DNA of 64,000 nt, taken from NCBI RefSeq assembly GCF_900112195.1, contig NZ_FOKR01000002.1:368833-432832 (forward strand). The letters run 5' to 3'. Under the pieces are notes generated by a model that made no database searches, was not told where the DNA came from, and was given only the letters and a program-made list of their open reading frames with translations. A program made the position numbers and the translations under genes. Of the stretch, positions 1-64,000 are shown piece after piece; positions within the stretch are counted from its first letter, which is position 1, and every line of letters begins with the position of its first letter. This DNA is from Butyrivibrio sp. YAB3001 (lineage in GTDB: Bacteria; Bacillota; Clostridia; Lachnospirales; Lachnospiraceae).

Positions 1-2
1 TT

Positions 3-38
3 GTTTTACATTCTTATGATCTAACAAGGTTCTCAAAC
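3..38 (-). CRISPR. first (leader-proximal) repeat of a type II-A CRISPR array; array continues off the left edge
   Basis: Read on the minus strand this is a 36-nt unit starting GTTTGAGAACC and ending GTAAAAC, the usual GTTT...AAAAC form of type II repeats. Its first 20 nt pair with the tracrRNA at 6141-6162: five pairs at the base (one G-U), a small bulge, then twelve uninterrupted pairs. It sits directly downstream of csn2 in the direction of cas transcription, which is where type II-A arrays normally lie. Only one repeat and two spacer bases are visible, so repeat number and spacer content are unknown. The call rests on pairing with the tracrRNA and on position, because no second repeat can be compared. 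Confidence 0.9.
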
Positions 39-81
39 CTCAAATTTGTTCTCACCGAATCTTGTTATTTCAGAATGATTA
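39..81 (-). promoter_or_regulatory. short CRISPR leader with leader-anchoring motif ATTTGAG
   Basis: Between the csn2 stop and the first repeat there are only 43 nt. The seven bases touching the repeat (39-45, minus strand) read ATTTGAG, identical to the leader-anchoring sequence known to direct Cas1-Cas2 integration at the first repeat in type II-A systems such as that of Streptococcus pyogenes. No convincing array promoter fits in the 43 nt. The array is therefore either transcribed from a promoter inside csn2 or read through from the cas operon. Confidence 0.8.
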
Positions 82-759
82 TCAAACTTTCCAAAAGCAC
101 AAGGTTTCATCAAGTATATAGTGCACAATACCTTCTGCCATATACCTATTCTTATCCTGTGTACTAATATCTATTATACTCACTTTATCATATTGTGCCT
201 CCTTAAAAACACTAATCATTTCCTCATCGGAAAGAAATCTGCCCATATCATTAAAGAAAACTGCTCTAACACCACACGCACTAGAGAGAAGCTTGATATA
301 AATGCATATCTTTTCTGCCAACGATTCATACTTATAATCAAGTTCAACTGCTTCCGCCTTAAATAACTCATCCACTACAATACTACTCTGATAAGCAATT
401 GAATATGGAACTTCTATAAGTAGCTTTTCCATAAACTCTTGAAGTTGTGAACATATGTCATTGTATTGCAAAAAATGGTTTTGCAATGCAATTGTAGATA
501 ATTCCTGATATACTTTTCCTTTAATCTTACGATTATTAAAATCAATTGAAAATGGTTCCAAAATCACCTCAGTGCTTTTCTTGATATCAATGCATTTTTC
601 ACCATCTGATAAAATTGCCTCACCCTCTCCATGATAGATTTGTGAATATAAATCAGATAACAGATCAACGTACACCTTTTTATTCTCAATCTGCAAAATA
701 CAGTTTTCATGTTCTTCCCATGCCATATCTATTGAATAAGGGCTATAAATAAATCTCAT
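82..759 (-). CDS. csn2: CRISPR-associated protein Csn2 (type II-A)
   Basis: Csn2 is the ring-forming, DNA-end-binding protein that works with Cas1, Cas2 and Cas9 in spacer acquisition, and it defines subtype II-A. The product is 225 aa, in the range of the shorter Csn2 proteins. Sequence similarity alone is weak for me by eye; the call rests mainly on length and on position as last gene of a cas9-cas1-cas2 operon just before the array. The start overlaps the end of cas2 by four bases (ATGA), indicating translational coupling. It ends 43 nt before the first repeat. Confidence 0.88.
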   Translation of the reverse strand: MRFIYSPYSIDMAWEEHENCILQIENKKVYVDLLSDLYSQIYHGEGEAILSDGEKCIDIKKSTEVILEPFSIDFNNRKIKGKVYQELSTIALQNHFLQYNDICSQLQEFMEKLLIEVPYSIAYQSSIVVDELFKAEAVELDYKYESLAEKICIYIKLLSSACGVRAVFFNDMGRFLSDEEMISVFKEAQYDKVSIIDISTQDKNRYMAEGIVHYILDETLCFWKV

Positions 760-1076
760 AAAATTACCAGTCTTTCATCAGTAGTAAGAGTATCTGACTT
801 AAATTCACCTACTATGTATTCTATTTTTGCAAATTGTTTTTCTGTAATACTCAGCACCTGAACAATGCCTTCCGGCGGACTATTTTTTGATAGAGCATTC
901 GTAACAGTCTCAACTCCAACAGCATTAGCAACTATTTTTGTGTAAATGGATTCCTGCATCATGATAAATCCGCTTTTTACGAGATATTTGCGGAAAGCAG
1001 CATAATCTTTTCTTTGTTTAGCGGTTAATACCGGTAAATCAAACATTACAATCATTCTCATATACCTATAACTCAT
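756..1076 (-). CDS. cas2: CRISPR-associated endonuclease Cas2
   Basis: Small 106-aa Cas2, which forms the Cas1-Cas2 integrase complex that inserts new spacers. The N-terminus carries the typical first beta strand ending in an aspartate (RMIVMFDLP), followed by the K-x-Y-x-x-F-R-K region near residues 23-31, as in other type II Cas2 proteins. The start overlaps the cas1 stop by four bases and its stop overlaps the csn2 start by four bases, so cas1-cas2-csn2 are translated as a coupled set. Confidence 0.95.
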   Translation of the reverse strand: MSYRYMRMIVMFDLPVLTAKQRKDYAAFRKYLVKSGFIMMQESIYTKIVANAVGVETVTNALSKNSPPEGIVQVLSITEKQFAKIEYIVGEFKSDTLTTDERLVIL

Positions 1077-1942
1077 GGCACCTCATATAGTTTTATAAGA
1101 GAAACATCTTTATCATTCAATGCATTGAAGACACTTTTACAATATATCTTTATTGCATTTGCCACAAACTCAGAACGCGCTCCAATTATCACTTCATCAT
1201 TAAGTATATTCACAAGTTCCATTTTCTTTTCATGATTAAACTCAGTATGGTCCATGTTATAAACTGTTCTATCCACAATTATTCTAAATGGTTCCATTAA
1301 ATCTGACGCCAGATTAAACTGATTAAACATATTGTCATGAAAAAGCCCTAATTGCGTGATATATCCATTTACAACAATCTCCCTTGTAAATGCAGAAAGA
1401 ATAATACTATAACCGTAGTTAAGGGCCGCATTAATAGGATTATCAGAAGTTCTTGTAAATTCTTTACCAAAAAGCGCATTAAAATATACTTTTGCAGCAT
1501 GTCCTTCCCTATTAGATTCATCTGCAAACTTGATTTCTTTAAGATAATTACCTAGCAATTCTGCCTCAGATTTGTTCAAGTAATCCAAAAACTCCTTTTG
1601 TTTTCTAATCTTATCTGAAACAATCTCAGTCCATACAGCACTTTTTGTATCTTCTGACCACATAATTTGTGACCGCACCTTCTCGCTTGTATCATGTGAT
1701 CCATAATATGGCACAAGTTCAGAAGAAGGGTTACGCTTTTCATCACAGAAAATCACTTTTACCTTCTTCTTTATAAGCTCAGATAATAATGCCGCTGTTA
1801 AAGAGACAGCTGTAGATTCTATAAGTAGTGTCCCTATCTCATTAATAAAAATCTTTGTTGTTTCAGCGCTTCTAACAACCAGATATCCCATCTGAAAATC
1901 TAGCTTTGCGCTATTTGAAATAACCACAGTTCTCCAACTCAT
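1073..1942 (-). CDS. cas1: type II CRISPR-associated endonuclease Cas1
   Basis: Cas1 integrase of 289 aa, the usual size for type II. The second catalytic block reads GLFHDN followed by FNLASDLMEPFR, giving the conserved His and Asp of the metal site. The preceding block NAALNYGYSI is the region that normally follows the catalytic Glu helix. The start overlaps the end of cas9 by four bases. With Cas2, Csn2 and Cas9 it should carry out spacer acquisition at the ATTTGAG junction at 39-45. Confidence 0.96.
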   Translation of the reverse strand: MSWRTVVISNSAKLDFQMGYLVVRSAETTKIFINEIGTLLIESTAVSLTAALLSELIKKKVKVIFCDEKRNPSSELVPYYGSHDTSEKVRSQIMWSEDTKSAVWTEIVSDKIRKQKEFLDYLNKSEAELLGNYLKEIKFADESNREGHAAKVYFNALFGKEFTRTSDNPINAALNYGYSIILSAFTREIVVNGYITQLGLFHDNMFNQFNLASDLMEPFRIIVDRTVYNMDHTEFNHEKKMELVNILNDEVIIGARSEFVANAIKIYCKSVFNALNDKDVSLIKLYEVP

Positions 1943-4900
1943 ATTTCCAATAGATTGACCCTCCTTTCAAACAAACCTGTAGGAGACATCTCAAGTAAAT
2001 ATGCAGAAAAAAGATTTGTAATATTACTATTCATCTTATAAAAACCTGCTGCTTTTTTACCACCAATTTTAGTAAAGTCAACATCCTGTACAGCTGAATT
2101 CACCCATAACACAATTTGCATAAGAACTAAACACTGTTCTTTAATTGATAATGCCTTAAACGGTTCAAATCCTTCTTTAAGTGGTTCATAAATACTATTA
2201 CTCCTACCACTGAATGCAGAACAACATAGTTTGCTCATTAATTCTGTATATAATGCAACATTTCTTTGAAGTGTAATAACAAGTTCTCCTTCACTCATTT
2301 CCTGATAATCATCAAGTTTAACTGCTTTCTCCACTTTTCCTAAATAAGCAGTATTCTTCACACTTAGATATAATGGCGAAAAGCTTTCAAGTGCAATACT
2401 ATCTCCAGTTACTCCCCTTATAAGACACTTATGCTCATTTATAATAGCTGTAGAACCAAATTGCACAGGATACTTTCTAATTGATACATTTTCTACCTTT
2501 GCCTTATGGCTCCTTCTTACTCTTTCCTCAACATATTCAATCATTTTTTCTTTAAAACCAGATATATTTAAATAGATAGGAATACTAATAAGTTGCCTGA
2601 CTTTTTTATCCTTTTCATCAGTTTTTCCCTTGATTGTATATTGTACTAAAGCATATGAAGATGTTGCTATATCACTAATGCCACCATATTTTGAAACATT
2701 TGATAACCTTGCATCATTTGTTTTGACAGGATAATAAGCGTCAGGATGCTTTTTGGCAACATCAGCACTCTTAATAGTAACCTTACGAAAGAGACACCCA
2801 TGTGTTATCTCTGCTTTGTATGTCATAATAACTGATGCTTTACTCAACATACGTTTCACAGTCTTTATAGTTCCGGGATTATTATCGTTTTGAGGAATCC
2901 ATGCAGTTTCACCGTTGCGCTCAACGACATAATCAAATACCTTATCCATATGATAATGATAGAATGGATCACGCCATTTTTTTCCTGCCTCCTTAATAAA
3001 ATTCAACGGATTAGCGGTAAATTTAATATAATAAGTATTGCCAACAACAATATTCAAATAGGCATCATGAGCATGATGACATGAGTTAAGACATCTCACC
3101 TTGGGAAGATCATATTTCTGTCTAAAAGAGCTAACAACTCCTGCCTTTGAAAAAATAATCTTTGTCTCAGGAAATGCCTGTTTAAGTATATGGGTAACAG
3201 CTTTTGTTCCCTGTCTGGTCTCTACAAGCTGCCTTGCAATAAAGTCAGCCTGCTCCTGCTCTGTAAACTCTATTTTTCTTACAAGTCTGTTAAATTTTTC
3301 CTTGGTTATAAATCCTTTCTTTAGAAGCCCTCTCCAAAAAGCCCCCATTTTTTCTTGTATATTTGGCGCAAGCGGATAATCTCCACCTTTAATATCGTTA
3401 TTTATTTCTTTTTCAACTAAAACAAGGTTATTATCAAGACTATCGTCTTTTATGTAATGACGAGGATAAATATGGTCAATATCATATTTACTATTATTGC
3501 TCAAAAGGTCATCTAAATCTATTGCTTTGCCCGTATACATGCTCTTGCCATTCTGCAGATAATACAGATAAAGCTTCTTTTGCTTAAAATCACGTTCTTC
3601 ATATTGTGAAATTTCATTAAGGAACTCTTTTTGTCCTTTATAGAGTTCTTCGAGCTTTTTCTTTCTTGACTGTGTCCTCTTCCCCTTTTCTCCATCCTCA
3701 CGTGGCATTTCAACAAAAATTTTATCAGGCGCAGTTTCACTTACTGAGTAAATATCTTTCAAAATTCGCAAAGTCTGCCACACCATTCTTTTTACAGAGG
3801 GTGAAAGATACATGTCATCAAGATCTTCAATTATCCATTCACATATTTCTTTCTGACTTTTCTGCACACGCCGTTCAAGTTCTTCTCTATATGAATGCGT
3901 TCCACCAAGTAGCTCCATCAGATTTTCGTTATTCTCCCATAAAGAGATAATGATTGATCTGTCTGCCTCAAAGGTTCCTTCTTTTCCGGGCATCTCAAGA
4001 AATTCTTTTGAAAGATTCCCCCATCCTGTAAAAGAGAAACCTGATATTCGCTTTATTTTTTCATCATCAAGAATTTTGCCATATTCTTCCTTAAGCTTCT
4101 TTTTTATGTACTTCTTGTCATTGCCAAAGACAGTTCCCCAAAATATGATTTTTTCAATCATATTTCTGTCCTTGCCATATACATTCTCTGCACCAAATAT
4201 AGGCGCGAACTTGTTTATAGAAGAAAGTGAACTCTTAAAGTCTCCATCAATTCCGCTAATCACAGCATCCGGGGAATCTTCTTTATTCATAAGGCCATTA
4301 GCAACCAGATAGTTCACCAACTGCTTACAAGTTACTCTTTTTCCCTTCATGAATAGTTTCTCATATATATCTTGTTTCTGGGTAACAGTTATCTTCTCGC
4401 CATTGACTTTTAAATTATTTAATTCATTAAGTACAAGAAATTTCTCATAAAGGAGCGATTGTTTAGGGAGTGTCTCCTGATTCTGTAGATATGTGCACTT
4501 TCTGAGCATTCTCGTAATAAAATCTTCCGCCGCCTTATCCATGTCAATTTTTTCTGAAATGTTCCATGGATAAATCTTTCCGGGAGCCTTTCTTTCCGCC
4601 CATGCATTTCTACTATTTTCTTCACCCGGTGTTTTTCCAAGCGGTCCTACATAATACGGAATATGATACATAAACATCATAAGAATTCTCTCTGAAACAG
4701 TCAGTCCGGATTCGTCTCTCTCATTTAAAAATGGCAAGTATGTACCAGCATTCTCAAGAATCTTCTTCATTTCTCTGGCATGCACCTGATTAGGTATTAC
4801 ACCATTTGAACCGGTGAGCTGTTTGCTCAAGAAAATTCCATTTTCCATTCGAATACGCACTTCGGCTATATCAGGATCTTCATTAGCTTTTTCCGGAAGC

Positions 4901-6081
4901 TTTTTTAATATATCATTTATAGTTTTGTAAAGTTCGTCCTGTCCTCTACCTTTATTTCCATTTCTCCTTACTTTCTCTTTATCTGAATTTACGCTGCCAA
5001 CATAGGCACTATAATTTCCATCACTCATTTTTCTAAAAAATGATTCATAAGCTGATTTACTATATTTCTTTAAAATCTTTTTTAACAAAATCAAATCCTC
5101 GTGATGGCTGTTATATAAATTAACTCTTGCAATAGAAAGGTATTGCTCGCCTTTCATAATGTTCGCAAGTATACCTATGTCATATATTTCCTTGGCACCA
5201 GCAACCAATTCATAATATTCATCGCCAATAATATCTATAATCTCCGCAACCTTTTCTTCGTAATTGCTATCAGAAAAAGCAAATGAATAATTCTTATTCT
5301 CCTCATCAACCACATCACCAAAAATGTTGAAAAGTTTCCCTTTCATTCCACAACATAATTGAAGAATTTCATAAACTTCCGGACTTTCCTTCTTTGTAAT
5401 TCCAACAGTCTTTAAAAGCAGCTCTAACTTTTTCTTTTTCGAGATATCTGTTCTACTTAATGTCTGCTCAATTTCAGAAGCCTCAACAATTTCAGGAACA
5501 CTAATATCGAAAAGAGATGCTGTTTCAACAAGATGTCTATAAGCATCGTTCATAGACGCTTCCTTACCATCCACACTTAAAGATTCGTTTAGAAAGTTCC
5601 CTCTATGTTTGAACAAATTTAGTAGTGCAAGGTACACTAACCTTACATCATGAGGTTTAATTGGATTGCTATCCAAAAGCTCTGCTCTAAGATGGAATAT
5701 CGTTGGATATTTTTTCAAATAATCCGTATCATTAAAATCCTTGTCATTGAAGATAGCATACTTCTGCTTATTATCTTCACTTCTATCCTCAAAGTGATAT
5801 TTACTTTCTTTTAAACGTAGTAAAAATCCAGAATCCACCGCTTCTATTGCCTGCGCAAAACACATAGTAAGATAATTTATTCTGGCAACCTGTCTTTGCC
5901 TACGCCTCCGGCCTATTCTTGCAGTTCTTCGATCTTCTGCTGTTTTTGCCTCACTAAAAAGGCGTACTCCCCACATATCTTTCCCTTTAGCTCGCTGCAA
6001 GACATAACTATCATCTGTTACAGCCCATCCGACAGAACTTGTGCCCATATCAAGACCTACATAATACTTACCAGTGTTCAT
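1939..6081 (-). CDS. cas9: CRISPR-associated endonuclease Cas9 (type II-A)
   Basis: RNA-guided DNA endonuclease of 1380 aa, close to the 1368 aa of S. pyogenes Cas9. RuvC-I is YYVGLDMGTSSVGWA with catalytic D11. The arginine-rich bridge helix spans about residues 51-70. RuvC-II is IFVEMPRED with E791. The HNH block is YDIDHIYPRHY with D869 and H870 and the following SLDNNLVL and EINNDIKG. RuvC-III is CHHAHDAYLN with D1006. All catalytic positions are present, so both DNA strands should be cut. The start ATG is preceded by AGAGGAAGG. The 5' region runs head to head with the tracrRNA promoter, whose -35 lies only about 25 bp from the start codon. The PAM cannot be read from sequence. Confidence 0.98.
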   Translation of the reverse strand: MNTGKYYVGLDMGTSSVGWAVTDDSYVLQRAKGKDMWGVRLFSEAKTAEDRRTARIGRRRRQRQVARINYLTMCFAQAIEAVDSGFLLRLKESKYHFEDRSEDNKQKYAIFNDKDFNDTDYLKKYPTIFHLRAELLDSNPIKPHDVRLVYLALLNLFKHRGNFLNESLSVDGKEASMNDAYRHLVETASLFDISVPEIVEASEIEQTLSRTDISKKKKLELLLKTVGITKKESPEVYEILQLCCGMKGKLFNIFGDVVDEENKNYSFAFSDSNYEEKVAEIIDIIGDEYYELVAGAKEIYDIGILANIMKGEQYLSIARVNLYNSHHEDLILLKKILKKYSKSAYESFFRKMSDGNYSAYVGSVNSDKEKVRRNGNKGRGQDELYKTINDILKKLPEKANEDPDIAEVRIRMENGIFLSKQLTGSNGVIPNQVHAREMKKILENAGTYLPFLNERDESGLTVSERILMMFMYHIPYYVGPLGKTPGEENSRNAWAERKAPGKIYPWNISEKIDMDKAAEDFITRMLRKCTYLQNQETLPKQSLLYEKFLVLNELNNLKVNGEKITVTQKQDIYEKLFMKGKRVTCKQLVNYLVANGLMNKEDSPDAVISGIDGDFKSSLSSINKFAPIFGAENVYGKDRNMIEKIIFWGTVFGNDKKYIKKKLKEEYGKILDDEKIKRISGFSFTGWGNLSKEFLEMPGKEGTFEADRSIIISLWENNENLMELLGGTHSYREELERRVQKSQKEICEWIIEDLDDMYLSPSVKRMVWQTLRILKDIYSVSETAPDKIFVEMPREDGEKGKRTQSRKKKLEELYKGQKEFLNEISQYEERDFKQKKLYLYYLQNGKSMYTGKAIDLDDLLSNNSKYDIDHIYPRHYIKDDSLDNNLVLVEKEINNDIKGGDYPLAPNIQEKMGAFWRGLLKKGFITKEKFNRLVRKIEFTEQEQADFIARQLVETRQGTKAVTHILKQAFPETKIIFSKAGVVSSFRQKYDLPKVRCLNSCHHAHDAYLNIVVGNTYYIKFTANPLNFIKEAGKKWRDPFYHYHMDKVFDYVVERNGETAWIPQNDNNPGTIKTVKRMLSKASVIMTYKAEITHGCLFRKVTIKSADVAKKHPDAYYPVKTNDARLSNVSKYGGISDIATSSYALVQYTIKGKTDEKDKKVRQLISIPIYLNISGFKEKMIEYVEERVRRSHKAKVENVSIRKYPVQFGSTAIINEHKCLIRGVTGDSIALESFSPLYLSVKNTAYLGKVEKAVKLDDYQEMSEGELVITLQRNVALYTELMSKLCCSAFSGRSNSIYEPLKEGFEPFKALSIKEQCLVLMQIVLWVNSAVQDVDFTKIGGKKAAGFYKMNSNITNLFSAYLLEMSPTGLFERRVNLLEI

Positions 6082-6106
6082 AGTTAATCCTTCCTCTTGT
6101 CTACGT

Positions 6107-6134
6107 TTGACAATATGTTTAGTAATGCTATAAT
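6107..6134 (+). promoter_or_regulatory. consensus sigma-70-type promoter for the tracrRNA
   Basis: TTGACA at 6107-6112 and TATAAT at 6129-6134, both perfect consensus, are separated by 16 bp. The base context TGC just before the -10 adds an extended -10 element. The predicted start is about 6141, exactly where the anti-repeat begins. Confidence 0.88.
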
Positions 6135-6140
6135 GATAAT

Positions 6141-6244
6141 ATCTAACAAGGTGAGTGCAAATAAGGCTTTAGCCGATATCGTTTGCCCGCATTGTGCGGC
6201 ACTTAAGTTAGTAAAAAAGGCTTTGAGAAATCAAGGTCTTTTTT
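6141..6244 (+). ncRNA. tracrRNA (short form, about 104 nt)
   Basis: The transcript starts with ATCTAACAAGGT, which pairs over 12 uninterrupted bases with the CRISPR repeat. A GAGTG bulge and CAAAT then pair with the repeat's first five bases. Next come AAGG and a nexus hairpin (GGCT-TT-AGCC, 6165-6174), a second hairpin (CCGCA-TTG-TGCGG, about 6184-6196) and an intrinsic terminator (6213-6244). This is the order of elements in Cas9 tracrRNAs. It is divergent from cas9. No longer upstream form with a second anti-repeat was found, so a natural single-guide tracr-L is not indicated. Confidence 0.93.
6213..6244 (+). terminator. intrinsic terminator of the tracrRNA
   Basis: A-run, then GGCTTTGA-GAAA-TCAAGGTC with a GAAA tetraloop and two G-U pairs, then six T. 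It also forms the last tracrRNA hairpin. Confidence 0.9.
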
Positions 6245-6418
6245 AGTTTACCTAACTTATACACAATAATTATATCAACGTTTTATAAAACTTTTCTTAA
6301 CGCATAATTATATTTCAATCAACTATAATCCGTAAAAAAATAAAGAAGCTATACCATCTCTAGATATAACTTCTTTATCAAATGATAATATGTCTATTTT
6401 TCTTATTACACAGTGATT
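6245..6418. other. AT-rich intergenic stretch between the tracrRNA and the 6419-8327 gene group
   Basis: The 174 bases after the tracrRNA terminator contain no open frame that looks coding. The only clear element is the terminator at 6334-6379. A cas9 promoter might lie here on the minus strand, but no pair of hexamers stands out. Confidence 0.5.
6334..6379 (-). terminator. intrinsic terminator after the 78-aa membrane protein gene
   Basis: On the minus strand AAAGAAG..TATA pairs with TATA..CTTCTTT around a loop and is followed by a run of seven T. It closes the minus-strand group starting at 8327. Confidence 0.75.
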
Positions 6419-6655
6419 TTACTGTTCCGCAATCTTTTTACTCATGCGATGTAACCAAAAACTAATGCATATTGCCACTAAAGCAATTGCCAGACAGGTA
6501 TAGAGAACAGGTCTTAGTGCTGTGGCATACTCTGAAGGATCAAATATTCCTTCTCTATGGAGTTTGACTGAAAAATAAATCCAATATGCTGTCGAAGCAA
6601 AGGCCACGATCCATAGACAGAAACGTATTATAAAAAGCTTTTTCTTTGTATTCAT
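6419..6655 (-). CDS. small two-pass membrane protein of unknown function
   Basis: A 78-aa product with two hydrophobic segments, about residues 8-30 and 48-68, a basic N-terminus (MNTKKK) and a basic tail (HRMSKKIAEQ). I do not recognise a family. It follows the histidine phosphatase by 14 bp and is followed by a terminator, so it is probably the last gene of that operon. A ribosome site is present just upstream (GGGGGAAA before ATG). No function is proposed. Confidence 0.7.
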   Translation of the reverse strand: MNTKKKLFIIRFCLWIVAFASTAYWIYFSVKLHREGIFDPSEYATALRPVLYTCLAIALVAICISFWLHRMSKKIAEQ

Positions 6656-6669
6656 TAGTATTTCCCCCT

Positions 6670-7206
6670 TTAATTAAAGTCGTATCTTTTAATTTCGCAA
6701 TTTTTTATACCGCAGGATGAAAATTCTTCGTTATCCATTTCTCTGAAATATGATTCCACCATGCGGACTATGCCATTGTGAGCAACAAGGATTACTTCCT
6801 GATCACCCGCTTTTATGTCATCAAGAAGATTGTAAATTCTCTGGGCCAGCTGTAGCATAGATTCCCCTGTGCCAAATCTGCTTGCCATATCCTTTTTAGC
6901 TTCATGGAACTCTTTACCATCCCTTGGCGTAGACTCATATCTTCCAAAATTCTGCTCGATAAGTCTTGGTTCTATTTTCATGGGAATGCCTGTGATCTCA
7001 GAAATGTGTCTTGCTGTTTCTTTTGCCCTGACAAGAGGTGACGAAAGTATTACATCAGCTTTTATCCCCATATCAATAACTTTTTTGCCGGTCTCAATAG
7101 CCTGATCATGACCTTTTTGTGTTAGTTCTATATCCGTAGCTCCACATATTTTGTTTTCGACATTCCAGATAGTTTCTCCGTGTCGTATAAAATACACATG
7201 ATCCAT
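6670..7206 (-). CDS. histidine phosphatase family protein (phosphoglycerate mutase-like)
   Basis: A 178-aa cytoplasmic enzyme of the histidine phosphatase superfamily. The phospho-accepting histidine is in FIRHGET (R8-H9-G10-E11), and the second catalytic histidine is in ILVAHNGIV near residue 143. Size and motifs fit the CobC/GpmB-type broad-specificity phosphatases rather than the longer cofactor-dependent phosphoglycerate mutase. The substrate cannot be named. The start is preceded by GAGAGGAAAAAG. It lies 17 bp after the DUF4015 gene and 14 bp before a small membrane protein gene, suggesting one operon. Confidence 0.9.
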   Translation of the reverse strand: MDHVYFIRHGETIWNVENKICGATDIELTQKGHDQAIETGKKVIDMGIKADVILSSPLVRAKETARHISEITGIPMKIEPRLIEQNFGRYESTPRDGKEFHEAKKDMASRFGTGESMLQLAQRIYNLLDDIKAGDQEVILVAHNGIVRMVESYFREMDNEEFSSCGIKNCEIKRYDFN

Positions 7207-7223
7207 TTCTTTTTCCTCTCATT

Positions 7224-8327
7224 TCATTTTCCCGAAAAGGCTTCCCATTGATATTTACAACTTGGATTCCATATGATCCAGGAATACACGCCGTTATCAT
7301 TTACAGCCTTTATCTGCTCCTTTACTTCAGCAACTCCATACTTTCTGTATTTCTTAAGGTAAGATGCTGTAAAGCCCTGAAGCCATGGTCTAACCTTTGC
7401 CTGGATTCTGTCGCCTCTTGGATTGACTGTTTCAAGCTCTGTAGCAGAATACTTCATTGCAGCATCTATAGTCTCGTATGGATATAGGTCCGGATAATCT
7501 TTTCCCATAGTACCTTCATAGTAATGGGATGGATAGATCATCGGAGAAAGACATTCACAGTTCATTGAAAGCCATGAATACTCCTGTCCCACTATGTTTC
7601 TGTCAACTTTTGAATTTATGACGGTTCCAAAAACATCCAGTGATAGCGGCATCTGACTTGCCTTAAGCGAAGCATGAGCATCTCTTACAAACTCATATAT
7701 GGCACGCCTTCTGCCATAGCCATTCATTCCTATATCTTCCTCTTTTATCCCGGTTGGAAACCTTACATAATCATATTGGACTTCATCAAAGCCTGCTTCC
7801 TTACAGCCAAGAGCTACCTCTATCAGGTACTCTTTTGCCTCCTCATTTCTTGGGTCAATCCAGTTAAAACCTTTATTATCCTCATATATCGCGCCATCTG
7901 CAGTTCTAAGCATCCATTCAGGCTTAACCTCATCAATGAACGGATCCCTGAATGCAACGCACCTGGCAATAACATATATATCATGGTCATGGAGTTCTTT
8001 TAAAAGCCCCGGCATATCTTTTACCAGAATGCTCTCTGTTCCGAGGTTATCAATGAGTTCAGAATCCATGTCAAAAACAATATTTCCCTCATCATTCTTA
8101 ACATCAATGACCACAGCATTTATATTTGTTTCATCGACATGTTGTATTATCTCATCCATAATGCTCTTGGTCCCGGCAACATATGCGCTGACATAGATTC
8201 CATGAATATCTTTTTCTTCTTCGGGCGCTTCCTGAGCATTTACTTTGCATTCATATCTGAATACCACACATATAAGGAGCATAACTCCAATAAATAATCT
8301 AATGTACCTGTTTCTTTTCATAAGCAA
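7224..8327 (-). CDS. putative glycoside hydrolase, DUF4015 family, membrane-anchored or secreted
   Basis: A 367-aa protein with an uncleaved or cleavable N-terminal hydrophobic segment (about residues 8-25), then a TIM-barrel-like domain. The block IHGIYVSAYVAGTK and the following VVIDVKNDEG are typical of DUF4015, a family related to GH13-type glycosidases. Further motifs are NWIDPRNEEAKEY and FDEVQYDYVRFP, with acidic residues at the ends of strands, and the C-terminal YSWIIWNPSC. It probably acts on a surface or environmental polysaccharide, but the substrate is unknown. The frame opens with TTG (8327), which has AAGGA nine bases upstream; an ATG two codons later (8321) is the alternative start. 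Confidence 0.85.
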   Translation of the reverse strand: MLMKRNRYIRLFIGVMLLICVVFRYECKVNAQEAPEEEKDIHGIYVSAYVAGTKSIMDEIIQHVDETNINAVVIDVKNDEGNIVFDMDSELIDNLGTESILVKDMPGLLKELHDHDIYVIARCVAFRDPFIDEVKPEWMLRTADGAIYEDNKGFNWIDPRNEEAKEYLIEVALGCKEAGFDEVQYDYVRFPTGIKEEDIGMNGYGRRRAIYEFVRDAHASLKASQMPLSLDVFGTVINSKVDRNIVGQEYSWLSMNCECLSPMIYPSHYYEGTMGKDYPDLYPYETIDAAMKYSATELETVNPRGDRIQAKVRPWLQGFTASYLKKYRKYGVAEVKEQIKAVNDNGVYSWIIWNPSCKYQWEAFSGK

Positions 8328-8499
8328 ATATATATTTCCTTACCTTTTATCATTTTAACGGCATTTGATGATGTTTTCCTATTACCACGCTATATTTTAC
8401 TACATTTACATCTCCATTTGTTTTGAAATGTAATATTTTCTCGCTAATATGTCCTTATGATCATTAGCAACACTCAATGTAACAAGCAGAATACTATGT

Positions 8500-8529
8500 T
8501 TACATTTCCCGGACTTATTCTGTATAATT
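8500..8529 (+). promoter_or_regulatory. promoter of the EamA transporter gene, abutting the start codon
   Basis: TTTACA (8500-8505) and TATAAT (8524-8529) are 18 bp apart. The predicted transcription start is about 8535-8537, only a few bases before the ATG at 8539, and no Shine-Dalgarno sequence is present. Confidence 0.65.
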
Positions 8530-8538
8530 GTTTTCATT

Positions 8539-9444
8539 ATGAATAAAGAAAAAAACAAACAGATAAAAAGTTCACTACTACTTCTTTTAGCATCAGTTGT
8601 ATGGGGTGCCGCCTTTGTTGCACAGTCCGTAGCAAGCAACAATGTTGGAACATTTACATTTAATGGCATCCGCTTTATCATCGGAGGAATATGCCTGCTT
8701 CCTCTGCTCAAAGGCCATCAGCTTTCACCTGTAAAAATACCTCCGGCCAAACTGCGCGGAGGTATAATATGCGGAACGGCTCTTTTCCTGGCTTCTACAT
8801 TTCAGCAGGCAGGAATTGCCCTTGGCGCTTCAGCAGGAGAGGCTGGTTTTCTTACCGCCTGCTATATTGTGCTGGTTCCCATCATAGGTCTTATTATAGG
8901 AAGAAAATGCTCTTTTCTTATATGGCCTGCCGTATGCATCGCACTGATTGGCTTGTATCTTCTTTGTATTCCGGAAGCAACTGCGGTAATTAAACTTTCC
9001 GGTGCCGATACTGCTCTTTTAATGTGTGCTCTTCTTTTTTCAGTGCAGATACTCTGCATCGATCACTACGCGCCACTTATGAATCCGGTCTCACTGGCAT
9101 GCGTGCAGTTTATTGTAAGTGGAGCATTATCCTTTGGCGCAGCAATTATATTTGAATTATTGCCAAATCCAGCCTTATGGCTTAGTGCACTCTGCACACC
9201 AAAAGCCTGGATTGCAATTCTTTATACAGGAATCTTCTCCTGCGCTATCGGATATACTCTGCAGGCAGTTGGTCAACGCTCTCTCAATCCTGCCATTGCT
9301 TCACTGATAATGAGTCTTGAATCAGTATTCTCTACATTATTTGGTTGGATAATCCTTCATCAGACAATGACAGGTAGAGAATCAGTCGGATGTATACTGA
9401 TTTTCGCTGCAGTAATACTAGCACAAGTCCCTCGTAAAAGATAA
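8539..9444 (+). CDS. EamA / DMT superfamily transporter
   Basis: A 301-aa integral membrane protein with about ten predicted hydrophobic segments arranged as two EamA repeats. The first is about residues 10-140 (start LLLLLASVVWGAAFVAQS) and the second about 155-298. The C-terminal repeat carries the typical ASLIMSLESVFSTLFGW segment. Such carriers export or import small metabolites; the substrate is not predictable. The first membrane segment begins at residue 10, so no later start is plausible, yet the -10 element lies just nine bases before ATG. The gene is single and is closed by a strong terminator. Confidence 0.9.
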   Translation: MNKEKNKQIKSSLLLLLASVVWGAAFVAQSVASNNVGTFTFNGIRFIIGGICLLPLLKGHQLSPVKIPPAKLRGGIICGTALFLASTFQQAGIALGASAGEAGFLTACYIVLVPIIGLIIGRKCSFLIWPAVCIALIGLYLLCIPEATAVIKLSGADTALLMCALLFSVQILCIDHYAPLMNPVSLACVQFIVSGALSFGAAIIFELLPNPALWLSALCTPKAWIAILYTGIFSCAIGYTLQAVGQRSLNPAIASLIMSLESVFSTLFGWIILHQTMTGRESVGCILIFAAVILAQVPRKR

Positions 9445-9491
9445 AAAAAGAAGCTCTCTATTCACTTTTTTCATGAATAGAGAGCTTTTTT
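9445..9491. terminator. bidirectional intrinsic terminator
   Basis: Perfect arms AAGCTCTCTATTCA / TGAATAGAGAGCTT are flanked by A-runs and T-runs on both sides. It serves the EamA gene (+) and the secreted-protein gene ending at 9512 (-). Confidence 0.92.
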
Positions 9492-9511
9492 GAATTCAGT
9501 TATAGACTCGA

Positions 9512-10321
9512 TTATTTCCAGGAAATTGTTCCAATACGACCTGTTGCATATCTATTATTAAACAAACCGCTTCCAGGATAGCAATGGATATAATATGTAC
9601 CCTTCTTAAGCTTAGCTGTCTTGTATGTTCTTGTACCACCTGTAGTATTTGAAGTAGTATCATAGCTTACAAGCTTACCGTTTGAATTACGGAACTCAAA
9701 GAAGATTCTGCTGTAGTCTTCGTCCAAAGTCTTTGTTGTAATTGTGACAGCCTGATTCTTTGTAAGACAAACTTTATACCATCTGTCATACTCATTTCCC
9801 CAAGTATAAACAAGAGTCTGGCTCTTTTTCTGAGCGAGTGTTGCTGCAAGATTTCTGCTGTAGTTAGTAGGATTAACTGCTTTTGAGAATGTATACTTAA
9901 TATTTGTATCTTTGTCAGAATAAGGATTGCAGATATAATATGTTCCCTTAGAAAGAACATAATAATATGTATTCTTCTTAGAACTGAAATATGTAATTGG
10001 CTCATTCTTTGAAAGTCTGACATCTTTTTTGAATGACTTCAAAAGCTTCAGACCAACAGTTGCATCACTTGTCTCCAACTTGATATATCCATCTGAAGGA
10101 AGAGTGATCTTGTAAAGGTTGTAGTTATAATAATACTTCCTGTCGGTCCTATTCCAAGCGCTAGAGCAGCGTTTTGCTGTTACCAGAGTTTTAGCCTTAA
10201 GTGCAGTTACATTATAATTATAAACCTCATCAGTAGCTGCCTTAGTCTCCTTAGGGAAGAATCCCAGTGATAATATCAGCACGAATAACAGTGCCAAAAA
10301 TAGTTTTGCTCTTTTTTTCAT
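9512..10321 (-). CDS. secreted protein with tandem beta-sandwich (PPC-like) domains, paralogue of the next gene
   Basis: A 269-aa product with a clear signal peptide (MKKRAKLFLALLFVLILSLG, cleavage probably after ETKAA). The mature part holds two Tyr/Thr/Lys-rich beta modules. Each ends in a KGTYYI segment (about residues 120-130 and 240-250) and each carries a DRWYKV or similar strand. This is the look of bacterial pre-peptidase C-terminal (PPC) domains, but the family call is inference. No LPxTG, lipobox or S-layer motif is visible, so it is probably released or loosely surface-bound. The neighbouring 10542-11336 product shares signal peptide style, the FDRWYK/YDRWYK motif and the C-terminal GT-SWK end, indicating tandem duplication. 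The RBS is AAGGAGGG. Confidence 0.75.
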   Translation of the reverse strand: MKKRAKLFLALLFVLILSLGFFPKETKAATDEVYNYNVTALKAKTLVTAKRCSSAWNRTDRKYYYNYNLYKITLPSDGYIKLETSDATVGLKLLKSFKKDVRLSKNEPITYFSSKKNTYYYVLSKGTYYICNPYSDKDTNIKYTFSKAVNPTNYSRNLAATLAQKKSQTLVYTWGNEYDRWYKVCLTKNQAVTITTKTLDEDYSRIFFEFRNSNGKLVSYDTTSNTTGGTRTYKTAKLKKGTYYIHCYPGSGLFNNRYATGRIGTISWK

Positions 10322-10473
10322 TATTTTCCCTCCTTATAAAAAAGCATTGACAATTTATTTCAAAATTGCCCCAAAACATACTAATATATTTTCACACAAA
10401 TGCCTTTATAAATCAAGGCACACATTCCATCGACAGGCGTGGCCTAATTTGTGCAACATATTCCTATTCCACA

Positions 10474-10527
10474 AAAAGAGCCCCTCATCCACTATCACAA
10501 ATCTGGATAAAGAGCTCTTTACAATTC
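10474..10527 (-). terminator. intrinsic terminator after the second secreted paralogue
   Basis: On the minus strand AAAGAGC and ATCC pair with GGAT and GCTCTTT, ending in TTTTTG. Arms are interrupted but long. Confidence 0.65.
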
Positions 10528-10541
10528 AGTTATAAATCATC

Positions 10542-11336
10542 TTATTTCCACGAAAATGTTCCAAGACGTCCCTTAGAATATTTACTCTGAAAAAGAACTT
10601 CTCTAGGGTAGAATCTAACATAGTAAGTTCCCTTCGTAAGCTTATCTGTTCTTACCAACTTACTACTACCCGACTTTGTTACTGCCTGAGTCTTAACTGT
10701 CTTCCCTCTTGAATCTCGCATATCAAAAAGCATGCTACAATTATTATCATCTAAGACCTTAACATCCAATGACAAAGTCTTATTCTTAGTGAGTTTTATC
10801 TTGTACCACCTGTCAAATTCGTCATCATAACTGTAGTTGATCACTTCTTTTTTACCGGCTGCAAGTTCTGTTGCACGGCCTTTACTGTAATTAAAAGGTG
10901 CCTGTGTCTTTACAAACTTCCAACGAATCTGTGTATCGTTTATAGAATCATTATTAAAAATATAATATGTTCCCTTAGGTAATACAGCATAATATGTACT
11001 AGCACCTTTGCAATTATTCACAACAGTATTAATACCAATTTTTCCGGATTTATTCAAAGATTGGTATATACGAAGCTGAGAATTTTGATTTTTAGAATCA
11101 ATTTTTATATATCCTGATTCAGGAACTATTATCTCGTACAAACAATAATTATAAGTACATGATTTTCCGGAACGTGTATAAGATTGCTTTTGAGCATTTA
11201 CCCAGGTGTTCTGGTTGAATGAAGCTATATTATAACTATAATTATAATCTACAGCATCAGCTTTTGATGGGAATACACCCAATGAAAGAATTAGCACGAA
11301 TGCAAGTGCTATCAGTTTTTTAGTAAATTTCTTCAT
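10542..11336 (-). CDS. secreted protein with tandem beta-sandwich (PPC-like) domains, paralogue of the previous gene
   Basis: A 264-aa secreted protein. I place the start at the ATG at 11336 because AGGAGG lies six bases upstream and the signal peptide (MKKFTKKLIALAFVLILSLG) begins there; an in-frame extension upstream has no signal features. Two beta modules follow, with KGTYYIF near the middle and KGTYYVRFYP near the C-terminus, and an EFDRWYKIKLTKN strand in the second. It ends GRLGTFSWK against GRIGTISWK in the paralogue. Function unknown; the duplication and secretion suggest a surface or extracellular binding role. Each gene has its own ribosome site and this one has its own terminator. 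Confidence 0.75.
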   Translation of the reverse strand: MKKFTKKLIALAFVLILSLGVFPSKADAVDYNYSYNIASFNQNTWVNAQKQSYTRSGKSCTYNYCLYEIIVPESGYIKIDSKNQNSQLRIYQSLNKSGKIGINTVVNNCKGASTYYAVLPKGTYYIFNNDSINDTQIRWKFVKTQAPFNYSKGRATELAAGKKEVINYSYDDEFDRWYKIKLTKNKTLSLDVKVLDDNNCSMLFDMRDSRGKTVKTQAVTKSGSSKLVRTDKLTKGTYYVRFYPREVLFQSKYSKGRLGTFSWK

Positions 11337-11492
11337 ATTTTCCTCCTGATAGAACAACGCATCGACAATTATATTTAAAACAAACACATACAAGCGTCTA
11401 TTATCACACAAATTCCTTCATAAATCAAGCCACTCTAATTATAAAAAAGCTTATCTCACTTATGTCAAAAGCAACACTTAAATCATTTCACC

Positions 11493-12404
11493 TCAGTTTT
11501 TCATATGAACATCAACCTGTGGAAATGGAATCTCTACGCCTTCCTTATCAAATGCTTTTTTAATCTCCTCATTCATTGACCACTTTGCCAGGAGATATTC
11601 TGATGGCTTAACCCATCCCCTTACGCGCAGTACAACACTACTATCTCCAAGTTCATCTACAAATACTTTTTTGTCATATTTGTCAGAGATATAAGCATTC
11701 CCATCAAGAACTTTCAATGCAACTTCTCTAGCTTTATCAATGTCAGCGCCATAAGAAATGCCAACCATTGTATCAAGGATTCTCATGGTGTTTCCTGTAT
11801 TGTTTGTTATTATTGTAGAAGCAAGATTTCCGTTAGGAACTATAACTTTTCTGCCATCTCCGGTTAAAAGTTTGGAATTGATAAGAGCAATTTCCACAAC
11901 TGTTCCTTCTATTCCTGAACCATTGACAACAATGTAGTCGCCTGCTCTGAAAGGCTTGGCAATAAGGATCAGAATTCCTCCGGCAAAGTTTGAAAGTGTA
12001 CCCTGCACAGCAAGACCTATTGCAACACCGGCTGAACCAAGAAGCGCTACTATACTTGCAGTGTCCATTCCAAAGGCAGCCGCTATAGTAAACAAAAGAA
12101 CTATCTCAAGTCCTACTTTTACAAGCTTTGCAAGAAATTTTGAAGTGGCAGTTTCAAGCTTTGTTTTCTCAAGTGACTTCTCAATAATGTTTGAAATAAG
12201 CCTTATGACCTGCCACATTACAACTAGAATAACTATCGCAACAGCCGCTTTAAATAGTAATGGAACCAACTTATCTGGCAGCTCTTTAAAGAATTTCTCA
12301 AAAGCTCCAGGATTCAGGTTCTCGACATTTACGGCCTCAGCAAAAGTCTCGATTGTTTCTTCTGCACTAGAAGCCAGATTAGTAAGTAATAATGAATTAA
12401 ACAT
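11493..12404 (-). CDS. MscS family mechanosensitive ion channel
   Basis: A 303-aa membrane channel that opens on turgor stress. A hydrophobic segment lies at about residues 48-70 and another at 95-115. The pore-lining helix near 115-150 contains the Gly/Ala-rich stretch GSAGVAIGLAVQGTLSNFAGG. The MscS beta domain follows (IAKPFRAGDYI, then GTVVEIALINSKLLT and VPNGNLASTIITN), ending in the VEIPFPQ motif typical of small-conductance channels near the C-terminus. The N-terminus begins directly with an amphipathic region, so this is the compact E. coli MscS-like type. Probably monocistronic. Confidence 0.95.
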   Translation of the reverse strand: MFNSLLLTNLASSAEETIETFAEAVNVENLNPGAFEKFFKELPDKLVPLLFKAAVAIVILVVMWQVIRLISNIIEKSLEKTKLETATSKFLAKLVKVGLEIVLLFTIAAAFGMDTASIVALLGSAGVAIGLAVQGTLSNFAGGILILIAKPFRAGDYIVVNGSGIEGTVVEIALINSKLLTGDGRKVIVPNGNLASTIITNNTGNTMRILDTMVGISYGADIDKAREVALKVLDGNAYISDKYDKKVFVDELGDSSVVLRVRGWVKPSEYLLAKWSMNEEIKKAFDKEGVEIPFPQVDVHMKN

Positions 12405-12473
12405 TTTTCATCCTTATCCTTCAAAAAATTTTTCCAATTAATTTTAGCACAATCAGAATAAATTTAAATATTT

Positions 12474-12509
12474 AAAGAAGAAAAAGGTTATCACAAAGTG
12501 ATAACCTTT
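12474..12509 (-). terminator. intrinsic terminator overlapping the 3' end of the FapA-like gene
   Basis: Twelve-base perfect arms (AAAGGTTATCAC / GTGATAACCTTT) with a three-base loop and a T-rich tail. The ascending arm encodes the last residues and the stop codon lies in the descending arm. Confidence 0.9.
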
Positions 12510-15010
12510 TCCTTCTTCGCATCTGTTCTATAGGTGATTTTATTTACTGTCTTTCTGTCTTCCTGTACTTTGTAGGCGACACCATCTATAACAATAAATG
12601 TCCCCGCATAGATAATCGAAGTAACAACGACCCTAGCATTACTTCCTTTCTTTATTTCCTCATCAAGTCCCTCTTTCTTTTTATTAAGCTCCTTGATCTT
12701 ACTTTCCTTAACACCTACTGCAGCATTAATTTTGATTTTCCACTGCATGAGTTTTTTATCTACAACACCAATCTCCTGAAGCCTGTTCTTCTCTACCGTA
12801 AGTGTCTTAAGATCTTCCTGTTCACGGGAAATCTGTTTTTGAAGATCCCCATACTCTTTTAATATAGCAGCACTCGCGCCAAGATTTATTATCGTCCTAC
12901 CACCTGACTTATTTCCCAAAATAGCAGACTCAACACCTTCAACGCTCTGAATATTGCCGCCGTAGATCATGCCCTGTCTGCCAAAAGTCTTAACCATACC
13001 TTTAGCATTTATCTTGCAGTTTATGAAATAGTTGGCAGAAATTTCATTTCCCGTTATAGTAACGCCTTCACAAAACTTGGCAGTAACATTTCCCTTAGCA
13101 TTTATACTGCCTCGTACAGGACAGTTGGCACCACCGGCAATTACTACATTCCCGCCGCTTGTGATGTAAGAGCTCTCCATGTAACCACCAATAATAACAT
13201 CACCTGTTGCCACAATCTCACTGCCTGAACGAACATTTTCCTGAACAAAAACAACACCGTCATAATTGATCTTTTTATCAGTTATCTTAACTTCAGGTAC
13301 AACCATGACTTTCTTTATGTTGATGATATTATCCTTAAGTGTTATCGCACCTGTATACTTAGCAACATAAGTAACACGATCATTCATGATCATGAAACCA
13401 TCACCTTTTAAGATAGGTATTTCTTTTCCATGCGCGGCTTTTATTACTTCACCATATACATTGAATCCGTCAGAGCCTTTGTTTGCCCTATGATAAATAG
13501 CAATTTTATCACCAACATGTACCTGCTGAACCATGTCAAGCTTTGAAAAATCTATCTCTCCTTCTGAATCAAAAGAAATCTCCGTCTTATTCTCAGGATC
13601 AAAAGAGTATTCATAATAACCATCTGAGCCATTCACCACTTCTTTTCCGGCCGCCACGAGATATTTAAGTCCCGGTTCAGGATTTGCAAGCATCTTCTTT
13701 ATGAGTGTCCTGTCGATTCCTTTTTTTACTCCAATCTTTATAAGAAATGCTACTACAGCATCCTCTGTGTAGTTTATTCCATCTGTCCTCTTCGGTAATT
13801 TGACCCAGCACATCATTTTATCCGGAGAAATTTCCACATAGTCATTCCTGTTAAGAAGCATGGAAGATAAAAGAACCGCATTATCCGATACGCCACCGGT
13901 CCTGTCAAGTACTGATCCTTCAAGACCATCATCTGAGATCATAGTCTGAATATCGCCCATTACAAGCTTTTCTCTGATGCGGCGCATATCCTTTGCCGTG
14001 TACATCATGCTCGAATACTTTGATATATCAAGACCACCTTCAAGGCCCAGACGTATCTCGCGCATCTGATCAGCTCTGTAAAGAGGCTTACAGTACGGGG
14101 TTATATCAATCTGATTTTCAAGGCCCTGACGCATCTCACGCATCTGTTGCCAGCCATAGGCAGCATCTGCGTATTTTTTAACATCTATCCCTTCCTCTAA
14201 ACCAAGCCTTACTTCTTTTATTGCATCACCACGCATATCAATTGTGATATAATCATGAATCGGGATATTCTCTTTAAGTGCCAGGCGTATTTCCTCAAGC
14301 TGCTCAGCATCATATCTTTTTCTGACATAACCGCTTATATCAACCTGATCCACATATGCTTTATGCATCTGATCAAGGATACTTGCCGTGTACTTACCAA
14401 TACTTGTTTCATCAAAAAACAGTCCATCTTCTGCGCTTTCTCTTATAGCGCGCATTTTAAGATAGGACATATTTACGTCAGCGTAACCTGATACATCAAG
14501 ACCTGCCTGAAGCCCCTTTCGTATCTCACGCATCTGAAGCGAATCAAATTGAGGATCCTGGAAAAAAATGACCGGAACACCGTTTCGTCTATTTAGGCCA
14601 TGACGAAGTTCACGCATCTGATCAGCAAGATATTCCTTTTTCGCATAAACAGACACATCTACGCCCTCAGCAAGACCTGTTCTTATCTGATAAAGCTGCT
14701 GATTATCAAACCCCTGTGCCCTGTACATTGTCATATCGATTCCCTGAGACATCTCAAGTCGCAGTTCCTCCATATCAGTCCATGACATTTTTGGATTTAT
14801 ATATCTTTTGACATCTACGTTGGGATCTTCCAGACCTTTTCGTATCTCCGCAAGCTGCAGCGAATTAAAGCCAAGATTTCTTAGCATATTTGCATCTAAA
14901 CCAAGCTCAGCGCAACGCTTTAATTCTTTCTCTGTAATATTGCTGTTAAAAGAATCCAATCCGGAATAAACATTAAGCTCATTAATAAGATCAAGTTCCT
15001 GAGTCGCCAT
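12491..15010 (-). CDS. FapA (DUF342) family protein with about twelve N-terminal 26-28-residue repeats
   Basis: An 839-aa protein. Residues about 46-365 are a tandem array of about twelve degenerate repeats with the core [LQ]MREIR-GLE-G-DVS-YA; clear copies read LQMREIRKGLQAGLDVSGYA and ADQMREIRLGLEGGLDISKY. Residues about 385-720 match FapA/DUF342: an N-terminal domain, then a right-handed beta-helix of Gly/Asn/Val-rich rungs (GDVIIGGYMESSYITSGGN and ASAN-type turns). A coiled coil follows at about 710-785, then a small beta C-terminus. FapA proteins are linked to polar flagellar assembly or cell-surface polarity, and the two chemoreceptors nearby fit a motile cell. The repeat array is not part of standard FapA and its function is unknown. 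The gene stands alone. Confidence 0.85.
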   Translation of the reverse strand: MATQELDLINELNVYSGLDSFNSNITEKELKRCAELGLDANMLRNLGFNSLQLAEIRKGLEDPNVDVKRYINPKMSWTDMEELRLEMSQGIDMTMYRAQGFDNQQLYQIRTGLAEGVDVSVYAKKEYLADQMRELRHGLNRRNGVPVIFFQDPQFDSLQMREIRKGLQAGLDVSGYADVNMSYLKMRAIRESAEDGLFFDETSIGKYTASILDQMHKAYVDQVDISGYVRKRYDAEQLEEIRLALKENIPIHDYITIDMRGDAIKEVRLGLEEGIDVKKYADAAYGWQQMREMRQGLENQIDITPYCKPLYRADQMREIRLGLEGGLDISKYSSMMYTAKDMRRIREKLVMGDIQTMISDDGLEGSVLDRTGGVSDNAVLLSSMLLNRNDYVEISPDKMMCWVKLPKRTDGINYTEDAVVAFLIKIGVKKGIDRTLIKKMLANPEPGLKYLVAAGKEVVNGSDGYYEYSFDPENKTEISFDSEGEIDFSKLDMVQQVHVGDKIAIYHRANKGSDGFNVYGEVIKAAHGKEIPILKGDGFMIMNDRVTYVAKYTGAITLKDNIINIKKVMVVPEVKITDKKINYDGVVFVQENVRSGSEIVATGDVIIGGYMESSYITSGGNVVIAGGANCPVRGSINAKGNVTAKFCEGVTITGNEISANYFINCKINAKGMVKTFGRQGMIYGGNIQSVEGVESAILGNKSGGRTIINLGASAAILKEYGDLQKQISREQEDLKTLTVEKNRLQEIGVVDKKLMQWKIKINAAVGVKESKIKELNKKKEGLDEEIKKGSNARVVVTSIIYAGTFIVIDGVAYKVQEDRKTVNKITYRTDAKKEKVITL

Positions 15011-15114
15011 TCATAAGCTCCTTTTGTCACTTTCTAACATAAAGATACAAATTAATTTTATCACTTTAATGTTTCTTGCTCAACGTTTTACAGATATGTG
15101 CAATTATTAAAAAA

Positions 15115-15154
15115 CAAGAAAAAAGAGCCATATCACTTTATGACATGGCCCTTG
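15115..15154 (-). terminator. intrinsic terminator after the sCache chemoreceptor gene
   Basis: On the minus strand AAGGGCCAT..ATGGCTCTT forms an imperfect hairpin followed by TTTTTTCTT. Confidence 0.8.
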
Positions 15155-15167
15155 TTGAAATTCATTA

Positions 15168-16973
15168 TTATAATGCAAACTTTGCGACAAAGCTCTGCAG
15201 TTCCTGAGCATTTTCTGCAAGTCTGTCAGAAGCTTCTGCTACTTCGTGAGTTGATGCCGTCTGTTCCTGTGATGCAGCAGATACGTTCTGAGTTTCATCT
15301 GCAACATTCACACTCATATCCTCAATCTGGCGGATGTTCTCTGCGATAGTATCTGTACCATCAGAAAGATGTTTAACAATCTCACTCATTCTAGCAGACT
15401 GTTCAGAGATTGAATATACCATATCAACAATATTGTTAAAGGTATTTCCAGCTTCATTTACAGTCTCTGTACCTTCTACAACGCTTTGTGCGCCTGCTCT
15501 CATCGCATCAACTGCTTCATTAGAATTCTTCATGATCTCAGCAATGAGTTCAGTAATATTTGATGCTGCATCGTTTGACTGATCAGCAAGTTTACTGATC
15601 TCACTTGCAACCACAGCAAAGCCTTTTCCCATCTCTCCAGCTCTTGCAGCCTCAATGCTGGCATTAAGAGAAAGAAGGTTTGTCTGGCTGGCAATCTCTG
15701 CAATTGTATCAACAAAGCTATCTATATTCTTGAGCTGTTCACCAAGAGCATCTACTACTCCTGCTGTGTTCTCAACTGATACCTTGATTGTCTCCATCAT
15801 ATTTGTAGCATTGGTCATGTCTGCTGCGCCCTTTGTTGCAGCTTCATTAGTTGTCTGAATCATTTCTGTAGTTCTGCTTATAGCATCCTGGAATTCCTGC
15901 ATGTTGCTTACGAAGGACTTAGTCTCTTCGCTTGCTCCTGATACTGCATTAATCTGACTTGCGCAGGAATCAGCCACAGTTGTGCAGGAATTTGCAACCA
16001 TCTCACTAGCTTCAGCAGACTGAGACGCGCTTGCCGATAATTCCTCTGATGCAGATGCTACTGAAGAAGTAGTATCAGAAATCTTTGTCATGAGATCTCT
16101 AATATTCTTATGCATCATATCAAGTGCAATTGAAATCTGACCAAGTTCATTATTTTCTTTCATCAGATCTCGAACCTTTGGCATTTCCTCTGTTTCTGAG
16201 AAGTCATTATTAGACATATTCACCAACTGTTTGGTCGCAAGAATAATAGGTCTTGTAATTCTCTTTCCCATATAGAAAGCAATTATAATTCCGACAACGA
16301 GAAGCGCCAAAGCAATAAGAATAGACTGTGTAAGACCACTCATAACTGACTCATTGGCCTGCTGTTTATACTGTGCAACAAGCGCATCAATATGGTCAAC
16401 CCACACGCCGGTTCCCATTACCCAGTCAAATGGCTCATAATATGCTGTATAGTTTATCTTTGGAAGTGGTTCTGTTTCATTAGGTTTTGCAAACATAAGC
16501 TCAGTATATCCGCCACCATCCTGCATACCATTCTTGATCATCTCCTGAATGAAATATGTTCCATTCGGATCCACTGAATCCCATCTTGACTGTCCCTCAG
16601 TATCTCTACCAAGCAAAACAACGTTAATACCTTTTGAAGTATCAACCCAGAAATATCCGGCACCATCATTGTATTTAAGCTCTCTGATAATGTCAGCTGC
16701 AGCTTTCTGAGCTTCCTCCATCGTCATCTCACCAGCCTGATATCTGTTATACATAATTTCACAGACACTCATAGCTTCCTGAGTCTCATTTTTAAGCTCA
16801 GTCATTATGTCATCTCTGAGTCTCTTTTCGTAAATAGATCCCTGATAATGATTGGTCAACAATATGTTATTAATACTGAAAAGCTCAATACATATAGCAG
16901 TGATCGATACAGCCAGAATAATAGATCCGACTATTGGGAGCATTAAAGAACCACGTTTTTTTTCCATGACCAA
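15168..16973 (-). CDS. methyl-accepting chemotaxis protein with an sCache_2-type sensor
   Basis: A 601-aa chemoreceptor. TM1 is about residues 11-33. The extracellular single-Cache domain spans about 35-185, with the signature [17 protein letters not shown], the [11 protein letters not shown] segment and [12 protein letters not shown]2 is about 208-230, followed by a HAMP domain to about 285. The cytoplasmic methyl-accepting hairpin has the conserved tip region around [20 protein letters not shown]. sCache_2 domains typically bind small organic acids, but the ligand here is not predictable. Signals go to CheA/CheW, which are not in this window. The gene is monocistronic with its own terminator. 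Confidence 0.95.
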
Positions 16974-17069
16974 TATTTCCTTTCTGCTAAAAACCTCGAA
17001 GATATATACGGTATTTTACTAATCAAACATATCATTTTTTCGATAGTTTATCAAATCCTTAAACTTTGT

Positions 17070-17116
17070 CAAAAAATAAGAGAACCCTTGAAATTCACTG
17101 AATTTCAAGGGTTCTC
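17070..17116 (-). terminator. intrinsic terminator after ppdK
   Basis: Perfect 18-base arms (GAGAACCCTTGAAATTCA and its complement) around a one-base centre, then a T-rich tail on the minus strand. Confidence 0.93.
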
Positions 17117-17176
17117 CACTTTATAAATTAACCATTAAATTACTATAACCAGTAAGTTAAGATAATCAGCAGTTAA

Positions 17177-20038
17177 TTAGTTCTTTTTGTTAGCGTTGTA
17201 AGCCTTCTTAGCTTCTTCGATACCAGCCTTAAGACCAGCAAGTCCAGCCTTAGCTACTTCAGCAGAAGTCTCAGCAAGTTCCTTAGCGATAACCTGAGCC
17301 TTCTCAGCAGCTTCCTTAAGCTTTTCCTTTGTATCGTCATCTACAAAAGCCTTCTTCTCAGCATCAGCACTCTCGTTGCATCCGCAGCACTTCTTCTGTT
17401 CAGCCTTCTCAGCGATAGCAGCCTGAGCAGCAGCAAGTCTTGCTACAGGTACACGGAATGGTGAGCATGATACATAGTCAAGGCCAATCTTATGGCAGAA
17501 TTCTACAGATGAAGGATCTCCACCGTGCTCACCACAGATACCAACATGAAGCTTAGGATTTACTGGCTTACCAAGCTTAAGTGACATTTCCATAAGCTTA
17601 CCAACACCTGTCTGGTCAAGCTTAGCAAATGGATCGTTCTCGAAGATCTTTGTATCATAGTAAGCATTGAGGAACTTACCAGCATCATCACGAGAGAATC
17701 CGAATGTCATCTGTGTAAGGTCGTTTGTACCGAAGCAGAAGAAGTCAGCTTCCTTAGCAATCTCATCAGCTGTAAGAGCAGCTCTAGGGATCTCGATCAT
17801 TGTACCAACTTCATACTCAAGCTTAGCACCTGCAGCAGCGATTTCAGCATCAGCTGTTTCTACAACTACCTGCTTAACATACTTAAGCTCCTTAACTTCA
17901 CATACAAGAGGAATCATGATTTCAGGCTTAACGTTCCAGTCAGCATGTGCCTTCTGAACTTCAAGAGCTGCACGAATAACAGCCTTAGTCTGCATCTTAG
18001 CAATTTCAGGATATGTAACTGCAAGACGGCATCCTCTGTGACCCATCATAGGGTTGAACTCATGAAGTGAGTTGATGATAGCCTTGATTTCTTCAACGCT
18101 CTTGTTCTTAGCGTCAGCAAGCTTCTTGATTTCTTCCTCTGTTGTAGGAACGAACTCGTGAAGTGGTGGATCAAGGAATCTGATTGTAACAGGGCATCCC
18201 TCAAGTGCTTCATAAAGAGCCTTGAAGTCGTTCTGCTGATAAGGAAGAATCTTATCAAGTGCAGCTTCTCTCTCTTCTACTGTATCTGAGCAGATCATCT
18301 CACGGAATGCAGCAATTCTGTCTTCCTCGAAGAACATGTGCTCTGTACGGCAAAGACCGATACCTTCAGCGCCAAGCTCTCTAGCCTTCTTAGCATCAGC
18401 AGGTGTATCAGCATTTGTACGAACCTTAAGCTTTCTGAACTGATCAGCCCAAGCCATGATACGTCCGAACTCACCAGCGATCTGAGCGTCAACTGTTGCA
18501 ATCTGACCATCATAGATGTTACCTGTTGTACCATCGATTGAAATGAAGTCTCCTTCATGGAATTCTTTTCCAGCAAGTGTGAACTTCTTGTTTTCTTCGT
18601 CCATGTTGATGTCGCCACAACCTGATACGCAGCACTCACCCATACCACGAGCAACTACGGCAGCGTGTGATGTCATACCACCACGAACTGTAAGGATACC
18701 CTGAGCAGCCTTCATACCTGTGATATCTTCTGGAGATGTCTCAAGACGAACAAGAACAACCTTCTCGCCTCTCTCAGCCCAAGCTACAGCATCATCAGCT
18801 GTGAATACAACCTTACCGCAAGCAGCTCCAGGTGAAGCACCAAGACCTTTTCCGATAGGTGTTGCAGCCTTAAGAGCAGCAGCATCAAACTGAGGGTGAA
18901 GAAGTGTATCAAGGTTTCTAGGATCGATCATTGCTACAGCTTCTTCTGGAGTCTTGTGTCCCTCATCAACGAGGTCGCAAGCAATCTTAAGAGCAGCAGG
19001 AGCTGTTCTCTTACCGTTACGGCACTGAAGCATATAGAGTTTCTTGTTCTCAACTGTGAACTCCATATCCTGCATGTCATGATAGTGGTTCTCAAGAGTC
19101 TCACAAACCTTGATGAACTCTGCGTATGCTTCTGGGAATTCCTTCTCCATCTGAGCGATTGGCATAGGTGTACGAACACCAGCAACTACGTCCTCACCCT
19201 GAGCATTGATAAGGAACTCACCCATAAGCTTATTCTCACCTGTTGCAGGGTCACGTGTGAAAGCAACACCTGTACCAGACTCATTGTTAAGGTTACCGAA
19301 TACCATAGGCATTACGTTAACAGCTGTTCCCCATGAATAAGGGATATCGTTATCACGACGATATACGTTAGCACGAGGGTTATCCCATGAACGGAATACA
19401 GCCTCGATAGCAAGCTTAAGCTGCTCTACAGGATCTGAAGGGAAGTCCTTGCCAAGCTGATTCTTGTACTCAGCCTTGAACTGTTCAGCAAGTTCCTTAA
19501 GATCTGCTGCTGTAAGGTCAACGTCGAACTTAACACCCTTCTTCTCTTTCATTGCATCGATAAGCTGTTCGAAGTACTTCTTACCAACTTCCATAACAAC
19601 GTCTGAGAACATCTGGATGAAACGACGATATGAATCATATACAAAACGCTCGAAAGCAGGATCAGGATTGCCCTTGATCATTGCTGCTACAACGTCATCA
19701 TTAAGACCAAGGTTAAGGATAGTATCCATCATACCAGGCATAGATGCACGAGCACCTGAACGAACTGATACAAGAAGAGGATTCTGAAGATCACCAAACT
19801 TCTTACCGTTGAGCTCCTCCATCTTCTTAACGCCTTCCATAGCCTGAGCCATGATTTCGTCATTGATCTTACGACCATCCTCGTAATACTGTGTGCAGGC
19901 CTCTGTTGTGATTGTGAAGCCCTGTGGTACTGGAAGGCCAATGCTTGTCATCTCAGCAAGGTTAGCACCCTTACCACCGAGAAGGTTACGCATTGTCATG
20001 TTACCTTCGCTAAACATATAAACCCACTTGTTAGCCAT
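17177..20038 (-). CDS. ppdK: pyruvate, phosphate dikinase with an extra C-terminal tail
   Basis: Interconverts pyruvate, ATP and phosphate with PEP, AMP and pyrophosphate; in anaerobes it often acts in glycolysis. The N-terminal ATP-grasp domain starts with LLGGKGANLAEM. The swivelling domain has the catalytic histidine in GGMTSHAAVVARGMG, with the adjacent regulatory Thr. The PEP/pyruvate barrel has FGTNDLTQMTFGFSRDD and GICGEHGGDP with the catalytic Cys. The usual enzyme (about 875 aa) ends near VARLAAAQAAIAEKA. Here about 70 more residues follow (about 884-953): a CCGC cysteine cluster, an acidic linker and a long Ala/Lys/Glu helix. The gene is alone, with its own terminator and a strong ribosome site (AAGAAAGG). 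Confidence 0.97.
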   Translation of the reverse strand: MANKWVYMFSEGNMTMRNLLGGKGANLAEMTSIGLPVPQGFTITTEACTQYYEDGRKINDEIMAQAMEGVKKMEELNGKKFGDLQNPLLVSVRSGARASMPGMMDTILNLGLNDDVVAAMIKGNPDPAFERFVYDSYRRFIQMFSDVVMEVGKKYFEQLIDAMKEKKGVKFDVDLTAADLKELAEQFKAEYKNQLGKDFPSDPVEQLKLAIEAVFRSWDNPRANVYRRDNDIPYSWGTAVNVMPMVFGNLNNESGTGVAFTRDPATGENKLMGEFLINAQGEDVVAGVRTPMPIAQMEKEFPEAYAEFIKVCETLENHYHDMQDMEFTVENKKLYMLQCRNGKRTAPAALKIACDLVDEGHKTPEEAVAMIDPRNLDTLLHPQFDAAALKAATPIGKGLGASPGAACGKVVFTADDAVAWAERGEKVVLVRLETSPEDITGMKAAQGILTVRGGMTSHAAVVARGMGECCVSGCGDINMDEENKKFTLAGKEFHEGDFISIDGTTGNIYDGQIATVDAQIAGEFGRIMAWADQFRKLKVRTNADTPADAKKARELGAEGIGLCRTEHMFFEEDRIAAFREMICSDTVEEREAALDKILPYQQNDFKALYEALEGCPVTIRFLDPPLHEFVPTTEEEIKKLADAKNKSVEEIKAIINSLHEFNPMMGHRGCRLAVTYPEIAKMQTKAVIRAALEVQKAHADWNVKPEIMIPLVCEVKELKYVKQVVVETADAEIAAAGAKLEYEVGTMIEIPRAALTADEIAKEADFFCFGTNDLTQMTFGFSRDDAGKFLNAYYDTKIFENDPFAKLDQTGVGKLMEMSLKLGKPVNPKLHVGICGEHGGDPSSVEFCHKIGLDYVSCSPFRVPVARLAAAQAAIAEKAEQKKCCGCNESADAEKKAFVDDDTKEKLKEAAEKAQVIAKELAETSAEVAKAGLAGLKAGIEEAKKAYNANKKN

Positions 20039-20102
20039 GTTTTTACCTTTCTTGTCGCTTTATAAACGACAACCTTTCATAATGTGCTTATTTATAATCA
20101 CC

Positions 20103-20118
20103 GCATATTACCGTATGC
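20103..20118. promoter_or_regulatory. palindrome upstream of ppdK (possible operator)
   Basis: GCATA-TTACCG-TATGC lies about 65-80 bp before the ppdK start. A second inverted repeat, ATTGGTAA-N12-TTACCAAT, lies at 20185-20212. Neither is followed by a T-run, so they look more like protein-binding sites than terminators. No regulator can be named. Confidence 0.35.
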
Positions 20119-20253
20119 TTCCGCAACGATATATATGGTCAAAACAACAGTGTTCTAAACATATATATCATCACAGAAGCCTGAATTGGTAAAAATGCAG
20201 ATAATTACCAATATTTTAAACTTCTAATCCTGTCAACTCAAAGTTCAAATCAT

Positions 20254-21162
20254 TTATGCTTTTGAGCCTTGTTTCGGAATGAAGCTGTCAAATATAAATA
20301 TGTCAAAGTTCTTTTTGGCTTTTTCCAGATCTTCTTCGTTCTTAATGGTCCATGCAGCAGATGTACAGCCATAAACCTTGCGGCAAAGTGTTCTCGCCAA
20401 AGAATCCGAATAGCGATGATTAAATGCTATAAAATCCGGTTTTCCCAAAATATTCAAAAGTAAATTGGTAAGAATAAAATACAAAGGACCGCTAAACTCG
20501 TCAGGCTTATCTTTGTGAAATTCATCAGATAACTGTCCTCTAAAGACTTCAGGCCTGTGACGCCTGTACCAAAGAACCCCGAGGGGATTAAAAGATTCAA
20601 TACAATATACACCCTTATACTCCCCAAGAAGCGTATCCACAACAGGACACACTGATAAATCCTTATACTCAATCTTAAGTTCTACTATAAGCGGAACCTT
20701 ACCATCAACAAGTCTAAGAAAATCCCCAAATTTAGGAATCTTTTCTGAAGATCCCAGCAGATGAAACTGCATAAGTTCTTCATAGGTATAATCAATAACC
20801 TTGCCCTTTACCCCAAGACTCCCATCAGGATTAACTACCGCATCAGCAGGGGCACATCCCTCCTGATATCTTGCCACTCTCGCAAGTGTAAAATCATGAA
20901 AAATGACTGGAACACCATCCCTGGTAAGCTGTACATCACACTCAATACCATATCCGCCATCAACTGCCTTCTTAAAAGCAGCCATTGAATTCTCGGGAGC
21001 ATCAGATGAATTATCATGAAGCCCGCGGTGAGCGTACAGCACATGGGTAAACGACTCTCTTGAAGGCCGGTGCATCATCCTTGGCATAATAAGAATCATG
21101 TAAAGAGCAGCCAAAATAATAACAACGAGACATAAAACCTTCAAAATAAGCATTGAAACCAC
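20254..21162 (-). CDS. glycerophosphodiester phosphodiesterase family protein, membrane-anchored
   Basis: A 302-aa protein with an N-terminal hydrophobic anchor (about residues 3-25), then a GDPD TIM barrel. Catalytic motifs are YAHRGLHDNSSDAPENS (His plus Glu-Asn) and the metal-binding GIECDVQLTRDGVPVIFHD, with the second catalytic His in FHD. VPLIVELK supplies a further metal ligand region. It cleaves glycerophosphodiesters (deacylated phospholipid headgroups or teichoic-type polymers) at the outer face of the membrane, judging from the anchor. It lies 215 bp upstream of ppdK in the same direction, but two inverted repeats separate them. Confidence 0.93.
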   Translation of the reverse strand: MVSMLILKVLCLVVIILAALYMILIMPRMMHRPSRESFTHVLYAHRGLHDNSSDAPENSMAAFKKAVDGGYGIECDVQLTRDGVPVIFHDFTLARVARYQEGCAPADAVVNPDGSLGVKGKVIDYTYEELMQFHLLGSSEKIPKFGDFLRLVDGKVPLIVELKIEYKDLSVCPVVDTLLGEYKGVYCIESFNPLGVLWYRRHRPEVFRGQLSDEFHKDKPDEFSGPLYFILTNLLLNILGKPDFIAFNHRYSDSLARTLCRKVYGCTSAAWTIKNEEDLEKAKKNFDIFIFDSFIPKQGSKA

Positions 21163-21301
21163 TTCCTAAATATTTACTACCTTACGTTAAATTAATAACA
21201 CAAGTTTTCCGTTAGATATTTTACAGCCTTATCCTATATTACGCAACAATAAAAAACACTTTTTAATAAAAGATTTATTTATTTGAATTTTTTTATCCTT
21301 A

Positions 21302-22648
21302 TCAGTCATCGATGTCAAAGTGCTCCAAAATAGATTCTTTCTTGGGTGGCTTAGCGTCTCCATGCTTTACCATAAGCATTGTACAAAAGGCAAGGGCTGA
21401 AAAAATAAATGCATACGGGAACAATGTCTGATATGAAACATGCTCAAGTAGAAATCCGGAAAAAATAGGTGTAAATACCTGCGCCGCCATGGAAAATGTG
21501 TAATATGTTCCGGTAAACTTTCCAATGTCACCGGACTTACTCATCTCCACCACCATCGGGTATGAATTAACATTTATAGCTGCCCATCCGATTCCCACAA
21601 GAGCAAAAAATATGTTTATTGAAGGCGAAAAGTGAGGATACAGCCCTGTGATAACATAACTTGCTCCCATCAGTGCAATGCCTATAAGAATTGTCTTCTT
21701 TCTGCCAATCTTGCCTGACACAAAAGCAATTGGAACATAGCTTAGAGTTGCGGCTATGGTTGCAACCAAAAGGCAGGTAGCATAAGCATTATCATGAAGA
21801 TCCCATACTTCACCAACAAATCTTGAAAACGCAGTTGTTACCGCATTATATGCCGTAAACCATAAGAAAACCGAGACAAGAAGAAAAATAAGACTTCTCT
21901 TAACTTCTCCTGGCATCATTTTAGTAACGCTTCCCTCTTCAAATTTAACAGTCTTATCTGAGCGGTCAAATTCCGAGTCATTATCAAAGGTATCTCCGAG
22001 TGAATGAAGACCTCCCTCCTGATGTATTTCTTCTTTAATCTTATTTTCTTTAATTGCAATGAAAACAACAAGAACCGAAATAAGCATGAATATTACAAGT
22101 GAGATCATAAGTGGAATATAACTTGTCTCTGCTGGGGCTGCTGCTTCTTTTAACAAAACCTTTATCATAACAAGGACATAAATTCCGCCCAAAGTGCCCA
22201 TAAGATTAATTATTGCATTAGCAGAACTTCTAAATGGCGCAGGTGTCAAATCCGGCATCAGTGATACTGCAGGAGACCTGTATATTCCCATAGAGATCAA
22301 AAGCAGCAATAAAACAGCTACAAACAGAGCAAGACTCCCACTTGGCCTTGCCACAGTAATAAGAATAGTCAAAAGAACTGTTGAAAGAATTGTTCCCACG
22401 ACAATAAAAGGCATTCTTTTCCCGAATCGTGTATCTGCTTTGTCAGAAATTGTCCCGAACATAGGCAAAAGAAATAGCGCAAGAATATTGTCAAGTGCCA
22501 TCACAACACCCGTCAGTGTCTCACCAAGATTAAATGTGTACTTTAAGATTTTTGGAATTTCGTTGTCATAGAACTGCCAGAATGAGCAGATAGACATAAA
22601 GGCAAAGCCTATTAGAATAGTTCTTTTTGTATTAAGTTTCATCCCCAT
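21302..22648 (-). CDS. MFS transporter (GPH / SLC45-like sugar carrier type)
   Basis: A 448-aa carrier with about twelve hydrophobic segments. The N-terminus has a FWQFYDNEIP segment and the loop GTISDKADTRFGKRMPF, the D-x-x-x-x-R-x-G-[KR]-R-[MR] loop shared by glycoside-pentoside-hexuronide and SLC45-type carriers. A cytoplasmic central loop of about 50 residues separates the halves. A second loop GKIGRKK follows in the C-terminal half. The likely substrate is a sugar or glycoside by family analogy. The ribosome site is G-rich (GGGGGG). It is divergent from the DegV gene and stands alone. Confidence 0.88.
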   Translation of the reverse strand: MGMKLNTKRTILIGFAFMSICSFWQFYDNEIPKILKYTFNLGETLTGVVMALDNILALFLLPMFGTISDKADTRFGKRMPFIVVGTILSTVLLTILITVARPSGSLALFVAVLLLLLISMGIYRSPAVSLMPDLTPAPFRSSANAIINLMGTLGGIYVLVMIKVLLKEAAAPAETSYIPLMISLVIFMLISVLVVFIAIKENKIKEEIHQEGGLHSLGDTFDNDSEFDRSDKTVKFEEGSVTKMMPGEVKRSLIFLLVSVFLWFTAYNAVTTAFSRFVGEVWDLHDNAYATCLLVATIAATLSYVPIAFVSGKIGRKKTILIGIALMGASYVITGLYPHFSPSINIFFALVGIGWAAINVNSYPMVVEMSKSGDIGKFTGTYYTFSMAAQVFTPIFSGFLLEHVSYQTLFPYAFIFSALAFCTMLMVKHGDAKPPKKESILEHFDIDD

Positions 22649-22855
22649 TACCCCCCTAAATAGCCCTATATAGTCTATGATACTACTCTGAGTCCTAAAT
22701 GGCTACAATTACAAGCGTTCATGCAAGCAAATTGTCTGACTTTTTAAGACTTTTTATTCTTTATCTTTAGAAACAATTCTAGTAAAATATTGCAAATAAT
22801 ATGTTATAATAACTCTTGTGCTTTGCACAAAATAACCAAACTACGGGGGTTTTAA

Positions 22856-23719
22856 ATGTCTTTTACAGTTTTTGCCGATGGGTGCGCTAATTTACCTAAG
22901 AAATTAACGGATGGTATTACTATCCTTCCATGTAATTATGTTGTTAATGGTGAAGATAGACTATACGACGGAGATATAGATAGTTTTGATGGACATACTT
23001 ATTATGAAGGTCTTAAAAATGGTGATAAAGTTCAGACAAGTCTTTTGAATACCCAGCTATTTCTGACTCACTTTACACCTCTTGCAAGTCAGGGAAAAGA
23101 TATCATGTATATTTCCATGAGTTCCGGAATAAGCGGAACTTATAATGCTGCCATAGCAGCAGCTAATGAGCTTATGGAAGAATATCCTGAATGTTTTATC
23201 CATATCGTGGATTCTCACGGATGCGGTTTTGGAAATGGCATGCTTGCGATTAAAGCTGCTGAGCTTAGTAAAGAAGGTCTTGATTGCAGGGAAGCTGCCA
23301 AAATTATGGATGATGCAGTCCCTCATTCCTGCCAGTATTTTACAGTTGATGATCTTAATTTCCTTAAGAATACCGGACGTGTAAGTGGCGTCACGGCAAG
23401 TATAGGAACAATTCTTAACATAAAGCCAATTCTTTTTGGAGACAATACAGGCCATATTATCTCATGCAATAAGGCAAGAGGCCGTAAAAATGCGATCACT
23501 GCTCTCATCCAGAAGTATTCAGAAAAAAGAATGGAAGACGGCGACCAGAGAGTTTATATCTCCCACGGTGACTGCCTTGATGATGCTACTAAGCTTTCCG
23601 AACTTGTAAAAGAGGTAAATCCTAATGCCAAGATAGAGATCTGCCAGCATGAACCATTTTCCGGAGCCCACGTTGGTCCTGGCATGCTCGGTCTTTTCTT
23701 CTGGGGAAAAGAAAGATAA
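22856..23719 (+). CDS. DegV family fatty-acid-binding protein
   Basis: A 287-aa cytoplasmic protein of the DegV/FakB family, which binds a fatty acid in a tunnel between two domains. FakB members present it to a kinase (FakA) for phosphorylation. The motifs are the first strand FTVFADGCANLP, the SMSSGISGTYNAA loop whose Ser and Thr contact the carboxylate, and the C-terminal HEPFSGAHVGPGMLGLFF. No fakA is in this window. The ribosome site is GGGGG six bases before ATG. A perfect terminator follows. Confidence 0.94.
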   Translation: MSFTVFADGCANLPKKLTDGITILPCNYVVNGEDRLYDGDIDSFDGHTYYEGLKNGDKVQTSLLNTQLFLTHFTPLASQGKDIMYISMSSGISGTYNAAIAAANELMEEYPECFIHIVDSHGCGFGNGMLAIKAAELSKEGLDCREAAKIMDDAVPHSCQYFTVDDLNFLKNTGRVSGVTASIGTILNIKPILFGDNTGHIISCNKARGRKNAITALIQKYSEKRMEDGDQRVYISHGDCLDDATKLSELVKEVNPNAKIEICQHEPFSGAHVGPGMLGLFFWGKER

Positions 23720-23723
23720 TAAT

Positions 23724-23768
23724 ATGGGCGAGTCCTTCATTTTGTAAGGTGCTCGCCCATTTTTATTT
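23724..23768 (+). terminator. intrinsic terminator after the DegV gene
   Basis: ATGGGCGAG / CTCGCCCAT arms with a loop of about 19 bases, then TTTTTATTT. Confidence 0.9.
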
Positions 23769-23818
23769 ATGTCTCAAGCAAAAATTGTGTAATGTTGGCT
23801 GTTGTAGCAAACGAATAT

Positions 23819-25858
23819 TTATCCGATTGTAAACTTGCTTAGTTCTTCGTTAATGGATACAGCTGAAACAGAAACTGAATTAGCCACATCTTCTACTCCC
23901 TTTGATTCATTTGCAATATCCTGCGCACTTTGTGCTAGTGTAGCAATAGTAGCCGAAATCTCTTCAGAACTTGCCGACTGTTCCTCTGATATAGCTGCAA
24001 CACTTGATGCAATATCATTTACATTAGCCATCATCGTGATCATATTTCTCATTGTTTCTGCGTTCGTATTAAGTTCCTGATTTATCTTATTGAAGCTCTC
24101 TCCTGCTTTTGTAACTGCCTCACTGCTGTTGCCAATGGCATTCATATTTGCCTGGGATTTCTCAGCCAGGTCTTTTATCAGCTTTGTTATCTCGCCAATG
24201 ATATCACTGATTTCCTGAGCTGCATCCTGAGAATTCTGAGCAAGTTTTCCAATCTCGTCAGCAACAACCGCAAAGCCTTTTCCGGCCTCACCGGCTCTTG
24301 CAGCCTCAATACTTGCGTTAAGTGAAAGAAGATTTGTCTGTTCAGAGATAGAGTCGATCATCTCAACAATTTCTGTTATCTTGCCAGCCGATTCGCCAAC
24401 AGTTGTAACCACATCGTTCATTTTGCTCATTGAAGTAGTAATATCTTCCATGTTTTTCTGGACATCCGCCATGTCATGCTGCCCTATATCTGCCTGTTCA
24501 ACCAGACTAAGCATTGTCTCATTTGTCCTGGTACCGCTTTCTGTCAGCTCCGAAACTGCCTGCGCAAGTTGTGTTGCATTATTTGCAAGCTCACCAACCG
24601 CATTTGAAATATCATCCATTGTGACCTGAATCTGCCCCATAGATGAAGACTGTTCACTGGCACCTTCTGACATTTTGCCTGATGCATCTCTGGATGAATT
24701 TGAATCTTCTTTTAACTGCTCAGCTTTTTGTTGTATAGAATTAATAGTCCCACTCATTACCTGGACATAATTTTCCATTTCCTTACTGATAAGGCCAATC
24801 TCATCTCCTCTGTCCTCTGGCATTCTGGTAGTAAAATCCCCTGAAGAAATTTTGAGAATACTATCTGAAAGGCCTCTTACAGGTCTTGTTACTACTCTGT
24901 TTATTGTAAGAAGAATGACAATCGTAATTACAACAATAAGGATTATCATTGCAACAATTGAAAGTAGCATAAACTGTCTTGAAGAAGCCAAGACATCATC
25001 TACAGGGACTGAAGAAATGATATTCCAATTCGTGCCCTGAATATTTGAATAAGCAACATAATAGTCTTTTCCGCTTAACGGATTTTTAATTTTTGTCGGT
25101 TCAGTCTTACCTGAATCAATATATGCTTTTACATCCGTCAAAAACTTATTGCCGGCTTCTGATACAAGCTGCCCGTTCAGGTCTGGATTAAAATAGCTGA
25201 TAATATAATCCCCGTCGAGAACAATTGAACTTCCTGTACTCATAGGCTTAAAATTATTGACTTCTTCCTGCAGGTCTCCCAAAAAGACATCAACTCCACA
25301 CACACCAATTTCTCCGTTGGAAAAGTCATTTCTTCTGGCAAAAGTTATGCATACCTGCCCTGTTGACGCATCAACATATGGATCAGTCGAAACAAACGTT
25401 TCACTACCCATACCTATAGAATACCAGCCACGCTGTGTAGGTCTGAATGACTCATCCAATATAGTATGATTAGCAAATATATACGAATCATCAGAAAAAC
25501 CAATATAAATACCTGAATTTTCAATAGCCTTGTAATTAGTTGAAGGCTCTATATACTTGAGCATAGCATCATGGTCTTCCATTGGAAGTTGTTCCATGGT
25601 GTCACAATACTGTCCGAATTTTGCAAGAAGCATTCTGAATTCCGTGCCTAGATTGTATGCATTTGTATTAGTTTCAGCCTGAAGATCACTGAGGGATATT
25701 TCTTCGATAGTGGACCTTGCATTAAAGGATAATGCCAGAATAATGCCAACTACGCCAACTATGATTATAGGAAGGAGCCATAAAAGGAGCGTTTTGCCAA
25801 TACTTTTTTTAACCTTTTCCCTATTAACCACATTAGCACTCATATCCGCAGTATCCAT
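23819..25858 (-). CDS. methyl-accepting chemotaxis protein with a dCache_1 sensor
   Basis: A 679-aa chemoreceptor. TM1 is about residues 26-47. The extracellular double-Cache domain spans about 50-300, with [11 protein letters not shown] and [16 protein letters not shown], the latter typical of dCache_1 ligand domains; a second module includes [22 protein letters not shown]2 is about 305-330, then HAMP ([19 protein letters not shown]) and a cytoplasmic signalling hairpin with [20 protein letters not shown]. Many dCache_1 receptors bind amino acids, but the ligand is not assigned here. It is unrelated in sensor type to the receptor at 15168-16973. Confidence 0.95.
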
Positions 25859-26077
25859 GGTCGAACCTCCATTTCAGAAATCCAAGCATAACGTTATTAC
25901 AATAACATTATAATATGTAATCGTCAAAAATAAATCTAATCATTATTAAATTATTATAAAGAAAACACAGTTATTACATATACCTTATTAATAATGTATA
26001 TTGCAATTAATGAAACATTCAAATATAATACGAAATGTTGCAAAGAATAGTTTTTTTGATTATGCGAGGAATATTTA

Positions 26078-27718
26078 ATGATCAGTGCAAATAATGTGAC
26101 ACTCAGAGTTGGAAAAAAAGCTCTTTTCGAAGAAGTAAATATCAAATTTACTCCCGGTAACTGCTACGGTATCATCGGAGCAAACGGTGCCGGAAAATCT
26201 ACATTTCTTAAGATTTTATCAGGTCAGATTGAAACTACTAACGGTGATGTAGTTATCTCTGACGGAGAGCGTCTTTCTTTCCTTGAACAGGATCACTTCA
26301 AATATGATGAAAATGTTGTCTTAGATACAGTAATTGCCGGAAATGCGCGACTTTTTGAAATCAAGAATGAAAAGGATGCCATTTATGCAAAAGAAGATTT
26401 TACTGACGAGGATGGTATCCGTGCCAGTGAGCTTGAAGCTGAATTTGCAGAAATGAACGGATGGGAAGCTGAGTCAGATGCAGAATCTCTGTTAAACGGT
26501 CTTGGCATCGAACCAGAAAACCACTACAAGCTTATGAAGGAACTTGATGGTAATCAGAAGGTTAAGGTTCTTCTTGCAAGAGCTCTTTTTGGAAATCCTG
26601 ACATCCTTCTTCTGGACGAGCCTACTAACCACCTTGATCTCGATGCTATCGCATGGCTTGAGGAGTTCCTTATAAATTTTGAGAATACTGTTATCGTAGT
26701 ATCTCATGACCGTTATTTCCTTAATAAGGTCTGCACATACATCGCTGATATCGACTATGGCAAGATTCAGCTTTACGCAGGTAACTATGACTTCTGGTAC
26801 GAATCATCACAGCTTATGATCCGTCAGATGAAAGAAGCCAACAAGAAAAAAGAGGAACAGATCAAGGAACTTAAAGAGTTCATCGCACGTTTCTCTGCTA
26901 ACGCAAGTAAGTCCAAACAGGCTACATCAAGAAAGAAAGCTCTTGAAAAGATCGAGCTTGATACAATCAAGCCTTCAAGCAGAAAATATCCTTACATTGA
27001 TTTCAGACCTAACCGTGAAATCGGAAATGAGGTTCTTACTGTAGAAGGACTTACCAAGACTGTAAACGGTGAAAAGGTTCTTGATAATGTATCCTTCGTT
27101 GTTCAGCGCGAAGATAAGATTGCTTTTGTTGGCGGAAACGAACTTGCAAAGACTACTCTCTTCCAGATTCTTACTGGAGAGATTGAGCCGGATGCAGGTA
27201 CATATAAATGGGGTGTAACAACATCTCAGGCATATTTCCCCAAGGACAACACTAAAGAGTTCGATAACGACTACACAATTACAGAATGGCTCACAGGTTA
27301 TTCTGAGATTAAGGACGCGACATACGTAAGAGGATTCCTTGGACGTATGCTCTTTGCCGGCGAAGATGGTGTTAAGAAGGTTAAAGTTCTTTCCGGAGGA
27401 GAAAAAGTTCGTTGTCTCCTTTCAAAGATGATGATAAGCGGCGCAAACTGCCTTATCTTTGATGAGCCTACTAACCACCTTGATATGGAATCAATCTCCG
27501 CTCTCAATGACGGAATGATCAAATTCCCTGGTGTTGAACTTTTCGCCTGCCGTGACCACCAGGTTGTGCAAACAACTGCCAACAGAATCATGGAAATTCT
27601 TCCTGATGGTTCACTTATTGACAAACGTTCTACATACGATGAGTACCTTGAAAATGATGAAATGGCAAGAAAGCGTACAGTATATAATACTGCCGCTGAT
27701 GAAGAGGAAGACGACTGA
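26078..27718 (+). CDS. ABC-F family ATPase (YbiT/YkpA-like) with asymmetric ATP sites
   Basis: A soluble 546-aa protein with two ABC domains and a charged linker (about residues 235-300). ABC-F proteins act at the ribosome in translation or antibiotic protection. NBD1 has a perfect Walker A (GANGAGKST, 34-42), Walker B DEPTNHLD and H-loop VSHDRYF, but its signature is LDGNQK. NBD2 has a perfect signature (LSGGEK) and Walker B, but its Walker A is GGNELAKTT (Ala at 357 instead of Gly before Lys 358) and its H-loop region reads CRDHQ. Thus one composite site is intact and the other decayed. The C-terminus is acidic. The ribosome site is GAGGAA and a terminator follows. Confidence 0.93.
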   Translation: MISANNVTLRVGKKALFEEVNIKFTPGNCYGIIGANGAGKSTFLKILSGQIETTNGDVVISDGERLSFLEQDHFKYDENVVLDTVIAGNARLFEIKNEKDAIYAKEDFTDEDGIRASELEAEFAEMNGWEAESDAESLLNGLGIEPENHYKLMKELDGNQKVKVLLARALFGNPDILLLDEPTNHLDLDAIAWLEEFLINFENTVIVVSHDRYFLNKVCTYIADIDYGKIQLYAGNYDFWYESSQLMIRQMKEANKKKEEQIKELKEFIARFSANASKSKQATSRKKALEKIELDTIKPSSRKYPYIDFRPNREIGNEVLTVEGLTKTVNGEKVLDNVSFVVQREDKIAFVGGNELAKTTLFQILTGEIEPDAGTYKWGVTTSQAYFPKDNTKEFDNDYTITEWLTGYSEIKDATYVRGFLGRMLFAGEDGVKKVKVLSGGEKVRCLLSKMMISGANCLIFDEPTNHLDMESISALNDGMIKFPGVELFACRDHQVVQTTANRIMEILPDGSLIDKRSTYDEYLENDEMARKRTVYNTAADEEEDD

Positions 27719-27729
27719 TAATAGTTTAC

Positions 27730-27780
27730 AGTGTACTTTCTGATGTTGCCATTTACCGGAATAGTACACTTCTCTTTTTA
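27730..27780 (+). terminator. intrinsic terminator after the ABC-F gene
   Basis: GTGTACT / AGTACAC arms with a long loop, followed by TTCTCTTTTTA. A second hairpin (GTAAC..CCAC-TAAT-GTGG..TTAC) follows at about 27786-27808, in the leader of purC. Confidence 0.65.
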
Positions 27781-27848
27781 TACCAGTAACTGCCACTAAT
27801 GTGGTTACAACATAAATGAATAGTTAAGCTATATGGAGGAGTTAAAGC

Positions 27849-28721
27849 ATGCAGGAATTTAAGCCAGTAAAAGAAGGAAAAGTTCGTGAGATTTACGACA
27901 TCGGAGAAAATCTTATCATGGTTGCAACAGACCGTATTTCAGCCTTCGATGTTATCCTTAAGAATAAGGTCTCCAAAAAAGGAACCGTTCTTACACAGAT
28001 GTCAAAATTTTGGTTCGACTATACCAAAGATGTGGTTAAAAACCACATGGTAAGCGTCGATACTGCTGATATGCCTGAGTTTTTCAGAACACCCGAATTT
28101 ACAGGTAACAGCATGCTTTGCAAGAAGCTCACAATGATACCTGTTGAGTGTATCGTTCGTGGCTATATAACAGGAAGTGGTTGGAAGAGCTATCAGGAAA
28201 ACGGCACAGTTTGCGGAATCAAACTTCCTGAAGGATTAAAGGAATGTGATAAGCTCCCTGAACCCATCTACACTCCAAGTACAAAAGCTGAAATTGGCGA
28301 TCACGATGAAAACATCGATTTTGAACGCAGCATCGAAGTTCTTGAGAAAGCTTTCCCTGGACATGGCGCTGATTATGCAGCTAAGATTCGTGATTATACA
28401 ATTGCTCTTTACAAGAAATGTGCTGATTACGCTCTCACTCGCGGAATTATCATTGCCGACACCAAGTTTGAGTTTGGCGTAGATGAGAATGGAGAAGTTG
28501 TTCTTGCTGACGAAATGCTCACTCCTGATTCTTCACGTTTCTGGCCTGTTGAGGGATATGAAGCAGGTCATGATCAGCCTTCTTTTGATAAACAGTTTGT
28601 ACGTAATTATTTAAAAGCAAATCCTGATTGCGACTATAACCTTCCTCAGGATGTAATTGATAAGACAATTGACAAGTACCTTGAGGCTTATAAACTTCTT
28701 ACAGGAAGCGAATTGCAGTAA
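27849..28721 (+). CDS. purC: phosphoribosylaminoimidazole-succinocarboxamide synthase (SAICAR synthetase)
   Basis: Joins CAIR and aspartate with ATP to give SAICAR in purine synthesis. The product is 290 aa with the family signatures VECIVRGYITGSGW and GIIIADTKFEFG, plus LADEMLTPDSSRFW near the substrate site. The N-terminus (KPVKEGKVREIYDIGENLI) is the usual nucleotide-binding glycine-rich start. It stands outside any purine operon in this window. No purine riboswitch was recognised upstream. The ribosome site is GGAGGAG and a strong terminator follows. Confidence 0.97.
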   Translation: MQEFKPVKEGKVREIYDIGENLIMVATDRISAFDVILKNKVSKKGTVLTQMSKFWFDYTKDVVKNHMVSVDTADMPEFFRTPEFTGNSMLCKKLTMIPVECIVRGYITGSGWKSYQENGTVCGIKLPEGLKECDKLPEPIYTPSTKAEIGDHDENIDFERSIEVLEKAFPGHGADYAAKIRDYTIALYKKCADYALTRGIIIADTKFEFGVDENGEVVLADEMLTPDSSRFWPVEGYEAGHDQPSFDKQFVRNYLKANPDCDYNLPQDVIDKTIDKYLEAYKLLTGSELQ

Positions 28722-28797
28722 TCACTATACTCATAACGCAGCAACAAAGCTATTTAGATAACAGATTACATTATATGTGTCTGTGAACAAATATAAT

Positions 28798-28847
28798 AGA
28801 CAGTTCTTTAAACTCATTATTGAGATTAGAGAACTGTCTTTTTTCTT
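28798..28847 (+). terminator. intrinsic terminator after purC
   Basis: AGACAGTTCT / AGAACTGTCT arms followed by TTTTTTC and further T-runs. Confidence 0.9.
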
Positions 28848-28946
28848 TTTTTATTATCCTTTTAAGTTACATTTAGGTTTGCAATATAGAATAACCTCAA
28901 CAACAAAACAAACAGGCATTATCAATATAGAAAGTGAGATTATTAT

Positions 28947-30383
28947 ATGAAAAGAAAAAATAGATTCTTAGCTGCATTACTTTTAAGTACAGTGATTTAT
29001 ATAAGCGGATGCGGAATGACAACCACAGGTAACTCCACCACACAGATATCCTCTTCCGATACAACCAGTTCACAAGATACAAGTTCTACAACTACAGAAA
29101 TTTCAGTTTCAAGTGAAACTAATACCTATATGACAGATAATGATGTATCGGCCAGCTCTTCTACCCTGCTTGACACTGAGAACATGTTCACTGAACGAGA
29201 TCTTGAGCAGGAAGCTGATCTGCAAAGCGCAACTAGTATTTCACTTGAAAGCGAAAAAGATGTCACAATCGACTCCGAAGGAGTTTACGTAATAACAGGT
29301 CAGGTAACCGACAGCACAATAATTGTGGATGCTGATTCAGCTAAAGTTCAACTTGTACTTGATAATGTTTCTATTACCAATGAAGATGCTCCTGCAATTT
29401 ATGTAAAAAATGCAGATAAGGTCATTATCACCACCACATCAACTGAAAACACTCTCACTGTAACAGGCAGTTATAGCTCAGACGGCAATACAAATACTGA
29501 TGCAGTTATTTTTTCAAAAGATGATCTTGTTTTTAACGGAGTTGGAACACTTACTATATTCTCTACAGAAAACGGCATAGCAGGTAAAGATGACATTAAA
29601 TTCACCGGCGGAACATACAACATAACCTCAGTGGCTGACGCCATAGAAGCCAAGGACTCAATAAGAATCAGTGATGGTTCTTTTACCATAAGATCAGAAA
29701 AAGATGGCCTTCACAGTGAAAACTCTGATGATCTGTCTTCCGGTTACGTTTATATTTCAGGAGGAACTTTTGATATTGAAGTTTCCGCTGATGGTATTCA
29801 GGCAACTTCTGTACTTATGATAAATGGAGGAACATTCAACATCAATGCAAGAGAAGGTCTGGAAGCCACCTATGTTCAGATAAATGATGGCAATCTTACT
29901 ATCTCAGCAAGCGATGACGGGATAAATGCTTCTTCAAAGAGCACAAACTATGATGTGGTAATAGAAATTAACGGTGGAAATCTAAATATCACCATGGCAA
30001 GCGGTGACACCGATGCTCTTGATGCAAACGGAAGCCTATATATAAATGGCGGAACGGTTGATATCACTGCCCAGTTTGCATTTGATTTTGACAACGAAGC
30101 AAAATTAACAGGTGGCACTGTAACAGTAAACGGCGAAGAAGTAACTGAAATTACAAATTCCATGATGATGGGCGGTCAGAGACCATTTGGTGGCGGCAAT
30201 GGTCAGGGCTTTAACGGCGAAAATCCTCCTCAGATGCCTGAAGGAACCGATAGACCGGAACTCCCTGAAGGATTTGACGAATCTACTCTTCCTCAAAAGC
30301 CAGAAGGTTTTGATGGAGCAAATCCACCACAGAAACCGGAAGGATTTGATAACAGCAAGAATACCAGAAATGGAGAATCATAA
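28947..30383 (+). CDS. lipoprotein of the Cthe_2159 carbohydrate-binding beta-helix family
   Basis: A 478-aa surface lipoprotein. The signal peptide ends in a lipobox (YISGC, Cys about 22). A Ser/Thr-rich linker (about 24-80) follows, then a parallel beta-helix (about 85-400). Its repeated rungs read INGGTFNI, ISGGTFDI and INGGTVDI with SADGI/SDDGI turns, as in Cthe_2159-type proteins that bind cellulose or pectin-like polymers. The C-terminus is a low-complexity tail with about four PEGFD/PEGTD repeats rich in Pro and Gln. The stop abuts the start of the VTC-domain gene, and a DUF4956 gene follows: a known trio in Firmicutes. It may organise extracellular carbohydrate or spore/cell-surface material, but the role is not established. 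Confidence 0.87.
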   Translation: MKRKNRFLAALLLSTVIYISGCGMTTTGNSTTQISSSDTTSSQDTSSTTTEISVSSETNTYMTDNDVSASSSTLLDTENMFTERDLEQEADLQSATSISLESEKDVTIDSEGVYVITGQVTDSTIIVDADSAKVQLVLDNVSITNEDAPAIYVKNADKVIITTTSTENTLTVTGSYSSDGNTNTDAVIFSKDDLVFNGVGTLTIFSTENGIAGKDDIKFTGGTYNITSVADAIEAKDSIRISDGSFTIRSEKDGLHSENSDDLSSGYVYISGGTFDIEVSADGIQATSVLMINGGTFNINAREGLEATYVQINDGNLTISASDDGINASSKSTNYDVVIEINGGNLNITMASGDTDALDANGSLYINGGTVDITAQFAFDFDNEAKLTGGTVTVNGEEVTEITNSMMMGGQRPFGGGNGQGFNGENPPQMPEGTDRPELPEGFDESTLPQKPEGFDGANPPQKPEGFDNSKNTRNGES

Positions 30384-31136
30384 ATGACTGCTTTTAAAGA
30401 TGTGTTTGAACGAATAGAATCCAAGTTTTTATTGGATGAAATACAGTACCAGGAGCTTTTAAAAAGACTTGAAGGTATGGCAAAAATTGATAGTTATGGA
30501 GAAACATCCATATTGAACATATACTTTGACACTCCGGATTTTCTTTTGATAAAGCGTTCACTTGATAAACCCGTTTATAAGGAAAAGCTAAGACTACGGA
30601 CCTATGGAGTGCCAACCGACGATACCAATGCATTTATTGAGATAAAGAAAAAATATAAAGGTGTTGTCTACAAAAGGCGAATATCCATGACTTATGAGGA
30701 AGCAATCTCCTATCTTACCAAAGGAGGTACTGCCCCCGTGAGCAGCCAGATTTCCAAGGAAATTGATTATTTCATCCAATATTACAAAAAGATCAGACCG
30801 GCTATGGCAATTTCCTATGACAGAATCGCAATGGCAGGAATATACGATCCTGAACTTCGAATCACCTTCGATTCCAACATAAGATGGCGAACTGAAAATC
30901 TTTCACTCAAAAATGGAAACGTAGGAAAAGACATACTACTGCCGGGACAGCATCTTATGGAGCTCAAAATTGCAGGTGCAATGTCCGTGGAACTTGCAAG
31001 AATACTAGATGAATTAAACATCAGAGAAACAAGTTTTTCCAAATATGGTAAAGGGTATATTGATTACATATCCAACAACACAGTAACCGTTTCTAAACAA
31101 AACTCAAATATCACACCATTTCCAATGGCAGTTTAG
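30384..31136 (+). CDS. VTC-domain protein (polyphosphate polymerase type)
   Basis: A 250-aa protein with the VTC catalytic-core fold, a triphosphate tunnel enzyme. Visible charged tunnel strands are ERIESKFLL at the N-terminus, KEKLRLRTYG (about 72-81), FIEIKKKYKGVVYKRRI (about 91-107), HLMELKIAGA (about 190-199) and SFSKYGKGYI near the C-terminus. In yeast Vtc4 this fold makes polyphosphate from ATP; bacterial members are less studied. No membrane segment is present, so anchoring may come from the DUF4956 partner. It starts directly at the stop codon of the lipoprotein gene (TAAATG), so the two are translationally linked. Confidence 0.9.
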   Translation: MTAFKDVFERIESKFLLDEIQYQELLKRLEGMAKIDSYGETSILNIYFDTPDFLLIKRSLDKPVYKEKLRLRTYGVPTDDTNAFIEIKKKYKGVVYKRRISMTYEEAISYLTKGGTAPVSSQISKEIDYFIQYYKKIRPAMAISYDRIAMAGIYDPELRITFDSNIRWRTENLSLKNGNVGKDILLPGQHLMELKIAGAMSVELARILDELNIRETSFSKYGKGYIDYISNNTVTVSKQNSNITPFPMAV

Positions 31137-31203
31137 TTAAACATCAGTAAAGAGAAATATTTACTTTTGACCATTACGTCATAAATTGATAAGGAGAAAA
31201 AAT

Positions 31204-31893
31204 ATGAATACAACCGATTTAATTTTTGGAAGCATTATGGAAAGCGGTGCAATCACAGGCGCAGCCTTTATTGCCGCAACTATCTGTTCTCTTGCTATAG
31301 GATGTTTTATAGCATTCATGTACACTATAAAGAACAATTACTCAAAAAGCTACATTATAACTCTTGCTCTTCTTCCTGCAATAGTTCAGGTAGTAATTAT
31401 GCTTGTAAACGGTAATATAGGCGCCGGAGTTGCTGTAGCAGGCGCATTTTCACTCATACGTTTCCGCTCAGCTCCTGGAACAGGAAAAGAAATAACCAGT
31501 ATTTTCCTTGCAATGGCTGTAGGTCTTGCTACAGGAATGGGATACATCGGAATTGCTACCATATTTGCTGTTATCATAACACTTGCAAATCTTATTCTCT
31601 CAAACCTTTCATTTACGGGAAAAGGCATCGAAGAAAAAACTCTCAAGATCACAATACCTGAGAGCCTCGATTTTGAGGGAGTATTTGATGATATCTTCGC
31701 CCGCTTTACAAGCAAAGCTGATCTTGAAGAAGTAAGAACAACCGGCATGGGAAGTCTTTACAAACTCACATACAATATCGTACTCAGACAGAACGCATCA
31801 ACAAAGGCAATGATTGATGAAATTAGACAGAGAAATGGAAATCTTGAAATTACATGTTCAAGACCTGTCATGGTCAAAGCGGAAGAACTATAA
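31204..31893 (+). CDS. DUF4956 membrane protein
   Basis: A 229-aa protein with four predicted membrane segments (about residues 14-37, 48-68, 75-95 and 105-130) followed by a cytoplasmic alpha/beta domain (about 135-229). The loop SLIRFRSAPGTGKEI between segments is the conserved DUF4956 motif. I use the ATG at 31204 because AAGGAG lies seven bases upstream; an in-frame start six codons earlier lacks such a site. It follows the VTC gene by 67 bp in the same operon. Members commonly accompany VTC proteins and are thought to form the membrane part of that system. A terminator overlaps its stop codon. Confidence 0.9.
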   Translation: MNTTDLIFGSIMESGAITGAAFIAATICSLAIGCFIAFMYTIKNNYSKSYIITLALLPAIVQVVIMLVNGNIGAGVAVAGAFSLIRFRSAPGTGKEITSIFLAMAVGLATGMGYIGIATIFAVIITLANLILSNLSFTGKGIEEKTLKITIPESLDFEGVFDDIFARFTSKADLEEVRTTGMGSLYKLTYNIVLRQNASTKAMIDEIRQRNGNLEITCSRPVMVKAEEL

Positions 31894-31906
31894 TCTTCCG
31901 TTTTTT
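31880..31906 (+). terminator. intrinsic terminator overlapping the DUF4956 stop codon
   Basis: CGGAAGA-ACTATAA-TCTTCCG followed by TTTTTT; the stop codon is in the loop. Confidence 0.85.
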
Positions 31907-31936
31907 ATGGAATAGGAAATTCCTATTCCATAAAAA
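31902..31936. repeat. 35-bp near-perfect palindrome
   Basis: Seventeen-base arms (TTTTTATGGAATAGGAA and its exact complement) around a single central A. The left end shares the T-run of the preceding terminator. A related GGAATAGGAATATG string occurs on the minus strand near 10455-10470. Confidence 0.9.
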
Positions 31937-31938
31937 CG

Positions 31939-31980
31939 CTCCGCTATGGATGCACACTCGCGCGATAGGAATATGTTGCA
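31939..31980. repeat. copy of a short dispersed intergenic repeat
   Basis: Contains GCTCCGCTATGGATGC, found inverted at about 33747-33762, and ATAGGAATATGTTG, found again at about 33689-33702 and (with GCA) inverted at about 10456-10470. The pieces are rearranged between copies. Confidence 0.6.
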
Positions 31981-31998
31981 TAACTGGCACTCGGCGCA

Positions 31999-32024
31999 AG
32001 AATGTCGCTAACGACATTCTTCTT
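31999..32024 (+). terminator. second hairpin terminator between DUF4956 and Nudix genes
   Basis: AGAATGTCG-CTAA-CGACATTCT followed by TCTTTATT on the plus strand. It touches the stop codon of the convergent Nudix gene. Confidence 0.75.
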
Positions 32025-32491
32025 TATTCTACCGGCACATTCCTGATGTCATTTTTCCAATCGATTATCGGTCTGGCATCCGGAATAAATAAATCATCAG
32101 GAATATCTTTTCTGGCAAAAAACTTATGCTCAAGAACTTCCGAATCTTCGTCAGATATCGTGCCTTCATACTTTGTTGCTTTGAATATTACTGAGAGAGA
32201 ATAAACCAGATCTCCGTTAGGATAATGGATTTTCCTATCGTCTCCGGAATAAAGCCCAAACAGCTCAAGATCATCAACTTTTATGCCAACTTCCTCATAA
32301 ATCTCACGTTTTGCGGCTTCAATATATGTTTCCCCCGGCTCTAGCGCTCCTCCGGGGACACACCACTGCCCTGTGTCACTTCTTCTCTGAAGCAAGACCT
32401 GTCCTTTCTCATTTTCAATAAGGACTCCGCAGCCTACTGTCATCACCAGATCATGCCCTACCAGTTTTCTCAGACCAGAAATATAATTCAT
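32024..32491 (-). CDS. Nudix hydrolase
   Basis: A 155-aa Nudix enzyme that would hydrolyse a nucleoside diphosphate linked to another group. The Nudix box is intact (GGALEPGETYIEAAKREIYE then EVG; consensus GX5EX7REUXEEXGU). The preceding strand VLLQRRSDTGQWCVPGG is typical of the MutT/ADP-ribose class, but the substrate is not predictable. A GGAG ribosome site sits about eleven bases before the ATG, slightly long. Convergent with the DUF4956 gene and divergent from the GTPase gene. Confidence 0.93.
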   Translation of the reverse strand: MNYISGLRKLVGHDLVMTVGCGVLIENEKGQVLLQRRSDTGQWCVPGGALEPGETYIEAAKREIYEEVGIKVDDLELFGLYSGDDRKIHYPNGDLVYSLSVIFKATKYEGTISDEDSEVLEHKFFARKDIPDDLFIPDARPIIDWKNDIRNVPVE

Positions 32492-32736
32492 TTATCAATC
32501 AACTCCAATCTTTGTGATAATGTGTAAAAATACCCTTACATAATTTTAATAACACACCCTACTCATTACAATACCTTGCATATACCTTTCACCACTTGAA
32601 TTGTCGCCTCTACTTTGCTAGAATTTCTCCTGTCAGATAGCATGTACCATTGCAATTATCATCGGAAGAACATAAACCAGCATGTTTGACTGGATTTTGC
32701 TTTCGCAATAATACATTGATTGGAGATACATATAAA

Positions 32737-33690
32737 ATGGTAAAAATAGATCTTATCACAGGTTTTCTCGGCTCCGGGAAAACAACATTCATAAGGGAAT
32801 ATGCCAAATACCTCATATCACAGGGTGAAAAGATTGCTATAATCGAAAACGACTTTGGTGCAGTAAATGTGGATATGGTGCTTTTACAAGACCTTCAGGG
32901 AGAAAATTGCAATCTTGAGATGATAGTTGGTGGAGATGGAAAAGAAGCACATCGCCGAAGATTCAGGACTAAGCTGATTTCCATGGGAATGAGCGGTTAT
33001 ACAAGAGTTATCATTGAACCATCAGGTATATATGATGCAGACGAATTCTTTGATGTTCTGTATGATGAGCCGCTGGATAGATGGTACGAAATTGGAAGCG
33101 TGATTGCTATAGTTGATGCTCAGACAGCACCATTCCTTGAAGATACAGCAAGATATCTTTTCATGTCTGAGATAGCCTGGGCAGGAAAAATATTGCTGAG
33201 CAAGATAAACGATAAAACTGATGCCGGCTCTATTTCCGATTACATAAACAATACCATGAAGGACTACAACTGCAGCGCTCATTTCGAATTATCAAAAGAC
33301 ATTATCGCAAAACCTTTTGATGCGCTTACCAATGATGATTTCAACCAGATCCGCTCATGTGGCTATCGAAAATCCTCCTATCAAAAACTCCCTATCGCGG
33401 ATAGTCAGTATCTTCCGCTCTTCTACTTTGATGTAGTAATGCCTTCAGATACCTTGTCAGGCATAGTTTCTGATCTTTTCAACGATGAAAAGGCAGGTAA
33501 TATCATAAGAATCAAGGGCTTTGTACAAACCGGTGCTACAGAACAATTACAGATCAATGCCACAAAAGAATTATTGGAAACACTTCCGGTATCAAGCAGC
33601 AGAAACGTTCTCATAATCATTGGAGAAAATCTGAACAAAGAATATATAAATGATGTACTAAAGGATTACTGCTCAGTTGTGTCTTTATAG
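32737..33690 (+). CDS. CobW/HypB/UreG-like G3E GTPase lacking the CXCC metal motif
   Basis: A 317-aa P-loop GTPase. I use the ATG at 32737, where the family N-terminus begins (MVKIDLITGFLGSGKTTF, Walker A 8-16). Switch and Walker B regions are IENDFGAVNVD and VIIEPSGIYD. The guanine motif is degenerate (LSKIND). CobW/ZNG1-type metal chaperones carry a CXCC motif after a conserved E-x-x-x-G-C; at that position (about residues 61-75) this protein reads MIVGGDGKEAHRRRFRT with no cysteine. It is therefore a divergent member, perhaps not a zinc chaperone. The C-terminal domain (about 215-317) is short. No metal-related neighbour is present. Confidence 0.82.
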   Translation: MVKIDLITGFLGSGKTTFIREYAKYLISQGEKIAIIENDFGAVNVDMVLLQDLQGENCNLEMIVGGDGKEAHRRRFRTKLISMGMSGYTRVIIEPSGIYDADEFFDVLYDEPLDRWYEIGSVIAIVDAQTAPFLEDTARYLFMSEIAWAGKILLSKINDKTDAGSISDYINNTMKDYNCSAHFELSKDIIAKPFDALTNDDFNQIRSCGYRKSSYQKLPIADSQYLPLFYFDVVMPSDTLSGIVSDLFNDEKAGNIIRIKGFVQTGATEQLQINATKELLETLPVSSSRNVLIIIGENLNKEYINDVLKDYCSVVSL

Positions 33691-33763
33691 GAATATGTTG
33701 AATTTATGCATAATAATTCTTTCGCGTCATGCGCATCCATAGCGGAGCATATTTATTGAATAA
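33689..33763. repeat. second copy of the dispersed intergenic repeat
   Basis: ATAGGAATATGTTG at the end of the GTPase gene, followed by TCGCGTCATGCGCATCCATAG and GCGGAGC. It shares pieces, in another arrangement, with 31939-31980. The two copies bracket the Nudix and GTPase genes. Confidence 0.55.
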
Positions 33764-33781
33764 GCTTTTTTCATCCAATCA

Positions 33782-33828
33782 AAAACGTCTCATCCAGTTT
33801 TATTATGAATGAGACGTTTTCTTTATAT
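33782..33828. terminator. bidirectional intrinsic terminator
   Basis: AAAACGTCTCAT / ATGAGACGTTTT perfect arms, then CTTT on the plus strand and TTTTTGATT on the minus strand. Confidence 0.88.
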
Positions 33829-33861
33829 TCAGTTACCCTACACTCGCTCCAGTAACTATAT

Positions 33862-36093
33862 TCAGCCTACCGCTTCTGCATTATCAAACACATTTATTGC
33901 TACTGCCACAATAGGAATTACTGCTTTCTCCCTGTCATCAAGATTCCGAATCTGTCTAGAAGCTTCATAGCCGTCAATATTTGGATCTTGAATATTTACA
34001 AGAATATAGTCAAAATATCCATAAGGAGCAGCCTTTATGATATCAACTGCTTCTTTTCCGTTGTTGGCAGTCTGGACTTCAAGGCCTGCCCACTTTAGTA
34101 CTTCGGCAGCTTTAAACTGAGCAGCCTTGCTGCTTGCAACTATTAGTATCCTCTTTCCGTTAAGATCATAGGATGCAAGAAGCTTTTTAGCCTCATCTTC
34201 AGACATACTCCTCATATCCATGAACAGTTTCTTCAAATTAACGTTATCATTATTTTCAGTAGACTGCCCACTCTCAACACTACTAAAATTATGAATATCA
34301 TCTAAAAGCCACATGAGATGATTACAGGAATCTTTTATTCTGGCAAGACTTTCGGTTCCGGAATAGCTCTCCGCATCTTTTATGATATTTGTTATCATAT
34401 CGTGCATATCTTCTGAAATCTTATTAAGGAAAAGAGTTTTCGAATTGTTTGCTTTTTCAAACTCTTTTTTTTCATATTCTTTTTCTTTAACTTCTTTGAT
34501 TTTCCTGCTTCTATCCATATATAGGAATAGAAGTATCATTAATATCACTGCAAAGGACAGCACAATTATAATCCATATATTGTCAATAATCGCATCCAGG
34601 AGAGTATATTGATACAGATCCTGAGAATACTTATATGCAAGATTTACAGCATATTCCTGCCCTTTTACATTAAGTCCTCTGTTTAAGAGCTTTAAAAGGC
34701 CTTCATTTCCAATCTTTACTCCAAGACATCTGTCATCACTCTTTTGTAGCTGTCTGAAGGAAAGGGACTTGTAGGCTCTATTCTTTAAAATGTCATTTGT
34801 TCTAAGTCCGTTAAGAGTGGTGCAGATTGCCTTTCCCTCAACAACCGCCTCAAGGCACTCTTCAGTGGAATTATAAAAAGATATGCTGGAATCAGGATAA
34901 TTGTTTTTAATATAGTAATATTGCATATTATTATTGGCATTCACAGCAAAATCATAAGTTTTCTGCTCGCTTAATTTGCCGCCATAAATCATATTTGGAT
35001 TAGATGCAATAACCGGGTTTGACAGGTATATTCCATCTTCTTCTGAATAGAACAAACCTCCACCAACTGGAAAAGCAACATCTATCTCGCCGCTTGATAC
35101 CGCTGCTATCATATCCTCGTAATTATCATATCCCTTGTAACTCGAAACTGCTACATCAACACTAAGAGCTTTGAATATGTCTGTAAAAATATACTTGATA
35201 ATTCCTACTGTTTCACCATTTTTATCAGTATCACTGTATGGAAGATAATTATTCAGATATCCCACGCTTATTTCTTTGTTCTCTGCAAGCCATTTCTGTT
35301 CCGGAGGAGAAAAGGCTCTGCTTGTAAGGCTAACAGCAAAATACTTATTTCTAAGAAAGCTTGCATAATCAGGGTTATCAAGATATAACTGATTCTGCGC
35401 AGCATTAAGTTCCATAAGTAACTCAGGTTTCTTTAGGTTTACGCAAATATAATAATCATTTGAGCCAAAAGAAGAAATGACTGCTGCATGATGTCTTTCG
35501 TATGTACCATCAGTTTCAGCTGCCATGATATCAAGTTCATTTTTATCAAATGCATCAAAAAGTGTTTCGTAATCGCTAAAAGGAACTACCTCGGCTTTTA
35601 TCTTATTTGCAGTAAGATAGTCATTCAAGGTGTCTTCAACTGCACTGTCAAGAACGCCTATTTTTTTATCATTAAAGGTACTCTCATCAGAAGTGATGTT
35701 GTTATCATAATCATGTTTTACAAGACTGTATGATTCCGTTCCCATGGGTATTTCCGGATAGAAAAAAATTTTTTTTCGTTCCTCTGTAAGCGCAAGTCCG
35801 GCCACCATGTCTACTTCTCCCTTAAGTAGCATGTTGTAAACTTCTACAAAATTCCCATAAACGTATTCATATTCCCATCCTGTATATTCAGATAATTTAC
35901 GATAGTATTCGTAGGCATATCCGCTCTTGACCGCGCCCTCTGATGCCCCAGCCTCGAAGACTTCATTTTCATAATAGCCTATCCGAACTACTCTTGATTG
36001 TGGATTGTAAGCTCTTACATGAATTGGTAAACCAAAGAAACAGCAAAGAGCTAAAGAAGTGAGTAAAACCCAATTGGTAAATCTAAATTTCAT
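33862..36093 (-). CDS. degenerate hybrid sensor protein: two solute-binding domains, TM, HisKA remnant, receiver remnant
   Basis: A 743-aa protein, start ATG 36093 with GGGGGA upstream. A signal peptide is followed by two family-3 solute-binding domains (about 30-255 and 260-500; the second opens with WLAENKEISVGYLNNYLPYS), then a TM (about 510-535), as in BvgS-like sensors. The dimerisation helix region reads FLNKISEDMHDMITN where FLxxxSHExRTPxN is expected, so the phospho-acceptor His is Glu. LLDDIHNFSSVESGQ matches the second helix. There is no ATP-binding domain. The receiver (about 650-743) has VASS instead of the acidic pair and LVNIQDPNIDG with Asn at the phospho-Asp position, and it stops before the conserved Lys. 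It cannot signal by phosphorelay: either a ligand-sensing relic or a pseudokinase. Confidence 0.85.
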   Translation of the reverse strand: MKFRFTNWVLLTSLALCCFFGLPIHVRAYNPQSRVVRIGYYENEVFEAGASEGAVKSGYAYEYYRKLSEYTGWEYEYVYGNFVEVYNMLLKGEVDMVAGLALTEERKKIFFYPEIPMGTESYSLVKHDYDNNITSDESTFNDKKIGVLDSAVEDTLNDYLTANKIKAEVVPFSDYETLFDAFDKNELDIMAAETDGTYERHHAAVISSFGSNDYYICVNLKKPELLMELNAAQNQLYLDNPDYASFLRNKYFAVSLTSRAFSPPEQKWLAENKEISVGYLNNYLPYSDTDKNGETVGIIKYIFTDIFKALSVDVAVSSYKGYDNYEDMIAAVSSGEIDVAFPVGGGLFYSEEDGIYLSNPVIASNPNMIYGGKLSEQKTYDFAVNANNNMQYYYIKNNYPDSSISFYNSTEECLEAVVEGKAICTTLNGLRTNDILKNRAYKSLSFRQLQKSDDRCLGVKIGNEGLLKLLNRGLNVKGQEYAVNLAYKYSQDLYQYTLLDAIIDNIWIIIVLSFAVILMILLFLYMDRSRKIKEVKEKEYEKKEFEKANNSKTLFLNKISEDMHDMITNIIKDAESYSGTESLARIKDSCNHLMWLLDDIHNFSSVESGQSTENNDNVNLKKLFMDMRSMSEDEAKKLLASYDLNGKRILIVASSKAAQFKAAEVLKWAGLEVQTANNGKEAVDIIKAAPYGYFDYILVNIQDPNIDGYEASRQIRNLDDREKAVIPIVAVAINVFDNAEAVG

Positions 36094-36219
36094 TATTTCC
36101 CCCAATAAAGCAAAAAAAGTTAACGATATTATATCATGGAAACTGAAATAGATGTATATGTTTTCTTGGAAACAATAAGAAAAACAAGAAATTTAGTTCA
36201 GAATTCACTCATTTAGCCA

Positions 36220-37857
36220 TTACTCTTCATCGTCTTCGTAGTAATTTTGCTTCTTGGGCGGATCTTGAATCTGTTCGAGCAGTTGTATGATAAATCGCAC
36301 AAATGCCACAATAATAAGATAACTGCCAAGCGTAACCGACTTTCCATAGTTAAGTCGCTGCGGAGTTATTAAAGATGCAATACCTATATAGAGATTTACA
36401 ATCGCAAGAAGCATCATCCAGAATTTTGCCCGTCCTGAGATTTTACCCTTAAACTTTAAAATATGCCTCACACTTGCAACTGCAAGAGAAAAGAAAACTA
36501 TAGCCATAAGGACATTTGTCCATTTGGGAATTCTTTCAAGGTTCGACAAAATAAACACCATAAACCATATGATGATTATGTGAAATATCATACGTCCCTT
36601 TTTTATAAAGGGCTGTTCATCCCTCTCCCCCGCCTTAAGAAGCATGACCGAGCTCCAAATCGCAACTACAAGTGCAATCGCTCCACCAAGAACACTGTAA
36701 ACAGCTTCAGGTATTGTAAGGAATACTATTCCAAGGAAAATCATGAACAGGTCAATAATACCCTGAAGTGACTTTAGTGCATCAATTATCTTTATCTTTT
36801 CAAAAGATCTCCAGATGGAACCAAACATCTTTCCCACAACAACCTTGGTCTTACTCTCAGAGTTCGCTGCAGATAAAAGAATTGTTCCAAAATCATGAAA
36901 ACCTCCCTTGGAAATATCATACACTGATACAGCCCCGCCAGCTTTCATCGCATCAAAAATATCTTTGGTAAATGCCCTTCTCTGTTCCATTGTGGCATTT
37001 CCAATCCAGTCATCAATTGCCCTGTTATACATAACGCTTTCTTCTGAGAGAAACCTTCTTTTAACAAAATGGTCTCCCTCAATCTTCCAGGTCATTCCAG
37101 AATGCTGCGCGATCTTGTCAGCATCTGAAGCAACAATCTCATGCGGCACCTTTAATTCAAAGAGCATACCAACAACACAAAATGTAGGAACGATATGGAT
37201 TATACGCTCTTTAATATCGGCAAACTTTGCTTCATCCAATAATTCAGGGCATATTCCAGGACCGTCATTACTGTATATCTTTTTAATTCTTCCCCTGACA
37301 ACAGAAGGCGCATTCATAGCTGCATATACAGCAAGATTCCCTCCTTTGGAATGGCCTCCTACGTAAATATCCCCTGCATACTTTTTCATTATGAACTGCA
37401 AATATCTGGAGGCAGCCTTCTGTGCCTCAATCTCTTCAAAAGAAATCTGGAAATCAAGTCTCCAATCTTCAATATCCATGGTTGTCCCACGAAATGCAAC
37501 ATAGTGACTTCCATTTGGCAAATGTACTGTAAAGGCGGTAAAAAGCATATTTCTGTCAGCATCGTTTACATCTACATAATCTGAGAGATAAAGATTTCCA
37601 AAACGCTGATATTTCCCCATGTAATAGAGCACCCAATCGAAATCAAGTCTTGAAAGATTCTCTATCGAATGGGTGCTAAAATATTTCTTTGCTGCCTCTT
37701 TTATTGTAATTCTGCCATTTTCCTTTTCTGTAGGAACAATCCCTTCAAAATCATTATATATCAGCAAGGAAAGGCCTAAATTATCAACCTCATTAAAAGG
37801 AGCGTTCTTAAAACTAAGATCTCCGCGCCATTTAATATATTTAACTATATTTGCCAT
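36220..37857 (-). CDS. DUF2974 (Mbeg1-like) lipase-fold protein with C-terminal membrane segments
   Basis: A 545-aa protein. The N-terminal two thirds is an alpha/beta hydrolase-type domain: HYVAFRGTTMDIEDWRLDF is the oxyanion-side strand, and GGHSKGGNLAVYAAM carries the nucleophile elbow G-H-S-K-G near residue 170. The later NDGPGICPEL is typical of DUF2974. About residues 360-530 contain five hydrophobic segments, so the hydrolase sits on the membrane, facing the cytoplasm by the lack of a signal peptide. Ends in an acidic tail (YYEDDEE). It lies 15 bp after the HD-GYP gene, in the same operon. Substrate unknown; a lipid or acyl ester is the family expectation. Confidence 0.85.
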   Translation of the reverse strand: MANIVKYIKWRGDLSFKNAPFNEVDNLGLSLLIYNDFEGIVPTEKENGRITIKEAAKKYFSTHSIENLSRLDFDWVLYYMGKYQRFGNLYLSDYVDVNDADRNMLFTAFTVHLPNGSHYVAFRGTTMDIEDWRLDFQISFEEIEAQKAASRYLQFIMKKYAGDIYVGGHSKGGNLAVYAAMNAPSVVRGRIKKIYSNDGPGICPELLDEAKFADIKERIIHIVPTFCVVGMLFELKVPHEIVASDADKIAQHSGMTWKIEGDHFVKRRFLSEESVMYNRAIDDWIGNATMEQRRAFTKDIFDAMKAGGAVSVYDISKGGFHDFGTILLSAANSESKTKVVVGKMFGSIWRSFEKIKIIDALKSLQGIIDLFMIFLGIVFLTIPEAVYSVLGGAIALVVAIWSSVMLLKAGERDEQPFIKKGRMIFHIIIIWFMVFILSNLERIPKWTNVLMAIVFFSLAVASVRHILKFKGKISGRAKFWMMLLAIVNLYIGIASLITPQRLNYGKSVTLGSYLIIVAFVRFIIQLLEQIQDPPKKQNYYEDDEE

Positions 37858-37872
37858 TTCATCAACCTCTGA

Positions 37873-40038
37873 TCAGTACTCTGACAGATTATGGAAAACA
37901 ACCTCCGGACAATTTCTTTTTATCTCATTTAAAAACTTATCCGTCTCTTCCGCTGCTTTATCATATAGCGCAATTATAAATTCATCAGCTGTATATCGGA
38001 TATTAACATCATGGGCTGTAATGAATTTTTTTACAACTTCCTGATATTTTTCTGCAAAATTTCCTACACTTGCAAAGACAACCTCATAATCTTTGCCTTT
38101 TTTCTCCATCAGTTTCATAACATAGCAGAGCATTCGTACATGAGAAGGATTCTGAATATCCTCCTCATCAAGAAGATCCTTTTGAAGTTTTTTCTCTAAA
38201 GCAGAAGAGTTCCTGACCTTATTGGAAACGTCAAGTGCTGCGCCATCTATTGTATAGGCATTTAGCTCACCACTATCAAGCATTCTTACAAAAATTCTTG
38301 AAAGAGCCGGATCAAACTGAGTACCCGCACCCTTAACAAATTCCTCTTTGACCTTTTCATCACTAAGTCGATTTCTGTAAACTCTGTTTGATGTCATGGC
38401 ATCATAACTGTCTGCCAAAGCAAGGATTCTTGCAATAAGTGGAATATCCTCACCTGAAAGCCCGTCGGGATATCCCCTTCCGTCAAATCTTTCATGATGA
38501 TAGCGTATGCCATCAAGTATTCCGTCAACGCCATCGCCAAGATTACTCATTATCTCATAACCTATCTCTGTGTGTTTTTTCATAAGAGAAAACTCTTCAT
38601 CCGATAGTCTTCCGGGTTTATTAAGAACGTTATCTGCAACGCCAATCTTACCAATATCATGCACAAGTCCAACATAACGAACCTGCAGAATATCCTCCTC
38701 AGTAAAATTATAATCTGCAGCCATCTCCCTTGCAAGACGCCCTGCATACAAGCCTACTCTCTCGGAATGTCCGCCTGTATACTCATCCCTGGCATCTATG
38801 GCGCCTGCAATAGTTTCAATGGTTTTAATTGTCATCTCAGTATGAGCCTTTTCCCTCATATCATAGGCTTTTACTTCATCATGAAGTGTCTGAATAACAG
38901 TTGCAGTCATTAGAATAATCAGCCCGATACAGATCTGCGGCCCGATTGGATGCACTTTTTCAATATAAAACCTGATAAGTTCATGAAGTGACATGAATAC
39001 AAAAAACAGCATTCCAAATACTGCTATGTGATAAGATTCGATTCTTTTGGTGATAATATCTGTCATTATGTTTATAATCGCAATAACTCCGCAGATTGCA
39101 TTCCAAATATGAGATATCCATAATGTCTCATAGAATTCATACAATCCGGCGATATTGAGAAGTATATTTACCACAACCTGACCAAGTACGATCAGCTCCA
39201 TTACAAGATATCGTCTATGATATAACCTGTGCTGAAGTTCATCAAAGTACATGCACGCAAAAGCGCCTATCAGCTCTACGAGCAGATAAGAAAAATAAGC
39301 TGAAAGAGATGGTCTTCTAAACACAAATTGCCTTAGTGTAGATTCGCTTAGCACCCACAGAGATATATTTATCATCAAAAGTCCGAGTTTTCTTGCCGCT
39401 CCTACTTTGAAAGAACTTCGCAAAAAAGAAGAAACCACAAAAACTATCGCCCCAAGGATAAATACAAAAACAGCCATCAGGACAACCCACAGTCCCCTTG
39501 TTATGACCGGATACCATACATTGTTACCGTAACTCATAGTAACTTCATTTATGACCCTGTGAGTTTTAAAATGAATCCTTACACGGATTTCTTTTCCTGC
39601 ATCCGGCTCTCCCAGCCTAGTCACTATGTAGGCACTTGGAATATAGTAAGACATATAATCGATAGATTCAGAGGAATACTCGTTTCTGAGAGTTCCGCCA
39701 ATATAGACATAGATATCTTCCATGGATGAGCGCATCATAAGGCTCATTCCTTCACCAAGATGCTGCGGAAGAGTATTTACAAGAATTATTTCATCACCGA
39801 ATTCTTCAGGCACAACCATTGGAAGTCTGTACTTTTTACCGCTTTCATCTCCTGCAAGTCTCCACCCATCATTAAAGGTATCAACTCTGAATCCTCCGGT
39901 AGTTGCTTCCTGCTCAGAATTATTATCAAAAAGAGCTATCCCGACAATAACAACAGTAAGAGACAGCGCAAATACAAGCCCCACGCGAATAACACTTTCC
40001 AATATTTCACCTATAAAGTGCCTGCGTTTCTCGTCCAT
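37873..40038 (-). CDS. 7TM HD-GYP protein with a degenerate C-terminal GGDEF-like domain
   Basis: A 721-aa membrane protein. TM1 is about residues 16-36, and an extracellular beta domain (about 45-175) resembles 7TMR-DISM sensors. Seven or so TMs run from about 178 to 385. The HD-GYP domain has VHDIGKIG and YHHERFDGRGYPDGL with all metal-binding positions in HD-GYP order (also HTEIGYEI), so c-di-GMP phosphodiesterase activity is plausible. The last 130 residues resemble a shrunken GGDEF domain: VVFASVGNFAEKYQEVV, then RYTADEFIIAL where RYGGDEF is expected. The GG pair is TA, so cyclase activity is not expected. Upstream 99 bp away is a separate 7TM sensor; DUF2974 follows. Confidence 0.88.
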   Translation of the reverse strand: MDEKRRHFIGEILESVIRVGLVFALSLTVVIVGIALFDNNSEQEATTGGFRVDTFNDGWRLAGDESGKKYRLPMVVPEEFGDEIILVNTLPQHLGEGMSLMMRSSMEDIYVYIGGTLRNEYSSESIDYMSYYIPSAYIVTRLGEPDAGKEIRVRIHFKTHRVINEVTMSYGNNVWYPVITRGLWVVLMAVFVFILGAIVFVVSSFLRSSFKVGAARKLGLLMINISLWVLSESTLRQFVFRRPSLSAYFSYLLVELIGAFACMYFDELQHRLYHRRYLVMELIVLGQVVVNILLNIAGLYEFYETLWISHIWNAICGVIAIINIMTDIITKRIESYHIAVFGMLFFVFMSLHELIRFYIEKVHPIGPQICIGLIILMTATVIQTLHDEVKAYDMREKAHTEMTIKTIETIAGAIDARDEYTGGHSERVGLYAGRLAREMAADYNFTEEDILQVRYVGLVHDIGKIGVADNVLNKPGRLSDEEFSLMKKHTEIGYEIMSNLGDGVDGILDGIRYHHERFDGRGYPDGLSGEDIPLIARILALADSYDAMTSNRVYRNRLSDEKVKEEFVKGAGTQFDPALSRIFVRMLDSGELNAYTIDGAALDVSNKVRNSSALEKKLQKDLLDEEDIQNPSHVRMLCYVMKLMEKKGKDYEVVFASVGNFAEKYQEVVKKFITAHDVNIRYTADEFIIALYDKAAEETDKFLNEIKRNCPEVVFHNLSEY

Positions 40039-40137
40039 ACCAACTCTCCAACTATTGCGAACAAATACTCATCAAACAAATATTCTCTCAAACGAAGAAC
40101 AAATTGTGTAAAAACAAACAGTTCATTTGCCCATTAT

Positions 40138-41157
40138 TTACTCCATCTTGTTCGTTGTAGTTACCACATCAGTCACATTCGAAATCTGTATCATATAACC
40201 ATAAATAATTTTCTTATGTGCCAGCGCTCTGATATCATAGCTGTAAACTGCCCCCTTATAAGAAAATGTATTACTCTGCGACTCACCTGCGCTTTTTTCT
40301 TTTGCATATTCTAAAAGAGGCTGTCTTAAGAAAGTATTAAATCTCCCGCCGTTTCCGGGGATGTTTCTCTCAAGTTCCCAGTTTAAAAGCTCAGGAAATA
40401 GAACCGATGCATATTCACTACAGCCCATATATTTCATCTTTTTATTAAAAAAGATATAGCCCGTCCCCTTGATTCTGTCTTGAAATATCTCGATATTGCT
40501 ATAAACAGAATAAAGTGAGATCTTAACCAGAGGAATCAGGATTATCATAATGGCAATAGTCAAAAAAACCGGCAAAAGCTCAAACTTAAGATGAAGAAAC
40601 CTTTCAATCAGATAAACACCCACCACCAACATATCCAAAAACAGAATAAGGTCAACATTTATTCGGCTTACAATTGATTTTCTGCTTAGCGAATACATTC
40701 CTACAACAATATTGGCCGTCGAATAAAGTAGCATGGACACCAAATATGCTGTGTGCATAGGTCCATAAGTTTTGGTAAGATATGCTCCCATTGTACCCCT
40801 GTGGAAATTGACAGTTCTGTAAAAAATATCATATCTTCCTACCGTACACGCACTTAAAAATATTACGACCTGAACTAAATAAAGGTGCGTACTGATGATT
40901 TTGGGCACTTCTATACGACAGATCCCGCATATTATAAAAAACAGGATTGCCGGAGCAAAAATACCTATAACATATGAAATGCTATTGGCAAGTATTGCCT
41001 CCTCCAGATTTCTGGAAACAGACAACGCGTAATAACCGCCGTTTCCTACAGCAACGACGCCAATTAAAAGGACAAGATTTATATTAATTGCTCTCTCATA
41101 TGCCACAACAAAAAGCAGCATCAGAAGTGTAATGCAAAAACAGATAAGATAAATCAT
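40138..41157 (-). CDS. 7TM sensor protein (histidine-kinase-N-terminal-like 7TM region) with a PAS-like tail, no output domain
   Basis: A 339-aa protein with seven to eight hydrophobic segments in the first 225 residues and a soluble C-terminal part (about 230-339). The tail has a PAS-like pattern (GYIFFNKKMKYMGCSEYASVL, and YGYMIQISNVTDV at the end), as in sensors where 7TM-PAS normally continues into GGDEF, HD-GYP or kinase. Here the frame stops after the PAS-like region, and the HD-GYP protein begins 99 bp further on. It may act as a partner sensor. Function not assigned. Confidence 0.75.
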   Translation of the reverse strand: MIYLICFCITLLMLLFVVAYERAININLVLLIGVVAVGNGGYYALSVSRNLEEAILANSISYVIGIFAPAILFFIICGICRIEVPKIISTHLYLVQVVIFLSACTVGRYDIFYRTVNFHRGTMGAYLTKTYGPMHTAYLVSMLLYSTANIVVGMYSLSRKSIVSRINVDLILFLDMLVVGVYLIERFLHLKFELLPVFLTIAIMIILIPLVKISLYSVYSNIEIFQDRIKGTGYIFFNKKMKYMGCSEYASVLFPELLNWELERNIPGNGGRFNTFLRQPLLEYAKEKSAGESQSNTFSYKGAVYSYDIRALAHKKIIYGYMIQISNVTDVVTTTNKME

Positions 41158-41263
41158 GAATTCTTTAGCCCTATTTACTCAACGTCATCTGTTACAATAA
41201 AATTTCATTCCAATTTCGTATAACATTGGAAATTTCAATCCCATTATCAACTATTTCAGGATA

Positions 41264-41320
41264 TAAAAAAACCGTTATTTTGCTTTTTAACAAACATTTT
41301 ACAAAATAACGGATTTTTTA
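41264..41320. terminator. intrinsic terminator between thrH and the 7TM sensor gene
   Basis: AAACCGTTATTTTG-like arm and its complement CAAAATAACGG with a loop of about 19 bases; A-run left, TTTTTT right. It ends the thrH operon on the minus strand and could also work for plus transcripts. Confidence 0.88.
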
Positions 41321-41335
41321 TAAATTTTTCCCCGG

Positions 41336-41935
41336 TTACAGTTTTTCTTTAATAGCCTTTAAAAGATCATCATATTCCTCAAAAGCTTGAAGCTGCGGGT
41401 AGTCCTCTTTGATCTTATCAGTAGTCCTAAATAAAAATCCTGCCTTTGAAGCCTGGATCATAGCAAGGTCATTGTAGCTATCACCGCTTGCTATTGTATC
41501 ATAACCGATTGACTGAAGAGCCTTAACAGTCGTAAGCTTAGAATTCTCTATACGCATTTTAAAGCCTGTAATCTCACCGCTTTCTGCCACTTCAAGTGAA
41601 TTGCAGAAAATTGTAGGCCAGCCAAGCTTCTCCATAAGAGGTGTTGCAAACTGTGTGAATGTATCGCTAATAATGATAACCTGTGTAGTCTTACGAAGTT
41701 CATCAAGAAATTCCTTCGCTCCCGGAAGTGGATCAATCTTAGCTATTGTCTGCTGAATTTCCTTAAGTCCAAGTCCATGTTCCTTAAGTATTCCAATTCT
41801 CCAGTTCATAAGTTTATTGTAGTCAGGTTCATCTCTGGTAGTTTTCTTAAGTTCAGGAATGCCGCTTGCCTCTGCAAAAGCAATCCAGATTTCAGGAACT
41901 AAAACACCTTCAAGATCTAAACATACTATATTCAT
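41336..41935 (-). CDS. thrH: bifunctional phosphoserine phosphatase / homoserine phosphotransferase ThrH
   Basis: A 199-aa HAD-superfamily enzyme. The first motif is CLDLEGVLVPEIWI, with the ThrH-type L-E-G in place of the D-x-D-G-T of other HADs. Motif II is VIIISDTFTQF and motif III/IV is IASGDSYNDLAMI. In Pseudomonas ThrH dephosphorylates phosphoserine and can transfer phosphate to homoserine. It starts 22 bp after trpB2 in the same direction and is followed by a terminator, so the two form an operon. The ribosome site is a weak AGAGG. Whether the homoserine reaction occurs here is unknown. Confidence 0.93.
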   Translation of the reverse strand: MNIVCLDLEGVLVPEIWIAFAEASGIPELKKTTRDEPDYNKLMNWRIGILKEHGLGLKEIQQTIAKIDPLPGAKEFLDELRKTTQVIIISDTFTQFATPLMEKLGWPTIFCNSLEVAESGEITGFKMRIENSKLTTVKALQSIGYDTIASGDSYNDLAMIQASKAGFLFRTTDKIKEDYPQLQAFEEYDDLLKAIKEKL

Positions 41936-41957
41936 ATTCTATCCTCATAACCTCTTC

Positions 41958-43337
41958 TTACAGATTTACATTTGGAAGTGTAGCAAAGCTCTTTTCAAGT
42001 TCTTCATCTGTAGGAATGTAATCTGACATCTCTCCATCATTGAACTTCTGATAAGCAACCATATCAAAATAGCCTGTTCCTGTAAGTCCAAAGAGAATTG
42101 TCTTTTCCTCACCTGTTTTCTTGCACTTAAGTGCCTCATCGATTGCTGCTCTGATAGCATGGCTGCTCTCAGGTGCAGGAAGGATTCCCTCTACTCTTGC
42201 AAACTGCTGAGCTGCTGCAAATACAGAAGTCTGCTCTACTGAAATTGCCTCAAGATAGCCATCATGATAAAGCTGTGAAAGGATTGGGCTCATTCCGTGA
42301 TAACGAAGTCCGCCGGCATGGTTTGCTGATGGAATAAAGTTGCTTCCAAGAGTATACATCTTAGCAAGAGGGCAAACCATTCCTGTATCGCAGAAGTCAT
42401 ACGCAAATCTGCCTCTTGTAAAACTTGGGCAGCTTGCAGGCTCAACAGCAATTATTCTGTAATCCTTCTCGCCGCGAAGCTTTTCACCCATAAACGGTGA
42501 AATAAGACCTCCAAGGTTTGAACCACCACCTGCGCATCCAATGATGATATCAGGTGTAACATTATATTTATCAAGTGCAGCCTTTGCCTCAAGACCAATA
42601 ACTGTCTGGTGAAGAAGTACCTGGTTAAGCACGCTTCCAAGAACATATCTGTATCCTTCTGTCTTGGTAGCAACTTCAACAGCTTCAGAAATTGCGCATC
42701 CAAGTGAACCTGTTGTTCCTGGATGATCAGCGTTGATTTTGCGTCCAATTTCAGTATCCATAGAAGGTGAAGGAGTTACACTTGCGCCATACGTGCGCAT
42801 TACTTCACGTCTGAAAGGTTTCTGCTCATATGAAACCTTAACCATATATACCTTACAGTCAATTCCTAGATAAGCAGATGCCATAGAAAGAGCTGTTCCC
42901 CACTGACCTGCTCCTGTCTCTGTGGTAACACCCTTAAGGCCCTGTTTCTTTGCATAATAAGCCTGAACTATAGCTGAATTAAGCTTATGGCTTCCACTTG
43001 TATTGTTACCTTCAAATTTGTAATAAATCTTTGCAGGTGTACCAAGGGCTTTTTCAAGGCAGTACGCTCTTACAAGTGGCGCAGGTCTGTACATTTTATA
43101 GAAATCTCTGATTTCCTGCGGAATGTCAATGTAAGGAGTTGTGTCATCAAGTTCCTGTTTGATAAGCTCATCGCAAAAAACAGGTCTGAGGTCTTCAAAG
43201 CCCATTGGCTGTAATGTTGCAGGATTAAGAAGTGGCGCAGGCTTGTTCTTCATGTCAGCTCTGACGTTGTACCACTGTTTAGGAATTTCATCCTCGCTCA
43301 AATAAATCTTATATGGAATTTTCAATTCTTCGCTCAT
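41958..43337 (-). CDS. trpB: TrpB2-type tryptophan synthase beta chain homologue
   Basis: A 459-aa PLP enzyme of the TrpB2 branch, longer than TrpB1 and with an N-terminal extension (MSEELKIPYKIYLSEDEIPKQW). The PLP lysine is in FEGNNTSGSHKLNSAIVQA and the ligand loop is TETGAGQWGTALSMASA. The phosphate-binding loop is GCAGGGSNLGG. TrpB2 proteins occur apart from trpA; some archaeal ones use phosphoserine rather than serine. No trpA or other trp gene is here; thrH, a phosphoserine phosphatase homologue, follows 22 bp later. A promoter is visible upstream (43381-43410). Confidence 0.93.
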   Translation of the reverse strand: MSEELKIPYKIYLSEDEIPKQWYNVRADMKNKPAPLLNPATLQPMGFEDLRPVFCDELIKQELDDTTPYIDIPQEIRDFYKMYRPAPLVRAYCLEKALGTPAKIYYKFEGNNTSGSHKLNSAIVQAYYAKKQGLKGVTTETGAGQWGTALSMASAYLGIDCKVYMVKVSYEQKPFRREVMRTYGASVTPSPSMDTEIGRKINADHPGTTGSLGCAISEAVEVATKTEGYRYVLGSVLNQVLLHQTVIGLEAKAALDKYNVTPDIIIGCAGGGSNLGGLISPFMGEKLRGEKDYRIIAVEPASCPSFTRGRFAYDFCDTGMVCPLAKMYTLGSNFIPSANHAGGLRYHGMSPILSQLYHDGYLEAISVEQTSVFAAAQQFARVEGILPAPESSHAIRAAIDEALKCKKTGEEKTILFGLTGTGYFDMVAYQKFNDGEMSDYIPTDEELEKSFATLPNVNL

Positions 43338-43380
43338 AAAAAAACTCTCCCCAAAACTTTTTTCTTTAGTAATTTAACTT

Positions 43381-43410
43381 ATTAAAGCACAAATTTTTAA
43401 TAACTGTCAA
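43381..43410 (-). promoter_or_regulatory. promoter of the trpB2-thrH operon
   Basis: TTGACA (43405-43410 read on the minus strand) and TTTAAT (43381-43386) with an 18-bp spacer, and TGC just before the -10. The strong ribosome site GGGGAGAG follows near the start. No tryptophan attenuator, T-box or leader peptide is visible in the short leader. Confidence 0.7.
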
Positions 43411-43427
43411 GCCCGCATTAAGCGTAT

Positions 43428-44138
43428 TCACATGACATTTTCACTTTCAAGATACAATTTTCTATAAACATTTTCTAAATTTTCATTGTTATTAACTACA
43501 GTATTTAACTCCATATTTTTTAAAAAATAACTCTGTTCAGTAATTGCATTAACAAAATCTAAAATATGGCTTGAAATAATAATAGTACTCCCGTTACCCT
43601 TTGCTTCTAGAATACTATTCTTTAATTGCAAAATTCCATGTGTATCCATACCATTCGTAGGTTCATCTAATATAATCAATTTGGGTGTTCCCATAAACGC
43701 TATTATTATTCCTACTTTCTTTTGTAGCCCCATGGATAAATCACCAAACTTCTTATTTATGCAATCATTGATACAATACAAGTCTATATATCTTTCAATT
43801 TGTGTCTTATAATCACCATTAAATTTATAATCCGATATGACATTCAATAAATCAATTACTCTTGTTTGAGGATTAATAATCAATTTATCTGGTAAATAAC
43901 CAATATTCCTTCTTACACAAATGTCAACATTCTTTTCTCCATCAATAAAAACTTCGCCAGAATCGCTTTCAAGAACACCAGCTAATATATTTAAAAGCGT
44001 AGTCTTTCCTGAGCCATTAGGCCCAATCAATGCAACAATATTTCCTTTTTCAAGAGTAAACGAAATGTCTTTAATTCCAGCTTGCTCAGAGTAAAGCTTG
44101 CTCACCCTTTTTACTTCTAACAATGCCTTTGCCCCCAT
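43428..44138 (-). CDS. ABC transporter ATP-binding protein
   Basis: A 236-aa ABC ATPase. Walker A is GPNGSGKTTL (about 38-47), the signature is LSMGLQKKV, Walker B is KLIILDEPTNG and the H-loop IISSH. The first 22 bp overlap the end of the permease gene, so the two are coupled. The family pattern (ATPase plus one six-TM permease) resembles ABC-2-type export or bacteriocin self-protection transporters, but no substrate gene is adjacent. The stretch is very AT-rich compared with its neighbours, suggesting separate acquisition. The substrate is unknown. Confidence 0.9.
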   Translation of the reverse strand: MGAKALLEVKRVSKLYSEQAGIKDISFTLEKGNIVALIGPNGSGKTTLLNILAGVLESDSGEVFIDGEKNVDICVRRNIGYLPDKLIINPQTRVIDLLNVISDYKFNGDYKTQIERYIDLYCINDCINKKFGDLSMGLQKKVGIIIAFMGTPKLIILDEPTNGMDTHGILQLKNSILEAKGNGSTIIISSHILDFVNAITEQSYFLKNMELNTVVNNNENLENVYRKLYLESENVM

Positions 44139-44851
44139 ATTTTTTTTAACTTAATAAACAAATATATTTCCATAAAAATATTCACTAAAGGAATAAATTC
44201 AACAACTAACATAGCAAACAAAAATAATTGTTTTGCAAACTCAAAATCGCTAATACTCGATAAATATAGATAAATATATACTATTGTCCAATAAAGTACT
44301 AAAAAAATCGCCAAAAAAATAAATGCTGCAATTTCTGCTATACTCTTAACAGCAATCGCAAACATTAAAGAAACAACAATAATATGAAAAAAAACAGCAC
44401 TTACTACATTAAGAAAGAAATAATGATAAAAATGTATGCCATTGATTTTTAAAAAAATAGTATTTGTAATTTCCTTTTTCCAATAATTGTCATCTGTAAA
44501 TGTAAGAATTAAAAACAAAACAAAAAAAATAGCAAATGAAAATTCATGTCTAAAATTTTGTAAAGCTACGCATATACCAATCACTATAACTATTATTTTG
44601 CAGAATATTCCATCAAATGATGAATATCTGTATATCCACCCATAATAGATTATCTCAACAACATGATGCTTCACCATCCATTTTCTGAATACCGTATTTG
44701 TTTTAAATCGTGTTTTCAATAATCTTTTTGTTTTATTTACAATTATTTTTCTTCTATTTCTTGCATATAGTATATAAGTAATAATGAAATAAATTACTGA
44801 AAATGCAATAAACACAACAACGAAAATCAATATTCCACCAACAACTGTCAA
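44117..44851 (-). CDS. ABC transporter permease-like membrane protein
   Basis: A 244-aa protein with about six hydrophobic segments (starting at residues 5-30; also about 85-105, 110-128, 140-160, 165-190, 200-225). No sequence family is recognisable by eye; the role comes from the 22-bp overlap with the ATPase gene. The frame opens with TTG (44851), preceded only by A/T-rich sequence with no Shine-Dalgarno, so the start is uncertain. The region has the lowest GC of the window. Confidence 0.7.
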   Translation of the reverse strand: MTVVGGILIFVVVFIAFSVIYFIITYILYARNRRKIIVNKTKRLLKTRFKTNTVFRKWMVKHHVVEIIYYGWIYRYSSFDGIFCKIIVIVIGICVALQNFRHEFSFAIFFVLFLILTFTDDNYWKKEITNTIFLKINGIHFYHYFFLNVVSAVFFHIIVVSLMFAIAVKSIAEIAAFIFLAIFLVLYWTIVYIYLYLSSISDFEFAKQLFLFAMLVVEFIPLVNIFMEIYLFIKLKKIWGQRHC

Positions 44852-44903
44852 TATTTTTTTACATTTTATTTATAACTTTTTAATATATTTTTAATAAATA
44901 GTT

Positions 44904-45770
44904 TTAAATATTTTGTTGTTTATTACACACCTTTCCGATATGCAAAATGATTCCCTCTGGCACAAAAAGATTTCCATGACCTACCCCAAGGTCAATATCT
45001 TTTTTATTTATGCCATGAAAATCAGAACCTCCACTAATTACAAGATTATATTTTGCTGCAAGTTCCTTCATTTGGCGTTCTTCATAGGCTTCGTAAGTTG
45101 TATAGATTGCTTCCAACCCTTTTAGGCCTGCATCTACAAGGCGCTTTACAAGTGCATCAAGCTTTGCATCACTCATATGATAGAGAACAGGGTGAGCTAA
45201 GATTGGCACACCGCCATTTTCAATAATGGCTTCAATAGCCTGCTCAGGAGAAATATTCTCTCTTGGCACATAATATGGGCAGTTATCACCTATATATCTG
45301 TCAAAAACTTCCTGTCTGCTGTTAACATAGCCCTTTTCAAGCATTAATTTAGCGTAATGCGCTCTTGTTATTACAGTATTTGGAAAGGCCTCTGTAAGCT
45401 CCTCATAAGAAATTGGAAGATTAGCTTCCTCTGTAAGCTTTTTGCACATCTTCCTGTTTCTTTCAACTCTGGAATTCATGAAATCATTTAGTCTTCCAAG
45501 AAACTTTTCATCCTTATAGTTAATGTACAATCCAACGATATGAACATCTTTACCCTCATTAACAGTAGAAAATTCAATTCCGGGAATAAATTCCATATCA
45601 GGATAGTTTTCTTTAACATAGTTTTCCGCCTCTTCATCGCCCTTTACCGTGTCATGGTCGGTAAGCGCTATTGCAGCTAGATTCTTTTCATGTGCATAGT
45701 CCATAAGCTCTTTTACGGAAAAAGAACCATCAGAACATGTTGAATGTGTATGCAGATCTATTTGTCTCAT
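44904..45770 (-). CDS. PHP domain metal-dependent phosphoesterase (RNase AM / TrpH-like)
   Basis: A 288-aa hydrolase, start ATG 45770 with GGAG six bases upstream; a longer in-frame start lacks a site and precedes the family N-terminus. Metal ligands are in IDLHTHSTCSDGS (H-x-H), ALTDHDTV, FIPGIEFS and DVHIVGLY. Later ligands are PILAHP and SGGSDFHG, with the C-terminal GVGHGN. This is the RNase AM / 3',5'-nucleoside bisphosphate phosphatase branch of PHP. It probably removes 3'-phosphates or trims RNA 5' ends. The next gene upstream is a HAD phosphatase (97 bp away). Confidence 0.93.
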   Translation of the reverse strand: MRQIDLHTHSTCSDGSFSVKELMDYAHEKNLAAIALTDHDTVKGDEEAENYVKENYPDMEFIPGIEFSTVNEGKDVHIVGLYINYKDEKFLGRLNDFMNSRVERNRKMCKKLTEEANLPISYEELTEAFPNTVITRAHYAKLMLEKGYVNSRQEVFDRYIGDNCPYYVPRENISPEQAIEAIIENGGVPILAHPVLYHMSDAKLDALVKRLVDAGLKGLEAIYTTYEAYEERQMKELAAKYNLVISGGSDFHGINKKDIDLGVGHGNLFVPEGIILHIGKVCNKQQNI

Positions 45771-45867
45771 ATAAGCTCCAATCCAAATTTCTTTTTTATA
45801 TGATCTCACAGATTGTGGAAACGCATTGCACTGAACAATCCGTAAAATCACTTTACATCATCTTTAT

Positions 45868-46677
45868 TTACATCGCCCCGAGAATAAACTCGGCCAGCCC
45901 ATCATTATTATTATCCAGTTTTGTTATCACATCTGCGCTTTTTTTAACCAGATCGGTTGCATTTATCATGGCTATACCGCAGCCTGCTGCCTCTATCATT
46001 GAGATATCATTCTGTTCATCTCCGGCTGCATAGGTATCTTTTACATCAATCCCAAGATAATCGGCAAGTCTTTGTACCACGCTGCCCTTGCCCGCTTCCG
46101 ATGGAAAGATTTCCATATAGTAGGGATTAGAATAAAGAAGCGTCAGCTTATCCCCTACCATTTCCTGAAGCGCCATTCTAAAGCGCTCCTGCTTTTCATG
46201 GTCGTGAAGTTCGATTGAGATCATCTTTGAAGGCGGATTTACTAATTCCTTCATGACATCATCTGTAACTATCAAAGGCGTCTTTATCACCCTCCTGTAA
46301 TAATCCATGCACTCTCCGTTGTGTCTTGAAACTATATGCGTCTCATTATAGGTATGGCAGTGAACACCATAATTATCAGCAAGATCAAGAATCTTCGGAA
46401 CAAGTTCAAGGGGAACTCCTGTCTTGTAAACATAACGTTTTTCGTCAACACTGTAAATTTCAGTTCCATTTGAACCACCAATAAAGCTTCCCTTAAAATC
46501 AAGTCCAAGACCATTATAAACAGACATTGCACTGTCTATGGCTCTTCCTGTGTTTATACAGAAATGATTCCCGACATCCGTAAACTTTTTAAGAGCCTCC
46601 ATCGTCTTATCAGTAATCTTCTTCTCCTTATCAAGAAGTGTTCCATCCAGATCAAAAAAGAATATCTTTTTTCCCAA
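45868..46677 (-). CDS. Cof-type HAD-IIB family hydrolase
   Basis: A 269-aa phosphatase. The start is TTG 46677 because AGAGGA lies six to seven bases upstream and the family N-terminus GKKIFFFDLDGTLLDKEKK begins there; the longer upstream frame has no site. The nucleophile is in FFFDLDGTLL and motif IV is AAGDEQNDISMIEAAG. A cap domain of the IIB (Cof) type lies in the middle. Such enzymes dephosphorylate sugar phosphates or nucleotides; the substrate is not assignable. It follows the SGNH remnant. Confidence 0.92.
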   Translation of the reverse strand: MGKKIFFFDLDGTLLDKEKKITDKTMEALKKFTDVGNHFCINTGRAIDSAMSVYNGLGLDFKGSFIGGSNGTEIYSVDEKRYVYKTGVPLELVPKILDLADNYGVHCHTYNETHIVSRHNGECMDYYRRVIKTPLIVTDDVMKELVNPPSKMISIELHDHEKQERFRMALQEMVGDKLTLLYSNPYYMEIFPSEAGKGSVVQRLADYLGIDVKDTYAAGDEQNDISMIEAAGCGIAMINATDLVKKSADVITKLDNNNDGLAEFILGAM

Positions 46678-46727
46678 ATTTTTCCTCTTTCTACAACTTG
46701 CAAAATGCATGTAAAAACACATATGCA

Positions 46728-47651
46728 TCATTCAAGTTCTTTTCTTAATACAGCGACAACTTCATTTATATTAGCACTATTTACCTTCATTCCAAAAGAG
46801 ATTTCTTCGCTGACACTTTCAGCATTTTTTATCGCTTCATTTCTTATTTCTTCATCAGCAAAAAGAACTTTCTCCATCTCAAGGCCTACATAGGGCTTAA
46901 AATGTGATGAATCAAAATAATACTTTGCTCTTGTAGTGTACTCATTTAAACCGGAAAACAGATAAAATTCCGTATATTCAGATACATCAGTCAGAAAATC
47001 AAGGTAGCCGTTTTCAACCCCTTCCCTATAGGTTGATTCCAGTATTGGAGTAGTGATCACTACAAGTTTTATATTATTCTCTTCACAGAGCTTTACCAGT
47101 TCCTCCATTGCAGACACTGCATGGCTTTCCTCCGAATATGGAAGGGATCTTTCTGAATCATACATTTCAGTGTCATCACCAATTGTAAGGTCTGTATTTT
47201 TTATATCCACTCCATAGTCATAAAACAGTTCTTTTAAAGCTTTATCTTTTAGGCCAAGATCATTTTTTATTATATCAGGAAGAAGCTTATACACAGGTTT
47301 TAGCTTAATATACGAATAAAAGAATTTTAATGGCGATCTCTGATAAGTCTGGTAGGTTGAGTATATAGGATTATCAAGACTGTCTGTAGCATTTTTCCAC
47401 ATAGATATCTCGTCGATCATAATGATCAGCTCATCTATCTTTACTCCCTCTTCCACAAAGGTTTTTATGGTATTATAATTTTCTTCCGGCGCTCCCATGG
47501 CATATGTCATATTGTACCAATTAAGCTTTGTTCCATCTTCCGTCACTTTAGGAAGTCCCTCCAAAGGAAGATTTGCCATCCTTGAAGAGCCAAACAAAAA
47601 TGCATTGAACTTTTCTTTGTGTTCCAGAATATACTTAGTTTTAATAAACAA
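46728..47651 (-). pseudogene. N-terminally truncated SGNH/DltD-like acyl-transfer partner
   Basis: A 307-aa open frame. SGNH partners of MBOAT acyltransferases normally start with a TM anchor of about 50 residues. Here the N-terminal TM is missing and the frame opens (TTG at 47651) straight into FIKTKYILEHKEKFNAFLFG, then SSR, the strand carrying the catalytic Ser. The C-terminal Asp/His motif is YYFDSSHFKPYVG, so the catalytic core is present. The opening codons overlap the last codons of the truncated MBOAT frame by 11 bases in a different frame, as expected if one internal deletion joined the two genes. It may still be translated but without export anchor. Confidence 0.7.
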
Positions 47652-48516
47652 AATCCCTCAGCCAACTACTAAGCGATATATGCCATCTTCCCCAAAACTC
47701 AGAAACTGATCTTGATAAATAGGGATGATCAAAATTCTTACCCAGGTCAAAGCCAAACGTCTTTGCGCAGCCTGTAACAATATCGGAATACCCCGAAAAA
47801 TCAAGGTATAGCTGAAATGAATAAAGAATAACACTAAGAAGCACAGCAAGGGCATAAGCCTGTGCATAATCATTTCTTACACTCTGAATATAGACAGCAA
47901 GATTATCAGCCAGTACCAGCTTTTTGAAATAACCAAAAGCAAGAAGCTTTAGCCCGTCTGCTGAACTGTCATAATCAAATACTCTTCTTTTTCTTATCTG
48001 AGGAAGCAGTTTTTCTGCCCTCTGAATCGGTCCGCTTGAGACACATGGGAAAAAGCAAGCAAACAACATGACACTCAGAATACTCTTTTCAGCATCAATC
48101 CTATTTGCATATACGCCATAAGTATAGGTAACAATCTGAAGCGAGAAAAAAGAAAGACCAAGCACAGAAACAGGTCCGTTCTTGCCGGCAATATTAAGAT
48201 AAAGGCCTATAATCCTATATAAGCATATTGGGAGAATTTCTATAAATATAAACAAAAATGTAAATAATTTTCTAAACTTAGTGGATACCCTGCTTAAGAC
48301 AATACCGGATATATATGCGACTGCTCCAAATAATAGCAGGACTATTAAGAACCTTACTCCGGAATAAGCATAAAAAGCCATGCTGGAAATCAGTAAAAGA
48401 ATATTTGAAAGTTTATAAGCTAAATGCTCATTTTTTCTAAAGATATGAATAACCGCATAATAGGAAAAGTATACAAGCAGAAAAAAAACTAAAAACAGTT
48501 TGGTATAAACAGGCAT
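47641..48516 (-). pseudogene. C-terminally truncated MBOAT O-acyltransferase
   Basis: A 291-aa open frame, start ATG 48516 with AAGGAG eight bases upstream. Several hydrophobic segments fill the N-terminal half, then the MBOAT blocks AEKLLPQIRKRR, FGYFKKLVLADNLAVYI, LDFSGYSDIVTGCAKTFG and SVSEFWGRWHISLSSWLRDF. Intact enzymes continue from there (-VYIPLGGNR) for about 180 residues including the catalytic His; this frame stops at DFVY. The truncation and the adjacent headless SGNH gene suggest a single deletion fused the pair and inactivated both. The dlt-like or exopolysaccharide acylation function would be lost. Confidence 0.8.
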
Positions 48517-48596
48517 CTTCAATGCTCCTTAAAGCTTTTTTCATACTTTTCCATTATACATTATTTTTATTCAATAGGAGTTTTATATTTCAACTG

Positions 48597-48648
48597 AAAA
48601 AAAGCTTTCACCTGTTCTCAAATCAAGAACCAGATGAAAGCTCTTTTT
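48597..48648 (-). terminator. intrinsic terminator after the acidic small protein gene
   Basis: On the minus strand AGCTTTCATCTG and CAGGTGAAAGCT (one mismatch) with a TTTTTTT tail. Confidence 0.85.
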
Positions 48649-48658
48649 ATCACGTAAA

Positions 48659-48910
48659 TTATCCCTCAACTATAAGGTAACGACCGTCGCCAATATCAAA
48701 TACTTCGTCAGCATCAAGGACATTTCCTTCCACATCGATGCCTTCTTCCTCAAAGTATTCCTCTACCTCTTCAACGCCATCAACAACCACTGCCATGCAG
48801 TCTTCAAGGAATGCTTCCGCTTCTTCCTCATTCTCAGCTACATCCTCAGGAAATAGCTGCCCCTGATTTTCCAAAAAACATCTGAGAACAGCCTCGTCGA
48901 ACTCGTGCAT
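48659..48910 (-). CDS. small acidic protein of unknown function next to maf
   Basis: An 83-aa, strongly acidic product (many Glu; DGVEEVEEYFEEEGIDVEG in the middle). I start it at ATG 48910 because GGAGG is five bases upstream; a longer frame begins with TTG and lacks a site. No signal peptide, TM or recognisable domain. It follows maf by 13 bases in the same direction and is closed by a terminator, so it is the last gene of that small operon. Not recognised; the sharp ribosome site and codon pattern support it as real. Confidence 0.75.
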   Translation of the reverse strand: MHEFDEAVLRCFLENQGQLFPEDVAENEEEAEAFLEDCMAVVVDGVEEVEEYFEEEGIDVEGNVLDADEVFDIGDGRYLIVEG

Positions 48911-48923
48911 AAAAACCTCCAAA

Positions 48924-49511
48924 TCACAACAAATTATGAATTTTCATTTCCTTATAGAGTCTGGCTATAGGAAGCCCAACCACGTTGTAATAATCGCCTC
49001 TGATGCCCTTTATAAAGATAGCAAAAAGTCCCTGCACTCCATAACCGCCAGCCTTGTCATCCGGCTCTCCTGTAGCAACATAGCTTTCTATCTCTTCATC
49101 TGACATCTTCTCAACGTCAACAAGAGTCTCTTCACTGAATGTAAAGCTCTGCTCTTTACCATCTTCCCCGGTGTAATACACTGTAACGCCTGTATATACG
49201 GCATGCGTATCACCTGAAAGATTCTTAATCATATCTACTGCGTCCTGCCTGTCCTTAGGCTTTCCAAGTACCCTACGATTATATGATACAACGGTGTCTG
49301 CACCGATTACAACCAGTCTATCTGTATCATTCGTAAAAATTTTGTGAAAAATCTCGGAAGCTTTTTGAAAAGAAAGCTCTTCTACCAGCTTATCCGGCTC
49401 AATGCAATCAGAATTTTCTTCTCCCTGCGCCGGTATTACTTCATATTCAGGAATCACTTTCTGAAGAAGCTCCTTACGTCTTGGCGATCCTGAAGCTAAA
49501 ACATATCTCAT
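48924..49511 (-). CDS. maf: Maf family nucleotide pyrophosphatase
   Basis: A 195-aa NTP pyrophosphatase of the Maf family, which hydrolyses dTTP/UTP or modified nucleotides and is linked to septum control. Signatures are LASGSPRRKELL (N-terminus), VIGADTVVSYNRRVLGKP and KAGGYGVQGLFAIFIKGIRGDYYNVVG at the C-terminal catalytic side. Full length for the family. The ribosome site is AAGGAAGG. Preceded by ppk (114 bp gap with no clear elements) and followed by the acidic protein. Confidence 0.95.
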   Translation of the reverse strand: MRYVLASGSPRRKELLQKVIPEYEVIPAQGEENSDCIEPDKLVEELSFQKASEIFHKIFTNDTDRLVVIGADTVVSYNRRVLGKPKDRQDAVDMIKNLSGDTHAVYTGVTVYYTGEDGKEQSFTFSEETLVDVEKMSDEEIESYVATGEPDDKAGGYGVQGLFAIFIKGIRGDYYNVVGLPIARLYKEMKIHNLL

Positions 49512-49625
49512 TAAATACTTACCTTCCTTACATTACTGCGAAAGCCTGCACTTTAGTCACGGTTCACTAGCATGAAACTCACTCCTGTAACTAATTTGCG
49601 CTTTCTTTAAAATCCGTGGAACATT

Positions 49626-51779
49626 TTACACCTTCATCTCAGGAATGAAAACCCTTGTATTTTGAGAACTCATGACTTTAGCATTTCTTTCAGCTTCTTC
49701 TCCGAATATCATCTGGGAATTAACTCTGTCTGCGATTTCAACTGACTTTAGATCAGGTTTAACATATATTCCCTGGTCATTCATCACATGGGCCTTATCG
49801 GTATCCCTAAGCTCTGTATCAAGGATATGCCACAATTTCTGCCTGAGCTTTTCATTTTCAACCGGGAAAAGAATCTCTACTCGCCTCTCAAGATTTCGAG
49901 GCATCCAGTCAGCGCTGCTACAGTAAAACTCAGGACTTCCACCGTTCTCAAAATAGAAGATACGGCTATGCTCAAGGAAATTACCAACGATAGACCTTAC
50001 AGTAATATTGTCACTGACCCCGGGTATTCCTGTCCTTAGACAGCATATTCCCCTAACAATCAGGTCTATCTTAACTCCCATACTGCTTGCTCTATATAAT
50101 TCAGCGATTACTTCCTTGTGGCAGATTGAATTCATCTTAGCCACAATCCTTGCCGGCTCTCCCGCCAGTGCATGGCTTTCCTCTCTTTTAATAAGGTCAA
50201 GTATCCTGTCCTTTAACCACAATGGAGCAAGGGAGAGCTTATTCCACCCAAGCGGTTCAGAGTAACCTGACAGCATATTGAATACAGCTGTTGCATCCTC
50301 ACCAAATGCAGGTGCGCAGGTGAAAAGACCTACATCAGTATATTGCTTGGCTGTTGAATCATTATAGTTACCTGTAGCAAGGTGGACATATCTTTTTATT
50401 CCATCCTCTTCGCGTCTTACAACAAGTGTGATCTTGCAGTGAGTCTTAAGTCCCACAAGACCATATATAACATGGCAGCCTGCTTTTTCAAGCATCTTAG
50501 CCCATACAATGTTGTTCTCCTCATCAAATCTTGCCTTGAGCTCAACAAGAACAGTTACCTGTTTACCGTTATCTGCTGCCTTGGCAAGCGCAGCAATGAT
50601 AGGTGAATTTCCACTTACCCTGTACAGAGTCTGCTTGATGGCAAGAACGCTCGGATCAACAGCTGCCTTCTCTACAAACTTAACAACATTTTCAAACGTC
50701 TCATAGGGGTGATGCATAAGAATATCACCGCGGCTTATGACATCAAATACATTGTCATCGTCCATAAATTCAGGTACCATCTGCGGTGATTTATATCTGT
50801 GCTCCTTGCAGTCGTCAAATCCTTCAAGCTTATACATCTTCATCAGAAACGTAAGATCAAGAGGTCCGTCTATACTATAGATCTCGTTATCCTCAACAGC
50901 CAGTTCTTTTGCAATAAAACGAAGAAGCCTGGAATTAGTGCCTTTTTCGACTTCAAGCCTTATTGCCTGTCCCCACTGTCTTCTCTTTATCTGTTTCTCG
51001 ATTTCTTTAAGAAGATCCTCAGCTTCATCTTCATCAATTGAAAGGTCTGCATTTCTTCCAACTCTGTAAGGTGAGCAGGTAAGCACATCATAATTAAGGA
51101 ACAGCTTTGAAACATTTTTCTGAATGATTTCTTCAAGGAAGATGATCTTTTTAGGCTGATTTTCTTTATTGTTTCCCGGAATCTCTATAATTCTCGGAAG
51201 CACGTTTGGAACCTGCACAGTTGCAAATTCAACGTCATCCTTACCCTCTTTTTTCTTTAACAGCGCACCTATATTAAGTGTCTTATTTCTTATAAGTGGA
51301 AACGGCCTTGAGGAATCAACTGCCATTGGCGTCAATACAGGATATACGAACTCATCAAAATAGCTGTCAACAAAATCAGAATCTTTTCCCGAAAGATCTT
51401 CCTTTTTACATATGATAAGTCCCTGTTTAAAAAGAGCAGGAACAAGCTGATTGTTATAAATCTCATACTGATTGGTCACAAATTCATGCACTGCTAAGAG
51501 AACTTCACTAAGCTGCTGCTTTGCAGTCATTCCGGCGATATCAAGCTTCTTATAATCAGCATTTATCATATCTTCCAAAGACGCAACCCTGACCATAAAA
51601 AATTCATCCAGATTGCTGGCAGAAATACTTAAGAATTTAAGCCTTTCAAAAAGCGGATTGCTTAAATCCTCAGCTTCAGAAAGAACTCTCTCGTTAAACT
51701 GAAGCCAGCTGAGCTCTCTGTTGATATAAAACTTTGGATCTTCAAAATCAACCTTTTTGTTATCTTTTGTCTTTGTCAT
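49626..51779 (-). CDS. ppk: polyphosphate kinase 1
   Basis: Makes polyphosphate from ATP and runs the reverse reaction. The 717-aa product has all four PPK1 parts: N-terminal FYINRELSWLQFN, head domain, then the phospholipase-D-like C domains. The autophosphorylated His lies in VGLKTHCKITLVVRR, and LATGNYNDSTAKQYTD and FENGGSPEFYCSSADWMPRN complete the active site. I use ATG 51779 (GAGGG upstream); a TTG nine codons earlier lacks a site. Followed upstream by ppx (18 bp to the longer frame's start), a common operon pairing synthesis with breakdown. Confidence 0.97.
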   Translation of the reverse strand: MTKTKDNKKVDFEDPKFYINRELSWLQFNERVLSEAEDLSNPLFERLKFLSISASNLDEFFMVRVASLEDMINADYKKLDIAGMTAKQQLSEVLLAVHEFVTNQYEIYNNQLVPALFKQGLIICKKEDLSGKDSDFVDSYFDEFVYPVLTPMAVDSSRPFPLIRNKTLNIGALLKKKEGKDDVEFATVQVPNVLPRIIEIPGNNKENQPKKIIFLEEIIQKNVSKLFLNYDVLTCSPYRVGRNADLSIDEDEAEDLLKEIEKQIKRRQWGQAIRLEVEKGTNSRLLRFIAKELAVEDNEIYSIDGPLDLTFLMKMYKLEGFDDCKEHRYKSPQMVPEFMDDDNVFDVISRGDILMHHPYETFENVVKFVEKAAVDPSVLAIKQTLYRVSGNSPIIAALAKAADNGKQVTVLVELKARFDEENNIVWAKMLEKAGCHVIYGLVGLKTHCKITLVVRREEDGIKRYVHLATGNYNDSTAKQYTDVGLFTCAPAFGEDATAVFNMLSGYSEPLGWNKLSLAPLWLKDRILDLIKREESHALAGEPARIVAKMNSICHKEVIAELYRASSMGVKIDLIVRGICCLRTGIPGVSDNITVRSIVGNFLEHSRIFYFENGGSPEFYCSSADWMPRNLERRVEILFPVENEKLRQKLWHILDTELRDTDKAHVMNDQGIYVKPDLKSVEIADRVNSQMIFGEEAERNAKVMSSQNTRVFIPEMKV

Positions 51780-51824
51780 AATACCCTCACAAAAATGCTT
51801 ACCCAATCCTATATTTGTTGTTAA

Positions 51825-53372
51825 CTAAATCTGTTTCTTTTGCCTTATCACAGGTCTGATACCAAATACCTCTTCAAAGAACCCTGCCCTGTTGCTAAAC
51901 AGCCCCTTTTCCAAAGTAATATCCGCTCTGGTATCAACATTTATTATCATCTCGCCATCTTTTATCGCCACTTTGACATCCTTAAATTTCTGCTTATGAG
52001 TTCTGTCAAGTCCGTTAGCCACACGAAGTATTGCTGTAAGCTTGGTCACCCTCAGGTAATCTTCTTTTGATAATCCTTCGATAAACCTGCTCTTGCTGCC
52101 ATAATACTCAAACTCTTCATGATTGTACCTGACAATATTTGCAACCATAAGTCTCTCTATATGTGAAAGACCAATTATCTCTGTAGACATTATGATATTG
52201 TATGAACAGTCCCCAAGATAAACCACACTTATATACTTACCACAGTCATGAAGTATGGTCGCAATCTGCAAGAGCAGCCTGTCTCTGCTCGATAGTCCAT
52301 GAAGCTCACTTGTGGAGTCAAATATAGTAAGCGCAATCTTCTGAAGTGTTTCTCTTCGCGATTTACTGCCCATAAATCTCTTGGAGATATTCTGTGCGCA
52401 TGCAACGATATCCTGTTCAAAATCATGTTGGGATCTTATAAATTTCTTTTTATCCGCATACTCGTAAGCTATACCGTCACAAAGTGTCATTCCGGGAGCC
52501 CATATATCAGAGGCCTTTGTAGCCTCAAGCACGCACTTTATAATAACTCCGGAAACATACAGTAAAGGCACATTGTCCTCTGGAATATTCAGTTTTTTAG
52601 ACACGACAATATCGCTTACGGAATTTGCCTGCTTAAGAAATCTATGGTATTCCTGACTTGTAACATGGCCTTCTGTCTCAGTGCCCACACCCATCCTCTG
52701 TATGAGAGGTGATACATAGTCATCTATTACGATAATATTGTCGATTATCCTGTCCTTTAAATACAATTTGGAAAAAACAGATAGCTGTGAATTTACAAGT
52801 TCGGAAACCAGTTCCATATACTTAAGTCTCGTGGCATGAACCTCTTCCATTGTTGTATGGATTCTAAGAACACCTGTCTTTAAGTTCTGCGTAGCCACCA
52901 GTTTGTCTTTTTCAAATAATGAAATCTGTATGCTTCCCCCACCTATATCCACGATGGCAGTTGGCTTTTCAATAATTTCCTTGAACCTGTTATGCTTCAA
53001 AGCTATGGATTTATAATCAAGAAATCTCTGTTCGGAATTACTAAGAACATCAATATGGATGCCCGTCCTTTGTTCGATAAGGTCCTGAACAACAACGATA
53101 TCTCTGGTCTCCCTGACAGCGCTTGTACCATAAGCCTGATAATGCGTCACCCCATAACTTTTCATTATCTGCTTAAAATCAAGAAGTATCCTTATAAGCT
53201 CTTCAACGTGCCTGTGGGAGATACTGCCGGTTGCATAGGTTTCACTCCCTATATCCATGCGATGCCTTACGTGGTCAAGTTCCTTGACTCCCGACTTGGA
53301 AGACAGTTCAAAGACCTTTAATGCCATTTCATAAGAACCTACATCTATAGCAGCAAATACTTCTCCTAACAT
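51825..53372 (-). CDS. ppx: Ppx/GppA family exopolyphosphatase
   Basis: Hydrolyses polyphosphate from its ends, or pppGpp. The 515-aa product has the actin-like ATPase fold: phosphate 1 loop FAAIDVGSYEMALKVFEL, phosphate 2 AIVDIGGGSIQISLF, and YGTSAVRETRD. An HD-type C-terminal domain (about 320-480) includes LLQIATILHDCGKYI. The GSYE in the first loop differs from the G-S-N of most members, so activity is likely but not certain. Immediately upstream of ppk in the same direction. Confidence 0.93.
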   Translation of the reverse strand: MLGEVFAAIDVGSYEMALKVFELSSKSGVKELDHVRHRMDIGSETYATGSISHRHVEELIRILLDFKQIMKSYGVTHYQAYGTSAVRETRDIVVVQDLIEQRTGIHIDVLSNSEQRFLDYKSIALKHNRFKEIIEKPTAIVDIGGGSIQISLFEKDKLVATQNLKTGVLRIHTTMEEVHATRLKYMELVSELVNSQLSVFSKLYLKDRIIDNIIVIDDYVSPLIQRMGVGTETEGHVTSQEYHRFLKQANSVSDIVVSKKLNIPEDNVPLLYVSGVIIKCVLEATKASDIWAPGMTLCDGIAYEYADKKKFIRSQHDFEQDIVACAQNISKRFMGSKSRRETLQKIALTIFDSTSELHGLSSRDRLLLQIATILHDCGKYISVVYLGDCSYNIIMSTEIIGLSHIERLMVANIVRYNHEEFEYYGSKSRFIEGLSKEDYLRVTKLTAILRVANGLDRTHKQKFKDVKVAIKDGEMIINVDTRADITLEKGLFSNRAGFFEEVFGIRPVIRQKKQI

Positions 53373-53402
53373 ACAATAACCCTCTCATCTTTGCTATATA
53401 TT

Positions 53403-54530
53403 TCAGTAATTTCCCAATACCTTCAGCATCTTCGCTTCTTCACGAAGACCTCTTAATGCATTCTTAACCGCGCTATCCTCAAGATTGCCTTCAAAATCAA
53501 TAAAAAATCTGTACTCAAAATTTCTATCTTCTATAGGTCTTGATTCTATCTTGGTCATATTAAGATTATTATAAATAAAATGTGACATCATGTGGTACAG
53601 GCTTCCTGCCTCATGAGGTATTTCCATGCAGATGCTTATTTTCCCTGCACCCTTTAAAAAGACCTTCTGATTAGTCACAATAATAAATCTTGTAGAATTG
53701 GATTCTGCCTGATTTATTCCCTCTTCTATTATCTCAAGTCCATAAATCTTAGCCGCCAGAGAGCTTGCAATGGCAGCCTGAGAAATATCTTTATCTTCTG
53801 ACACCTTTTTCGCAGCAAAGGCATTATTCTTCATACTGATCTGTCTGATATCACTATGTTCAGCCAAGAACCTTGCACTCTGCATAAGTGACTGGGGATG
53901 TGAAAAAACAGTCTTTATATCAGAAAGCTTTGCTCCCTGAATTCCCATTAGACAATGGCGTATCGGTATTATCTCTTCGCCAATGATATATGATTCATAA
54001 TCTGTTAAAAGATCGTAAGTTTCTCCGATTATTCCAGCTGTGGAATTTTCAATCGGAAGGACAGCATAATCTGCGCTTCCCTCTTCAAGAACCATCATCG
54101 CATCACGGAAGGTATCAACATGAAATGCCTTAACATCTTCTCCAAAATATTTCTTTGTAGCTGCTTCAGAATAAGAACCTTCCGCTCCCTGGTAACATAC
54201 ACGTGAGTTTTCTTTATCTATACTGTCGATTGGGATAAAAGGAAGCTTTCCCGATGCACCTGCCTGAGTAAGTTTCTGATACTGAAGCTTTCTGCTTACA
54301 GACATAAGCTGAGAAAACAGTTCCTCAACTCCGACTTTATTAAAATCAGAATGTGCCAGCTCTTTTACTGACTTAATCTTTTGTATCTCTCTTTCTCTGT
54401 CAAAAACTTTTTTGCCGTTCGCGATCTTAAAATCCGCTATCTGCGCGGCTATATCCATTCTTTTTTCAAACAGATCCACAATCTGCCTGTCAACACTGTC
54501 TATCTCTTCTCTTAAGTTATTCAAATCCAT
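53403..54530 (-). CDS. pheA: bifunctional chorismate mutase / prephenate dehydratase (P-protein)
   Basis: Makes phenylpyruvate from chorismate via prephenate. The 375-aa product has an N-terminal AroQ chorismate mutase domain (about 1-90, LREEIDSVDRQIVDLFEKRM). The prephenate dehydratase follows (about 105-285) with YQGAEGSYSEAA and IENSTAGIIGETYDLL. The C-terminal ACT domain (about 295-370) has the Phe-binding ESRPIEDRNFEYRFFIDFEG. Feedback inhibition by phenylalanine is therefore expected. No T-box or leader peptide was found in the 191-bp upstream gap. It is 30 bp from ppx. Confidence 0.97.
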   Translation of the reverse strand: MDLNNLREEIDSVDRQIVDLFEKRMDIAAQIADFKIANGKKVFDREREIQKIKSVKELAHSDFNKVGVEELFSQLMSVSRKLQYQKLTQAGASGKLPFIPIDSIDKENSRVCYQGAEGSYSEAATKKYFGEDVKAFHVDTFRDAMMVLEEGSADYAVLPIENSTAGIIGETYDLLTDYESYIIGEEIIPIRHCLMGIQGAKLSDIKTVFSHPQSLMQSARFLAEHSDIRQISMKNNAFAAKKVSEDKDISQAAIASSLAAKIYGLEIIEEGINQAESNSTRFIIVTNQKVFLKGAGKISICMEIPHEAGSLYHMMSHFIYNNLNMTKIESRPIEDRNFEYRFFIDFEGNLEDSAVKNALRGLREEAKMLKVLGNY

Positions 54531-54721
54531 GGGTTTTCTCTCTTTTCATTGTACTGTTGAATATATGATATTATTTTTTAAACTTGATAGCAATAAGACT
54601 AAACCATATAATTAGTATATAGATATTATGTTGTCGTTTTTACATATATCAAATATGTTCAGACGCTTATTTTGTACCTGAAAATTTATTTTTTTCAATG
54701 GCGACAAGAAAGGATTTTTCT

Positions 54722-55723
54722 ATGAAAAATAAAGTGCTTCCCATAATCATCATAGTTTTTTCCGTCTTAATAATAGGCGTAAATATCTATTTTCTCACAG
54801 GCAAGCGAGTCCCCATGAGTGATTCCGCCACAGGAAACACCGCTGGAAACCTCCATAACGGCGGTCTCTTATTTGAGATGAATGGAAAGGTTTACTTTGC
54901 AAATCCTTCTGACAATGACTGTCTCTATTCCATGAATGTAGATGAGACAAATGTAAAAAGAATTACCAATATGAGCACCAAACTCATAAGCGGAGCAAAT
55001 GGCTACCTTTTCTTTTATATGGACTCTTCCAAAAAATCCAGTAATCTTACAGGTCTTGGTGGCGCCACCAATCAGCACGGTATCTATCGCTGCAAGGTAA
55101 ATGGTGACAAGTTGACCTGTCTTTTAAGAGAATACGTTGACATGCTTCAGTTATGCGGCAAGTATATCTATTACCAGGATAAGGAAAAAGATGGATTTCT
55201 CGGAAAGATCCGCATTGATAAATCAAACAAAAAGGTTGTTCTTGACGAACTTGTATCTCCTGCCTGCTATGATGACGGATTCATTTATTACACCGGAGTA
55301 AAATCAGACCACGGAATTCACAGGTTAAGCACCGCAACCGATGGCGTTTCCGATTTTCTTCCTGGCTCATATTTTTATCCTGTTGTCACAGACGGATACA
55401 TTTATTACATGAACGGAGAAGACAATTACAGTATCTGCAGGACAAATATTCGAAGCGGTGATACTGAGACTGTCACAAAAGACCGTGTGGACAGCTTCAC
55501 AATGAACAGCCAGTATATCTACTACGCTTATTCAAACGGCAATCAGTCAGCCCTTAAAAGATGTAATGTGGACGGCTCAAATCAGATTGTTATTTACGAA
55601 GCAATAACGAACAGTCTTCATCTTACATCGCAGTATCTTTACTTTAAAATATACGGAAACGATGACGTTTTTTATCACGTGCCAATTAATAATTCCGATG
55701 CTGTTTCTGTTTGCACATTCTGA
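54722..55723 (+). CDS. DUF5050 membrane-anchored protein
   Basis: A 333-aa protein with an N-terminal membrane anchor (about residues 4-25) and a domain outside the membrane made of repeated beta blades. The YIYYxxxExxxSIC and GFIYYTGVKSDHGIH motifs recur, with Y-I-Y-Y tetrads as in DUF5050 beta-propeller-like proteins. I use ATG 54722 (AAAGGA eight bases upstream) over ATG 54698. Function is unknown; members often occur in surface-sensing or cell-wall contexts. The next gene, pyrB, is in the same direction 88 bp on, with a hairpin between. Confidence 0.85.
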   Translation: MKNKVLPIIIIVFSVLIIGVNIYFLTGKRVPMSDSATGNTAGNLHNGGLLFEMNGKVYFANPSDNDCLYSMNVDETNVKRITNMSTKLISGANGYLFFYMDSSKKSSNLTGLGGATNQHGIYRCKVNGDKLTCLLREYVDMLQLCGKYIYYQDKEKDGFLGKIRIDKSNKKVVLDELVSPACYDDGFIYYTGVKSDHGIHRLSTATDGVSDFLPGSYFYPVVTDGYIYYMNGEDNYSICRTNIRSGDTETVTKDRVDSFTMNSQYIYYAYSNGNQSALKRCNVDGSNQIVIYEAITNSLHLTSQYLYFKIYGNDDVFYHVPINNSDAVSVCTF

Positions 55724-55751
55724 CAGAATATGTATATAATATCTTTTGAAC

Positions 55752-55786
55752 TGCCAGCTTTTGGAAAAAGAGCCATAGCTGGCAGT
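55752..55786 (+). promoter_or_regulatory. hairpin between the DUF5050 gene and pyrB
   Basis: CTGCCAGCT / AGCTGGCAG perfect nine-base arms with a 17-base loop, not followed by a T-run. Its place 25 bp before the pyrB start suggests a leader or attenuation element, but this is not proven. Confidence 0.5.
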
Positions 55787-55811
55787 AATAATGATAAGAT
55801 GAGGAGAAGGT

Positions 55812-56768
55812 ATGAACAATTTGAGACACATGATGAACCCTCTTGACTTCTCAGTTGAAGAACTTGAGGCTCTATTCGATGTAGCTTCTGACATAGAAAA
55901 AAACATGGCAGACTACTCCCACAAATGTGATGGCAAGATAATGGCCACCTGTTTTTATGAACCAAGTACAAGAACAAGGCTTAGTTTTGAAACTGCTATG
56001 TTAAGGCTTGGAGGTAAGACAATCGGTTTTGCTGATGCCACATCCTCCTCTGCTGCCAAGGGCGAAAGCGTAGCTGATACTATCCGTGTTATTTCCTGTT
56101 TTGCTGATATCTGTGCAATGCGTCATCCTAAGGAAGGTGCTCCTATGGTAGCTGCTTCCAAATCTCTTATTCCTGTTATCAATGCCGGCGATGGCGGTCA
56201 TCAACATCCCACTCAGACATTAACCGATCTGTTAACGATCAGATCACTATATGGTAAATTATCCGATTTCACTATTGGCCTGTGCGGCGATCTTAAATTC
56301 GGACGTACTGTCCACTCTCTGATAAATGCTCTCACAAGATACACCGGTATTCATTTCATTTTTATTTCACCAAAAGAATTAAAGGTTCCCGATTATATAA
56401 CTGAAATGCTTGATTCCAAAGGCATAACCTACGAAGAAGTTATCCGTCTTGAAGATGTAATGCCACGCCTTGATTTTCTTTACATGACAAGAGTTCAGAA
56501 GGAACGTTTCTTCAACGAAGAAGATTACATCCGCTTGAAGAATTTCTATATTCTGGATAAGGCAAAAATGGAACTTGCCAAGGAAAAAATGTTTATTCTT
56601 CACCCCCTTCCAAGAGTAAATGAGATTTCTGTTGAGATAGATAATGACCCCCGCGCCGCATACTTTAAGCAGGTACAGTACGGTCTGTATGTTCGTATGG
56701 CTCTTATACTGACACTACTTGATATGACTGATGCGCATATGAACGAGGGACTTTTGAGAACGTTCTAA
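55812..56768 (+). CDS. pyrB: aspartate carbamoyltransferase catalytic chain
   Basis: Condenses carbamoyl phosphate and aspartate in pyrimidine synthesis. The 318-aa product has the carbamoyl-phosphate site [13 protein letters not shown] and the [18 protein letters not shown]-type block (seen as [18 protein letters not shown]), and the C-terminal [10 protein letters not shown]. Standard length. The ribosome site is GAGGAGAAGG. The regulatory chain gene follows after 127 bp containing an AAATAACC..GGTTATTT hairpin, so the ATCase is the allosteric PyrBI type. Confidence 0.97.
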
Positions 56769-56895
56769 AGTAACTATCAGATAAATCTGACGTTTACGAT
56801 AAAATAACCATAGAACTAATCAGTCGGTTATTTCATTGTTACTACTCGAAATGTCTAAGCAGTAACTTAAATGATCTTTAGAAAGGGAAAAGAAC

Positions 56896-57339
56896 ATGTT
56901 AAATATTGGAAAAATCGAAGAGGGTTTTGTTTTGGATCATATACAGGCCGGAAAAAGCATGCAGATCTATCGTCATCTTGGTCTTGATAAGCTTGATTCC
57001 ACGGTTGCGATAATAAAAAATGCCCGCAGTAAAGCTATGGGCAAAAAGGATATATTAAAGATTGAATGTGATGTTGATTCTCTCGACCTTGATGTTCTGG
57101 CATTCATAGACCACAACATCACTGTCAACGTAATACAGAATGGGGAGATCATTGAGAAAAGAGCTCTGGTTCTTCCAAAGCAGATTGAAGGGGTTATCAA
57201 ATGTCATAATCCCAGGTGCATCTCTTCTATTGAGCAAGAGCTGCCGCAGATATTCTATCTCGCAGATGAGAAGAAAGAAATCTATCGCTGTAAATACTGC
57301 GATGAAAAGTATAGTGATGGGGATGCGGCTTCGCATTAA
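56896..57339 (+). CDS. pyrI: aspartate carbamoyltransferase regulatory chain
   Basis: The 147-aa regulatory subunit that binds nucleotide effectors and zinc. The N-terminal nucleotide-binding domain starts IEEGFVLDHIQAGKSMQIY. The zinc domain has cysteines in CHNPRC (about 103-108) and CKYC (about 133-136), with the SIEQELPQIFYL linker. Full length; the ribosome site AAAGGGA precedes the ATG. It ends in a strong bidirectional terminator. Confidence 0.96.
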   Translation: MLNIGKIEEGFVLDHIQAGKSMQIYRHLGLDKLDSTVAIIKNARSKAMGKKDILKIECDVDSLDLDVLAFIDHNITVNVIQNGEIIEKRALVLPKQIEGVIKCHNPRCISSIEQELPQIFYLADEKKEIYRCKYCDEKYSDGDAASH

Positions 57340-57413
57340 TTGTGTGGGAGCTTTCCTTACGCCCATTCCACGCTCGGAACTTTCGTTCCTCGCTGCTACA
57401 GCTTCGCCGTATA

Positions 57414-57472
57414 CATAAAAATAAAAAAAGAAGTTGCTCAGCAAGCTGGCAACTTCTTCTTTTATTTTTATG
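57414..57472. terminator. long bidirectional terminator between pyrI and the CAP gene
   Basis: Twenty-four-base arms with one mismatch (CATAAAAATAAAA..AGAAGTTGC and its complement) around an 11-base loop, T-runs on both sides. The 70 bases before it hold a GGAAC-TTTC-GTTCC mini-hairpin and GC-rich filler with no gene. Confidence 0.93.
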
Positions 57473-57483
57473 TGCATGGCTCA

Positions 57484-58041
57484 TTAATATCCAAACTCCT
57501 GTGCCCAGTACCAGCTTCCGTCTTCGGTCTGGCAGATGGCAATTCCGACTGTCTTGTAGCCACCGTCCATGATGTTGGCTGCATGTGTAGGGGAATTCAT
57601 CCAAGCTGTGTAAACACTGTCAGCTGACTGGTACTTCTTAGCAAGATTCTCACCATACTGACAACTACTATCAACTGTCCAAAAATCTGAACCATTTGGT
57701 CTTGTGTGTGAGAAAGTTGTTGTAATCTCACTTGCTCTAACCTGTGCTGCATTTGTAAGTGCATTGCTCCAGGCAAGTGCTGCTAAGCCTCTTGCAACTC
57801 TTTCCTGATTCATAAGAGCAAATACAGCCTGACATGCATCTAATGCTGCCTGGCTTGATGCAGCTGAACCTGCAAGTGCAATAGCTTCATCATCAATATA
57901 AATTTCACCAACACCTTCATCTAATCCTCTTACAGCAGCCTGATCATCAATAACTGAATTTGATGAGGAACCGCATGCTACGAAGGTGAATGCCATTACT
58001 ACAGCTAATGTTACTGCAAACACTTTCTTAAACTTTTTCAT
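57484..58041 (-). CDS. CAP-domain (SCP/PR1) lipoprotein
   Basis: A 185-aa surface lipoprotein: signal peptide MKKFKKVFAVTLAVVMAFTF then lipobox VAC (Cys about 23). After an acidic linker a CAP domain runs about residues 65-185: LMNQERVARGLAALAWSNAL, AAQVRASEITTTFSHTRP and GENLAKKY, ending SWYWAQEFGY. The His of FSHTRP and Glu of GENLA are the usual CAP cleft residues. Role at the surface unknown; many CAP proteins bind lipids or small peptides. A -35/-10 pair (TTGAAT, 17 bp, TAGGAT) and an AGGAGAG ribosome site are visible upstream. Confidence 0.92.
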   Translation of the reverse strand: MKKFKKVFAVTLAVVMAFTFVACGSSSNSVIDDQAAVRGLDEGVGEIYIDDEAIALAGSAASSQAALDACQAVFALMNQERVARGLAALAWSNALTNAAQVRASEITTTFSHTRPNGSDFWTVDSSCQYGENLAKKYQSADSVYTAWMNSPTHAANIMDGGYKTVGIAICQTEDGSWYWAQEFGY

Positions 58042-58225
58042 ATCATCACTCTCCTATAAGAAAATACATCAAGCGTGCAAACTAACGCACTATGATTTTT
58101 TATCTACCTTAATCCTACATGAACGAAAAGTCATATTCAATAAAATAACAATAACATTTTGCTAAAATAAAGATATTATTTCATGTTCGGATAGTGATGA
58201 ATGAAATTATATATCAGTACCTCTA

Positions 58226-59005
58226 CTATCTGATCCAGGCAGCAGATTTATACGTATGTACTACAAATCTTTTCCCGCTTCCCGAGGCACCGCTACAGGT
58301 AGAAAGTGTAAGAAGACTTGGTCTTTGTGAGAAGTCAGCTTCCTGCGGACGAGGATACGCTGAATGAAGCTGAATATATTCCAAAAATTCATCATACGTA
58401 TCATTAGTTTCAACTACTTTATAAGCTTCACTTCCCACCTTTGTTATATAATATCCAAATACTCTGTACTGAAAAACATAGTCTTTAGTATACACATATA
58501 CATAAGGATTTTTTTCTAAAAGCTCTTTATTCTCATCCTGGTAAAGCATTTTTAACTTTCCAAACATTGACTTGTTCTTCATATTATGACCAAAAACTAT
58601 GTCATGCATTCCTCTGAATTCCGGGTCGCTAAGCACATCCTCATATATGCATCCCGCTTTATTTACCTGTTTGTCAAAAGTCAGATGAATATACTCATCA
58701 ACTTCATTTTCTTTTACCACAGGATAACTGATATCAAGGCAGGGGAAATAAATCCATGCGACCACATCCGGATTAATTGCCTCAAGCTTATCAAAATCAA
58801 TCTGTATCAGAGGATAATCAATAACCTCAGACTCATCCTCCTTTGTCGGCCATACAACAGCCTGTGACTCAATCTCCTCATACTCCTCATCAGCCACAGC
58901 ATATTCTTTCTGATCATCGTAAATCTTGTACGACTCATATGCAATTATCCCCAAGCAAATGATAATCGCAATAATTCGTATAAACTTAAACACTTTATGA
59001 TTCAT
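58226..59005 (-). CDS. srtB: class B sortase
   Basis: A 259-aa membrane-anchored transpeptidase that attaches surface proteins to peptidoglycan. The N-terminal anchor is about residues 8-26. Catalytic residues are His in IVFGHNM, Cys in LTLSTCSG and Arg in GSGKRFVVH; the class B helix insert between them fits. The ribosome site is GAGGGGG. No protein with an NPxTN or LPxTG C-terminus is in this window, so its substrate is elsewhere. Confidence 0.94.
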   Translation of the reverse strand: MNHKVFKFIRIIAIIICLGIIAYESYKIYDDQKEYAVADEEYEEIESQAVVWPTKEDESEVIDYPLIQIDFDKLEAINPDVVAWIYFPCLDISYPVVKENEVDEYIHLTFDKQVNKAGCIYEDVLSDPEFRGMHDIVFGHNMKNKSMFGKLKMLYQDENKELLEKNPYVYVYTKDYVFQYRVFGYYITKVGSEAYKVVETNDTYDEFLEYIQLHSAYPRPQEADFSQRPSLLTLSTCSGASGSGKRFVVHTYKSAAWIR

Positions 59006-59313
59006 AACATCCCCCTCTATTACTTAATCATTCACAAATTATGTTAAACAAAATACACTGCACAGTAATAATCACTTCAAATTAATCTTATCACGAATAA
59101 ATTACACTGTCACATTTCTCCGTCAATGTGTATACTATTTTGTAGAGGGTTACTGAATCATTCTCTAACGAAATACGCATCACAATGCGCATTTTTATCC
59201 GACTAGTAACATTAGAGTTTTAGAAAATCACCGCGCAGACGAACACAAACATTTATACCTGCTCATGGGCAAAAAAACAGCGACTAGCTTATACCCCACA
59301 AATGGAGGCAAAT
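59006..59313. other. 308-bp intergenic region between divergent srtB and the CPBP gene
   Basis: Contains a possible plus-strand promoter (TATACT about 59131, poor -35) and an ATACGCAT-CACA-ATGCGCATTTTT hairpin at about 59174-59197, which could be a weak terminator or attenuator. No coding frame or known RNA motif was recognised. Confidence 0.4.
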
Positions 59314-60231
59314 ATGAACGAGAAAAAAAGTATTTTCAAGATGATTCATGCGGACACTTTTCACTGGACTGATTCTGCCATAATCTCATTACTACTCTCA
59401 GCAGTACTAATGATTCTCGGTCAGGGCTTAGGTGAACTACTAGTGATACTTCCATTCCGCAATCAGGTCTTGAATGATGAAACAGGCTACCTTTTAATCC
59501 TTGTTGAATACCTTTATTTCATCGGCATGTGGCTTCTTATTCTTCTCTACTGCTTTATAGTAAAGAAAAATCGCCCTATATTAAGTGCATTATGGACAAA
59601 ACCATCTGGAAATAATGTAAAATTCCTTCTCCTTGGAATTCTTCTTGGTTTTGGAACAAATTCTATTTGTGCAGTAGCAGCTCTCCTGCACAAAGACATT
59701 GGTATATATTTTAATTCATTTGATCTTTTGAAATTAATAAGCCTGTTCCTGGCAGTGTTTGTACAGTCATCCGCAGAAGAACTGCTCTGCAGGGGATTCC
59801 TTTATCAGAAACTTCGTAAGGGCTACAGGCACCCGGCTGTTGCGATAATACTTAATGCAACTCTTTTTGCCGCGCTGCATCTGTTAAATCCGGGAGTAAG
59901 CGCCCTCGCGATAATGGATATATTTATAACAGGAATATTCTTTTCACTGATTGTTTATTACATGGACAGCATATGGTGCGCAATGACGCTTCATGCAGCC
60001 TGGAACTTCACACAGAACATTATTTACGGACTGCCTAACAGCGGAATCGTATCTCCTTACTCACTTTTCAAACTTGATGCTGCAGCAGCAAAAGACAGTT
60101 TTGCTTACAGCGTAGACTTCGGACTTGAAGGCACAATTCTTGCAGTAGCTGTTATGCTTGTCTGCTCTGTAGCAGTTTACTTAATCTATTCAAAGAAGAA
60201 CGTAAAACCTTATGACCCTTGGAAGCAATAA
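59314..60231 (+). CDS. CPBP family intramembrane metalloprotease (Abi-like)
   Basis: A 305-aa membrane protein with about seven to eight hydrophobic segments. Active-site motifs are EELLCRGFLYQKL (the E-E-x-x-x-R motif), FAALHLLNP (F-x-x-x-H) and HAAWNFTQN, complete for the CPBP/Rce1 family. I use ATG 59314 with GGAGG just upstream; an in-frame ATG at 59302 is weaker. Bacterial members process prenylated or peptide substrates or provide self-immunity to bacteriocins; no bacteriocin gene is adjacent. The last 20 bases overlap dinB, indicating coupling. Confidence 0.92.
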   Translation: MNEKKSIFKMIHADTFHWTDSAIISLLLSAVLMILGQGLGELLVILPFRNQVLNDETGYLLILVEYLYFIGMWLLILLYCFIVKKNRPILSALWTKPSGNNVKFLLLGILLGFGTNSICAVAALLHKDIGIYFNSFDLLKLISLFLAVFVQSSAEELLCRGFLYQKLRKGYRHPAVAIILNATLFAALHLLNPGVSALAIMDIFITGIFFSLIVYYMDSIWCAMTLHAAWNFTQNIIYGLPNSGIVSPYSLFKLDAAAAKDSFAYSVDFGLEGTILAVAVMLVCSVAVYLIYSKKNVKPYDPWKQ

Positions 60232-61525
60232 TTATAAAAACTACGAAACAATTATTTTTCATATTGATGTAAATTCGGCATTTCTTTCCTGGTCTGCAAT
60301 CAAAATGTTAAAGGACAATCCGGGGAGTGTGGATCTAAGAACAATCCCCTCCGCCGTCGGGGGAGATGTAAAAAGCAGACACGGGATCATTACTGCAAAA
60401 TCGATTCCTGCCAAGAAATACGGAATCGTAACTGGTGAACCTGTCGTAAAAGCACTTCAGAAATGTCCCAAGCTTGTGCTTGTTCAGTCTGACTTTGCCA
60501 CCTATAAAGAGTATTCTCACGCTTTTATAAATGTGCTAAAAAAATACTCTCCTCTTATTGAACAGGTTTCAGTTGATGAAGCGTATGTAGATATCACAGG
60601 AACAAGAAATCTATATAAGAATTCCGAGACAGCAGAGTTTCCATTCCCACTTAACATTGCAAACCTGATAAAAAACGAGGTCAGGGATACTCTGGGATTT
60701 ACTGTTAATGTGGGTATCTCCTGTAACAAACTTCTGGCAAAGATGGCAAGTGATTTTCAAAAGCCAGACAGGATTCATACTCTTTTCCCAGAAGAAGTTC
60801 CTTTAAAAATGTGGCCACTTCCTATCGGAGATTTATTCGGATGCGGAAAATCGACAGCTGAAAGATTGAATTCACTTGGTATCAGGACTATAGGCGATGC
60901 TGCAAAAGCAGATCTTTCCTATCTTATTGGCTTGCTCGGTGAAAACTCCGGCTATTACATTCACGAAAGCGCAAACGGTCATGGAAGTAATGTGATTTCT
61001 GACAGATACGAAGATGCCAAGAGCTATTCCAATGAAACCACGCTCTCTTCTGACCTGACTTCAGATAGTTATGACAAGGACATAATCCCGATTTTGCGCC
61101 ATCTCTCCCAGAGCGTATCAAGAAGACTAAAAAAGGACCATGTATATGGCAAGACAGTCACTGTCTGCGTCAAGACAGGGAGCTTCAAGCGCCATTCCTG
61201 CCAGATGCAGCTTGACAACTCCATTGATGATGACAATCTTCTTTTCAAATATGCCAAACATCTTACGGACAAGCTCCTTTTGGGAGAAAATGGTCTTTTT
61301 GTAAAGGGAGAGGTAGTCAGACTTGTCGGCGTAGGCGTAACCAAGCTTGATGATGGTTCATTCAGGCAGTTATCATTATTTGATCCTGAATTATCGGTAA
61401 AAAAAGATGCTGAAAACACGATCAGCATTGAACGTCAGAAAAAACTTGACAAAATGTCAGAGGCAATCGATGCAAGATTCGGCAAAGGAAGCATTATAAA
61501 AGGAAGCAGCCTAAGGAAAGAATAA
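60212..61525 (+). CDS. dinB: DNA polymerase IV (Y-family translesion polymerase)
   Basis: A 437-aa translesion polymerase. Catalytic motifs are HIDVNSAFLSW (first metal-binding Asp) and SVDEAYVDITG (Asp-Glu pair). Fingers and thumb follow with VGISCNKLLAKMASDFQKPD and DLFGCGKSTAERL, then the little-finger domain. The C-terminus has QLSLF (about 387-391), a canonical beta-clamp binding motif. It starts within the CPBP gene, so expression is linked. A terminator overlaps its stop. Confidence 0.95.
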   Translation: MTLGSNNYKNYETIIFHIDVNSAFLSWSAIKMLKDNPGSVDLRTIPSAVGGDVKSRHGIITAKSIPAKKYGIVTGEPVVKALQKCPKLVLVQSDFATYKEYSHAFINVLKKYSPLIEQVSVDEAYVDITGTRNLYKNSETAEFPFPLNIANLIKNEVRDTLGFTVNVGISCNKLLAKMASDFQKPDRIHTLFPEEVPLKMWPLPIGDLFGCGKSTAERLNSLGIRTIGDAAKADLSYLIGLLGENSGYYIHESANGHGSNVISDRYEDAKSYSNETTLSSDLTSDSYDKDIIPILRHLSQSVSRRLKKDHVYGKTVTVCVKTGSFKRHSCQMQLDNSIDDDNLLFKYAKHLTDKLLLGENGLFVKGEVVRLVGVGVTKLDDGSFRQLSLFDPELSVKKDAENTISIERQKKLDKMSEAIDARFGKGSIIKGSSLRKE

Positions 61526-61551
61526 TTTATCCTTAGGCTTTCTTTATCTTT
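61508..61551 (+). terminator. intrinsic terminator overlapping the dinB stop codon
   Basis: AGCCTAAGGA / TCCTTAGGCT perfect arms with the stop codon in the loop, then TTCTTTATCTTTTT. Confidence 0.9.
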
Positions 61552-61554
61552 TTA

Positions 61555-63999
61555 TTAAACATTTTTGTCAGTCTGAAACTCTTTTTGAAGCCACATCAAA
61601 AGTCTCACCAGCGTTTTTTCTTCATCAAATAAGTATACGTATCCCTGAAGAGATTCCGCTTTCTGGCGAAGAGTCTTGGAATGGCTCCAGACACATATCG
61701 CAGACCTCCCTTTCCCGTTTCTGGCTTCCTGAATAAGATTTGCAGCAGCACTATTACCGTCAAAAGCTATAAGCAGCGATGGACGTCTTTCAAATATCTC
61801 ATAGTTAAAACTCTTATATATTCCCATTCCCATGGATTCTATGGAAACCCTTATAAGCACTCCGGCTTTTTTTAGCTTGTCAACTTCGCTTTGAGTTACA
61901 AGAGCGGGAACTACCGCATAAATTCTGAACTTCTTATCATTATGCTCAATAAGATATTTCTCATATCCTGAAAGTTTATGACCTATTACAAAGCACACCT
62001 CATCCGGATTTAAAAATTCAAGAAGGTTATCCAGCTGTCTTGCGCCTTCCGGTGTAACTCTTGTTGCTCTGTTTTCAGTATTAAAACTACCTCCAAGGAG
62101 CACGATTGGCAGTCTGTCCCACTCAATCTCAGAGATTTCTTCCTTAAATTCCCTGTTTGCATCAAGTTTTCCAACCTGTTTTTTGCCTTTGGACGAAATC
62201 TTAACAGTCTGCATCTTTTCCAAAAGAACTTCTTCCATGTCTCTTCCTGCAAGAAGTTCTGCATATTTAGCCTTTTTTAAAGAATATGCTTCCCTGCTCT
62301 TTTCTATGATTGATTTCTCTGTCTGACGCATGAGCCTCATCTCATCCTCAGAAAGCCCCAGCATTTTTTCCAAAGATAGCTGTTCATCCATGGAAGATGT
62401 TCCGTACAAAGCCGCTCCATCTGTGCCCTGTACGCATTTGATCCCGTGCTTTAAATATTCTTTTAACGGATGCTTATCCAAAGAATTGAGGTTATTAAGG
62501 CGCACGTTACTTGTTATCTGGAACTCAAGAACCACATTGTTTTCTTTAAGTTCTTTTAAAACCTTTCGTCCTTTCTGTGACTTAAGGCTATAAGTATAAA
62601 GTCCATGTCCCAGACGCATTCTTGGCATAGGCTGTGAAGGAGCAAGGCTTTCTTTTACGCACTCTATGCTGTGAGAAATATTATCCTTCTGGCTGTCATT
62701 TTCTCCAGCATGAACGCGGATAACAAAAGTCGGATCTTTAGCTGCAATTTTCACTATTTCCTCAAAGACAGGCTTAAGTGTGATGATATCATTTATCTCC
62801 TCACCCACAAAATCACAGCCTGCAACATAAGGATCAAGGGAAGTTGCCTTTAACACTTCCAGATTCTCTTCCAGATAGTTTGAAGGAGTCACTGCATCCT
62901 TAATAATGGTCAGCGGAATCCTTCGCATAGCTGCAAGGAAACGAATCATAACCCCTGTATCTCTGTAGATACTTGGCATCACCTCGTGAACCTGTCTTAG
63001 CATTTCAATCGATTCATATTTTTTTACAAGAGTTGTATCGCTTATTTCAGCGTACTCAACACCCTGCCTCTTATAGTTTCTCGCAATCCATAAAAGCTTA
63101 TCCTGAAAAATAGTATTGTTGCAATAATCAGGATTTTCCTTGTCTATCAGCATCTGAATAAGCGCGCCCTTTACTTCCTCATCCGGTATCTGATACACGT
63201 TGGAGATATTTATCTTATCTTCGCTTTCTTTTCCCTTCGCAAAGACATATCTGTAAAGATACACTTTTTCAAGATTCGTAAATACCGCCTGTCCGTCCCT
63301 GATTATACCCAGTGAACCGCGAATTTTCACTATATTAAGCTCGGCATTATCAAGGTTATTAAGAATTAAATCTGCAAAATTTATAAACGTATTGTCATCA
63401 ATTTTTCTGTTCAGATATTTTCCTTTTAACTCAGATGTAATAAACTGCCTTGCTACCTTTTCACGCTGTATATTAACCTTCGCCCACTGAGTCTGAGTAA
63501 GCTTTAAGTCAAGTTTTTTTACATAATAAAGCGGGTATCGTATCTGATGGTAAATTCCAAGGGCTATAAGAATATCAGCAGGAAGATTGCCATTCATATG
63601 TGTGTGAAGATCACCCCTGAATTTGAGTTCTTTTTTAATATAGGTCTTAAAGATAGTCTTCGAAATATCCAGCTGATAGTCCTTGGTCTGGCTCATAAGC
63701 GTCTTGGCAATTGCCGGAACCTGCGCAGTTACTTCTACTGTCCCATCCGTATGAATTGAAGCCACTTTAATATTCCCAAGTCTGAAAAGATATATCTCCT
63801 CGCAATTTGCATCGATATAACAGGGAATCTCTCCCTTTATGACCAACATGCCATTCTCATCCTGCGTAAGAGGTTCATTACAGGTAGCCGCAAGATTTCT
63901 TATCAAATTTCCGGTATGATGGTTTGGCGTTGACAGGCAAAAGAAAAGTCTGTCCAGCTCTCTATATACGTCAACCACTATATCCTTTTCATTATCCAA
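61555..63999 (-). CDS. adenosine-deaminase-fold protein fused to a SLOG-like nucleotide-binding domain (partial, start beyond the right edge)
   Basis: About 814 aa are visible; the frame is open to the edge and the first visible codon (TTG) is unlikely to be the true start. The deaminase zinc motifs are all present: DLHTHMNGN (H132, H134), VHAGEND (H429, catalytic E432), RLGHG (H464), FQITSN (496-497) and GTDGA (D526, zinc). The residue after D526 is Gly where ADA has Asp of the D-D-P motif, so substrate contact differs. About 300 residues separate H134 and H429 (about 200 in ADA), so there is an insertion of about 100. Residues about 625-800 look like a Rossmann SLOG/LOG domain: IVLLGGSFN, CFVIGHKL and LLIAFDGNSAAANLIQEAR. 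Not a known housekeeping deaminase; resemblance in size to RADAR RdrB is noted but not proven. Confidence 0.75.
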   Translation of the reverse strand: MDNEKDIVVDVYRELDRLFFCLSTPNHHTGNLIRNLAATCNEPLTQDENGMLVIKGEIPCYIDANCEEIYLFRLGNIKVASIHTDGTVEVTAQVPAIAKTLMSQTKDYQLDISKTIFKTYIKKELKFRGDLHTHMNGNLPADILIALGIYHQIRYPLYYVKKLDLKLTQTQWAKVNIQREKVARQFITSELKGKYLNRKIDDNTFINFADLILNNLDNAELNIVKIRGSLGIIRDGQAVFTNLEKVYLYRYVFAKGKESEDKINISNVYQIPDEEVKGALIQMLIDKENPDYCNNTIFQDKLLWIARNYKRQGVEYAEISDTTLVKKYESIEMLRQVHEVMPSIYRDTGVMIRFLAAMRRIPLTIIKDAVTPSNYLEENLEVLKATSLDPYVAGCDFVGEEINDIITLKPVFEEIVKIAAKDPTFVIRVHAGENDSQKDNISHSIECVKESLAPSQPMPRMRLGHGLYTYSLKSQKGRKVLKELKENNVVLEFQITSNVRLNNLNSLDKHPLKEYLKHGIKCVQGTDGAALYGTSSMDEQLSLEKMLGLSEDEMRLMRQTEKSIIEKSREAYSLKKAKYAELLAGRDMEEVLLEKMQTVKISSKGKKQVGKLDANREFKEEISEIEWDRLPIVLLGGSFNTENRATRVTPEGARQLDNLLEFLNPDEVCFVIGHKLSGYEKYLIEHNDKKFRIYAVVPALVTQSEVDKLKKAGVLIRVSIESMGMGIYKSFNYEIFERRPSLLIAFDGNSAAANLIQEARNGKGRSAICVWSHSKTLRQKAESLQGYVYLFDEEKTLVRLLMWLQKEFQTDKNV

Positions 64000-64000
64000 A

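Follow-up and report, generated by a model that had tools for sequence, protein, structure and literature searches.

Butyrivibrio sp. YAB3001 encodes a protein in which a zinc deaminase core is joined to a C-terminal SLOG-like domain, which raises the question of whether such an enzyme serves nucleotide-based defence, as a first, sequence-only reading of the locus had suggested, or some other function. The stretch of DNA that was analysed (64,000 nucleotides, hereafter the window) corresponds to positions 368833-432832 of an 855-kb contig, and the gene, here called ADA-SLOG, leaves it at the right edge. The complete open reading frame occupies 61555-64023 on the minus strand and encodes 822 amino acids, starting from an ATG that lies 23 bases outside the window (position 64023 in its numbering) and is closely preceded by AGAGG; the TTG start is an artefact of the window cut, the contig carrying the ATG further out. 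Whole-gene dN/dS values of 0.031-0.064 in seven close pairs mark ADA-SLOG as a functional gene rather than a chance product, and per-domain values stay below 0.09 apart from one N-terminal estimate, 0.26, computed from a dS of 0.026. The fusion is real. In FP929036.1, the draft of Butyrivibrio fibrisolvens 16/4, the gene is broken into three reading frames (L110:8001-10460), as by frameshifts or sequencing error. The HTH, HAGE, DG, GGSF, and DGNSAAAN motifs were each confirmed by re-reading the window letters, and an AlphaFold2 model based on a 37-row alignment reached a mean pLDDT of 84.8 and a pTM of 0.76. The features are as follows:

61555..64000, minus strand: in-window part of the ADA-SLOG gene (full frame to 64023, 822 aa, ATG start)
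61558..62136, minus strand: C-terminal SLOG-fold domain, residues 630-822 (model and fold comparison)
61738..61761, minus strand: DGNSAAAN motif (D755, G756, and N762 invariant, 37/37)
62083..62094, minus strand: GGSF motif of the SLOG domain, after its strand 1 (invariant, 37/37)
62224..63639, minus strand: adenosine-deaminase-type TIM barrel, residues 129-600 (Pfam and fold comparison)
62416..62421, minus strand: D535-G536, the metal Asp retained, then Gly where ordinary ADA has Asp/Asn (37/37 rows)
62605..62607, minus strand: catalytic His H473 of GHG (alignment)
62701..62712, minus strand: HAGE motif, H438-E441 (window re-read and alignment)
63109..63501, minus strand: insertion specific to the family, residues 175-305 (36 rows agree fully at 29 of 131 columns)
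63598..63606, minus strand: HxH metal motif, H140-T-H142 (window re-read and alignment)
63640..64000, minus strand, reaching 64023: N-terminal beta-rich domain, residues 1-128 (full-length model)

The barrel is a member of the A_deaminase family (PF00962), which it matches with an E-value of 5.7e-17 and 62.2 bits against a cut-off of 27, and residues 124-582 of the model align to solved adenosine deaminases with Z up to 27.1 over 317 residues (rmsd 3.2 Å). D138, H140, and H142 are invariant in every alignment row that covers them (36 of 37), while D404, H438, A439, G440, E441, H473, D535, and G536 are invariant in all 37, bearing out the initial description of a deaminase core with all catalytic motifs. 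The large insertion noticed between HxH and HAGE is likewise genuine: it comprises about 130 residues where ordinary ADAs from the taxonomic family have about 30, in an alignment read by eye. The profile-profile alignment between the two groups gave an E-value of 8.9e-24, the ordinary set consisting of ten sequences obtained from 14 loci by requiring HAGE and a length of 280-420 aa. The equivalog model for adenosine deaminase proper, TIGR01430, was not reached (58.4 bits vs a cut-off of 216.55). Matches to the N-terminal domain occurred in 7/226 genomes of the class, six of which carry ADA-SLOG, the seventh match being weak (E 0.0026) and in a different reading frame; no CARF family was among the Pfam matches of the N-terminal 125 residues of two members. 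YAB3001 also encodes a 317-aa and a 312-aa protein of the A_deaminase family, both with DLHNH and HVGE rather than HLDG and HAGE; matches to them lie at C43:25620-26093 (L123) and C35:375827-376273 (L124).

The residues governing substrate choice set ADA-SLOG apart from its ordinary relatives. According to PMC12669630, TaqCad1 and its close homologues differ from canonical ADA at two positions, those of Asp19 of mouse ADA, which bonds the ribose hydroxyls, and Asp296. The substrate of TaqCad1 is ATP but not AMP or ADP, and the enzyme is without adenosine activity. The D19 position is N144 in ADA-SLOG (Asn in 35 of the 36 rows with a residue, Ser in one), and the D296 position is G536 in 37/37 rows. 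In the ten ordinary ADAs, D19 is conserved throughout, whereas the D296 position is Asn in eight and Asp in two. The D-D to D-G change first noticed at the second position is therefore fixed in the family, though Asn is common there in ordinary ADA as well, and the D19 position is altered in addition. Both positions are thus replaced in ADA-SLOG as in TaqCad1, albeit by different residues (N/G vs G/N). Judged by its missing substrate aspartates, ADA-SLOG would not be an adenosine deaminase proper, and it is probably an enzyme active on a nucleotide; a 5′-phosphorylated substrate suggests itself because both adenosine-specificity aspartates are lost, as in TaqCad1. By reading, the 317-aa and 312-aa A_deaminase-family proteins of YAB3001 lack D19 yet keep D-D, so loss of D19 is not peculiar to nucleotide deaminases.

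The nature of the C-terminal domain was approached through its predicted structure. Modelled alone, residues 630-822 gave a mean pLDDT of 91.2 and a pTM of 0.89, and the best 50 VIA fold matches were molybdopterin carriers, TRPM MHR1/2, DprA, and LOG/lysine-decarboxylase-like chains with Z of 11.7-14.5, two of those listed (1rcu and 1weh) bearing structural-genomics titles only. We take these chains to share the SLOG fold, a label that the tool itself did not give. Other searches returned less: Foldseek was weak, with a best E-value of 3.2e-3 (TRPM4) followed by Moco carriers and DprA among unrelated Rossmann-like folds, and a BFVD search gave E-values of at least 0.013, the matches being DprA-like and DUF2493/SLOG proteins together with many radical-SAM proteins. 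Three C-terminal domains gave no Pfam match to a SLOG family at E≤5, and the sole match in a PDB sequence search with the domain had an E-value of 1.3. Membership of the SLOG superfamily is thus supported by the predicted fold; the SLOG-like tail proposed from the letters stands at that level, though sequence profiles did not recover it. The catalytic motif of LOG phosphoribohydrolases, PGGxGTxxE, presumably corresponds to the DGNSAAAN of ADA-SLOG when placed by eye, where DGNSxxxN is found instead and the position of the LOG glutamate is N762, an Asn in 37/37 rows. Since the LOG motif is absent and an invariant DG...N stands in its place, a binding domain is favoured over a hydrolysing one. 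SLOG proteins include some enzymes and DNA binders, so that a sensing role for this domain is a guess.

Within the genus, ADA-SLOG is present in 58/79 genomes and in 39/47 good ones, with one chromosomal match per good genome, compared with 74/79 and 47/47 for the control pyrB. Three less complete genomes of the genus hold two partial matches each; in one incomplete genome, a second partial copy (G359:C33:587-1312, query residues 14-255, two stops) lies beside a longer match. Further afield, ADA-SLOG was found in 18/299 genomes of the taxonomic-family sample at E below 1e-200 (a hand count; the raw count of 77 takes in other deaminases), in 27/295 genomes and two families of the order sample, and in 2/398 genomes of the phylum sample, both from its own genus. 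With the C-terminal domain as query, the class sample yielded 8/291 genomes: four belong to the same genus, three to f211, a family outside the order, with full-length homologues that share about 52% identity with ADA-SLOG, and one has a weak, unrelated match. A C-terminal match in genome G1260 (E 0.0018) was set aside, the 568-aa reading frame having no discernible relation to ADA-SLOG. A quick tree of 91 proteins (91 of 100 rows, omitting the duplicates L001, L003, L004, L005, and L010 and the truncated or broken L020, L080, L109, and L110) broadly tracks genera, with three changes for Butyrivibrio, two for Pseudobutyrivibrio, and one for Lachnospira and with 27/88 inner branches open. No full-length ADA-SLOG was found on phages, plasmids, or viral contigs. 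An origin from mobile elements was considered and rejected: viral contigs hold no relative, and in phages and plasmids the matches (4 and 19 records) cover 15-32% of the query, within the ADA core. Counter to this non-mobile picture, an integrase-like reading frame was read about 3 kb from one homologue beyond the order (locus L138). ADA-SLOG stands alone on the chromosome in Lachnospirales and one further order, and its inheritance is mainly vertical.

Downstream lies dinB (Pfam IMS), convergent and 29 bases off, and upstream an RluA-like gene, named by reading, on the same strand and 65 bases off; the block pyrB-pyrI-CAP-sortase-dinB-ADA-SLOG-rluA is found in the same order in all four closest relatives. 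ADA-SLOG is 79-81% identical to its counterparts there, which is a mid-range divergence among neighbours that extend from 54-57% (DUF5050-like) through 64-70% (rluA), 68-71% (dinB), and 82-86% (pheA/ppx) to 96% (pyrB). By domain, the barrel is more conserved (84-86%) than the SLOG domain (72-78%) and the N-terminus (67-75%). The largest recurring neighbour cluster reaches 14/95 non-duplicate loci (15/100 with five duplicates included) and the rluA-like gene is near in four, counts drawn from mechanically called reading frames and partly from short contigs. A conserved partner gene was therefore rejected, and the conserved neighbours sought in other genomes to support the first interpretation did not emerge. 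By reading, a homologue from outside the order is flanked on one side by pheT and an mscS-like gene and on the other by ffh. Translations at the locus itself and at homologue loci revealed no purine operon. SOS control via GAACNNNNGTTC, which we take to be the SOS motif, was likewise rejected: no site lies at ADA-SLOG, and the genome has 23 sites, fewer than the 180 of the control pattern. One of these 23 perfect GAACNNNNGTTC palindromes, for which 180 is the count of the reversed control, is located at window positions 57377-57388, just past pyrI.

Several known systems resemble ADA-SLOG in part. Cad1/CAAD likewise fuses an ADA barrel to a Rossmann-type nucleotide sensor, and Cad1 chains align with the model with Z of 21.5-23.8 over 307-324 residues. 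In Cad1, however, the sensor is an N-terminal CARF domain rather than a C-terminal SLOG domain; the PADLOC family CARF_ADA matches ADA-SLOG in its barrel only (E 1.8e-8), and no type III CRISPR locus was read in the flanks (13 kb upstream, about 9.7 kb downstream). Cad1 sequences sought with CARF_ADA in the class sample (18/245 genomes at E≤1e-15) proved unusable for comparison, since the matched frames of 321-362 aa have the size of ordinary deaminases. In ThsA, the enzyme is N-terminal and the SLOG domain C-terminal. ThsA (SIR2-SLOG) of Thoeris also pairs a nucleotide enzyme with a SLOG sensor; its effector is SIR2 rather than ADA, and the TIR match of YAB3001 (C25:105035-105355) lies on a different contig from ADA-SLOG, so the locus does not qualify as Thoeris. 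RADAR RdrB, to which the sequence-only reading had pointed, is a large deaminase whose ADA core is split by an insertion, as in ADA-SLOG, but the portions of the RADAR papers available mention no C-terminal SLOG domain. ADA-SLOG is moreover a single gene with no RdrA read beside it, unlike RADAR. The sequence beyond the right edge, unseen in the first reading, holds the start codon; no AAA ATPase was read among translations over 13 kb upstream, past position 64000, and about 9.7 kb downstream. A PADLOC scan of the protein at E≤1, with a library that we take to include an RdrB model, listed CARF_ADA alone, and RdrB is absent from the best fold matches listed for the model. Kinship with RdrB was set aside as unsupported, although its absence from the fold listing does not speak against it. 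Identities of 24-28% are given in PMC9994260 for RdrB proteins from different RADAR systems; these come from distant hosts, so the contrast with the slow evolution of ADA-SLOG is only suggestive. No paper on an ADA-SLOG fusion was found, the defining SLOG classification (Burroughs et al. 2015) lying outside this comparison, and the portions of PMC7159879, PMC12948488, and PMC10952713 seen do not mention it. ADA-SLOG looks like a so far undescribed form of the architecture that combines a sensor with a nucleotide enzyme.

Taken at even odds (a probability of about 0.5), ADA-SLOG would be a self-contained, ligand-controlled deaminase that is stand-alone, gated by its SLOG domain, and directed at an adenine nucleotide. 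The SLOG domain would bind a small nucleotide-type ligand, and binding would gate the fused ADA barrel; the barrel, whose metal site is complete, as invariance and fold show, would deaminate a 5′-phosphorylated adenine nucleotide and not free adenosine. The 130-residue insertion probably serves, with the N-terminal domain, as the lid and/or oligomer interface.

It is very unlikely that the protein is instead an ordinary adenosine deaminase carrying a structural C-terminal appendage. It shares fold, metal site, and the full motif set with ordinary ADA (PF00962), but differs in D19 to N, D296 to G, the insertion, and two extra domains, and its GGSF and DG...N motifs are invariant rather than drifting; the architecture read at first holds, and it is not that of ordinary ADA. 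Bifunctional purine salvage, in which the barrel would act on AMP or a similar nucleotide as a deaminase while the LOG-like domain would cleave the base off the monophosphate, is an improbable reading: the C-terminal fold closely matches LOG-like and molybdopterin-carrier proteins, inheritance is housekeeping-like, and loss of D19 may admit a 5′-phosphate, but ADA-SLOG lacks the LOG motif (the glutamate being Asn throughout), and no purine operon was read around the gene.

The remaining alternative, a chromosomal anti-phage effector, is unlikely, though it has the most varied evidence to weigh. In such a system, the SLOG domain would bind a nucleotide signal raised by infection, for example, an ADP-ribose isomer made by a TIR protein, and conversion of ATP/dATP to ITP/dITP would arrest the cell as in Cad1 or RADAR. 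The best listed fold matches include TRPM2 MHR1/2, a region with a part in binding ADP-ribose, and the architecture parallels both ThsA (SIR2-SLOG) and Cad1 (CARF-ADA). ThsB_TIR matches were found in 31/39 gene-positive but 3/8 gene-negative good genomes (Fisher p 0.028, kinship ignored), and the integrase-like frame at L138 points in the same direction. Yet the TIR matches are mostly proteins of about 1000 aa, none lies within 100 kb of ADA-SLOG when the listings are compared by eye, and 8/39 positive genomes have none; a Thoeris pairing, to which the co-occurrence lends weak support, was rejected on this last count. ThsB_TIR-like domains occur in YAB3001 and 50 other genomes of the genus, with two or three clustered in several of them. 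No neighbour recurs widely, no mobile copy is full-length, evolution is slow with conserved synteny, and the CARF_ADA match is confined to the barrel. A defence island was also rejected: among the best 25 of the 95 PADLOC families that match at least one neighbour at 1e-5, none exceeds 5/130 nearest neighbours, the commonest being HTH_VI and PDC-M69A (130 of 159 nearest-neighbour proteins scanned, excluding frames below 110 or above 700 aa and loci L001 and L003-L032). A rumen survey (PMC11834463) puts 24 defence families below 20% of Butyrivibrio genomes, a level that ADA-SLOG far exceeds; RM and Abi, however, reach 37-97% in rumen genera including Butyrivibrio, so a high share alone is no argument against defence. 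Overall, the possible defence role first proposed is disfavoured by context—presence in 39 of 47 good genomes, synteny, strong purifying selection, no partner, no mobile copy—and is unproven. A vertical inheritance pattern is compatible with immunity.

For the reading of ADA-SLOG as a ligand-controlled nucleotide deaminase, mainly vertical inheritance as a stand-alone chromosomal gene makes a housekeeping or stress role in control of the adenine-nucleotide pool likelier than mobile defence; a regulatory or metabolic role is more likely than an immune one. A bolder version, offered tentatively and itself unlikely, would see a single-gene, SLOG-gated deaminase of ATP/dATP (or of the ADP-ribose class), near-core in its lineage: a one-chain chromosomal counterpart of Cad1 and ThsA, which may act as a domesticated immune or stress switch and flood the cell with inosine nucleotides upon a nucleotide alarm. 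Cad1 in CRISPR and RADAR already provide examples of adenine-nucleotide deamination under sensor control, which limits infection there. If true, the replacement of CARF by SLOG in a near-core protein would imply either that the switch is used outside mobile defence or that immunity has gone core, and ADA-SLOG would be a candidate new ligand-enzyme pair in common rumen bacteria.
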